Positions 1 to 38,110 of a stretch of 38,110 nucleotides of DNA are shown one piece after another. The notes beneath the pieces were generated by a model. That model was not told the DNA's origin. It worked only from the letters and a program-made list of their open reading frames with translations, and searched no databases. The DNA comes from Candidatus Gastranaerophilales bacterium. GTDB lineage: Bacteria; Cyanobacteriota; Vampirovibrionia; Gastranaerophilales; Gastranaerophilaceae. Location: NCBI GenBank assembly GCA_944324375.1, contig CALUWB010000015.1, positions 1-38,110 of the forward strand, in the 5' to 3' direction. Positions within the stretch are counted from its first letter, which is position 1; each line of letters opens with the position of its first letter. A program made the position numbers and the translations under genes.

Positions 1-95
1 CCTCACTTTCTTGTGAAGTAATAACAAAATCATATAAAACGCTCAAAAACCCTTTTATTAGGCTATTATACCCCCCCGAAGGCGTAAAACATTCT

Positions 96-120
96 CACTG
101 CAAGGTTTTGCAGTGTTTCT
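96..120 (+). terminator. Possible rho-independent terminator (hairpin)
   Basis: A perfect 8-bp stem (cactgcaa at 96-103 and ttgcagtg at 108-115) with a 4-nt loop is followed by a short T-rich run (tttct). It could end a gene lying left of the window on the plus strand. The T tract is short, so the call is weak. The rest of 1-276 is AT-rich, with a C7 run at 71-77 and a small palindrome at 146-158 (ttgaataattcaa). I see no gene in it. Confidence 0.4.
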
Positions 121-276
121 ACACAAAATTCAATATCTAAATGACTTGAATAATTCAATATATTATTTCCCTACGTAGTAAAATGATAGTTATATATACA
201 CAATTATTCTATATTATATATTTATTATATACAATAAAATATTACAAAAAATTTACACCTTATATTTTTTAATATT

Positions 277-1191
277 TTAGTTAAGTGTAGCAATAATAAA
301 ATTAACCCCTTCTATTGAATTATACTTGTTAAAACAAATATTTTTGCAATATTGAGTTATAGAATCATAATCAGTTTTATTATCTAAAAAATATTTTATT
401 TGTTTTTTTAAATCATCACACGTTTCATAAACAGGAATTTTATTATCAAATAAATCTAATTCTCCTCTTTTATCGGAAATAATTAATTTTCCACAAGCAA
501 TAGTTTGCATTGTTCGATAATTCAACGAAGATATTCCTTGAGAATTCATATTAATGACAATCTTAGATTTATTAATTGCCATTGCCATATCTTTTTCATT
601 ATCTATAAATCCTGAGTAAATTTTTTCAATAGTAGTTTTATTTTTAACTCTTGATAATGCATCTTGATAATGTCTTTCTATTGCGTACCACCTAAATCTA
701 ATATCTAGACTTTCTACTAAATCAACTATCATATTTAATCGATAATCGGTATCAAGTCGCCCTGCGAACATAACGTCACACTCTGCAGATAAACCATAAT
801 CCTTATAAATATTTGTATTTACAAAATGAGGTAAATAATAAATATTTTTAAATTTTTCTTGTTTAATTAATTCTCTATCCCAATAGAATGTATAATTATC
901 ATCTTTATCTAACTCATTTAATAATTCTTGCCAATAAGGACCTGAAGTTCTACTTCTTATTTCATCTGAAAAATAATTAACAGATTTCATCGTTAAATTA
1001 TTATCTTTTTTTATTTTGATAGCCGAAAAATCATAACCTACAATTAAATCGTATTCATCATTAATTTTATAATCATCTCTGAGTTCATCAAATATAACTA
1101 CATCATGTCCAAGCAAATTAAATCCATCCAATATGCTTGATGTAGTTAAACGACCACCAATACTTTCAGGTAAAATTCCTAAAACTTTCAT
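277..1191 (-). CDS. Glycosyltransferase, CgeB/YkvP-like (GT-B type)
   Basis: This 304-aa cytoplasmic protein has no signal peptide or membrane segment. The N-terminus (MKVLGILPESIGG, then a Gly-rich start and ILDGFNLLGHDVV at about 20-32) looks like the N-terminal Rossmann half of a GT-B glycosyltransferase. The C-terminal half carries NMNSQGISSLNYRTMQTIACGK (residues about 214-235) followed by a D/E-rich acceptor loop. This is the pattern of the Glyco_trans_1_2 (CgeB/YkvP) domain that binds the nucleotide sugar. It is the last gene of the minus-strand operon: its ATG shares one base with the TAA of sdaAA (TAATG), so translation is probably coupled. Donor and acceptor cannot be read from sequence. 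A surface or protein glycan is likely but inferred. Its linkage to serine dehydratase is unusual. Confidence 0.7.
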   Translation of the reverse strand: MKVLGILPESIGGRLTTSSILDGFNLLGHDVVIFDELRDDYKINDEYDLIVGYDFSAIKIKKDNNLTMKSVNYFSDEIRSRTSGPYWQELLNELDKDDNYTFYWDRELIKQEKFKNIYYLPHFVNTNIYKDYGLSAECDVMFAGRLDTDYRLNMIVDLVESLDIRFRWYAIERHYQDALSRVKNKTTIEKIYSGFIDNEKDMAMAINKSKIVINMNSQGISSLNYRTMQTIACGKLIISDKRGELDLFDNKIPVYETCDDLKKQIKYFLDNKTDYDSITQYCKNICFNKYNSIEGVNFIIATLN

Positions 1192-2063
1192 TATCCAAAA
1201 ATCTTTTCTTTCAATTCTAATGCTGTTTTTGTTGTTGCTAAACCTGCTAATGATGATTCTTTAAGCATAGGCGACATTAACTGTCCCGTTTGCCTTACAG
1301 CATCTATTACTTCATCTAACGGGATTTTTGATTCAATTCCTGCAAGTGCCAATTCAGAAGATGTAACAGCATGTATTGCTAAAATAGGATTTCGCTTAAC
1401 ACAAGGAACCTCAACTAAACCACACACAGGATCACAAGTTAAACCCAACAAATTTTTCATAGCCAAAGCTACTGCATTTAAAATTTGACTAATATCTCCA
1501 CCTAGCATCTGAGTAAGTGCACCTGCACACATCGCAGCAGCAACACCACATTCTGCTTGACAACCAGCAACAGCACCTGCAAGTTGAACCTTATTGGATA
1601 TTATTGCCCCTATTGCTCCTGCTGTTATAAGAGCGTTAATTTGTGTATCTTCATCATAATTATAATCTTCTGAAACAGCTATAATAACAGCTGGAACAAT
1701 ACCACATGAACCTGCTGTTGGACAAGCAACAACTTTGCCCATTCTTAAATTTTCCTCTATTGTTGCAAGAGAATATGTTATTATCTTTTCAAATAATTTA
1801 CCAAACAAGGCTCGATGATGAGAATATCTGACTTGTAACTTTTCACAATCATCTCCACACCAATTACTTATTGCTTTTTCTGAAGAGGTCATACCTATCT
1901 TTATTGTTGATTTCATTGTCTCTATATGAATTTTAACTTTTTGACGAACTTCATCAACATTAATATCATTATCAGAGGCTTCAATATCTTGAATGACTTC
2001 ATGTATCAATTTATTTCTTGTATTACACTCATTAACAAGTTCTTCAAATGTTAATATATTCAT
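1191..2063 (-). CDS. sdaAA: L-serine dehydratase, iron-sulfur-dependent, alpha subunit
   Basis: This is the catalytic alpha subunit (290 aa) of the two-subunit L-serine dehydratase, which deaminates L-serine to pyruvate and ammonia with a [4Fe-4S] cluster. The family's cysteine signature C-x41-C-x10-C is present exactly, at C168, C210 and C221. The substrate/cluster motif GKVVACPTAGSCG lies at about 109-121, and Gly/Ala-rich helices follow. The length is normal for SdaAA. Its start codon overlaps the sdaAB stop by one base (TAATG), and its own stop overlaps the downstream glycosyltransferase start in the same way. The cluster is oxygen-labile, which fits an anaerobic lifestyle (inference). 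Confidence 0.95.
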   Translation of the reverse strand: MNILTFEELVNECNTRNKLIHEVIQDIEASDNDINVDEVRQKVKIHIETMKSTIKIGMTSSEKAISNWCGDDCEKLQVRYSHHRALFGKLFEKIITYSLATIEENLRMGKVVACPTAGSCGIVPAVIIAVSEDYNYDEDTQINALITAGAIGAIISNKVQLAGAVAGCQAECGVAAAMCAGALTQMLGGDISQILNAVALAMKNLLGLTCDPVCGLVEVPCVKRNPILAIHAVTSSELALAGIESKIPLDEVIDAVRQTGQLMSPMLKESSLAGLATTKTALELKEKIFG

Positions 2064-2713
2064 TAATCTAATTTCCTAACCTTAGTTACAAAATAAACAT
2101 CATCAATTCTTTTTATATCATTTATAATAGAATCAACTGGTTCAGCATCTAACGCAAAATACATTGAAGCTGTTCCTCCTTTTCCATCTCTATCGCAATG
2201 AAAAGATGCAATATTTATAGACTTATCTTGGATTATTTTACTCACTTGAGATATCATGCCAGGCTTGTCTTTATACATTAATAAAATCGTATGATATTGA
2301 CCTGCCAAATTTACAGAAAAACCATTGATACTTGTAATTTTAATTTCACCTGCTCCTATAGAATCTCCTGATATCATCATTTCATTATTAATCTTTATAT
2401 CAACAGAATTTGGATGACGGCTTAAATCCTCTTTATAGTTAAATACATACTCTATATCTGCAATAGAAAAAATATTTTTTGTCTTTACATCATCAACACG
2501 ATGCCCTAATATTCCAGCTAATAAACCTTTATCTGTACCATGACCTTTACCAGTCTGTGCAAAAGAATTATACAAAGTAAACTCTACACAATTTATTGAA
2601 TTATTATAAATTGCCCTTGCCATTAATCCTAACCTTATTGCTCCTGCTGTATGTGAACTAGATGGCCCAATCATTATAGGAGATATTACATCAAATAAAC
2701 CTTTTTGCTTCAT
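2063..2713 (-). CDS. sdaAB: L-serine dehydratase, iron-sulfur-dependent, beta subunit
   Basis: This is the beta subunit of the Fe-S L-serine dehydratase (216 aa from the preferred start). The serine-binding signature GPSSSHTAG lies at residues 16-24, a TDKGLLAGILG motif at about 60-70, and an ACT regulatory domain at about 143-216 (LLMYKDKPGMISQVSKII onward). I chose the ATG at 2713, one base after the response-regulator stop. A longer in-frame reading begins with TTG at 2725, inside that gene, and adds only four residues. The ACT domain is typical of this subunit and may bind serine or another amino acid. It pairs with the adjacent sdaAA. Confidence 0.94.
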   Translation of the reverse strand: MKQKGLFDVISPIMIGPSSSHTAGAIRLGLMARAIYNNSINCVEFTLYNSFAQTGKGHGTDKGLLAGILGHRVDDVKTKNIFSIADIEYVFNYKEDLSRHPNSVDIKINNEMMISGDSIGAGEIKITSINGFSVNLAGQYHTILLMYKDKPGMISQVSKIIQDKSINIASFHCDRDGKGGTASMYFALDAEPVDSIINDIKRIDDVYFVTKVRKLD

Positions 2714-2714
2714 T

Positions 2715-3317
2715 TTAATTTCCAATATAATCTTTTACAATATCAGTTAATCTTTGTTGCCAATTATATGATTTTTCAATATAGAAATCTGCACCTTTTT
2801 CTAATGATTCATTCTTTAATTCTTTTTTACCTGCTACTGACATAACTCCAATTATTGGATTTGTTCCTTTTCGTCTTGCTATATTTTGCAATTCGGCTAA
2901 AAGAATAAAACCTTCTCTCTCTGTTGGAATTAATAAATCCATTAATATAAAATCAAACTCTTTGTCTTCAAATAAAGATAATGCACCATAAACATCTTTT
3001 GTTGCTGTAATCTGAAATCCTAAACGTTCCATTATCATCTGTACTTGATATGTTATAACTCCTAAATTATCAACAAGCAAAACATTGTTAGCTCTTGATA
3101 AACTTATTTTTTCATCATCAGAATCTTCAGAAGAATCAGATCCAGTTATTACACTTGCACCACTAGAATCAGCTAGGATACTTCTAAATCTATCTTTAAT
3201 ATTTAAAACCTGCTTTTTTAAAGATACCAATGTTATACTTTCTGGTAATTTATCTCCAGTCAAATCAAAAAAACGCTTTAAAAAATCTTCATCCAAATCT
3301 AAATTAATTATTCGCAT
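2715..3317 (-). CDS. Response regulator receiver protein with N-terminal extension
   Basis: The protein has 200 aa. Residues about 78-199 form a CheY-like receiver: phospho-acceptor D127 (FILMDLLIP), D83 of the acidic pocket, S160 (GVMS) and K182 (YIEKS). The second acidic-pocket residue is Asn (VDN, residue 84), a mild departure from the usual DD pair. Residues 1-50 are an uncharacterised domain, joined by a Ser/Asp/Glu-rich linker (about 50-72). There is no recognisable DNA-binding output domain after the receiver, so any output lies in the N-terminus or works by protein contact. The ATG at 3317 has a GAGG Shine-Dalgarno about 9 bases upstream. It is the first gene of the sda operon, which suggests a link between signalling and serine use (inference). 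Confidence 0.8.
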   Translation of the reverse strand: MRIINLDLDEDFLKRFFDLTGDKLPESITLVSLKKQVLNIKDRFRSILADSSGASVITGSDSSEDSDDEKISLSRANNVLLVDNLGVITYQVQMIMERLGFQITATKDVYGALSLFEDKEFDFILMDLLIPTEREGFILLAELQNIARRKGTNPIIGVMSVAGKKELKNESLEKGADFYIEKSYNWQQRLTDIVKDYIGN

Positions 3318-3356
3318 TTATATGCCTCACATCATTTTCATTAACCATTGTAAACT

Positions 3357-3365
3357 ATTATAACA
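3357..3365 (-). promoter_or_regulatory. Candidate extended -10 promoter for the response regulator/sda operon
   Basis: Read on the minus strand the site is TGTTATAAT, an extended -10 element (TGn-TATAAT), about 40 bases upstream of the ATG at 3317. No good -35 hexamer sits at the expected distance, which extended -10 promoters tolerate. Confidence 0.4.
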
Positions 3366-3424
3366 AAAAATAGCAACTTATTATATTTTTTAACATTATA
3401 AATTACTATAAAAAGGAGAACTTA

Positions 3425-3577
3425 ATGTTTAGTAAAGCATTTATGGAATTTTTAATTAAATACCAAGATAAGAAAGATAATACAGAAGAGAATTCTATCA
3501 AATCTCTTGAATTTAAAGCAATTAAAGTAACTGAAGCTGCTAAAGTTGTTATTACTGCAATTAAAGATTCGTACTAA
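3425..3577 (+). CDS. Small protein, 50 aa, unknown function
   Basis: This ORF of 50 codons starts MFSKAFMEFLIKYQ and ends VVITAIKDSY. Its ATG has a very strong Shine-Dalgarno, AAGGAG at 3413-3418, six bases upstream. That is the main reason to believe it is translated. The protein is charged in the middle (Lys/Asp/Glu, residues 14-27), with predicted amphipathic helices at both ends. It has no clear membrane segment or signal peptide. The stop lies within the last four bases of the convergent HEAT-like gene. I do not recognise the family. Confidence 0.6.
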   Translation: MFSKAFMEFLIKYQDKKDNTEENSIKSLEFKAIKVTEAAKVVITAIKDSY

Positions 3578-4272
3578 ATATTTTTTACATAATAATTTTC
3601 ATCCAATTTTAATTTAGATTTTAAGAGCAATAATTTCTCAGATTTAGCATTATTTTTAAGAACCAAAGCAACTTTTTCTCGAATTGTATATTCTTGAATC
3701 TGAAAACATCGATTTAAAATAGAAAATAACTCATCTTCATTAATATATTCAGCAAAAACATTTAAACCTTCTAAGCACCAATAAATCTTAAATAATTGTT
3801 TGTTTATAGTGTATTTTTTATCTCTAAAACTGAAACTATTCAAAGTATCAAGAGCTTCATTTATAAAAAAAATTATTTTACTTAGATACAATTCCGAAAA
3901 ACTTTTATTACCCTTTAAAAAAAACAACACATTTATAATTTCTCTGCAAATATTCGCATTTATATCAATTGTGGCATTTGCAAAAATATCAGGATATTTA
4001 AAAAATAAATTAGTATTATTGGGAATTAACTCTCCTAATTTAAAAGCAACTGCTTCTCTTATTTTTCCATCACAACCAGTTAAATTCGACATTAAAATAT
4101 CAGCTTCCTCTTGAGTTTCAATACTGTTAATTTCAAGAGCTGCAAATTGTTTTTCTGGCATGTTACCTTCTTTCAAAAACTGAAGTAACTGCTCTTTTGA
4201 ATAAACTTCTGAACACAAAGCTAATGCCCTTTTAAAATTTTCGTCTAATGTATTTTCATAACATTCGTTCAA
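3574..4272 (-). CDS. HEAT-repeat-like alpha-helical protein
   Basis: This protein of about 232 aa consists almost entirely of predicted paired helices. The best HEAT-like units are around residues 58-83 (ADILMSNLTGCDGKIREAVAFKLGEL) and 102-121, and the C-terminal helices include TIREKVALVLKNN. Such scaffolds usually bind proteins; no catalytic motif is visible. The start is a choice. A TTG at 4287 is possible, but the TTG at 4272 has GGAG at 4280-4283 seven bases upstream, and I prefer it. No ATG is available near the N-terminus. It stands alone on the minus strand, tail to tail with the 50-aa ORF. Confidence 0.6.
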   Translation of the reverse strand: MNECYENTLDENFKRALALCSEVYSKEQLLQFLKEGNMPEKQFAALEINSIETQEEADILMSNLTGCDGKIREAVAFKLGELIPNNTNLFFKYPDIFANATIDINANICREIINVLFFLKGNKSFSELYLSKIIFFINEALDTLNSFSFRDKKYTINKQLFKIYWCLEGLNVFAEYINEDELFSILNRCFQIQEYTIREKVALVLKNNAKSEKLLLLKSKLKLDENYYVKNI

Positions 4273-4399
4273 ATTAAATCTCCACAATGAATACTCTTCG
4301 AGTATACCATAAATGATAATGACTTTTTAACAAAAAATAGGTTTAATGAATGATAAAGTAGAAATATAATAAATTATAATTATATTTAAGGAGATAATC

Positions 4400-4570
4400 A
4401 TGCACGAAATTATTAAATTTTTACAAGATATTTTTATGATTAAAGAAGTAGCACCACAAAGTATCGGACTATCTCAATTTAAACATGAAACAATTATTGA
4501 TCAGCCTAAAAAAGAAAAAAATATTCGAAATAAAGATATTAAATTGTCAGACCTTATGAGAAGACATTAG
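4400..4570 (+). CDS. Small protein, 56 aa, unknown function
   Basis: This ORF of 56 codons runs from MHEIIKFLQDIFMIKE to KLSDLMRRH. It has a near-perfect Shine-Dalgarno (AAGGAG at 4388-4393) six bases from the ATG, and a plausible -10 TATAAT at 4365-4370 upstream. The N-terminal 15 residues form a hydrophobic amphipathic helix. The C-terminal half is highly basic (QPKKEKNIRNKDIK, MRRH). Its last 17 bases overlap the 3' end of the convergent crcB. There is no recognised family. Together with the similar-sized ORF at 3425 it suggests a run of small expressed proteins. Confidence 0.58.
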   Translation: MHEIIKFLQDIFMIKEVAPQSIGLSQFKHETIIDQPKKEKNIRNKDIKLSDLMRRH

Positions 4571-4916
4571 GCAAAAAATATCCAATCATTAAGCCTAATA
4601 AACCTATTAATATACTTGCAATAAGATATTGTAAGCCTGTTTTTATATCTAATTTATCCCCCAATAACAAATGAGCAGTTTCACTAGAAAATGTACTAAA
4701 AGTCGTAAAACCACCACAAAACCCTGATAATAAAAAGATTTTTAACCGTGAGCTAATATAATTTAATAAGAATAATTTTATACAAATCCCAAACACAATA
4801 CATCCTAAAACATTTACTACAAATGTACCCCAAGGATGAGATTTTTTATTTATAACTCCAGACAATAAATAACGAGCAACAGCTCCTAAACCTCCACCAA
4901 AACAAACAAGTAACAT
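4554..4916 (-). CDS. crcB: Fluoride channel CrcB/Fluc, second of a tandem pair
   Basis: This is a 120-aa membrane protein with four hydrophobic segments and the Fluc signatures: GGGLGAVARY near the N-terminus, GTFVVNVLGC with the pore Asn, and SGFCGGFTTFSTFSSE with the conserved TTFSTF phenylalanine box. The family exports fluoride passively as an antiparallel dimer. The ATG follows the stop of the upstream crcB directly (TAAATG, zero spacing), so the two are co-translated. The two sequences differ clearly, so they may form an obligate heterodimer as in paired Fluc systems of some Firmicutes (inference). Confidence 0.92.
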   Translation of the reverse strand: MLLVCFGGGLGAVARYLLSGVINKKSHPWGTFVVNVLGCIVFGICIKLFLLNYISSRLKIFLLSGFCGGFTTFSTFSSETAHLLLGDKLDIKTGLQYLIASILIGLLGLMIGYFLPNVFS

Positions 4917-5336
4917 TTATTCGCCCTCCAAAAATTCTTGTCTTAATTTTGTTCGTTTATTATCTAAATGAAGTTTTAAACATAATCTACAAAGTTCTAT
5001 TCCAAAGTAAACAAATAAAATCCCTAAAATGAGACTTACGCAAACGTATAATAAAGCCTCTATATAAAGAGTTTTTTGAATATAAACAAATACCTCATAT
5101 GAAAAAGTACTGAATGTTGTAACCCCACCACAAAAACCGGAAGTCAGACCTAATCTCAATTTTTGTGGAATATATTTTGCACGTTTTAATACAAAAACAG
5201 AAAGGATTCCTAAAACAAAGCAACCAAATATATTGACGAATAAAGTTCCAAAAGGCAAAATCACATTATTTGAAACAATATATCTTACCAAAGAGCCAAG
5301 AGCTCCACCTATAAATACAAAAATTAAATTAAGCAT
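4917..5336 (-). CDS. crcB: Fluoride channel CrcB/Fluc, first of a tandem pair
   Basis: This is a 139-aa four-helix membrane protein. The signatures are GGALGSLVRYIVS, GTLFVNIFGCFVLG (pore Asn) and SGFCGGVTTFSTFSYE. It is about 20 residues longer than its partner because of a basic cytoplasmic-type tail (LDNKRTKLRQEFLEGE). It lies directly upstream of the second crcB with no gap. I looked for a fluoride riboswitch between 5337 and 5471 on the minus strand and could not recognise its conserved core, so induction by fluoride is not supported by sequence. Confidence 0.92.
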   Translation of the reverse strand: MLNLIFVFIGGALGSLVRYIVSNNVILPFGTLFVNIFGCFVLGILSVFVLKRAKYIPQKLRLGLTSGFCGGVTTFSTFSYEVFVYIQKTLYIEALLYVCVSLILGILFVYFGIELCRLCLKLHLDNKRTKLRQEFLEGE

Positions 5337-5369
5337 GACAAAATATTATTACAAAAAAAGCATGTTTGC

Positions 5370-5404
5370 GATAACATAATATATGTAAAATTGATTATGT
5401 TATC
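5370..5404. promoter_or_regulatory. Inverted repeat between divergent crcB and Fe-S scaffold genes
   Basis: A perfect 11-bp inverted repeat (gataacataat at 5370-5380; attatgttatc at 5394-5404) has a 13-bp spacer. It lies in the divergent intergenic region and overlaps a possible plus-strand -35 (ttgatt at 5391-5396, with tataag at 5415-5420 as -10, spacer 18). It could be an operator or an RNA hairpin; the sequence alone does not decide. Confidence 0.35.
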
Positions 5405-5471
5405 AATTTTTGTTTATAAGAGAGTTAACGAATAGTATCTATTGTATAAAAACGACAATAAAGGAGGTCAA

Positions 5472-6173
5472 ATGGATCATATTCAACTTACGAAGGAAAT
5501 TGAAGAAAAATGCTGCGTAGCACGTGGTGTTAAAGGGGTACCAGCTCCAATTCCTCAAGAAGGTCAATGGACAAAATGTAAAGAAATTAACCAAATTTCA
5601 GGTTTAACTCACGGTTGTGGTTGTTGTGCACCTCAACAAGGAACATGTAAATTAACATTAAATGTTAAAGATGGTGTTATTCAAGAAGCATTAGTAGAAA
5701 CATTAGGTTGTTCTGGTATGACTCACTCAGCTGCTATGGCAGGAGAAATTTTACCAGGTAAAACAATTTTAGAAGCGCTAAATACTGACTTAGTTTGTGA
5801 CGCTATCAACGTTGCAATGAGAGAATTATTCTTACAAATCGTTTACGGTCGTACACAAACTGCTTTCTCAGAAAATGGTCTACCAATTGGTGCAGGACTT
5901 GAAGATTTAGGTAAAGGTTTAAGATCTCAAGTTGGTACAATCCATTCAACTAAACAAAAAGGTGTTAGATACTTAGAATTAGCTGAAGGTTACATCTTAG
6001 AATTAGGTTTAGATAAAAATAACGAAGTTATCGGTTATAAATTCGTAAATCTTGGTAAAGTTATGGATGCTATTAAAAAAGGCGTTGATGCTAAAGAAGC
6101 TTACGAAAAGAACATAGGTACATACGGCAGATTTGCAGATGCTGTAAAAACTATTGACCCTCGTGAAGCATAA
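5472..6173 (+). CDS. IscU/NifU-N-like iron-sulfur scaffold protein, GGGtGRT partner
   Basis: This 233-aa protein belongs to the NifU N-terminal/IscU-like scaffold group that is found next to GGGtGRT proteins in many anaerobes. It is Cys-rich: C14, C15, C36, the cluster HGCGCCAPQQGTC (C49, C51, C52, C59), C80 (ETLGCSGMTH) and C109. The LGCSGMTHSAAMAGEIL segment corresponds to the scaffold's core Cys motif. The C-terminal extension (about 150-233) is longer than in classical IscU. The start is the ATG at 5472, with a consensus AAAGGAGGT at 5460-5468; an upstream in-frame TTG at 5442 has no such support. Codon use (many GGT, TTC, AAC and TAC codons) looks like that of a highly expressed gene. 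It is probably one operon with the next gene, 56 bases away. A role in Fe-S assembly or storage is inferred. Confidence 0.85.
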   Translation: MDHIQLTKEIEEKCCVARGVKGVPAPIPQEGQWTKCKEINQISGLTHGCGCCAPQQGTCKLTLNVKDGVIQEALVETLGCSGMTHSAAMAGEILPGKTILEALNTDLVCDAINVAMRELFLQIVYGRTQTAFSENGLPIGAGLEDLGKGLRSQVGTIHSTKQKGVRYLELAEGYILELGLDKNNEVIGYKFVNLGKVMDAIKKGVDAKEAYEKNIGTYGRFADAVKTIDPREA

Positions 6174-6229
6174 GGGTAATTTAAATTTATAAATAGGTTA
6201 TTAGAATAATAAATATAAAGGAAAATAAA

Positions 6230-7228
6230 ATGGCAAAATTTGAAGGACAAGATAGACGTGAAGCAACAATTGCTAAAGTTTTATCAGAATATGGTTTCAA
6301 ATCTTTAGATGAAGCTAACGAACTTTGCTTATCAAAAGGAATTAATGTTGATGAAATCGTTAAAGGGATACAACCAATCGCATTTGATAATGCTTCATGG
6401 GCTTATACATTAGGTTGTGCTATCGCACTAAAAAAAGGTATTACAAATGCAGCAGATGCAGCTGAAGCTATTGGTATTGGATTACAAGCATTTGCAGTTC
6501 CTGGTTCAGTAGGTGATACTAGAAAAGTTGGTATCGGACACGGGAACTTAGGTGCTATGTTATTAAGAGAGGAAACAAAATGTTTCTGTTTCTTAGCTGG
6601 TCACGAATCATTTGCTGCTGCTGAAGGTGCTATTGGTATCGCTAGAAATGCTAATAAAGTAAGAAAAGAACCTTTAAGAGTTATCTTAAATGGGCTTGGT
6701 AAAGATGCAGCATATATCATTGCTAGAATCAATGGATTTACTGCTGTTGAGACTGAATATGATTATAAAACTGGGGAATTAAAAATCGTTAAAGAAACTC
6801 CATTCTCAGATGGTGAAAGAGCTAAAGTAAAATGCTACGGTGCTGATGATGTATCTGAAGGTGTTGCTATTATGATTAAAGAAGGTGTTGACGTTTCTAT
6901 TACAGGTAACTCAACTAACCCTACAAGATTCCAACATCCAGTAGCTGGTACTTACAAAAAATGGTGTTTTGAAAATGGTAGAAAATACTTCTCAGTAGCA
7001 TCTGGTGGTGGTACAGGAAGAACTCTTCACCCAGATAACGTTGCAGCTGGCCCTGCTTCTTATGGTATGACTGATACTATGGGTAGAATGCACGGAGATG
7101 CACAATTTGCTGGATCTTCTTCAGTACCTGCTCACGTTGAAATGATGGGTGTTATCGGTATGGGTAATAACCCTATGGTTGGTGCAACTGTTGCTGTTGC
7201 AGTAGCTGTTGAAAACGCATCTAAATAA
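6230..7228 (+). CDS. GGGtGRT family protein
   Basis: This 332-aa protein contains the name-giving motif GGGTGRT at residues 259-265 (FSVASGGGTGRTLHPDN) and other strongly conserved-looking glycine-rich stretches: VGIGHGNLGAML (100-111), FLAGHESFAAAEGAIGIARN (121-140) and MTDTMGRMHGDAQFAGSSSVP (280-300). The family (Pfam GGGtGRT) has no established function that I know of. It is habitually encoded beside the IscU-like scaffold, as here. There is no signal peptide. The Gly-rich loops suggest nucleotide or phosphate binding (inference). Codon use again suggests high expression. The gene is followed by a strong terminator, closing a two-gene operon. Confidence 0.88.
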   Translation: MAKFEGQDRREATIAKVLSEYGFKSLDEANELCLSKGINVDEIVKGIQPIAFDNASWAYTLGCAIALKKGITNAADAAEAIGIGLQAFAVPGSVGDTRKVGIGHGNLGAMLLREETKCFCFLAGHESFAAAEGAIGIARNANKVRKEPLRVILNGLGKDAAYIIARINGFTAVETEYDYKTGELKIVKETPFSDGERAKVKCYGADDVSEGVAIMIKEGVDVSITGNSTNPTRFQHPVAGTYKKWCFENGRKYFSVASGGGTGRTLHPDNVAAGPASYGMTDTMGRMHGDAQFAGSSSVPAHVEMMGVIGMGNNPMVGATVAVAVAVENASK

Positions 7229-7257
7229 AAAATAAATAATTTCTGATTATTAATTTT

Positions 7258-7290
7258 AACAGGCTACCTTATTCAGATAGCCTGTTTTTT
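7258..7290 (+). terminator. Rho-independent terminator of the scaffold/GGGtGRT operon
   Basis: A 9-bp stem, aacaggcta (7258-7266) and tagcctgtt (7278-7286), with an 11-nt loop runs into a seven-T tract ending at 7290. On the opposite strand there is no good U tract, so it serves mainly the plus-strand operon. Confidence 0.88.
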
Positions 7291-7295
7291 AGTTT

Positions 7296-7523
7296 TTATG
7301 TTAATAAATATAGATGTCTTTGATTAACCCCAGATAAACCTTTTCTTGCAGCCATTAATATACACCCAATAAATAAAGCTCCTGCAGATAAAGACGTTGC
7401 GAGTTTTATCTTTCTTCTTGCAAAATCATCAGAAACAGAATTAACAACTTGCCTTGATGGAATACTTTTTTTTAAACCATAAGAAGGCGAATTAACAAAA
7501 CTACTTACAGCACTAACTAACAT
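7296..7523 (-). CDS. Small single-pass membrane protein, 75 aa, unknown
   Basis: I chose the ATG at 7523 because GAGGT (reverse of 7531-7535) lies seven to eight bases upstream. The GTG at 7556 would add 11 residues but lacks such a site. The protein has an N-terminal Ser/Val-rich stretch (MLVSAVSSFVNSPSYG), a basic segment with FARRKIK (about 34-40), one likely transmembrane helix at about 41-58 (LATSLSAGALFIGCILMAA) and a short tail. No family is recognised. It is a monocistronic minus-strand gene between the GGGtGRT terminator and the HAD-like gene. Confidence 0.6.
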   Translation of the reverse strand: MLVSAVSSFVNSPSYGLKKSIPSRQVVNSVSDDFARRKIKLATSLSAGALFIGCILMAARKGLSGVNQRHLYLLT

Positions 7524-7558
7524 AACAAACACCTCGAATAATAAACAGAACCACACTT

Positions 7559-7588
7559 ACATTTTCGTACTTTTTTTGAGTTTGTCAA
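7559..7588 (-). promoter_or_regulatory. Candidate promoter for the 75-aa membrane protein gene
   Basis: On the minus strand a consensus -35, TTGACA (7588-7583), is followed after 18 bases by a weak -10, AAATGT (7564-7559), upstream of the ATG at 7523. The -35 is perfect; the -10 is poor. Confidence 0.35.
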
Positions 7589-7604
7589 GAGGTAATAAGT
7601 ACAC

Positions 7605-8300
7605 TTATTCTCTAATTAAATTAAAGGCTTGCTCTTGAGTATAACCAATTTCATCTATACCAATATTTCCCCAACCTGCAAGAATACAAGTAAGATTTTT
7701 TATATCTTTACAAGGATGCAAATTATGAGAATTATCATCAACAAAGAATGCTTTTTCTGGCTTATTTTCTTTAATGTATGTTTCTAAAAATTCTGATTTG
7801 TTAACAACATTTAAAAGTTCTTCTTTGCCAATAATTTTATAGTCAATTCCTTTACGTTTAATTGCAAAAGAATTTTTTCTTGAAACAATGACAATATCAT
7901 ATTTTGTTTTATCCAAAGTATTTATCATATCCATAAATGGGAATTTTTCTTCCAGTTTATCAACATATTCAGGATAATTTTCAATTAACCATTTTCTTTT
8001 TTCCATGTATGTTTTTTCAAATAAATCTTCTTCATTTTTTATTCTATTATTAATATAGTAGTTATATTTATTAATAAATTCTTCATCTGAAAGATTGTTA
8101 TATTCTTTTATAACTTTCATTAAATAAAAATATTGCCAAGAATTAAATACTAAAAATTTATATCTAAAAAATTTTTTATAAATTTCAGATTCAATCGGTT
8201 CAAAAATATCAGTTCCAAAGCATACATGCCTGCATAAAACGTATGCTTCTTTCAAAGTATCAAATAATACCCCATCAAAATCTAAGAAAACAGTAATCAT
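7605..8300 (-). CDS. HAD-superfamily-like hydrolase
   Basis: This protein of about 231 aa begins at the ATG at 8300 (MITVFLDFDGVLFD). The longer reading to 8375 would run into the divergent wecB start and adds an implausible Phe/Tyr/Ile leader. Motif I is DFDGVLFD (nucleophile D7, acid/base D9), motif II is IVSRK (S140), K180 fits motif III and FFVDD (D188, D189) fits motif IV. The helical cap domain lies at about 17-120. The reaction is probably phosphate-monoester hydrolysis; the substrate is unknown. It is divergent from wecB with only 65 bases between them, so a shared control region is possible. No Shine-Dalgarno is visible before this ATG. Confidence 0.75.
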   Translation of the reverse strand: MITVFLDFDGVLFDTLKEAYVLCRHVCFGTDIFEPIESEIYKKFFRYKFLVFNSWQYFYLMKVIKEYNNLSDEEFINKYNYYINNRIKNEEDLFEKTYMEKRKWLIENYPEYVDKLEEKFPFMDMINTLDKTKYDIVIVSRKNSFAIKRKGIDYKIIGKEELLNVVNKSEFLETYIKENKPEKAFFVDDNSHNLHPCKDIKNLTCILAGWGNIGIDEIGYTQEQAFNLIRE

Positions 8301-8329
8301 AAGATAAAAATAACACAATAATATAAAGA

Positions 8330-8359
8330 TTGTAAAATAATTTATGTTTATTTTATAAT
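8330..8359 (+). promoter_or_regulatory. Promoter of wecB, predicting a leaderless mRNA
   Basis: TTGTAA (8330-8335), an 18-bp spacer and a consensus TATAAT (8354-8359) are present. Transcription would start about 7 bases downstream, at or next to the A of the wecB ATG (8366). There is no Shine-Dalgarno. Confidence 0.6.
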
Positions 8360-8365
8360 TCAAAT

Positions 8366-9484
8366 ATGAAAACAATAATATTTATATTTGGAACAAGACC
8401 AGAAATAATAAAACTAGCACCTGTAATTTTGGAATTAAAAAAATATCCAAATGATTATAATGTGCTAATTTGTAACACAGAACAACAAAAAGAATTATCA
8501 AACCAAACATTAAAATATTTTGGCCTAAAAGCTGATATAAATTTAGACTGCATGAGAGAAAATCAATCTTTAGCAGGTGTTCAAACAAAGATTTTAACAT
8601 CATTAGATAAAGTATTTAATGAGCACAGTATTGATGCGACAATTGTACAAGGAGACACAATGACTGTACTTTGTGGAGCACTAACAAGTTTTTATCATAG
8701 AGTCCCTGTTTACCATGTTGAAGCAGGCTTGAGATCATATGACATATATGAACCATTCCCAGAAGAAGTTATGCGACAAATGACAAGTAGAGTTGCAGAT
8801 ATTCATTTTGCTCCAACAAAAGTTAATAAAGAAGCATTAATTAAAGAAAACATCTCAGAAGATAAAATCCATATAGTTGGGAATACAGTTATTGATGCAT
8901 TATTCTGCCTTTCTGATGAAGTAATAGAACAATCAAAACAATATTTTATTGATAAAAATATTACAATTGACGATAAATTAGTTTTAATTACTGCACATAG
9001 ACGTGAAAACCACGGAGAAAGAATTGATAGAATAATTGAAGCAATTTCTTATTTAGCAACAAAGTATGTTGATCATACTTTTGTAATCCCTGTACATCCA
9101 AATCCAAATGTAAAAAATAAAATACACGAAAGACTTGGCTGTTTAAATAATATTAAATTATTAACCCCATTAGATTACCCTTATTTGGTCTATTTAATGA
9201 AACACGCCAAATTGATTTTAACAGACTCTGGAGGAATTCAAGAAGAAGCTCCATCATTTAGTTGTCCAACTCTAGTTATGAGATATGAAACTGAACGCAA
9301 AGAAGGAATTGACGCCGGTGTTTCAGTCTTAGTTGGTGCTGATTATGACAAAATATTAGAATATAGTGAAAATATTTTATCTAAAGATAAAGCTGAAACA
9401 AGATTAAAAGCTCAAAATCCATATGGAGATGGTACAACATCTAAACAAATCGAACAAATTATTAGAAATAAACTATTAAATTAA
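8366..9484 (+). CDS. wecB: UDP-N-acetylglucosamine 2-epimerase (non-hydrolysing)
   Basis: This 372-aa enzyme interconverts UDP-GlcNAc and UDP-ManNAc for surface polysaccharide precursors. It is a two-domain GT-B fold. The signature residues are present: GTRPEIIKLAPVI (9-21, with K16), QGDT (D97), HVEAGLRS (E119), FPEEVMR (131-137), HRREN (211-215) and TDSGGIQEEAPS (286-297). The nucleotide-binding region ETERKEGIDAGVSVLVG lies at 308-324, where Lys replaces the usual Pro of ERPEG. Length and architecture are normal. It appears monocistronic or joined to the giant downstream gene (105-base gap with no terminator). The TATAAT sits so close to the ATG that the message is probably leaderless. Confidence 0.95.
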   Translation: MKTIIFIFGTRPEIIKLAPVILELKKYPNDYNVLICNTEQQKELSNQTLKYFGLKADINLDCMRENQSLAGVQTKILTSLDKVFNEHSIDATIVQGDTMTVLCGALTSFYHRVPVYHVEAGLRSYDIYEPFPEEVMRQMTSRVADIHFAPTKVNKEALIKENISEDKIHIVGNTVIDALFCLSDEVIEQSKQYFIDKNITIDDKLVLITAHRRENHGERIDRIIEAISYLATKYVDHTFVIPVHPNPNVKNKIHERLGCLNNIKLLTPLDYPYLVYLMKHAKLILTDSGGIQEEAPSFSCPTLVMRYETERKEGIDAGVSVLVGADYDKILEYSENILSKDKAETRLKAQNPYGDGTTSKQIEQIIRNKLLN

Positions 9485-9589
9485 GAAATATTACAAATAA
9501 ATTATCTTCAAAAGCTTATATACTTTTTATCTTCAATATGTTTATGATAAAATTTTTATGGGTATTTGTATACAAAATAGGACGTAAAA

Positions 9590-12500
9590 ATGGCAGAAAT
9601 TAACAATCTTGAAGATATAAAAACTAATTTTGAAAAAATCACAAATTTAATCAATTCTATGAGAGCTCAAGGAGTTTTAAACTTCTCTGGAATGGATAAA
9701 GTATTATCTGCAATAAATAATAAATTAGACAATCTTAATGTTGAAGAAAATACAGATTTAATAAAACTTTTAATCAACGAAGTTAAAAGTAATATTGAAG
9801 AGCGCCATGGTTTTGTTGTTTCAAAATTTTCCGAAATAGAAGCTGCCATTAATAACCTTTTAAAAAATAATGATGATACCCTTAAATCTTCAGAAGTTAG
9901 AAAATTATTTGATGTCATTGCGACAAATCTAAGTGTTTTTTCAAAAGAAGTAGTAGCCCAAAAAGATGTCTTAACAGAAATAACATTAAGATTAGAATCT
10001 TTAAGAGCAGATGATTCTGATAAAAAAGAAATTATAAAAAATATAACTAATATTAAATCAGATATAACAAGAATAAACAATGGCTTTGAAAGCATAATCT
10101 TAAATATAAATAACAATTTCAAAGAATTATCGTCTAGTTTTGACAGACTTGCAGCAAGCAATTTAAGTGACAAATATGGTAAATCAATAGAGGATATTCA
10201 TACAATATCTAATACTATACTTTCTGCTATATCAATGATTGATAAAAAGAATGAAGAATTTAATGAAAGTATAAATAGATTAGTTACTGTTGGAGATTTT
10301 AATGAATCAAAAGAATTAATCCTCAATTTAATAACAAAAAATGACGAGATTAGAGATAGCCTTGATAATACAGCAGATAAAGAGTCAATAGGACATCTAA
10401 CAAATGCTATTAATACTTCAATTGGTGCAATTAATGAGATAAAAGCAGTCATAATAAATAATTCAGATGAAAAAAGCAAACAGTTAATTTCTCAATTGGA
10501 ATACTTAGAAAGTGTAGTAAGGTCATCTACTGAAAATTTTGATTTCAAACAATTTAAAACAGAATTACTTAATGTTGTTAATGATATTGGGAATGAAACA
10601 AATATTGTATGTAATGATTTATTAGAAACAAATCAAGATTTAAAGAGAATATTAACAGCAGTAAACTTAGCAGACTTTAATTCCCACCTTGCAAAATTAA
10701 ATGAATCTGTTTTGCACACTAATAACGATATAAAAGACTTTGTTGAACAAACATCAGAAAAAACAATTAATGATAATAGAACTTATATCAATAATATTGC
10801 AACAGATTTCAGAAACCAAATATTAGGCGTAAATAATAGTTTAGACGGAATAAGACAAGAATTCATTGATAGCCAAAATGGATATTACAATGGTATTATT
10901 GATAAAATACAGGAATTTTCACAACTTACTAAAAGTTTTAATTCTGAAGTAGAAAACAATAATACCAAAACAATTTCAGAAATAAATAACTTGGGTTATT
11001 CTCTAAAACAAGAATTATTAAATATTAGTTCAAATATTAATGAAAGTTCAAAAGCTTCAATTAATGAAATTATAGAACAGTTAAATTCTCTATTTGCGTT
11101 ATCAAATGACTTAAAATCTGAAATTATCATTTTAACAGAAAATAATACCGAAAAAATTACAAATAAAATTAATGAAGTTTCAGCAGCATTAAATATACTC
11201 AATAATAATATAGACACAATCCCAAATAAACTAAATAATGATTTTGATATAAAAATAATCGATTTAAAAAACCAATTAAACACATTATCTTCAGACATAT
11301 CAACAGAATCAAATAATAACTCTGAAAAGTTATTATCAAATGTTTCAGAAATATACAAACAAATTGTTTCTTTATCTGATGATTTCAAAAATATGTACAC
11401 AGAAGATTCTGAAGAGATCAATAGATGTGTAAACAATGTTTATGATAAAATCAATGAATTAAATACAGAAATTCCAACTTTATTATTTCAAACATCAGGC
11501 AGAATATCAGACTTAACATCTATTGTTCAAGATAGATTTGAAAAAACAGAAGAAAGACTTAACTCAATACAAACAAGTATTAATTATAATGACTTGCAAC
11601 AAAACACTTTTGAAAAAATTGACTCAATAAATTCTGATATAAAAATTTTAATTAACAATATTTCTGAAAAATTATCTGAAAATAACAATAATCTATTTGA
11701 ACAAATTAAAGGAATAAATACTGATATTAAAGAATTATCAGGAATAATAAACAATAATATTGGAGATGCAAAACAAGAAGTAAGAGAAAAATTAGTATTT
11801 ATTGAAGAAACGATAAATACTATTAAAAATAATATTTTTGATAATAATAACAATGAAGAAAATCAATATATTTCAAATAAACTAAACGTATTATCAGAAG
11901 ACATAAAAGAATTATCAAGCAATATTAATAATAATATTGATAATAATAGTACAACTACAATTCAAAAATTAGATGCAATATTATATAACGCAAATGAAAT
12001 TAAAAATTCTATATCTTCTAATATTGAATCTTTAAATGAAAGTTTAAATAATATAATTTCAAATAAAACAGACGAAATTCAAAACTCTATCAATTATGTA
12101 TCAACAAATGTTGAGGAGTATACTAACAATCTTACAGAAAAACTAACTGATGTATCTAAAGAAGTAAAAAATGTAACAGAAAAATTAGCAAATTATTTTA
12201 TTAATAATGATTCTGACATTATAACTAAACTTAATTCTGTGTCTGATAAAATTACAGAATTAAATAGTTACAATAATGATAAAATAACAGACATACAAGA
12301 TAATACAAACCAAATAACTAATAAAATTGAAGATATAAATTATAACATTTCAACAAAAGCAGATTTAATAAACTCAAATATCTCAACAAATTCTGATATT
12401 ATTTCAGAAAAAATTGATATTGTTTCAACTGATCTAAAAAATCTAACAGGCAACTTAATAAACAAAATAACAACGGAAAATGATAAAAATACAGAAAATA

Positions 12501-15500
12501 ACAATATCATCAATTCCAATATTAATGACTCAAAAGAAGAAATTATCGTAAATATTAATAATTCAAAAAACACTTTCTCTGATTTATTTAATGCAATAAA
12601 AAATGATATAGAAATCTTAACTAATTCTATTAATAATATTCAACAAGATGAAACATTAAAAGAAACATTAATTAATGATATAGGAATTATTCAAACAAAT
12701 ATTTCTCATAAATTTGAAGAATTAAACAATAATATTAAATTTTCAGTTGATGATTTAAAATCTGAAATACAAACACAAAACATCAACAAATATATAGAAT
12801 CTCTTAAATATGAAATATCAACATTAGATGAAAAAATTGAACAGTTATACAAAGATACTAACACATCAAATATAACATCTATTCAAAACATTCATACAAA
12901 TATTGATTCTACAAGAGATAGTATAATAGAAAATATTGAAAAAAATAAACAAGAAATAATTAATTTAAGTAATAACATTATAAATTCCTTTAATAATACT
13001 GATGAATTGGTTACAACTCAAACATCCAATATAGTTGAAAATATTAGAGAAATTTTATTATCTTTCCAAGCAAAAGCTGAATCAACAAATCATACTTTAA
13101 TTGAAAATAATCAAAACAATAATGAGAAAATTGTTGCATTAGTTTCTGCTTTATCAAATGAAATTAATCTTCTTGGCACGTCAATTGAAGATTTTTCAAC
13201 AAATAATAAGCAAGAGATATTAAATAATGTCAAATACTTATCAAATTTATTAAACACAATATCAGAAGAATTTAAATCTTCACTAGAAACATCACTTAAT
13301 GATGTTGAAGCTAAAATAGCTCTAATACCTAACAAAATAGACTATTCAGAACAAACGATTATACAAAAACTTGAAGAAACAAAAGATATACAAAATGAAA
13401 CTCTTTCTAACATTATAAATAATTTTTACGATATTAAAGATGCAATTATAGAAAAAACAAACAGTTCTGAAAACAGCATAAATTCTGAATTGACAATCAT
13501 TAAAGATAAATTTACAGAATTCAACAACAATAAACATCAAAATGACGAAATAATACAAACATTAACCAATCTAATAAATCAGACTATTGATAACATTTCT
13601 GAATCAAATAACTCTTTTAGCATTAAAATTGATGATGAAATTAATAACTTAAAAGTAATACTTAATGAAATTGATGAACACATCAACAATAATAGCAACA
13701 ATATTCAAGAGAATATTTCAACAAAAATTTCATATATAGAAACAGCATTATCAGAAATTAGACATAAACAAGAATTACAAAAAATTAAAATAGAAGAACA
13801 AATAGTCCAATCTATTGAATATATAAAAAATATTATTGAAAATACAGATTCAAATACAAATGATTTATTCAGTAAAATTAACACATCAAAAGATGAAACA
13901 ATAGATATTATTAAAGAATCTAAACAAGATTTATATACTACTATTGAAAATATTTCTGATCGTTCAAATAATAATTTTATTGAGCTTACATCACAATTAG
14001 AATCAATAAAAGAATTTATAAATTCTAACTTTATTCAAAATAATAAAATAAATACTGTTGAAGAAACTATCTCTAATATGGCTAATAATATTAATATTAT
14101 ATTAAGCCAAAATTCAACAAGAAAAGATTTAGAAGCAATAGAATCAGAACTTACAAATATAAAACAGAATTTTACAGATTTTATATCAAACAATTCTGAG
14201 GAAAAAAGCAATAATATTATTAATAAATTAACTTGCCATATAAATAATATTTACGAAGTTATAAATTCTAAATTAGTTCAACAAGAAGAATTACTTGCTT
14301 CTGAACTTAATTATATAAAAGAGAATTTTGATAATAAATCCGATTTAGAAACTCTTATAAATAACACTGAAGATTTAAAATCTCACATAAAAAATAGCAC
14401 CCCTAAAATTAATGATATAAAAGATAATATTGGTTTATTATCACAAGAATTAATAAATATAAAACAGGATATAATAAACAATTCAGGCATTAATCTTGAA
14501 GAAATAAAAAATAAACTTACAGGATTATTAAATAATATCCAAATAAATTCTGATGAAATTAAAAATATCTTATCAAATAAAGAAGAAATTATAGATATTA
14601 AGAATGAAATATTTAATATTACACAAAATATAAATGATTTAGATAATAATATAAGAGAAAATAATAATCATAAACTAGAAGAAATTAAACAAGAATTTGC
14701 ATATTTATCAAATATTATTAATTCTAATGCAAATGAGATCAATGATACACTATCAAATAAAGAAGATTTTGTAGATATAAAAAATCAGATATTTAAAATT
14801 AATCAGAATATAAGTAATTTAGATAATAATATAAAAGAAAATAATATTAAAAATATAGAAACTATCAAACAAGATATAGAAAATTTATCTAATATTATCA
14901 ATTCTAATTCTGAGGGAATATTATCACTCCTTTCAAATAAGGACGATTTTACAAATATTCAAGACCAAATATTAAACATCACACAGAATATAGCCAACTC
15001 AGAAAATAATATAAAACAAGGAAATGCAAATTTATTTGAAGGAATAAAAGAAGAATTTGTATCTTTATCAAATAGAATTAATAATAATTCAAATGATATT
15101 ATAAGCATTATTTCTAACAAAGAAGATTTTATAAATATTCAGAACAAAATATCTACTCTTATTGAAAATCTTAATGCTTTAGACAATAATATACAAAAAG
15201 ATAATTCTTCTCTACTTGGTGAAATAAGAAAAGAATTTACATCTATATTAAATTTATTAAATATAAACTTTAATGAAATAAGAGATATAATAACTAACAA
15301 AGAAAATTTTGAAAATTTAGAAAATCAAATATTAAATATTTCTCAAACAATTAATGAATTAGACAACCATTTTCAAGTTAGTAGTAATACAAAATTTGAA
15401 GAAATAAAAGAAGAATTTTCATCTTTATCAAACATTATGAATTCAAATTCAAATGATATTAAAGAAATTCTTGCAAATAAATCTGATTTTGAAAACATTA

Positions 15501-17482
15501 ATTCAGAAATCAAAAATATATTTAATGAATTAAAAACACTTGATTTAAATATTGATGAAGACACAACAAGACAACTTTCCATAATAAAAGAAGAATTTGT
15601 ATCAATATCTACTGCAATTTTTACAAACACAGATAAGATAACAAATACATCTAAAGCAAATTTAAATCTTATACAAGAAAAATTTGAATATATCGCAAAT
15701 TTAATTAACACATTAGAAACAGATATAAAAGAAGCAAATATAAAAGCAATTGATACAATTAAAAATGAATTACAATGCTTAGATGATATTACAAATAAAA
15801 TAGAAAAAATTGATATAACAACTTCAAACATTGAAACAAATGATAAGCTAATCTTAAGTAATATTGAATCAATAGAAAACAAAATTAAAAATATAAATAC
15901 AAATATTATTACGATTAGTGAAATAGATTATTCCAATGATTTAGAAACAATCAAAAATATAATATTTGAACAAAAAGATAAACTAAATTCATTAAGCACA
16001 ATTAATGATATTAATAATCTACCTAAAATTGAAGATATCAATAATATACTAGAGAATAATATTTTAGAATTAGTTCAAAAATTCAATGAAAAAATTGATT
16101 CAACTTCAACAAAAGAAATAATACATAATCAACTTTTGGAATTAAAATCAGATATTATAACTCAAACAATAAAACTTCTAGATCAAATATCATTTGAAGT
16201 AGAACAAGGTGAGATTATAGATTACATCCAAGAGAAATCAAATAAATTAAATAATTCAGTCGAAGATATAAAAAATAATATCTTGACTCAAATACAAGCA
16301 GATAAAGAAGAATTATTATATCATTTAGCATCAAATGATGAGCTAAGAGTGCAATTTGATAATATTAATAAAAAACTTGATGATTTATCTGATAATTATG
16401 AATTGAATAAGGGATTTGAAAATATTCATTCAAAACTTGATTTTATTGTAGATAATTCAATATTAAAAAGTTTTGAAGATGTTCAATCAAGAATTGATTA
16501 TGTTGTAGATAATACAATAGAAAAGGGCTTTGAAGATGTAAGAAGTCAAATTGAAGAAGTTAGAGATAATACAATAAAAAAAGAGTTTACTGATGTAAAA
16601 AATCAATTGGAAACATTTGCAAATAATGATGATCTACAAAAAGAATTTGCAGAAGTAAAAAAACACCTTTTAACTATTCAATCAGGAGACTCAAAAGCAG
16701 ACTATACATATAGTTTACAAGATGTAGAATCTGATATTGCAAAATTAAGACTTGCAATGAAAGAACTTCAAGAAGTTTCTACCGATGAAGAATTGGATGA
16801 TATAAGAAAGAAAGTTGACGATATTGTTTTAGTTGTTGGCAACATTAAAAACCAAATAGCTCAAGCTGATATGGACGAAGTATCATCAAGCATAGAAAAA
16901 ATTAACGAAGACATCGTTAGTATTAGTACAAGAACAAATAAATTATTATTAACATCTGAAAATTCATCAAATTTATTAAAAGAACACTTAGAAAGTTTTA
17001 GATTGGTTATTGATGATCTAGATGTAAGAACAAGAGAACTTATAGAACACAATGATTTAAGTCATATAGAAACATCCATATCAAAGATAGAACGAACATT
17101 AATCGAGAACAAAGGATATAATAGTATTGTAAATCAATCGTTATTATCTATTGCAGAATGGGTTGATTGTGCAGGATCAACATTAACATCAATTACTAAA
17201 AAATTAGAAAAATTAGATGATATCGAAGATGTTAAAGGTATGATCCGTAGTATAGAAATGCCAACTCAATTTGACTATTCAGTATTTAATAATATTGAAG
17301 AAAAATTTAATGAACAACAAAATAGAATTAATTCATTAGAAGAAAAATTAAACAGATTAACTGAATTAGTTGAAGCAAATGATAATAGTCAAATAAATAA
17401 AAAAATAACAAGTGTAGATAAGCAATTAGCAAAATTAAATAAAAGTATTGAAAGATTAACTTCATATGTTGACGAAGAATAA
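9590..17482 (+). CDS. Giant coiled-coil repeat protein, 2630 aa
   Basis: This single uninterrupted 7.9-kb ORF encodes about 300 kDa of almost pure predicted coiled coil. Its composition is dominated by Asn, Ile, Ser, Lys, Glu and Leu. Pro is sparse, Cys is rare, and I find only one Trp (SIAEWVDCAGS near the C-terminus). There is no signal peptide, transmembrane helix, LPXTG or other anchor, so a cytoplasmic location is the simplest reading. Residues about 1662-2021 are six tandem 60-aa units; about 2269-2364 are five units of 19-20 aa. The last 200 residues are less repetitive and may be the functional end domain (NSIVNQSLLSIAEWVD, then a final coiled coil ending LTSYVDEE). The ATG has a weak AGGA upstream. 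Its 3' end overlaps the start of the GlcD-like gene by 17 bases. Possible roles are a filament, tether or cell-shape scaffold, all inference. I recognise no named family. Confidence 0.9.
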   Translation: MAEINNLEDIKTNFEKITNLINSMRAQGVLNFSGMDKVLSAINNKLDNLNVEENTDLIKLLINEVKSNIEERHGFVVSKFSEIEAAINNLLKNNDDTLKSSEVRKLFDVIATNLSVFSKEVVAQKDVLTEITLRLESLRADDSDKKEIIKNITNIKSDITRINNGFESIILNINNNFKELSSSFDRLAASNLSDKYGKSIEDIHTISNTILSAISMIDKKNEEFNESINRLVTVGDFNESKELILNLITKNDEIRDSLDNTADKESIGHLTNAINTSIGAINEIKAVIINNSDEKSKQLISQLEYLESVVRSSTENFDFKQFKTELLNVVNDIGNETNIVCNDLLETNQDLKRILTAVNLADFNSHLAKLNESVLHTNNDIKDFVEQTSEKTINDNRTYINNIATDFRNQILGVNNSLDGIRQEFIDSQNGYYNGIIDKIQEFSQLTKSFNSEVENNNTKTISEINNLGYSLKQELLNISSNINESSKASINEIIEQLNSLFALSNDLKSEIIILTENNTEKITNKINEVSAALNILNNNIDTIPNKLNNDFDIKIIDLKNQLNTLSSDISTESNNNSEKLLSNVSEIYKQIVSLSDDFKNMYTEDSEEINRCVNNVYDKINELNTEIPTLLFQTSGRISDLTSIVQDRFEKTEERLNSIQTSINYNDLQQNTFEKIDSINSDIKILINNISEKLSENNNNLFEQIKGINTDIKELSGIINNNIGDAKQEVREKLVFIEETINTIKNNIFDNNNNEENQYISNKLNVLSEDIKELSSNINNNIDNNSTTTIQKLDAILYNANEIKNSISSNIESLNESLNNIISNKTDEIQNSINYVSTNVEEYTNNLTEKLTDVSKEVKNVTEKLANYFINNDSDIITKLNSVSDKITELNSYNNDKITDIQDNTNQITNKIEDINYNISTKADLINSNISTNSDIISEKIDIVSTDLKNLTGNLINKITTENDKNTENNNIINSNINDSKEEIIVNINNSKNTFSDLFNAIKNDIEILTNSINNIQQDETLKETLINDIGIIQTNISHKFEELNNNIKFSVDDLKSEIQTQNINKYIESLKYEISTLDEKIEQLYKDTNTSNITSIQNIHTNIDSTRDSIIENIEKNKQEIINLSNNIINSFNNTDELVTTQTSNIVENIREILLSFQAKAESTNHTLIENNQNNNEKIVALVSALSNEINLLGTSIEDFSTNNKQEILNNVKYLSNLLNTISEEFKSSLETSLNDVEAKIALIPNKIDYSEQTIIQKLEETKDIQNETLSNIINNFYDIKDAIIEKTNSSENSINSELTIIKDKFTEFNNNKHQNDEIIQTLTNLINQTIDNISESNNSFSIKIDDEINNLKVILNEIDEHINNNSNNIQENISTKISYIETALSEIRHKQELQKIKIEEQIVQSIEYIKNIIENTDSNTNDLFSKINTSKDETIDIIKESKQDLYTTIENISDRSNNNFIELTSQLESIKEFINSNFIQNNKINTVEETISNMANNINIILSQNSTRKDLEAIESELTNIKQNFTDFISNNSEEKSNNIINKLTCHINNIYEVINSKLVQQEELLASELNYIKENFDNKSDLETLINNTEDLKSHIKNSTPKINDIKDNIGLLSQELINIKQDIINNSGINLEEIKNKLTGLLNNIQINSDEIKNILSNKEEIIDIKNEIFNITQNINDLDNNIRENNNHKLEEIKQEFAYLSNIINSNANEINDTLSNKEDFVDIKNQIFKINQNISNLDNNIKENNIKNIETIKQDIENLSNIINSNSEGILSLLSNKDDFTNIQDQILNITQNIANSENNIKQGNANLFEGIKEEFVSLSNRINNNSNDIISIISNKEDFINIQNKISTLIENLNALDNNIQKDNSSLLGEIRKEFTSILNLLNINFNEIRDIITNKENFENLENQILNISQTINELDNHFQVSSNTKFEEIKEEFSSLSNIMNSNSNDIKEILANKSDFENINSEIKNIFNELKTLDLNIDEDTTRQLSIIKEEFVSISTAIFTNTDKITNTSKANLNLIQEKFEYIANLINTLETDIKEANIKAIDTIKNELQCLDDITNKIEKIDITTSNIETNDKLILSNIESIENKIKNINTNIITISEIDYSNDLETIKNIIFEQKDKLNSLSTINDINNLPKIEDINNILENNILELVQKFNEKIDSTSTKEIIHNQLLELKSDIITQTIKLLDQISFEVEQGEIIDYIQEKSNKLNNSVEDIKNNILTQIQADKEELLYHLASNDELRVQFDNINKKLDDLSDNYELNKGFENIHSKLDFIVDNSILKSFEDVQSRIDYVVDNTIEKGFEDVRSQIEEVRDNTIKKEFTDVKNQLETFANNDDLQKEFAEVKKHLLTIQSGDSKADYTYSLQDVESDIAKLRLAMKELQEVSTDEELDDIRKKVDDIVLVVGNIKNQIAQADMDEVSSSIEKINEDIVSISTRTNKLLLTSENSSNLLKEHLESFRLVIDDLDVRTRELIEHNDLSHIETSISKIERTLIENKGYNSIVNQSLLSIAEWVDCAGSTLTSITKKLEKLDDIEDVKGMIRSIEMPTQFDYSVFNNIEEKFNEQQNRINSLEEKLNRLTELVEANDNSQINKKITSVDKQLAKLNKSIERLTSYVDEE
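14573..15652 (+). repeat. Six tandem 180-bp (60-aa) repeats inside the giant coiled-coil gene
   Basis: The marker S/T/A-N-K-(E/D/S)-(E/D/N)-F/I recurs at 14573, 14753, 14933, 15113, 15293 and 15473, exactly 180 bases apart. Each unit continues with a motif like IxNQIxNIxQNIxxLDNNI and then IKEEFxxLSNxINSNxNDI. Units are diverged in sequence but share an exact length, so selection holds the period. Further out the spacing breaks down: an earlier NKSDLE sits 240 bases before the first unit. Confidence 0.9.
16394..16681 (+). repeat. Five 19-20-residue repeats near the C-terminus of the giant protein
   Basis: Units begin at 16394, 16454, 16511, 16568 and 16625 with the pattern N-x-x-x-K-x-F-E-D-V-x-S-x-I-x-x-V-x-D (for example NTIEKGFEDVRSQIEEVRD). 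Spacings are 60, 57, 57 and 57 bases. This register is distinct from the 60-aa array and marks a separate segment of the rod. Confidence 0.8.
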
Positions 17483-18851
17483 AATAACAACAGAATTAAG
17501 TAAAATATTACCAAAAGATAATATTCTATCTACCTTAGAAGAATGTTACGTTTATTCTCAAGATGGTACAAATACTAGAACTTCTGACAAATTACCTGAT
17601 ATTGTTATTTTTCCTGAAACTATTGAAGAAATACAAAAAATAATGAAATTTGCTAATAACAATAATATTCCCGTCACAGCTCGTGGAGCAGGAACAAACT
17701 TAATTGGAGCTTGCCTTCCTGACTTTGGAGGGATTGTTATGAATTTTTCAAAAATGAATAAAATTCTAGAAATAAATAAAACAGATATGACTTCAACAGT
17801 ACAACCTGGAGTTGTTATTGGGGATTTACAAAAAGAACTTGATAAAGTTGGTTTGTTTTTTCCACCAGATCCATCAAATCTTAGAGTTTCAACAATAGGT
17901 GGAGCAATCGCTCAATCAGCAGGGGGACCTAAAACATTCAAATATGGTACAACTAAAGATTATATTTTAGGACTAAAAATTGTTCTTGCAGATGGAACAT
18001 TGATGAAAACAGGGGGAAATACAATTAAAAATGCAACAGGATATCCATTAACACAATTATTTATTGGAAGTGAAGGTACATTAGGGATTGTAGTTGAAGC
18101 TACTTTAAAATTAATTCCTAAACCGGAATCGACTAGAGTAATGTTAGCATATTTTGATAATATAGAAGATGCAACATTATCAGTAAATAATATAATTGAT
18201 TCAAAAATATTTCCATCAACGATTGATTTTATGGATAAAAATTCGATAACAACTGTTGAAAAATTTTATCCTGCAAATCTTAAAACAGATAAAGAAGCAG
18301 CTTTAATAATTGAAATTGATGGCTCAAAAGATTCAGTAAAAACTGATGGAGATAAATTAAAAGAAATTTTACTAGCTTCAAATGCTACAGATGTAACAAT
18401 ATCTAACACAGAAGAAGAATATGAAAAAATATGGACAGCTCGTCGTTCTTCATTTGCAGCAGCAGCAAAATTGAGACCTGATGTTGTGACAGACGATGTA
18501 ATAGTTCCTCGATCCCAACTTCCAAAACTGATTAAAGGTATTAATGAAATCTGTAGTAGATATAACCTAGAAACTTGTGTTGTAGGACATGTTGGAGATG
18601 GGAATGTTCATCCTCAAATTGCGCTCAATCTAGAAAATCCACAAGAACATCAAAATTATATCGAAGCAAAAAAAGAAATATATAATCTTACAATCTCTCT
18701 TGGTGGAACATTATCAGCTGAACATGGTATAGGCGCTGAAAAGAAACAATATTTACCGATAGCAGTTGATAACACAGCTTTAGAATATATGAAAAGAATC
18801 AAATATATTTTTGATCCTAAAAACATACTTAATCCCAATAAAATATTCTAA
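17466..18851 (+). CDS. glcD: FAD-binding oxidase, GlcD/D-lactate dehydrogenase type
   Basis: This 461-aa flavoprotein of the VAO/GlcD family oxidises a 2-hydroxyacid such as glycolate or D-lactate. The N-terminal FAD_binding_4 domain (about 44-220) has PVTARGAGTNLIGACLP (69-85), STIGGAIAQSAGGPKTFKYG (142-161) and GSEGTLGIVVEATLKLIP (201-218). The C-terminal FAD-oxidase domain has GHVGDGNVHP (H375, H382) and AEHGIG (E419, H420), the usual metal/substrate residues. It ends in DPKNILNPNKIF as the family does. The ATG at 17466 lies inside the end of the giant gene (17-base overlap), which implies translational coupling. No GlcE, GlcF or EtfAB partner is in the window, so the electron acceptor is unknown. 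The exact substrate cannot be told from sequence. Confidence 0.88.
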   Translation: MLTKNKITTELSKILPKDNILSTLEECYVYSQDGTNTRTSDKLPDIVIFPETIEEIQKIMKFANNNNIPVTARGAGTNLIGACLPDFGGIVMNFSKMNKILEINKTDMTSTVQPGVVIGDLQKELDKVGLFFPPDPSNLRVSTIGGAIAQSAGGPKTFKYGTTKDYILGLKIVLADGTLMKTGGNTIKNATGYPLTQLFIGSEGTLGIVVEATLKLIPKPESTRVMLAYFDNIEDATLSVNNIIDSKIFPSTIDFMDKNSITTVEKFYPANLKTDKEAALIIEIDGSKDSVKTDGDKLKEILLASNATDVTISNTEEEYEKIWTARRSSFAAAAKLRPDVVTDDVIVPRSQLPKLIKGINEICSRYNLETCVVGHVGDGNVHPQIALNLENPQEHQNYIEAKKEIYNLTISLGGTLSAEHGIGAEKKQYLPIAVDNTALEYMKRIKYIFDPKNILNPNKIF

Positions 18852-18862
18852 ATATTAAGAAG

Positions 18863-18890
18863 TTGCATTTCTTATAAATACTGATATAAT
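18863..18890 (+). promoter_or_regulatory. Strong sigma-70-type promoter for cutA and the metallopeptidase
   Basis: TTGCAT (18863-18868), a 16-bp spacer and TATAAT (18885-18890) are present with an extended -10 TG at 18882-18883. This is the best promoter match in the window. It lies 36 bases upstream of the cutA ATG. Confidence 0.75.
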
Positions 18891-18925
18891 AAGACGATAG
18901 AGAATTTATATATGGGAGAAGTTGT

Positions 18926-19240
18926 ATGGATTTGATATTAATATATTGTACTGTTCCAAACGCAAAAACAGCAAAAGAAATGGCAAATTTAATAGTAAAA
19001 CATCGTTTGGCTGCTTGTGTAAGTATAACAGATAAGGTAGAGTCAATTTTTTCTTGGGATGGAGAACTATGCAAAGAGAAAGAATTATTATTATCAATTA
19101 AAACTGTAAGAAGTAATTTTGAAAGAATTAATTCTTTAATTAATGACATGCATCCTTATAATGTTCCAGAGGTAATTGCTGTCCCTGTAATTAATTGTAG
19201 TGAAGACTATATGCAATGGATTGTACACGAAACGAAATAA
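18926..19240 (+). CDS. cutA: CutA1 divalent-ion tolerance protein
   Basis: This 104-aa protein has the standard CutA1 length. It matches the trimeric ferredoxin-like CutA fold: LILIYCTVPNAKTAKEMANL at the start, LAACVSIT (about 28-35), SIFSWDGELCKEKELLLSIKT (40-60) and HPYNVPEVIAVPVINCSEDYMQWI (76-99). The family is named for copper tolerance in E. coli, but its real role is unsettled. The ATG has GGAG at 18915-18918, seven bases upstream. The 3' end overlaps the metallopeptidase gene by 25 bases. Confidence 0.94.
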   Translation: MDLILIYCTVPNAKTAKEMANLIVKHRLAACVSITDKVESIFSWDGELCKEKELLLSIKTVRSNFERINSLINDMHPYNVPEVIAVPVINCSEDYMQWIVHETK

Positions 19241-20028
19241 AACATTTAAAAAAACAAATAATTGATTTCTTTGTATCTTTAGGGATCGAAGTTCATACAT
19301 CAACTAAAGCTCTTGGACATCAAGGTTTTTTTAGGCTGAATAGGATTGATATTTCAAGAGATATTAACGAGAATAGAATTATACCAACTTTATTACATGA
19401 ATTTGCGCATTTCATTACTTTTAATATAAAAGCCAAATGTAATGATTTTATCCCTATTTTTAAATGTGATGATAATTATATATATGAAGAATTAATAAAA
19501 ATAACTAATTTTGTTGATGAAAATTCTACGCTAGAAAAATTATATATACAGAAAGATAATATTAAAAATACAATAAAATATCACGAAAAAATTATAAAGA
19601 ATAAATACCCTAATTTTAAACGAAATGAAAAATTTAAGCCATTTCTAAAACATACAAAAAACTCAGATGCGAAATATCTCTTAAAACATGATGCAATAAA
19701 AGTATTGCATTGGTTTACTTATAAAACATATTCTATAATCAATATAGAAAAAGAATTTCCAGATATGCCAGAAGAATTTATTTCTTACTTAAAACTTAAA
19801 TCTTGTCAACGAAAGCAATCGTCAATTTCTCGTAAAATAAACAAGTTAAATAAATATTATAATACTCCAACAGAACTTTTTGCTAGATTTATTGAAGCGC
19901 TTTATCTCAATAAAGAAGAAGCAACAAATATAGCGCCAAAGACTTTTAAACTATTCAAAGAATTATACATTAAAAATTATTATACATATCTTAACGAGCT
20001 ATTTAAAATTGTAAATATTAATATATAA
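19216..20028 (+). CDS. Putative zinc metallopeptidase (HEFAH), unknown family
   Basis: This 270-aa protein has LLHEFAHFI at 59-67, a gluzincin-type HExxH motif (H61, E62, H65). NTPTELFARFIEALYLN at 216-232 offers a downstream Glu (E220) as a possible third zinc ligand. The arrangement resembles compact HExxH proteins such as ImmA/IrrE relatives or phage-associated peptidase domains, but I cannot place the family. There is no signal peptide, so the protein is cytoplasmic. The middle (about 100-215) is highly basic, Lys-rich and helical. Its ATG at 19216 sits within cutA, so it is co-transcribed with it. What it cleaves is unknown. Confidence 0.65.
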   Translation: MDCTRNEIKHLKKQIIDFFVSLGIEVHTSTKALGHQGFFRLNRIDISRDINENRIIPTLLHEFAHFITFNIKAKCNDFIPIFKCDDNYIYEELIKITNFVDENSTLEKLYIQKDNIKNTIKYHEKIIKNKYPNFKRNEKFKPFLKHTKNSDAKYLLKHDAIKVLHWFTYKTYSIINIEKEFPDMPEEFISYLKLKSCQRKQSSISRKINKLNKYYNTPTELFARFIEALYLNKEEATNIAPKTFKLFKELYIKNYYTYLNELFKIVNINI

Positions 20029-20082
20029 AATAGCAATTTTTTGTATAAAAATGTTTTATATAAATAGTGTGTGTGTAGAATT

Positions 20083-21408
20083 ATGACTAAAATTTTTAAT
20101 CAATTTATCATAAATAATAATATTTCTACAAATAAAAAAAGTAGAAACAATTATTGTTCGCCTATGAAACACTCAGAAATAATTGATAGTTTTACCAAAC
20201 AAACTAACAATATTAATTTTAATGGGACAGAGAAAAAAAATGATACTTCCAATGGCCGTTTCTTAAAGGGATTAAAAAATATCACAGACCCATATAGTGG
20301 AGTCAAGCTATTAACATTCCAAGAGATGGAACAAATTTCACAAGATTTATCGCAAATTAATAATTCACAAAAAAAAATAAGATACCTTAAAAAATATGAA
20401 AAATCTATGCTACCAATAGAGCATAATGTTTATAAATTTTTTGAATACAAAACAAAAAAAAATTATTTTGCTAGTTTTTCAAAATTATTAAAAGAACAAA
20501 AGCCATATTGCATAAAAAATTTACAACAAGAACAATCTGAAGTATTTAATAAAATAGAAGATGCAACACAAAACATCTCAAGTAAAAATAGAAAACTCAT
20601 TTTAGATGAAGTCTCAGATGGCAGAAGAAGAATATTAATTGAAAATACAGATAAGCATTCTTTTAAACGTAAAGTATTTATTGAAAAACTTTTAAAGCTT
20701 CAATGCGAAGATATTTTAAACAGGACAGAAAAAGAGCTCTTAAAAAATCGAAAATTTTATGGGTTAGATGATTTAACAGAAGCACGTGAAAGGTTTGAAT
20801 CTGAACCATTAAATCATGCAAAAGATGGGAAAACTCCAATTGATTTAATTATAGATTTGAAACATAAATATTTACCAGATTATAATGATGAATTTAAACC
20901 AATAGTAGAAATTGCAAGGCAACTACCGACCTCCAACACAAGCATAAATGCCTTTATAATAAAATATGCAGATAGATCTGATAAAGAAATTATAGAAAGA
21001 TTATTAAATCAATCTGTTAGATCAGTAGAACACATTGAAGCTGATTCGCTTGGAGGTGAAAATGAAGCTGATAACTTTATGCTTGTTAGTAGAGCTAGAA
21101 ATGAAGCAAGAGGGAACTTACCTTTAAAAGTATTTATTAAACAATATCCAGGGATTCCAAAATATACACAAAAATATATGAATGATATAGTAAACAATGG
21201 CAACAAAGGAAAACTTGCTGGATATGAATGGTATCCATATGTTTTGAAAGATAAATTAGAGTCTGTTGGCATAAAAGTTAATTTAGAAAAATATAAAATA
21301 CCTACAGAAGAAGCATTTAAAACATTACCACCTCGATTGAGGAATAGATATCCAAATTATAAACAATTTATTCCTGATAGAACTGAGCCACTAAATATCA
21401 AAGCATAA
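20083..21408 (+). CDS. HNH-nuclease-like protein with long N-terminal region
   Basis: This 441-aa protein runs from the ATG at 20083; an in-frame GTG at 20071 would add four residues, and neither has a good Shine-Dalgarno. Residues 314-348 read like an HNH/McrA nuclease core, with SVEHIEADSLGGENEADNF and then N340-x2-RG-N-LPL. These are the H-x-x-x-x-S-x-GG-x-N...N-x-x-RG pattern of such enzymes. A segment at about 67-81 (ITDPYSGVKLLTFQE) resembles the region that carries the first Cys pair in zinc-bound relatives, but here the cysteines are absent. The N-terminus holds a short NINFNG motif in a low-complexity leader. It could be a nuclease or a structural derivative. It is followed by a strong bidirectional terminator. 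Confidence 0.6.
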   Translation: MTKIFNQFIINNNISTNKKSRNNYCSPMKHSEIIDSFTKQTNNINFNGTEKKNDTSNGRFLKGLKNITDPYSGVKLLTFQEMEQISQDLSQINNSQKKIRYLKKYEKSMLPIEHNVYKFFEYKTKKNYFASFSKLLKEQKPYCIKNLQQEQSEVFNKIEDATQNISSKNRKLILDEVSDGRRRILIENTDKHSFKRKVFIEKLLKLQCEDILNRTEKELLKNRKFYGLDDLTEARERFESEPLNHAKDGKTPIDLIIDLKHKYLPDYNDEFKPIVEIARQLPTSNTSINAFIIKYADRSDKEIIERLLNQSVRSVEHIEADSLGGENEADNFMLVSRARNEARGNLPLKVFIKQYPGIPKYTQKYMNDIVNNGNKGKLAGYEWYPYVLKDKLESVGIKVNLEKYKIPTEEAFKTLPPRLRNRYPNYKQFIPDRTEPLNIKA

Positions 21409-21409
21409 A

Positions 21410-21445
21410 AAGAAGTTATGGATTACTCCATAACTTCTTCTTTTT
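21410..21445. terminator. Bidirectional terminator between convergent genes
   Basis: A perfect 13-bp stem (aagaagttatgga at 21410-21422; tccataacttctt at 21427-21439) has a 4-nt loop and T-rich sequence on both strands. Its right arm and loop are also the last codons and stop of the minus-strand YtxH gene, an economical overlap of coding and terminator sequence. Confidence 0.88.
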
Positions 21446-21692
21446 GTTTGTTGATTAAATCCTGTATCTTAGAAATAATTTCATCTCCTTTTTTCTGCAT
21501 ATCAGAAACAATATTATCAGCTTTTTCTTGAATATCTTTTACTGTTTCATCAGTTTTATCAGCAACATCTTTTGCCATAGAACCTAACATTTCTCTTGTT
21601 TCTTCTCCAGATTGAGGAGCTAATAAAATACCAGCAATAGCACCTAAACCAGCACCTACTGCGAAACCTGCTAAAAATCTTGATATTGACAT
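21423..21692 (-). CDS. YtxH-domain protein
   Basis: This 89-aa protein has an N-terminal glycine-rich hydrophobic segment, FLAGFAVGAGLGAIAGILLAPQSGEETRE (about 6-34). The LLAPQSGEETR end is diagnostic of YtxH (PF12732). The remainder is a charged coiled coil (about 40-88, VKDIQEKADNIVSDMQKK). The family is membrane-associated; its role in the stress-related YtxGHJ proteins of Bacillus is not well defined. The Shine-Dalgarno AAAGGAG is strong. It lies 77 bases after the DUF948-like gene on the same strand and is probably the end of the same cluster. Confidence 0.85.
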   Translation of the reverse strand: MSISRFLAGFAVGAGLGAIAGILLAPQSGEETREMLGSMAKDVADKTDETVKDIQEKADNIVSDMQKKGDEIISKIQDLINKQKEEVME

Positions 21693-21769
21693 AATTTATA
21701 TCTCCTTTACAAATTCATTATAATACATTAAAACTTTAAATCATTATCATATAGGTTAGTAATATATAA

Positions 21770-22132
21770 CTATTTTCTTTTAAAAGACTTAAACATTCCA
21801 AATAATGTCCTAATTAAAACTCCAGACAAAGCAGAAGTTTTTGATAACAAAGCAACAACTATTTTAGATGTCTTACAAGATATATCATTAAACTTAGTTA
21901 AACCATAATCAGCTTTTTTCATATATTTATTAACGATATTTACAGATTCAGTAATATCAGCAAAAATTGGTTTTGCAGAAGTTTTAACAATATCAGCTGT
22001 TTGATTCATTTTAGTTAATAAAGACGATAAATCAAATAAAACTTTTACTATAAACAGCCCTACGATTATCAAAAAGCCAGCACTTGTCCAAGCTAGAAAA
22101 GTAAGCCCCTGATACAAATTTGTGGTATCCAT
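21770..22132 (-). CDS. DUF948/YtxG-like membrane protein
   Basis: This 120-aa protein has one N-terminal transmembrane helix (TFLAWTSAGFLIIVGLFIVKVLFDL, about 11-35). A long amphipathic helix with regularly spaced Thr/Ala/Ile (LLTKMNQTADIVKTSAKPIFADITESV) then leads to a basic tail (KSFKRK). That is the layout of DUF948 (YtxG) proteins, which are commonly paired with YtxH as here. AAGGAG lies upstream of the ATG. It is 11 bases downstream of the next YtxH gene. Confidence 0.65.
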   Translation of the reverse strand: MDTTNLYQGLTFLAWTSAGFLIIVGLFIVKVLFDLSSLLTKMNQTADIVKTSAKPIFADITESVNIVNKYMKKADYGLTKFNDISCKTSKIVVALLSKTSALSGVLIRTLFGMFKSFKRK

Positions 22133-22143
22133 ATTAATTCTCC

Positions 22144-22455
22144 TTAGTTAAAATCATAATCAGTATCTTCTAATTCTTTTGCTTTACGCATTTTTTTTGA
22201 TTTTAACATATTATTAAATTTTTTATATTGACGTTCTAGCTTATAACAGAATAGATCAATAGATTCAAATGCTCTTTTCTTAGCATTATTAACTTCAGGA
22301 GAATGTTTTTCAGCTAAATCACAAACAGTATTTTTTATTTTATTTCTAGCTTTATCACCTGATTGAGGAGCATATAAAACACCTGCAATAATTCCTCCAA
22401 TAACACCTGCTATTAAACCTAAACCAAAACCTATTGATGTCCTCTTTTCACTCAT
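22144..22455 (-). CDS. YtxH-domain protein, second copy
   Basis: This 103-aa protein has a glycine-zipper transmembrane segment (IGFGLGLIAGVIGGIIAGVLYAPQSGDKAR, about 8-37) with the YtxH hallmark YAPQSGDKAR. It is followed by a basic helical tail (KKFNNMLKSKKMRKAKELED) ending in acidic DTDYDFN. GAGGTG lies before the ATG. The gap to the upstream 121-aa gene is 18 bases, and to the DUF948-like gene 11 bases. Two different YtxH proteins in one operon suggests hetero-oligomers (inference). Confidence 0.85.
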   Translation of the reverse strand: MSEKRTSIGFGLGLIAGVIGGIIAGVLYAPQSGDKARNKIKNTVCDLAEKHSPEVNNAKKRAFESIDLFCYKLERQYKKFNNMLKSKKMRKAKELEDTDYDFN

Positions 22456-22473
22456 ATTTCACCTCTCAATAAA

Positions 22474-22839
22474 TTATACCATATTTTTTAACCTTGACAA
22501 CTCTTTCAATAAAACTTTTGATAACTTATAGCCCAAGAAAAATTTCTTTATTTTAGGTTTTAAGAATATTAACAAAAACCATTCAAAAGTTGAAATAATT
22601 CTATTTATTAGGAGCTTTTTCTTTGTTTTCCTTAAATTATCTGTTTTTTTCTTTATAATTAATTTTATATCAGAAAAAATATTTTCTATTTTATCTATTC
22701 TACTAACAAACCAATTATTATAATCTTCAACTTTATCTGTTAATATCAAAATATTAATGTCGATATTCAATAATACAAACACCAAAACGGCTAACAAAAT
22801 TATTTGAAATATAAATACTATTGCAACTATAAAAAACAT
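22474..22839 (-). CDS. Membrane protein of unknown function, first gene of the YtxH cluster
   Basis: This 121-aa protein has a strong N-terminal transmembrane helix (FFIVAIVFIFQIILLAVLVFVLLNI, about 2-26), a central charged helix (about 35-75, very Lys-rich: IIKKKTDNLRKTKKKLL) and a hydrophobic stretch at about 82-93 (STFEWFLLIFLKP). It is layout-related to DUF948 proteins but has no motif I can name. No Shine-Dalgarno is seen at the ATG. It is presumably an envelope protein acting with the three genes downstream. Confidence 0.55.
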   Translation of the reverse strand: MFFIVAIVFIFQIILLAVLVFVLLNIDINILILTDKVEDYNNWFVSRIDKIENIFSDIKLIIKKKTDNLRKTKKKLLINRIISTFEWFLLIFLKPKIKKFFLGYKLSKVLLKELSRLKNMV

Positions 22840-22920
22840 TTTTATTAATAACTTTTTTGTACTATTATATGATTATATATGTAGAGTGTAAATAATGCAA
22901 ATCCACTTGGAGTACTATTT

Positions 22921-24246
22921 ATGAAAAAAATTAAGTTCTATTTATTATTAATACTAGCAAGATTTTTATCAGTTATTATAAAAATACATGGAAAATCATC
23001 AGGAACATCATTAATTGGAATGATTACATTAAAAATAGAGCCGAATTTTTTAAAAGAAGCATCGAAATATACAAAACAAACAATTACTATAACAGGAACC
23101 AACGGGAAAACAACAACATCAGGAATACTTTCACACATTATTAAAAATGATAAACATACTGTATTAAATAATGCAAAAGGTGCTAACATGCTCTCAGGAA
23201 TTGCAAACACTTTTGCATTAGGAATATCTCCATTTAAAAAGTATGATTTTGCTGTACTTGAATCAGATGAAGCATATTTATCTAAACTATATGAAAATAT
23301 TGAATCAGATTACTTAGTAGTTACTAATTTATTTAGAGACCAGCTTGATAGATATGGGGAACTTAGTACAACAGCAAAAAAAATCCAAAATGCAATTGAT
23401 AAAAATAGAAATATTCAATTAATACTTAATGCAGATGATCCACTAGTTGTAAACTTTAGACCTCTTGGGAATAAAAAGCCTATTTACTATGGTTTTAACA
23501 AAGTAGAATATAATAATAAAAATATAGAATCAAATGCACCAATGGAAAACCTTAATTGTCCTTGGTGTGGAGGTGAATTACAATACGAATCACGATTTTA
23601 TGCTCAACAAGGACATTATTACTGTTCTTGTGGATATAGAAGACCTAAATGTAAATATTCTGCAGATGTAACTATCTATAATGATTATTCAATAATAAAA
23701 ATGAACTATAATAATACAGAGTATTCATTTAAAATCCAATTATTAGGATTATATAATGCATACAATGCATTAGCAGCAATAGCAACAGCATTTGAATTAG
23801 GTATAACTGATATTCAAAAAGCAATTAATAGTTATCAATCAGCATTTGGGCGAAGTGAAATTAAAAACATTAATGGAAGAAAAGCAATAATTCAATTAAT
23901 AAAAAACCCAACAGGCGCAAGTGAAGTATTAAAAACTGTAGATTTTAATTCAAATATATTAATCATAATAAATGATAATTATGCTGATGGACGTGATGTT
24001 TCCTGGTTATGGGATACAAATTTTGAGATATTACAAAACACTAATAAAACAATAATTACATCAGGAACAAGAGCATATGATATGGCTGTAAGACTAAAAT
24101 ATGCAGGAATAAACAATATTAAAGTAATTCAAAACATTGATGAAGCGATAAGATATGTAAGCAACAATGGTGCAGATAAGAGTAATATTACTATTTTGCC
24201 GACTTACACAGCTTTACTTCATATAAACAATAAAAAAGGAGATTAA
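22921..24246 (+). CDS. murT: Lipid II isoglutaminyl synthase subunit MurT
   Basis: This 441-aa protein is the Mur-ligase-like subunit of the MurT-GatD complex, which amidates the alpha-carboxyl of D-Glu in lipid II. The P-loop is GTNGKTTT (59-66), and VLESDEAYL and VVTNLFRDQLDRYGE follow at 112-147. The MurT-specific Cys4 ribbon is C213/C216 (NCPWCGG) and C235/C237 (YYCSCGYRRPKC). The C-terminal DUF1727 domain (about 315-440) has KNPTGASEVL and NDNYADGRDVSWLWD (351-365), whose Asp residues complete the active site with GatD in studied systems. GGAG at 22909-22912 lies eight bases from the ATG. The usual neighbour gatD is missing: pdxJ follows after one base. Confidence 0.92.
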   Translation: MKKIKFYLLLILARFLSVIIKIHGKSSGTSLIGMITLKIEPNFLKEASKYTKQTITITGTNGKTTTSGILSHIIKNDKHTVLNNAKGANMLSGIANTFALGISPFKKYDFAVLESDEAYLSKLYENIESDYLVVTNLFRDQLDRYGELSTTAKKIQNAIDKNRNIQLILNADDPLVVNFRPLGNKKPIYYGFNKVEYNNKNIESNAPMENLNCPWCGGELQYESRFYAQQGHYYCSCGYRRPKCKYSADVTIYNDYSIIKMNYNNTEYSFKIQLLGLYNAYNALAAIATAFELGITDIQKAINSYQSAFGRSEIKNINGRKAIIQLIKNPTGASEVLKTVDFNSNILIIINDNYADGRDVSWLWDTNFEILQNTNKTIITSGTRAYDMAVRLKYAGINNIKVIQNIDEAIRYVSNNGADKSNITILPTYTALLHINNKKGD

Positions 24247-24247
24247 A

Positions 24248-24958
24248 ATGTTATTAGGAGTAAATATAGATCACGTTGCTACATTAAGAAACGCAAGAGG
24301 TGGAATTGATCCTGATGTAATATTAGCAGCAAGAATATGCAAGGATATAGGAGTTGAATCAATTACAACTCATTTAAGAGAAGACAGACGCCATATAAAA
24401 GATGATGATGTAAGAGCAATTAGATTATTACCCAAAACAAGATTAAATCTAGAAATGGCAATGACTGATGAAATGCAACAAATTGCTTTAGATATTAGAC
24501 CTCATGCTGTATGTATTGTTCCTGAAAAAAGACAAGAACTTACGACAGAAGGAGGATTAGATGTTGCAGGACAAATTGACAGAGCTATTGCATTTGTAAA
24601 ACCTCTTGTAGAAAAAGGAATTGAAGTTAGCATGTTTATTGACCCAGATATTACACAAGTATCAGCGGCATATAAAACTGGAGCTCAATTTATTGAACTT
24701 CACACAGGGAAATATTCAGAACACTTTGGAACAGACAAAGAAGAAGAAACTTTTCAAGATTTAAAAGGAGCTGCAACATTCGCACAATCTTTAGGTTTAA
24801 AAGTAAATGCTGGACACGGTTTAAACTATGAGAATGTAAAAAGGATGCATGAAATTCCAGATTTAGTAGAATTAAATATAGGCCATAGTATAATTGCAAG
24901 AGCAGTTTTTGTTGGGCTAGCTCAAGCAGTAAAAGAAATGAAAGAATTAGTTGAGTAA
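24248..24958 (+). CDS. pdxJ: Pyridoxine 5'-phosphate synthase
   Basis: This 236-aa TIM-barrel enzyme condenses 1-deoxyxylulose 5-phosphate with aminoacetone phosphate to form pyridoxine 5'-phosphate. Motifs from N- to C-terminus are LGVNIDHVATLRNARGG (3-19), TTHLREDRRHIKDDDV (39-54), RLNLEMAMTDEM, CIVPEKR, FIDPD, FIELHTGKYSE, NAGHGLNYENV and LNIGHSIIARAVFVGL. It has every hallmark and the standard length. It implies a DXP-dependent B6 pathway. One base separates it from murT, and the AAGGAG of its ribosome site is inside the murT 3' end, so the two are coupled. Confidence 0.97.
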   Translation: MLLGVNIDHVATLRNARGGIDPDVILAARICKDIGVESITTHLREDRRHIKDDDVRAIRLLPKTRLNLEMAMTDEMQQIALDIRPHAVCIVPEKRQELTTEGGLDVAGQIDRAIAFVKPLVEKGIEVSMFIDPDITQVSAAYKTGAQFIELHTGKYSEHFGTDKEEETFQDLKGAATFAQSLGLKVNAGHGLNYENVKRMHEIPDLVELNIGHSIIARAVFVGLAQAVKEMKELVE

Positions 24959-24987
24959 CTCAACCAGTTACTTTAAGAGGAAATAAT

Positions 24988-25305
24988 ATGAACAAATCAA
25001 AAGAAGAAGTTGTAAAAGAAATGCAACTTGTTGTTGAACAAATGAAAAAAGACGATATTAATGATAATCCGGATTCTGAAAATGAATTTTTTCAATGTGA
25101 TGCTTGTGGTGAAGATGCATGTTTAGCTGGTTCTATTCAATATGGAGATTATAGACTTTGTAATGATTGTGTACTTTTAGCAGAAGTAGGATTTGAACTT
25201 GGACAAATTAAAGATATTCAAGAGCTTATCGATGCAATGGAAGATAAAAGATTAGAAAGTGATTGTAATTATATAAAACAAGAAGAAAGCAGACTAAATA
25301 ATTAG
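24988..25305 (+). CDS. Small Cys-rich, probably zinc-binding protein
   Basis: This 105-aa protein has two CxxC pairs, QCDACGEDAC (C37, C40, with C45 nearby) and LCNDCV (C58, C61), about 17 residues apart. That spacing fits a zinc-ribbon fold. The N-terminus is a charged helix (EEVVKEMQLVVEQMKKD) and the C-terminus is an acidic helix (about 70-104). It is third in the murT-pdxJ operon, 29 bases after pdxJ, with AAGAGG before the ATG. No enzyme motif is visible. It may be a regulator or adaptor (inference). I do not recognise the family. Confidence 0.7.
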   Translation: MNKSKEEVVKEMQLVVEQMKKDDINDNPDSENEFFQCDACGEDACLAGSIQYGDYRLCNDCVLLAEVGFELGQIKDIQELIDAMEDKRLESDCNYIKQEESRLNN

Positions 25306-25327
25306 TTAGTTAATTAATTTTTTAAAC

Positions 25328-25363
25328 AAAAAAGATAATATTTAACCAAATATTATCTTTTTT
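25328..25363. terminator. Bidirectional rho-independent terminator
   Basis: A perfect 16-bp stem (25328-25343 and 25348-25363) with loop aacc has A6 at the base on one side and T6 on the other, so it works on both strands. It separates the murT-pdxJ operon from the convergent serS. Confidence 0.9.
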
Positions 25364-25385
25364 ATATTATTTATTTTAACTTTAA

Positions 25386-26651
25386 CTATATTTTATCAAA
25401 TCCAGTATATTTTCTTAATACTTCAGGTATAACAACAGTTCCATCTGCTTGTTGGAAATTTTCAACAATTGCAGCAAATGTTCTACCAACAGCAAGACCA
25501 GAACCATTAATTGTGTGAACAAACTGAGTTTTCCCAGTTTCTTTATCTCTATATCTAATATTAGCACGTCTTGCTTGATAATCTCCAAAGTTAGAACAAC
25601 TAGAAATTTCTTTATATGTATTATATGATGGCATCCAAACTTCTAAGTCATAACATTTATTTGCAGAAAATCCAATATCAGATGTACATAATGCAACTCT
25701 TCTATAAGGTAATCCTAATAATTGAAGCATTCTTTCACCATCTTGGGTAAGTTTTTCGTGTTCTTCAGCAGAAGTTTGAGGCGTACACAATTTAACCATT
25801 TCAACTTTATTAAATTGGTGAACTCTTATCAAACCTCTTGTATCTTTACCAGCAGAACCTGCTTCTCTTCTGAAACAAGGGGTATAAGCAGTCATATATT
25901 TAGGTAAATCATCCTCGGATAAAATTTCACCAGAATAAATATTTGTTACAGGAACTTCAGCTGTTGGAATTAAATATAAATCTTCATCAACACACTTATA
26001 CATATCTTCTTTAAACTTAGGTAGCTGACCTGTACCTGTCATAGTAGCAGCATTTGCCATAAATGGAGGTAATATTTCTTCATAACCTTCATTTTCTGTA
26101 TGTTGATCTAAGAAAAAGTTTATAATAGCACGTTCTAATCTTGCACCTTTACCTCTGTATAATGTAAATCTTGATTGTGAAAGTTTTACACCACGTTCAA
26201 AATCAACAATTTTCTTTTCTTCGCATATATCCCAATGAGCCTTATATTCAAAATTGAACTTAGTTGGTTCTCCCCATCTTGAAACCTCAACATTATAATC
26301 TTCTGTTGGGCCAATTGGAGTTGTTTCATCTGGAATATTTGGAATATGCAATAATAAATTACGTTGTGTATTATCTAACTCAACTTGTTTTTCCTCAAGT
26401 TCTTTTATCTTATCACCTAATGCTCTAACTTCTTCTTGAATTGCATCTGTATTTTCACCATTTTTTTTCATCATACCGATTTTTTGAGAATCATTTTTTC
26501 TTTTTGCTCTCAATTCATCAGCTTCTGTTTGAACCTTACGGCGTTCTTCATCTATTTTTATAACTTCATCTATCGATAAGTCAGGATTTCTTCTTTTTAA
26601 TAACTCATTAATTTTTTCTGGATTTTCTCTAATAAGTTTAATATCTAACAT
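25386..26651 (-). CDS. serS: Seryl-tRNA synthetase
   Basis: This is a 421-aa class II synthetase. The N-terminal tRNA-binding coiled coil is at about 25-105 ([18 protein letters not shown], then [16 protein letters not shown]). The catalytic domain has [21 protein letters not shown] (233-253), motif 2 [26 protein letters not shown] (about 263-288), [15 protein letters not shown] and motif 3 [19 protein letters not shown] near the end. Length and architecture are normal. AAAGGGA lies upstream of the ATG. It is monocistronic between terminators and the efflux operon. Its closeness to serine catabolism genes in the window is probably coincidence, since about 22 kb lie between. Confidence 0.97.
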
Positions 26652-26718
26652 TTTACTTCCCTTTCTTATCGCTAACTATTCCCGATACTATATTATATTA
26701 AACAAATAAGACAATCAA

Positions 26719-28275
26719 TTAAGAAATATCATCTGGATATGAGAAAAAGTTATGTAATCCTCTTATAAATTTATTTTTGTATGTTTTTTGTTTAACAACA
26801 GGCTTATCACAATTCTTCTCACAATTTTTATTTTCTACTTTTTTAACAGTAACTGTTTTTTGAACATTATTTTCATTTTTATTACTCAATTCAATTGATC
26901 CAGCAATAATATTTTTACCTATAGCTTTTTCTAAATCAGCACGTGCAGTATTATACTCATATAAGGTATTATTATATTGCATTCTTGCATTCGCATATTG
27001 AACTTGTGCTTCTTTTAATTCGACAGGATTTCCTACGCCAACAGAATATCTGCCTGATGACAAATCATAGTTTTCTTTTGCCTGTTTAACTTGTAGCGTT
27101 GAAACAGGAATTTTATTTTTCTTTTCAACTAAATTGTAAAATGCATTTTGAATTTCTAAATATATATCATTTTGGGTCTGATGGGAAGTTGCTATTTCTT
27201 TATTATGCATTGTTTGAGCTTCTTTAATCTGATTTCTTATCAACATTCCATTAACAGTAGGGAAATTCAAATAAGCTCCTATATTATAACCGTAATTAGA
27301 AACCCAAGATTTACCCCCGATTGAATAATTCGCATCAAATTGCAATTGTGGATACCAAGCTTTTTTAGATAATTTAACATTCTGATTTGCTGTTTGAACT
27401 TTAACTTCAGCTAAATGATAATCCGGTCTTGATTTTTTAGCAATCTCAACAGCTTGTGTTAATGATAACTCACAAGGATTATATTTAAGGGTATCCATTA
27501 TATTGTATTTATTCATATATGGAAGTCCCATAGCATTATTTAATTTTGCCATTGCAATATCAACAGCATTTTCAGCTTGTATTAATGTCAATTTAGCATT
27601 GCTTAAATTAACTTCTGCGATAGTGACATCTACTTTGGGATTTGTTCCTGCTTCATAGAATGCTTTTGCTTGTTCATAGAACTTTTCATATTGTTCAACA
27701 GTATCTTCTGCTACTTTTTGTTGTTCATATGCTAAAAGAACATTGTAATATGCATTTTTTACATCTCTAAGAACAGTATTAACTGTTTCAGTTAATACAA
27801 TTTTATACTGTTCATTTTCTAACTTTCGAATTGTTACAGTATTTTGAGTTACACCAAAATCATACAACATTTCTGATAGTGAAATTGTTCCCAATACATA
27901 ATAATTAAAAACTAAATTTCTATTGAATACATCAGATAACTGCAATTGTTTAATTCTAGTATAACCTGTTTGCCAACTAATTGAAGGAAACCAATTTGAC
28001 CATGCCTGTTTAATACGATAATCCGAAGCAAATACATCTTGGATTGCTGCTTGGATTTTTGGATTATTCCCTAACGCAAATTTTAAACAATCTTCCAAAT
28101 CTACATCAATATATTTAGCAACACTTCCCTCGATAACAAAATCGTCTTGCTTATTAGGCTCAACCATATTAGAATCAGGATATTCTGTTTTATCAATAGT
28201 ATTGCCTATTTCTGCAGAGTATACAGAAGATGAAAATAATATTAATGATAATATGCAAGTTATAATTTTTTTCAT
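26719..28275 (-). CDS. TolC-family outer-membrane efflux protein
   Basis: This 518-aa protein has a signal peptide (MKKIITCILSLILFSSSVYSA, cleavage near residue 21). Two outer-membrane-efflux repeats follow: LEDCLKFALGNNPKIQAAIQDV (about 57-78) and its internal counterpart LTQAVEIAKKSRPDYHLAEVKV (about 273-294). Each leads into long helices such as AKAFYEAGTNPKVDVTIAE and YDLSSGRYSVGVGNPVELKEAQ. A Lys-rich tail after about residue 470, with two closely spaced Cys, is unusual for TolC. It is the last gene of the efflux operon, five bases after the RND pump. It shows that the cell has an outer membrane. Confidence 0.92.
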   Translation of the reverse strand: MKKIITCILSLILFSSSVYSAEIGNTIDKTEYPDSNMVEPNKQDDFVIEGSVAKYIDVDLEDCLKFALGNNPKIQAAIQDVFASDYRIKQAWSNWFPSISWQTGYTRIKQLQLSDVFNRNLVFNYYVLGTISLSEMLYDFGVTQNTVTIRKLENEQYKIVLTETVNTVLRDVKNAYYNVLLAYEQQKVAEDTVEQYEKFYEQAKAFYEAGTNPKVDVTIAEVNLSNAKLTLIQAENAVDIAMAKLNNAMGLPYMNKYNIMDTLKYNPCELSLTQAVEIAKKSRPDYHLAEVKVQTANQNVKLSKKAWYPQLQFDANYSIGGKSWVSNYGYNIGAYLNFPTVNGMLIRNQIKEAQTMHNKEIATSHQTQNDIYLEIQNAFYNLVEKKNKIPVSTLQVKQAKENYDLSSGRYSVGVGNPVELKEAQVQYANARMQYNNTLYEYNTARADLEKAIGKNIIAGSIELSNKNENNVQKTVTVKKVENKNCEKNCDKPVVKQKTYKNKFIRGLHNFFSYPDDIS

Positions 28276-28280
28276 TAAAT

Positions 28281-31200
28281 TTACCCCTTTTTCATCTCCT
28301 TGATTTTTTCTACAAGTTTTTTAATTAAATCTCCACCAAAGATTTTTACAACATTGGCTACTTTTTTAATTCCGTCAGCATAATACCATTCCTTCATAAC
28401 ATTAATCATTACAAAGAATGCAGGAACTAAGATACTACCAATAAATGAAACTGCCATCATACCACCAAATACAGTCATACCAATTGAATGACGACTACCA
28501 GCACCTGCTCCATGAGCAAATACTAATGGTAATAAACCTAAAATAAAAGCAATATTGGTCATCATTACAGCTCTAAATCTTAATTTTGCTGCTTCCATTG
28601 CTGCATCAATATAGTTCATTCCATCTTTTTCCATAGCATCTTTAGCAAATTCGACAATTAAAATTGCTTGCTTTGTACCTAAACCAACTAACATTACAAG
28701 TCCAATTTGAGCATAAATATCAAGCGCATATCCTGATATATATTGGAAGAATAAAGCTCCAACTAATGCAACCGGAGATATTAACATTACAGCAATTGGT
28801 AATGTCCAACTTTCATATAATGCAACCAAGAATAAATATACAAATGTTAATGCCATTGCAAGTATTGGCCCAATTTGTCCAGAAGATTGTTTTTCTTGTA
28901 AAGATGTACCAGACCAACTATACCCCATATCTTTAGGCAATAGTTTATCTGATAACATTTCCATCTCTTCCATAGCCTGCCCAGAACTTATGTTACTTCT
29001 AGGTGTTCCACTTATCATTACTGATGGGTACATATTATAACGAGTAATTGTATATGGCCCGATTACGTTTTCAGTATGAACGACAGATGTTAATGGAACC
29101 ATACCCCCTTTGTTATTTTTAACATATAATTTACTCAAATCATTTGGTTTAACACGATAAGGTGCATCTGCTTGAATATAAACACGATAAACACGACCAA
29201 ATTTATTGAAGTCATTAACATAAGTTGCACCTAAAAAGTTTGATAATGAATTATATATAGATGCAATATCAACCCCTTGAGCCATTGCTTTTTCTTCATC
29301 TATTACAACTTTTAATTGTGGTAAAGCTGCACTATATGTCGTAAACAATCTCTGAAACATAGGATCTTTAGATGCATCAGCCATAAACTTCTTGCTTACT
29401 TCATATAATTCTTCTGGAGATCTATCACCTTTATCTAATAGTCTGTATTCAAAACCTCCAAACATACTCATCCCTGAAATTGAGGCAGGTGGGAATGTTG
29501 CAACCGTTGCTTCTGTAAAGTTTGCAAATTCTTGACCAATTTTTCTTTGAATAGCTTCCATTGATAAAGAAGATTTTTTACGCTCTGACCATTCATCAAG
29601 CATAGATACAATTAATACAGTATTCTCACCAGAATAACCTGCAACTTCTAGCGTACTTTTTACTCCAGGAATTTTTGAGATTCTTTCTGCAACTTCAGCT
29701 CCGACTTGGTCACTTCGTGAAACAGAAGCGCCATCTGGTAATTGTAACTGAGTAAATAAAGCACCTTTATCTTCTGTAGGCAAGAAACCTTTTGGGATTA
29801 TAAAGAACATAAATAAAATAAATATAAATACCCATAATAAAAACTTCAATGTTTTTTTAGGTGATGCTACAAAGTAATGAACAGTTTTCAAATATGATTC
29901 TCTAACTTTTAAGAACCAATCATCAAATTTTTGTATGAATTCAAAATCTGCTTTTTCTTCTCCACCTTTTAATATAATTGAACATAAAGCTGGAGATAAA
30001 GTTAATGCAACAAGAGTTGATAAACCAATAGATGTTGCTAAACAAAGCGCAAATTGTCTAAACATTTGACCAGTAATACCAGTCATAAATGATACTGGCA
30101 CAAATACAGCCATCAAAACTAAAGAAGTTGCAACGACTGCTCCAAATACTTCATCCATTGTTACTTCAGTAGCTTCTTTAGGGGATTTACCTTCTTGAAT
30201 ATGTCTTTGAGTATTTTCTAATACAACAATAGCATCGTCAACTACAAGACCTACAGCTAACACTAATCCAAATAAAATCAGCAAGTTAATAGAAAAGCCA
30301 AACATTCCCATGAATATAAATACACCAATTAAAGAAACAGGTATCGCACAGAATGGAATGAATGCAGATCTGAAGCTACCTAAGAATAGATATGTAACTA
30401 TACTTACTAAAATAATTGCAAGAATTATTGCATGGATTACTTCGTTAATAGATTCTCTAACAAATAGCGTATCATCATATTGTACGGCATACATAACATC
30501 ACTAGGGAATCCCTTGCTTAATTCTTCCATTCTAGCTTTTACACGGTTTACAACATCAATGGAATTCGCATCCGGTAATTGTGTAATTGATATCATTGCG
30601 TTATTTGCACCTTCAACACGAGAAATAGAAGAGTATGCATTCGCGCCTAGTTCAACTCTTGCAATATCTTTTACTTTAATATTTGAGCCATCTGGATTTG
30701 CTCTAACAACGATATTTTCAAATTCTGAAACTTCTTTTAAACGCCCTTTAGTACGTAATGTATATTTTAAAACCTGAGGATCAACCATAGGTTCAACCCC
30801 TAAATCACCAGCTGGAGTTTGTACGTTTTGTGATGATATAGCACTTTGAACATCAGTTGTTGAAACTCCTAAACTTGCCATTCGCTCAGGATTAAGCCAT
30901 ATACGCATTGCATATTCACCAGCACCAAATATATTAACTTCTGCAACTCCTGGGATTCTGGCTAATTCGTCTTTTAAAAACAATGTTGCATAGTTAGCTA
31001 AATATAATGATTTATATGTTCCGTTAGGAGATCGTAAAGACATCATCAAACAACCTGGTCCACCTGTTGATTTCTTTACTGTTAAGCCATATCGTTTTAC
31101 TTCTTCTGGTAACCTTGGAGTTACGAGCTGTAATTGGTTTTGAACATTAACCAATGCCATATCAGGATCAGTTCCTACTGCGAAATATATGGTTAATTTG

Positions 31201-31463
31201 TAAGAACCATTTCTTGAATCTGAAGACATGTATATCATATCTTCTACACCATTTAATTGTAATTCAACAGGTGCAGCAATAGTTGATGCTATTACGTCAG
31301 AACTTGCACCACTATATGTTGCAGATACAATAACTTGTGGTGGGGTTATTGAAGGATATTCTTCAACAGGCAAAGACTTCATTGCAATTAAACCTGCAAG
31401 AATAATTACTAATGATATAATAATTGCTAACTTTGGTCGTCTTACAAATAAATTACCAGCCAT
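28281..31463 (-). CDS. RND multidrug efflux pump, HAE1/AcrB type
   Basis: This 1060-aa inner-membrane proton antiporter has 12 predicted helices and two large periplasmic loops. TM4 carries the proton-relay pair D409-D410 (GLVLAVGLVVDDAIVVLE), and TM10 carries the relay Lys in GLGTKQAILIVEFAKD. The N-terminus (FVRRPKLAIIISLVIILAGL) and PVEEYPSITPPQVIVSATYSG are hallmarks of HAE1 pumps, which export hydrophobic drugs or bile acids. The start codon overlaps the stop of the membrane-fusion gene by one base (TAATG). The pump acts with the MFP upstream and the TolC protein downstream. Substrates are not predictable; bile salts would fit a gut host (inference). Confidence 0.96.
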   Translation of the reverse strand: MAGNLFVRRPKLAIIISLVIILAGLIAMKSLPVEEYPSITPPQVIVSATYSGASSDVIASTIAAPVELQLNGVEDMIYMSSDSRNGSYKLTIYFAVGTDPDMALVNVQNQLQLVTPRLPEEVKRYGLTVKKSTGGPGCLMMSLRSPNGTYKSLYLANYATLFLKDELARIPGVAEVNIFGAGEYAMRIWLNPERMASLGVSTTDVQSAISSQNVQTPAGDLGVEPMVDPQVLKYTLRTKGRLKEVSEFENIVVRANPDGSNIKVKDIARVELGANAYSSISRVEGANNAMISITQLPDANSIDVVNRVKARMEELSKGFPSDVMYAVQYDDTLFVRESINEVIHAIILAIILVSIVTYLFLGSFRSAFIPFCAIPVSLIGVFIFMGMFGFSINLLILFGLVLAVGLVVDDAIVVLENTQRHIQEGKSPKEATEVTMDEVFGAVVATSLVLMAVFVPVSFMTGITGQMFRQFALCLATSIGLSTLVALTLSPALCSIILKGGEEKADFEFIQKFDDWFLKVRESYLKTVHYFVASPKKTLKFLLWVFIFILFMFFIIPKGFLPTEDKGALFTQLQLPDGASVSRSDQVGAEVAERISKIPGVKSTLEVAGYSGENTVLIVSMLDEWSERKKSSLSMEAIQRKIGQEFANFTEATVATFPPASISGMSMFGGFEYRLLDKGDRSPEELYEVSKKFMADASKDPMFQRLFTTYSAALPQLKVVIDEEKAMAQGVDIASIYNSLSNFLGATYVNDFNKFGRVYRVYIQADAPYRVKPNDLSKLYVKNNKGGMVPLTSVVHTENVIGPYTITRYNMYPSVMISGTPRSNISSGQAMEEMEMLSDKLLPKDMGYSWSGTSLQEKQSSGQIGPILAMALTFVYLFLVALYESWTLPIAVMLISPVALVGALFFQYISGYALDIYAQIGLVMLVGLGTKQAILIVEFAKDAMEKDGMNYIDAAMEAAKLRFRAVMMTNIAFILGLLPLVFAHGAGAGSRHSIGMTVFGGMMAVSFIGSILVPAFFVMINVMKEWYYADGIKKVANVVKIFGGDLIKKLVEKIKEMKKG

Positions 31464-32674
31464 TAGTTTTTACCTCTTTTTAAAATTTTGTTTATTTTAT
31501 TCTTAATTTTTTGAATAAAACCAACCTTTGCAGTTTCTTGAGTCTCAATAACTTCCTGTTCAACAATTCTTACTGGTGTTCCTGGTATAACCTTTTGAAT
31601 ACCACTAGTTAAAACTGTCTGTCCAATATCTAGACCCTCTGATATTAAAGAATAATCACCATCTTGACCTGAAACTTTTATATAAACAAGTTTTGGTAAT
31701 TCATTTTCATCTAGAATATAAACATACTTACCTTCTTGGTTTTCCTGAACAGCTTTAGATGGAATCATTGGAACTGCTGCTTTTTTATTTGAATAAATAA
31801 TAATTCTTCCAAAATCGCCTGATATCAATGCATCATCTTCATTACTAAATGTTGCACGCATTTTTATTGTACCTGTTGATTCATCAACCTTGTTATCTCT
31901 AAAATCCTGAACCCCACTATGAGAATATTTAGTTCCATCACTAAAAATATATTCTACTTTTCTATTTACATTTGGATCTCCGTCAATTTTGGTTAATGTA
32001 GAATATTGTTGCATTTCAAGTGGGAATGTTACATACATAGGACGAGTACTGTATATGGTTGTTAATGCTCCTGAATTTAATGTTACATAGTTTCCTACTG
32101 TAACTGATATAATACCTACTCTACCTGATACCGGAGCTTTAACTTTGGTATATGATAAATTTCTTAATGCATCTTGATATGCCATTTCTGCATATACAGT
32201 TTGTGCCCTATAAGCATCTCTTTGAGATACAGCATTATCATATTCAGAACGAGCAATATAATCTTTTTCAACCAATTTCTTTGCACGCATAGCTTGTTTA
32301 TCGTAATACAATTGTTGTGCTCTCACTCTTTCAACATCTGCTCTTGCTCTTTCTACTGCTAATGCATATTCTCTAGGCTCTATCTCAAATAAAACCTGAC
32401 CTGCATTTACATAATCACCTTCTTTAAAATAACTCTTTGTTAAATAACCATTAATTCTTGCATTTATTTGGATTTGAGATTTTGATACAACCCTTGCAGG
32501 AACCTCAAAACTTTTTTGCTTATCGGTTTTTGTAACTTTAGTTATTGTTACAGGTGGAGTTAATGTTGATTTCCTTTTTTCTTGTGCAATATGTGTCATT
32601 AATGATGTAAACAAATACCTAAAAAGTATTGCACCAAATACTACACATACAATTATTATTATTTTTTTTCTCAT
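31463..32674 (-). CDS. RND efflux periplasmic adaptor (membrane fusion protein)
   Basis: This 403-aa HlyD/AcrA-family adaptor has an N-terminal membrane anchor (KKIIIIVCVVFGAILFRYLF) with no lipobox Cys. It has a barrel-sandwich half motif INARINGYLTKSYFKEGDYVNAGQVLFEIEP, a helical hairpin (about 95-165, RADVERVRAQQLYYDKQ), a second lipoyl half (KVKAPVSGRVGIISVTVGNYV) and a beta-barrel end. I chose the ATG at 32674 because GGGAGAGG sits just upstream; the TTG at 32686 lies before that ribosome site. There is a basic C-terminal tail after about 385. It is the first gene of the operon MFP-RND-TolC, with no adjacent TetR regulator. Confidence 0.93.
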   Translation of the reverse strand: MRKKIIIIVCVVFGAILFRYLFTSLMTHIAQEKRKSTLTPPVTITKVTKTDKQKSFEVPARVVSKSQIQINARINGYLTKSYFKEGDYVNAGQVLFEIEPREYALAVERARADVERVRAQQLYYDKQAMRAKKLVEKDYIARSEYDNAVSQRDAYRAQTVYAEMAYQDALRNLSYTKVKAPVSGRVGIISVTVGNYVTLNSGALTTIYSTRPMYVTFPLEMQQYSTLTKIDGDPNVNRKVEYIFSDGTKYSHSGVQDFRDNKVDESTGTIKMRATFSNEDDALISGDFGRIIIYSNKKAAVPMIPSKAVQENQEGKYVYILDENELPKLVYIKVSGQDGDYSLISEGLDIGQTVLTSGIQKVIPGTPVRIVEQEVIETQETAKVGFIQKIKNKINKILKRGKN

Positions 32675-32762
32675 AACCTCTCCCAAGTATAATCCATCTT
32701 TTTAAATTATATTATAGATATTTTCAATGGCACTTTTTTAATAGTTCGTAATATTTTTATTT

Positions 32763-32796
32763 ATAGTAGAAATATCTATGAGTAGAAATTTCTACT
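32763..32796. promoter_or_regulatory. Palindromic operator candidate between efflux operon and YhcH-family gene
   Basis: A perfect 16-bp palindrome, AGTAGAAATTTCTACT (32781-32796), is preceded by a second copy of its half-site AGTAGAAAT at 32765-32773, exactly 16 bp upstream. The centre is about 60 bases before the predicted start of the YhcH-family gene, the usual place for an activator. It also lies about 114 bases before the efflux ATG on the other strand. No regulator gene is adjacent. Confidence 0.55.
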
Positions 32797-32812
32797 ATGA
32801 TGCCAAAAACAT

Positions 32813-32841
32813 TTTACACGGTCAAATATTTATATTAATAT
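32813..32841 (+). promoter_or_regulatory. Promoter of the YhcH-family gene, predicting a leaderless mRNA
   Basis: TTTACA (32813-32818), a 17-bp spacer and TAATAT (32836-32841) place the start of transcription at about 32848, which is the A of the ATG. There is no Shine-Dalgarno. Confidence 0.5.
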
Positions 32842-32847
32842 TGTTAT

Positions 32848-33276
32848 ATGAAAAATATTATAAAAAATAATAATCAAAAAATAAATAAGGCAATTGATTA
32901 TCTAAAAAATACAAATTTTAATAACATGCCAAATGGGAAAATACATATTGATGATGAAATATGGGCAAATTTGCAAACATATTATACAAAAGATGATGCA
33001 TTATTTGAAGCTCATAGGAAATATATAGATATTCAATTTATGCTCGCTGGACAAGAAAAAATATCTGTTTGCGATTATAAAAATTGTTCAAACGAAATTC
33101 CTTATGATGAAGAAAATGATATTGAATTTTTGAACTCTAAAGAATGGAAAGATATTGAAATGCACACTGGCGATTTTTTAATTCTATATCCAGAAGATGC
33201 TCACAAACCTTCAATATCAATTAATAATGAAAAACACCATGTAAGAAAACTTGTAATTAAAGTCCCTGTAAATTAA
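32848..33276 (+). CDS. YhcH/YjgK/YiaL-family (DUF386) protein
   Basis: This 142-aa cupin-like protein carries the family landmarks: GKIHIDDEIWANLQTY (30-45), EAHRKYIDIQFMLAGQEKI (53-71) with conserved His/Asp, GDFLILYPEDAHKPSI and HHVRKLVIKVPV at the C-terminus. Relatives are linked to sialic acid, ManNAc or other uncommon sugars and may act as mutarotases or isomerases, but the activity is not firmly known. No sugar-catabolic gene is adjacent here. It is divergent from the efflux operon across a palindrome and ends exactly at the base before the stop of the convergent gene. It is probably a single-gene transcript. Confidence 0.88.
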   Translation: MKNIIKNNNQKINKAIDYLKNTNFNNMPNGKIHIDDEIWANLQTYYTKDDALFEAHRKYIDIQFMLAGQEKISVCDYKNCSNEIPYDEENDIEFLNSKEWKDIEMHTGDFLILYPEDAHKPSISINNEKHHVRKLVIKVPVN

Positions 33277-33915
33277 TTATTTTATTGCAGGGAAATAATA
33301 CAATTCTCCATTTTCTCCACGCCATTGAATAAAGCCAGTACAAACGGTGTTATCAATATTTAAAGCTGTTACTAATGCCCAATTTCCTTGAATTGTTGTG
33401 AATCTTATTTCTTTTGGCCTATTTAGTTTCCCGATTATTTGAGATTCTTTGTCACTTCTTGAGTGTACATTTAAAACAGCTACAGGAGAATCTTTTAATA
33501 GTTTTAATCCATATTTTCGTCCATACATATTATAAAAAGTAATCCAAGGAAGGAATTGAAAATCATCTTCTTTGTATGCCCAACCATTTGATTTTAGTTT
33601 TTTATCATAAATAACCTGTACAAAATCTTCATCAATATCTGTTGCATATATAAATGCAAGTTCTTTCTTAGTTAAAAGTAATGCAAATAAATTATCAACA
33701 AAATTTGTAGAACTGATAGTTAAATATGACCATTTTTTATCAAATAAAACATTAGACTTACTATCAGGCTTTACGTATACTCTAAGGCCAGTTGTAGGTT
33801 GATATACACCTAAAGTTCCTACTGGAATATCAGAAACTTTATATGGAATTACATCTGCCCAAACCGGTATAGACACGCACAAAATCATTAATAGAGTAAT
33901 AAAAACTTTTTTCAT
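33277..33915 (-). CDS. Secreted SH3-like protein
   Basis: This 212-aa protein has a signal peptide (MKKVFITLLMILCVSIPVWA, then DVIPY; cleavage near residue 21), so it is exported to the periplasm or beyond. The C-terminal portion (about 147-205, LNVHSRSDKESQIIGKLNRP, TIQGNWALVTAL, GFIQWRG) reads like a bacterial SH3 domain with an internal GNWALV motif. The N-terminal portion (about 35-60, GVYQPTTGLRVYVKPDSKSN) may be a second one. Such domains bind peptidoglycan or protein ligands. It is followed downstream by no same-strand gene. Its ATG is 20 bases after pheT, so the two may be co-transcribed. Confidence 0.7.
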   Translation of the reverse strand: MKKVFITLLMILCVSIPVWADVIPYKVSDIPVGTLGVYQPTTGLRVYVKPDSKSNVLFDKKWSYLTISSTNFVDNLFALLLTKKELAFIYATDIDEDFVQVIYDKKLKSNGWAYKEDDFQFLPWITFYNMYGRKYGLKLLKDSPVAVLNVHSRSDKESQIIGKLNRPKEIRFTTIQGNWALVTALNIDNTVCTGFIQWRGENGELYYFPAIK

Positions 33916-33935
33916 ATTTTACCCCTGATATTTAA

Positions 33936-36416
33936 TTACTCTCTAAAAGATAATTCTGCGAAAGATTTTTTCAAATTTGCCCTAACATTTGCCATTTGAA
34001 CTTCAATAGTCTCATCTGTTAGTGTTGTATTTGGATCTAACATTTTGATTCTACATGCTATACTTTTAAATCCTTCTTGAACATGCTCGCCTTGATAAAT
34101 ATCAAACACATCACAACCATTGAATAAGTTATTATTCACACCCTTTTTAATGACTTTTTCAATTTCAGCATAAGATATATCATTAGGAATAATCATTGCT
34201 AAATCTCTTTGAACTTCTGGGAATTGTGGAAGCTTTTTGTAACGAGTAACTGTTTCATTAATATTAGCAAATACCATATCCAAATCAACTTTAAACAAGA
34301 AAGCATCTTGTTTCATTTTTAATTTATCTCTTAATTCTGGATTGATCTGTCCATAATATCCTATTACTTCAGGTTGCTTACCTAATAATAACATTACTGC
34401 TGTTCTATATGGGTGTAATGTCTTATGAGTATCTGCAAGAGGTGACTCTGCTAATGTCGCAAGTTTTATTCTCTTAGATAACCCTAATTCATCCATTAAG
34501 TTCTCAACGATACCTTTTACTGTATAGAAATCAACTTCTCCTGTTGATTGCCATTTTGAATGTTCTTTAACACCAGTTATAACACCTTCTAAAACTTGAG
34601 TTTCTTTTACTCCAGCATCTTTTTCATTTGCTACAGATACTTTATGGTATATTTTACCAAATTCATATCCCCAAAATACTTTTTGACCATTATCATAGTT
34701 GTATTTCATGCAATTTAATAAACTTGCTGCCATTGTTTGGCGAAGCATTGTATACTCCTCACTTGCTGGATACTCAACTTTTACAGCTGTTTCTGGATTA
34801 TATATAATATCAAATTGTTTTAATAATGGTTCCCCAATTAAAGATGGCGTAACTAATTCATCAAGTCCTGATGATAACATAATTTCATGGATTTTTTTCT
34901 TTGTTCTTTCTTCTAATGTAATTACAGGAGTTGATGATTTATTTGGTAATGTTGGTGCAATTTTATCATAACCATTAATTCTAGCAATTTCTTCAATTAA
35001 ATCAACTTCTCTTGTTACATCATTTGCTCTAAAAGATGGAACAGCAAATTTTGCTGCTAAATCATTTCCTCCTAATTTAGTAAAACCTAGTCTTTCTAAA
35101 ATAGTTACACATTTAGAAGGTTCTATTGACAAGCCTAATAACTTCTTAACTTCTGAAAAACGCAAAGTAATTTCTATTGGTTCTAGCTTATTTGAACCTG
35201 TTTCTACAATACCTTCAACTTGTGCATTTGCATGTTCATTTAATAATTGCATTGCTCTCATTAAACCAGGTTTAACTGCTTCAATGTCAATACCATGTTC
35301 AAATCTTGCACTTGCATCAGAACGATAGCCAATACTTCTTGCACTTTTTCTTGTTGTAGGAGCTGGGAAATATGCTGCTTCTAATGCGATATTTTTTGTA
35401 TTATCATCAATTTCTGAATTTGCACCACCAAATACACCTCCTGCACATACTGCTTCTTTTTCTGTCGCAATTAATACCGTATCAGTTGTTAATTCTCTTT
35501 CCACTTCATCTAAAGTAATTAATTTTTCTCCGTTTTCGGCTCTACGAACGCATAAATAACCATTTAATTTGTCTCTATCAAACGCATGTAAAGGTGTTCC
35601 ATATTCTAATAATACATAATTAGTAATATCTACAACATTATTTATAGGACGCATTCCTGAAGCTATCAAGCGTTTTTGCATCCAATCTGGAGATGGTTTT
35701 ATTACAACATTATTTAATAAACCTATTGAATAATACTTACAAATATCATAATCTTTTATTTCCACCTTAAATGCATCTGTTGAACAATCTCTAGTTGGAA
35801 CAAGATAAGAAAATTTTAATGGTCTATCAAAAATTGCAGAAAGTTCTCTTGCTACACCAACAACTGATAATTGGTCGCCTCTATTTGCTGTTGGAGCAAC
35901 ATCTAAAATCATATCTTTTTCAAAACCTAAAACATCTTCTACATTTTGTCCAATTTCAACATCAGGAAATAATCTATTTAAAATCAATATCCCATCTTCT
36001 TCTTGATAATTTCTATCAGATACACCTAATTCATCATCAGAACAAAGCATACCTTGAGATTCAACACCTCTGATTGTTGCAGGGGTTAATGTAAACTGTT
36101 CTCCTGTTTTTCTATCTAATACATTACTACCAACTGATGCATAAGGAATTATTTGCCCTTCTTCAATATTTTGAGCTCCACAAACAACTGTTTTTAATTC
36201 TGATCCGTTATTAATAGTTACTAAATGCAATTTATCAGCATTTGGATGATTATCTATTTTTTCAATTCTTGCTGTTACTATATTTGAAAATTGAGGTTTT
36301 AATTCTTCTATACATTCAACTTCTAAACCACTCATTGTCAATTCATGAGCAATTCTTTCTACTTCTATATCTGATAAGTCAACTAATTCATTTAACCAAT
36401 TTAATGAAACCTTCAT
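33936..36416 (-). CDS. pheT: Phenylalanyl-tRNA synthetase beta subunit
   Basis: This is the 826-aa, full-length bacterial-type beta subunit. In order: an N-terminal leader with MKVSLNWLNELVDL; a tRNA-binding OB domain (about 40-155, VTARIEKIDNHPNADKLHLV); a B3/B4 editing region (about 210-390, MRPINNVVDITNYVLLEYG and HAFD); B5 (about 410-480); a catalytic-like core; and a C-terminal FDX-ACB domain (about 730-826, PQFPEVQRDLAMIIPNDISY). AAGGGG lies before the ATG. pheS is not adjacent, since the upstream neighbour is the divergent pgeF. Split pheS/pheT is common in cyanobacteria. Confidence 0.97.
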   Translation of the reverse strand: MKVSLNWLNELVDLSDIEVERIAHELTMSGLEVECIEELKPQFSNIVTARIEKIDNHPNADKLHLVTINNGSELKTVVCGAQNIEEGQIIPYASVGSNVLDRKTGEQFTLTPATIRGVESQGMLCSDDELGVSDRNYQEEDGILILNRLFPDVEIGQNVEDVLGFEKDMILDVAPTANRGDQLSVVGVARELSAIFDRPLKFSYLVPTRDCSTDAFKVEIKDYDICKYYSIGLLNNVVIKPSPDWMQKRLIASGMRPINNVVDITNYVLLEYGTPLHAFDRDKLNGYLCVRRAENGEKLITLDEVERELTTDTVLIATEKEAVCAGGVFGGANSEIDDNTKNIALEAAYFPAPTTRKSARSIGYRSDASARFEHGIDIEAVKPGLMRAMQLLNEHANAQVEGIVETGSNKLEPIEITLRFSEVKKLLGLSIEPSKCVTILERLGFTKLGGNDLAAKFAVPSFRANDVTREVDLIEEIARINGYDKIAPTLPNKSSTPVITLEERTKKKIHEIMLSSGLDELVTPSLIGEPLLKQFDIIYNPETAVKVEYPASEEYTMLRQTMAASLLNCMKYNYDNGQKVFWGYEFGKIYHKVSVANEKDAGVKETQVLEGVITGVKEHSKWQSTGEVDFYTVKGIVENLMDELGLSKRIKLATLAESPLADTHKTLHPYRTAVMLLLGKQPEVIGYYGQINPELRDKLKMKQDAFLFKVDLDMVFANINETVTRYKKLPQFPEVQRDLAMIIPNDISYAEIEKVIKKGVNNNLFNGCDVFDIYQGEHVQEGFKSIACRIKMLDPNTTLTDETIEVQMANVRANLKKSFAELSFRE

Positions 36417-36537
36417 AAAAACCCCTTCTTTTCTTATATATCCTTTTAAAAATAATTGTAACTCAAAGAAATAACAATGTAAAATTACACTATAAAAAGT
36501 ATTGTACTTTTTTTATTTTTTATTCTACGATGAAAGT

Positions 36538-37296
36538 ATGTTTCACGTAAAGTTTATTAATAAAAAAAGTGTAATATATTCTGATTTAATACCTGAAGTA
36601 GAACATTTCTTCACAACTAGAGAAACAGTAATTCGCTCTCAAGAAGAAAGTATGCAAGAAGCTATTAAAGAAAATTTAGAAGATATTTGTTCTTATCTTA
36701 GCATTGATAAAATGAAATTTATTTCACCTAACCAAACTCATTCTGACAATGTCAGAATTGCTAATAATGCATTAGATTCCTATCCTAATACTGATGCTTT
36801 AATATTAGATAATTATGATCAAGCAGTTTATCTTAATTTTGCAGACTGTACTCCTTTAATTTTATATGACAAAAAACATAATGTAGGAGCAATAGCACAT
36901 GCAGGATGGAGAGGCACAGCTGCACAAATTGGACCTAAAACATTTGAATTAATGCAAGAAAAATACTTATCTCAACCTGAAGATTTACTCGTAGTGATTG
37001 GTCCAACAATTGCAATTTGTTGTTATTCTGTTGGAGAAGATGTATTTAATAAATTAAATAGTACAATTAATGATATCACTCCTTACTATACAACAGTCTA
37101 TGATAAAATTTATGTAGATTTAAAAGGAATAAATAAACAACAATTTATTGACCTAGGAGTTAAAAGAAATAATATAGACGTATGTCCATATTGTACTAGT
37201 TGTAACAACGACATGTTCTTCTCTTATAGAAAAGAACAAGGTACAACTTCTAGGCATAGCGCAATATTAAAATTAAAAAAGAAAACTATAGAATAA
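36538..37296 (+). CDS. pgeF: Purine nucleoside phosphorylase/laccase-domain protein YfiH (PgeF)
   Basis: This 252-aa protein starts at the ATG at 36538. A longer TTG reading from 36502 adds a Phe/Tyr-rich leader typical of AT-rich spacer DNA. It has the zinc ligands of the family with exact spacing: H68 (PNQTHSD), C104 (FADCTP) and H121 (AHAGWRGT). Further motifs are IGPTIAICCYSVGEDV and CPYCTSCNNDMFFSYRKEQGTTSRH. Relatives show nucleoside phosphorylase/deaminase activity, and in E. coli the protein edits mis-incorporated L-Ser in peptidoglycan precursors. It is divergent from pheT and ends in a terminator. Confidence 0.93.
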   Translation: MFHVKFINKKSVIYSDLIPEVEHFFTTRETVIRSQEESMQEAIKENLEDICSYLSIDKMKFISPNQTHSDNVRIANNALDSYPNTDALILDNYDQAVYLNFADCTPLILYDKKHNVGAIAHAGWRGTAAQIGPKTFELMQEKYLSQPEDLLVVIGPTIAICCYSVGEDVFNKLNSTINDITPYYTTVYDKIYVDLKGINKQQFIDLGVKRNNIDVCPYCTSCNNDMFFSYRKEQGTTSRHSAILKLKKKTIE

Positions 37297-37298
37297 TA

Positions 37299-37332
37299 AA
37301 AAACACCTAAGAAAATATTCCTAGGTGTTTTT
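37299..37332. terminator. Bidirectional terminator between pgeF and the symporter gene
   Basis: An 11-bp stem (aaaaacaccta at 37299-37309; taggtgttttt at 37322-37332) has A- and T-runs at its base on both sides. It lies between two convergent genes. Confidence 0.88.
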
Positions 37333-37354
37333 ATTTAATTAAATTATTACTTAA

Positions 37355-38110
37355 TTATATAATTTCATTATATGCAGATGGATTTGTTAATAAATCGTAA
37401 TTAATTTCATTTTCATTATCAGCTATTGCAGCAGCGACAACAGCATCTGAAGTTACATTTATTAAAGTTCTCATCATATCTGTTAATCTTTCGATTGTAA
37501 ATAAGAATGCAAATCCAGCTACTAATTGTTCAGGAGATAATCCCATTCCATTTAAGATTAATGCAATCGTAATTAATCCAGCTCCTGGAATACCTGCACA
37601 AGTACTTGATGCAATTATTGCCAACAATGCTATTTGAATAACTAAGAATGGAGTTAATGCAACACCATATGCTTGAGTTAAGAATATAACTGCTACAGTT
37701 TGCAATAAAGCTGTTCCATCCATACTTAATGTTGCACCTAAAGGTAATACGAAACTTGATACCTTATGAGATATACCTCTCTTTTCACAACAAGCAATTG
37801 TTAATGGTAATGTTGCTGAAGAACTTGCAGTACCAAATGCTACCATCATAGCTTCTGCAATTGCTGCATAAAGCATTAATATAGGAACTTTTGAAAATAC
37901 CTTTAAGAATAATGGATAAACAACGAACAGTTGTAATCCAAATCCAATTGCAAGTACCAATAAATATTTTGAAATACTAGAAAATATATCAATACCAAAC
38001 GAAGATACTGAAACTGCAGTCAAGGCGAAAACACCAGGAGCGGCAAAAAACATAATCCAATCAGTAACCTTCATTGTTGCTGCAAATACGGATTCAAAGA
38101 ATGAGACGAT
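37355..38110 (-). CDS. Dicarboxylate/amino-acid:cation symporter (DAACS), 5' end outside window
   Basis: This is the C-terminal 251 residues of a sodium- or proton-coupled symporter of the GltP/DctA type. The reading frame stays open to the window edge: twelve codons upstream of the Met at 38074 translate as IVSFFESVFAAT, which matches the family's FF-x-S-x-x-x-A-x-M-K pattern. That Met is therefore internal. Motifs seen are WIMFFAAPGVFAL, the serine-rich GTASSSATLPLTI loop, SFVLPLGATLSMDGTAL and AGIPGAGLITIAL. They form the substrate- and cation-binding core. About the first 150-180 residues lie to the right of the window. The gene ends just after the terminator shared with pgeF. Whether it carries glutamate, C4-dicarboxylates, serine or threonine is not decidable here. 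Confidence 0.92.
   Translation of the reverse strand: MVSFFESVFAATMKVTDWIMFFAAPGVFALTAVSVSSFGIDIFSSISKYLLVLAIGFGLQLFVVYPLFLKVFSKVPILMLYAAIAEAMMVAFGTASSSATLPLTIACCEKRGISHKVSSFVLPLGATLSMDGTALLQTVAVIFLTQAYGVALTPFLVIQIALLAIIASSTCAGIPGAGLITIALILNGMGLSPEQLVAGFAFLFTIERLTDMMRTLINVTSDAVVAAAIADNENEINYDLLTNPSAYNEII

Follow-up and report, generated by a model that had tools for sequence, protein, structure and literature searches.

The window analysed here, a stretch of 38,110 nucleotides from a contig of a Gastranaerophilales bacterium, contains a giant coiled-coil protein gene on its plus strand (9590-17482, +). The gene starts with ATG, is open over its whole length and encodes a protein of 2630 aa, which confirms the intact 7.9-kb reading frame previously noticed from the letters of the DNA. 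It is present once in the 2.03-Mb genome. The composition of the protein is dominated by asparagine and isoleucine (16% and 15%, respectively), as had likewise been noted; it has only 6 prolines, 5 cysteines and a single tryptophan, and its net charge is -194. Neither a signal peptide nor a membrane segment was found in the protein (best 19-residue Kyte-Doolittle mean 1.41, N-terminus 0.40), and seven of its relatives are likewise without a membrane segment on the Kyte-Doolittle scale. The scan agrees with the earlier description of a cytoplasmic protein lacking a secretion signal or membrane anchor.

Directly downstream lies a gene for an FAD-linked oxidase of the GlcD/lactate-dehydrogenase type (17466-18851, +), the start of which overlaps the end of the giant gene by 17 bp. 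Such an overlap between the end of the giant gene and the oxidase start occurs in 79 out of 87 loci; it measures 11-35 bp, and 11-17 bp in all but one of them. We interpret this conserved overlap as an indication that the two genes are probably translationally coupled in the family of the host. In the remaining families of the order, the neighbours of the giant gene change and the oxidase does not adjoin it; cell-wall or division genes do not adjoin it beyond the host's family either. This exchange of neighbours suggests that the link to the oxidase is not essential to the function of the giant protein. A functional tie between the two was considered and rejected, since the giant gene occurs without this neighbour outside the family in which the overlap is kept.

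Other genes of the region are worth recording in their own right. The 270-aa protein encoded at 19216-20028 displays a zinc-protease-like motif (HEFAH) and a sub-threshold SprT-like match of 18.3 bits, and in about 50 related loci its gene follows that of the oxidase. The gene at 20071-21408 encodes a genus-conserved protein of 445 aa without a Pfam match, in which an HNH-nuclease-like stretch (VEHIEADSLGGENEADNFM) can be recognised by eye. In the interval 22921-24958, the gene after a MurT-type ligase is pdxJ instead of gatD, the usual partner of MurT in lipid II amidation. Upstream of the giant gene, about 57 of the 87 related loci possess a divergent gene cluster that, judged from its sequence, encodes a 2-oxoacid:ferredoxin oxidoreductase, and a wecB-type gene takes its place in the genus of the window. 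At 5442-7228, a GGGtGRT protein (PF14057, 643 bits) is encoded beside a Cys-rich protein of 243 aa, which is conserved in the genus and has no Pfam or NCBIfam match.

Helical periodicity extends through the entire giant protein. In 75% of the 36-residue windows it lies above the 95th percentile for shuffled sequence, none of the windows is weak, and the hydrophobic period is about 3.6. Beyond the 60-residue array described below, the periodicity is of a generic kind, with 7, 11, 18 and 29 residues. By its sequence, the giant protein is a nearly uninterrupted alpha-helical coiled coil. Helices of this kind might alternatively bind lipids, and the protein would then coat membranes or lipid droplets like an apolipoprotein or perilipin. 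Two members score above the cut-off of 90 for the apolipoprotein model PF01442 (L037 with 110.8 and L042 with 99.2), the window protein (59.5) and L046 (47.5) remain below it, and an 11-residue periodicity is present. The same model also picks up unrelated helices of amphipathic or coiled-coil type. The hydrophobic face, however, is narrow (about 100-120 degrees), hydrophobic residues make up only about 30% of the protein, and proline is almost missing, all of which fits a coiled-coil core better than a lipid-binding surface. We regard lipid coating as very unlikely.

The two ends of the coiled coil differ markedly in conservation from what lies between them. The N-terminal module (about residues 1-300; 9590-10489, +) has identities of 74-95% in the genus and a dN/dS of about 0.02-0.09, and its low-confidence model is all-helical. 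It is followed by a hypervariable coiled-coil rod (about residues 301-2250; 10490-16339, +), which displays large indels within the genus. The last 285 aa form a conserved C-terminal helical module (16625-17479, +), recognised by its sequence conservation and an all-helical model, with the motifs YSLQDVESDIAKLR, SISxRTNKLLLxS, YLxEWxD, FxxQQxRIDxLExK and KLxSYVDEE. Within the genus, identity amounts to 66-98% over the first 300 and the last 380 residues, in contrast to 17-63% in the rod. For both ends, structure prediction gave all-helical models of low overall confidence (pTM 0.26 and 0.51), for which no fold match below E 0.001 was obtained. Because both ends are predicted to be all-helical, the C-terminal "domain" is better understood as a conserved helical module than as a globular one. 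The sequence-only reading had proposed a C-terminal domain with Trp and Cys as the working end of the protein. Its conservation, which includes the Trp of the EWVDC motif, agrees with this proposal, but the Cys is not conserved and the end is a helical module. The more general suggestion of a coiled-coil structural rod or tether gains from both the continuous helical periodicity and the conserved C-terminal end.

Six 60-aa (180-bp) units stand in strict register at residues 1661-2020 (14570-15649, +), as evident from TRF, lag analysis and unit comparison. A degenerate seventh unit with 13-19 identities lies upstream of the six (residues 1601-1660; 14390-14569, +). The six units share 19-36 of 60 residues with each other, compared to 5.7 +/- 2.6 (99.9th percentile 16) for random 60-mers of the same protein. 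TRF detects the 180-bp period at 14571-15016 with 0-1% indels, and lag 60 reaches z = 19.7 over residues 1500-2150. A 19-residue repeat array is located further towards the C-terminus (residues 2255-2349; 16352-16636, +); it was identified by TRF, as a 57-bp period at 16354-16582, and by unit comparison. The six units at exactly 180 bp and the separate 19-residue array had both been pointed out before and stand as described. The exact 60-residue period that had been ascribed to the protein holds for the array, but it spans only about 360-420 of the 2630 residues, or approximately one sixth.

Sixty residues fit seven heptads plus one hendecad, equivalent to 17 helical turns, so that an indel within a unit would put the coil out of phase, and the gain or loss of whole units leaves the phase intact. 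Between congeners, 60-aa units have been added or dropped as a whole, including deletions of precisely 60 aa at residues 1720 and 1900. Pairwise indel lengths displayed no significant signal with respect to coil phase in a noisy, non-independent set, in which multiples of 29, 42 and 89 were prominent. The exact value of 60 finds a simpler explanation in coil phase and a recent, local tandem expansion of the array. In other genera the repeat periods are 46, 58, 62, 66, 67, 74, 80 or 105 aa, or no period is present, and the fixed spacing formerly suggested for the rod is not supported.

Relatives were searched for with the end modules instead of the whole protein as queries. The C-terminal profile finds the giant protein in 271 of 286 Gastranaerophilales genomes, and nothing convincing (at most 31 bits) in other orders of the same class. 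Its matches in the distant families f3-f7 are weaker, and some orthologues there may be missed; as most of the genomes are MAGs, calls of absence lean on consistency across many of them. On this profile evidence, the giant gene is single-copy and near-universal in Gastranaerophilales. The length of complete orthologues ranges from 748 to about 2870 aa, which is nearly four-fold. The ratio dN/dS is about 0.02-0.14 at both ends versus about 0.20-0.63 in the rod. Conserved ends, combined with a rod variable in sequence, length and period, show that selection keeps the ends and the coiled-coil character, and neither the length nor the 60-residue unit. The giant gene offers a clear example of a freely evolving rod between two conserved ends. 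The selection on length but not on sequence that had been assumed for this protein is thus the reverse of the observed pattern, in which the ends are constrained and the rod changes quickly in sequence as well as in length.

The same variation bears on the idea, also raised earlier, of a molecular ruler or fixed-length tether, in which the length of the rod sets the size of one structure. A long cytoplasmic coiled coil with conserved ends would suit such a role, and HMW2 provides a precedent for length setting (PMC8191905). The target of the ruler, however, would have to vary along with a rod that differs nearly four-fold among orthologues and by whole units among congeners, and we consider a ruler quite unlikely. 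It could also be argued that the gene is a rapidly evolving by-product, an AT-driven Asn/Ile coil with expanded repeats and little function, which is kept because the essential-looking oxidase gene starts within its 3' end. The richness in Asn and Ile agrees with low-GC codons, and the oxidase overlap occurs in most of the family. However, strong purifying selection acts on both ends, homologues persist in other families without an oxidase neighbour, and no frameshifted or truncated copy was found among 82 complete proteins. This explanation is barely credible to us.

Comparisons with known families support the earlier view that the protein is not assignable to any of them, as its ends match only generic coiled coil. 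We likewise attribute the weak matches in PDB, Pfam, NCBIfam and PHROGs (SNARE, spike, SMC, chemoreceptor and EzrA) to generic coiled-coil character. A clear match to an adhesin or to SMC/MukB, or a signal for export, had been named in the sequence-only reading as evidence that would count against it, and none of these was obtained. A surface adhesin was rejected, given the lack of an export signal or anchor and PDB adhesin matches that have an E of about 0.01 or weaker and fall on the C-terminal coil. A phage tail tape measure protein was rejected as well: matches in PHROGs are weak and restricted to the coil, the chromosomal context is conserved, and a search for homologues of the C-terminus among phages and in IMG/VR found none. 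Some orthologues have weak matches to the SpiroCoCo models (NCBIfam NF047514 and NF047515; best E 2.1e-7), but these are of the generic coiled-coil type and the window protein is unmatched at E 0.1. Membership in SMC/MukB/Rad50 was rejected with 16.5 bits for the window protein against a cut-off of 729.4 bits. A related possibility is an organiser of the chromosome or nucleoid, i.e., an SMC-like bridging protein without ATPase, for which the weak scores of some members against SMC, Rad50 and archaeal SMC-related models might speak. The low score of the window protein, however, covers only the coil, a Walker motif or head domain was not found in the giant protein, and the rod is strongly acidic. 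We give this possibility very little weight.

The genomic background of the order is distinctive with respect to cell elongation. MreB is absent from the sampled genomes of the order, in which the MreB model matches only DnaK-sized proteins with about 60-85 bits; the respective protein of the window genome is DnaK according to NCBIfam (965 bits). Of the other orders of the class, 19 genomes were tested, and each has a true MreB with 414-478 bits. MreC is present in 0 of 7 genomes of the order versus 11 of 13 outside of it, and all 10 sampled genomes of the order have a single SEDS gene, compared to two in 9 of 10 others. The SEDS gene of the window genome forms part of a murF-mraY-murD-murG cluster; its best match is FtsW, with a score of 334.8 bits that remains marginally below the cut-off of that model (337.5). 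Genes for peptidoglycan synthesis are present in the order, and bactofilin, an alternative shape protein, is absent from all sampled genomes inside and outside the order. As far as gene content can tell, Gastranaerophilales have lost the usual MreB/MreC/RodA elongation machinery. No account of this protein family or of the MreB/MreC/RodA loss in Gastranaerophilales was found in the open-licence papers searched.

We propose that the giant protein acts as a soluble cytoplasmic scaffold or tether. Its two conserved helical end modules would bind partners or one another, kept apart by a long, presumably parallel coiled-coil rod. As one uninterrupted helix the protein would measure about 390 nm (2630 residues x 0.1485 nm), and lengths across the order would be about 110-430 nm. 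Such a rod would require only helical phase and an acidic, Asn-rich surface, and may therefore drift in sequence and grow or shrink by tandem units. In an order devoid of MreB, MreC and RodA, the scaffold might organise how the envelope grows, or the polarity or shape of the cell, comparable to the growth pole ring protein (GPR) of Agrobacterium. In our view the giant protein is likely to be some form of structural scaffold or tether. That it contributes to growth, polarity or shape, with GPR as the guiding analogy, is possible but somewhat doubtful; the lack of cell-wall or division genes next to it beyond the host's family and the lack of a membrane segment like those of GPR speak against it. 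The combined reading, in which a cytoplasmic scaffold or tether docks at both ends and organises envelope growth or polarity, seems to us evenly balanced, as the scaffold claim is its core.

It is conceivable, if rather doubtful, that the Rod complex was lost at the origin of Gastranaerophilales and that a soluble giant organiser became universal there, as an independent counterpart of the GPR system of Rhizobiales. Both the loss of the complex and the gain of the protein happened once, on a single branch, so that the correlation has n = 1. Some members of the order without a detectable C-terminal match are also devoid of MreB, which speaks against the link. If true, this would be a second case of a giant helical scaffold standing in for bacterial actin. 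Gastranaerophilales are common gut bacteria whose cell biology is little known. A growth organiser would provide a concrete molecule for shape control in a walled bacterium without a Rod complex, and would bear on the question of whether actin-like guidance has given way to giant helical scaffolds more than once.

Several known systems invite comparison. Crescentin, FilP and the cyanobacterial coiled-coil-rich proteins (CCRPs), some of which are from the wider cyanobacterial phylum, are likewise cytoplasmic coiled coils without an enzymatic domain (PMC10873595, PMC6599971, PMC7002697). The giant protein could accordingly be imagined as an intermediate-filament-like polymer that stiffens the cell instead of a discrete scaffold; its coiled-coil content and conserved ends would permit this, and cyanobacterial CCRPs form filaments (PMC7002697). 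In contrast to these proteins, however, the giant protein is far longer and has no sequence match to such families, and an ordered, staggered lattice is not expected to tolerate a rod of free length. A filament is therefore an unlikely alternative to the scaffold or tether that we prefer. HMW2 of Mycoplasma pneumoniae, a coiled-coil rod setting the size of the attachment organelle (PMC8191905), resembles the giant protein in its large size, its cytoplasmic coiled-coil rod and its structural role. It differs in that it sets the size of a specific organelle, whereas the length of the giant protein varies among orthologues and no organelle is known for it.

The closest analogue, in architecture and in genomic setting, is GPR of Agrobacterium tumefaciens and its relatives in Rhizobiales, a protein of 2115 aa with 1700 in continuous helix, which is classified under PF01442 and needed for polar growth (PMC8262873). 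Its order, Rhizobiales, lacks MreBCD, RodA and PBP2 (PMC8546619). GPR has two predicted N-terminal membrane segments (PMC8262873), but the giant protein has none, and a function at the growth pole has been demonstrated for GPR only. With regard to the features of GPR/TipN-type proteins, the giant protein has the long helix, with PF01442 above its cut-off in two orthologues and below it in the window protein and L046, but not the N-terminal transmembrane segments, and for the lack of these we do not file it as a member of the GPR family. The likeness, drawn from the published description of GPR, lies in a giant, mostly continuous helix with PF01442 matches and an important C-terminus, in an order without the Rod complex.
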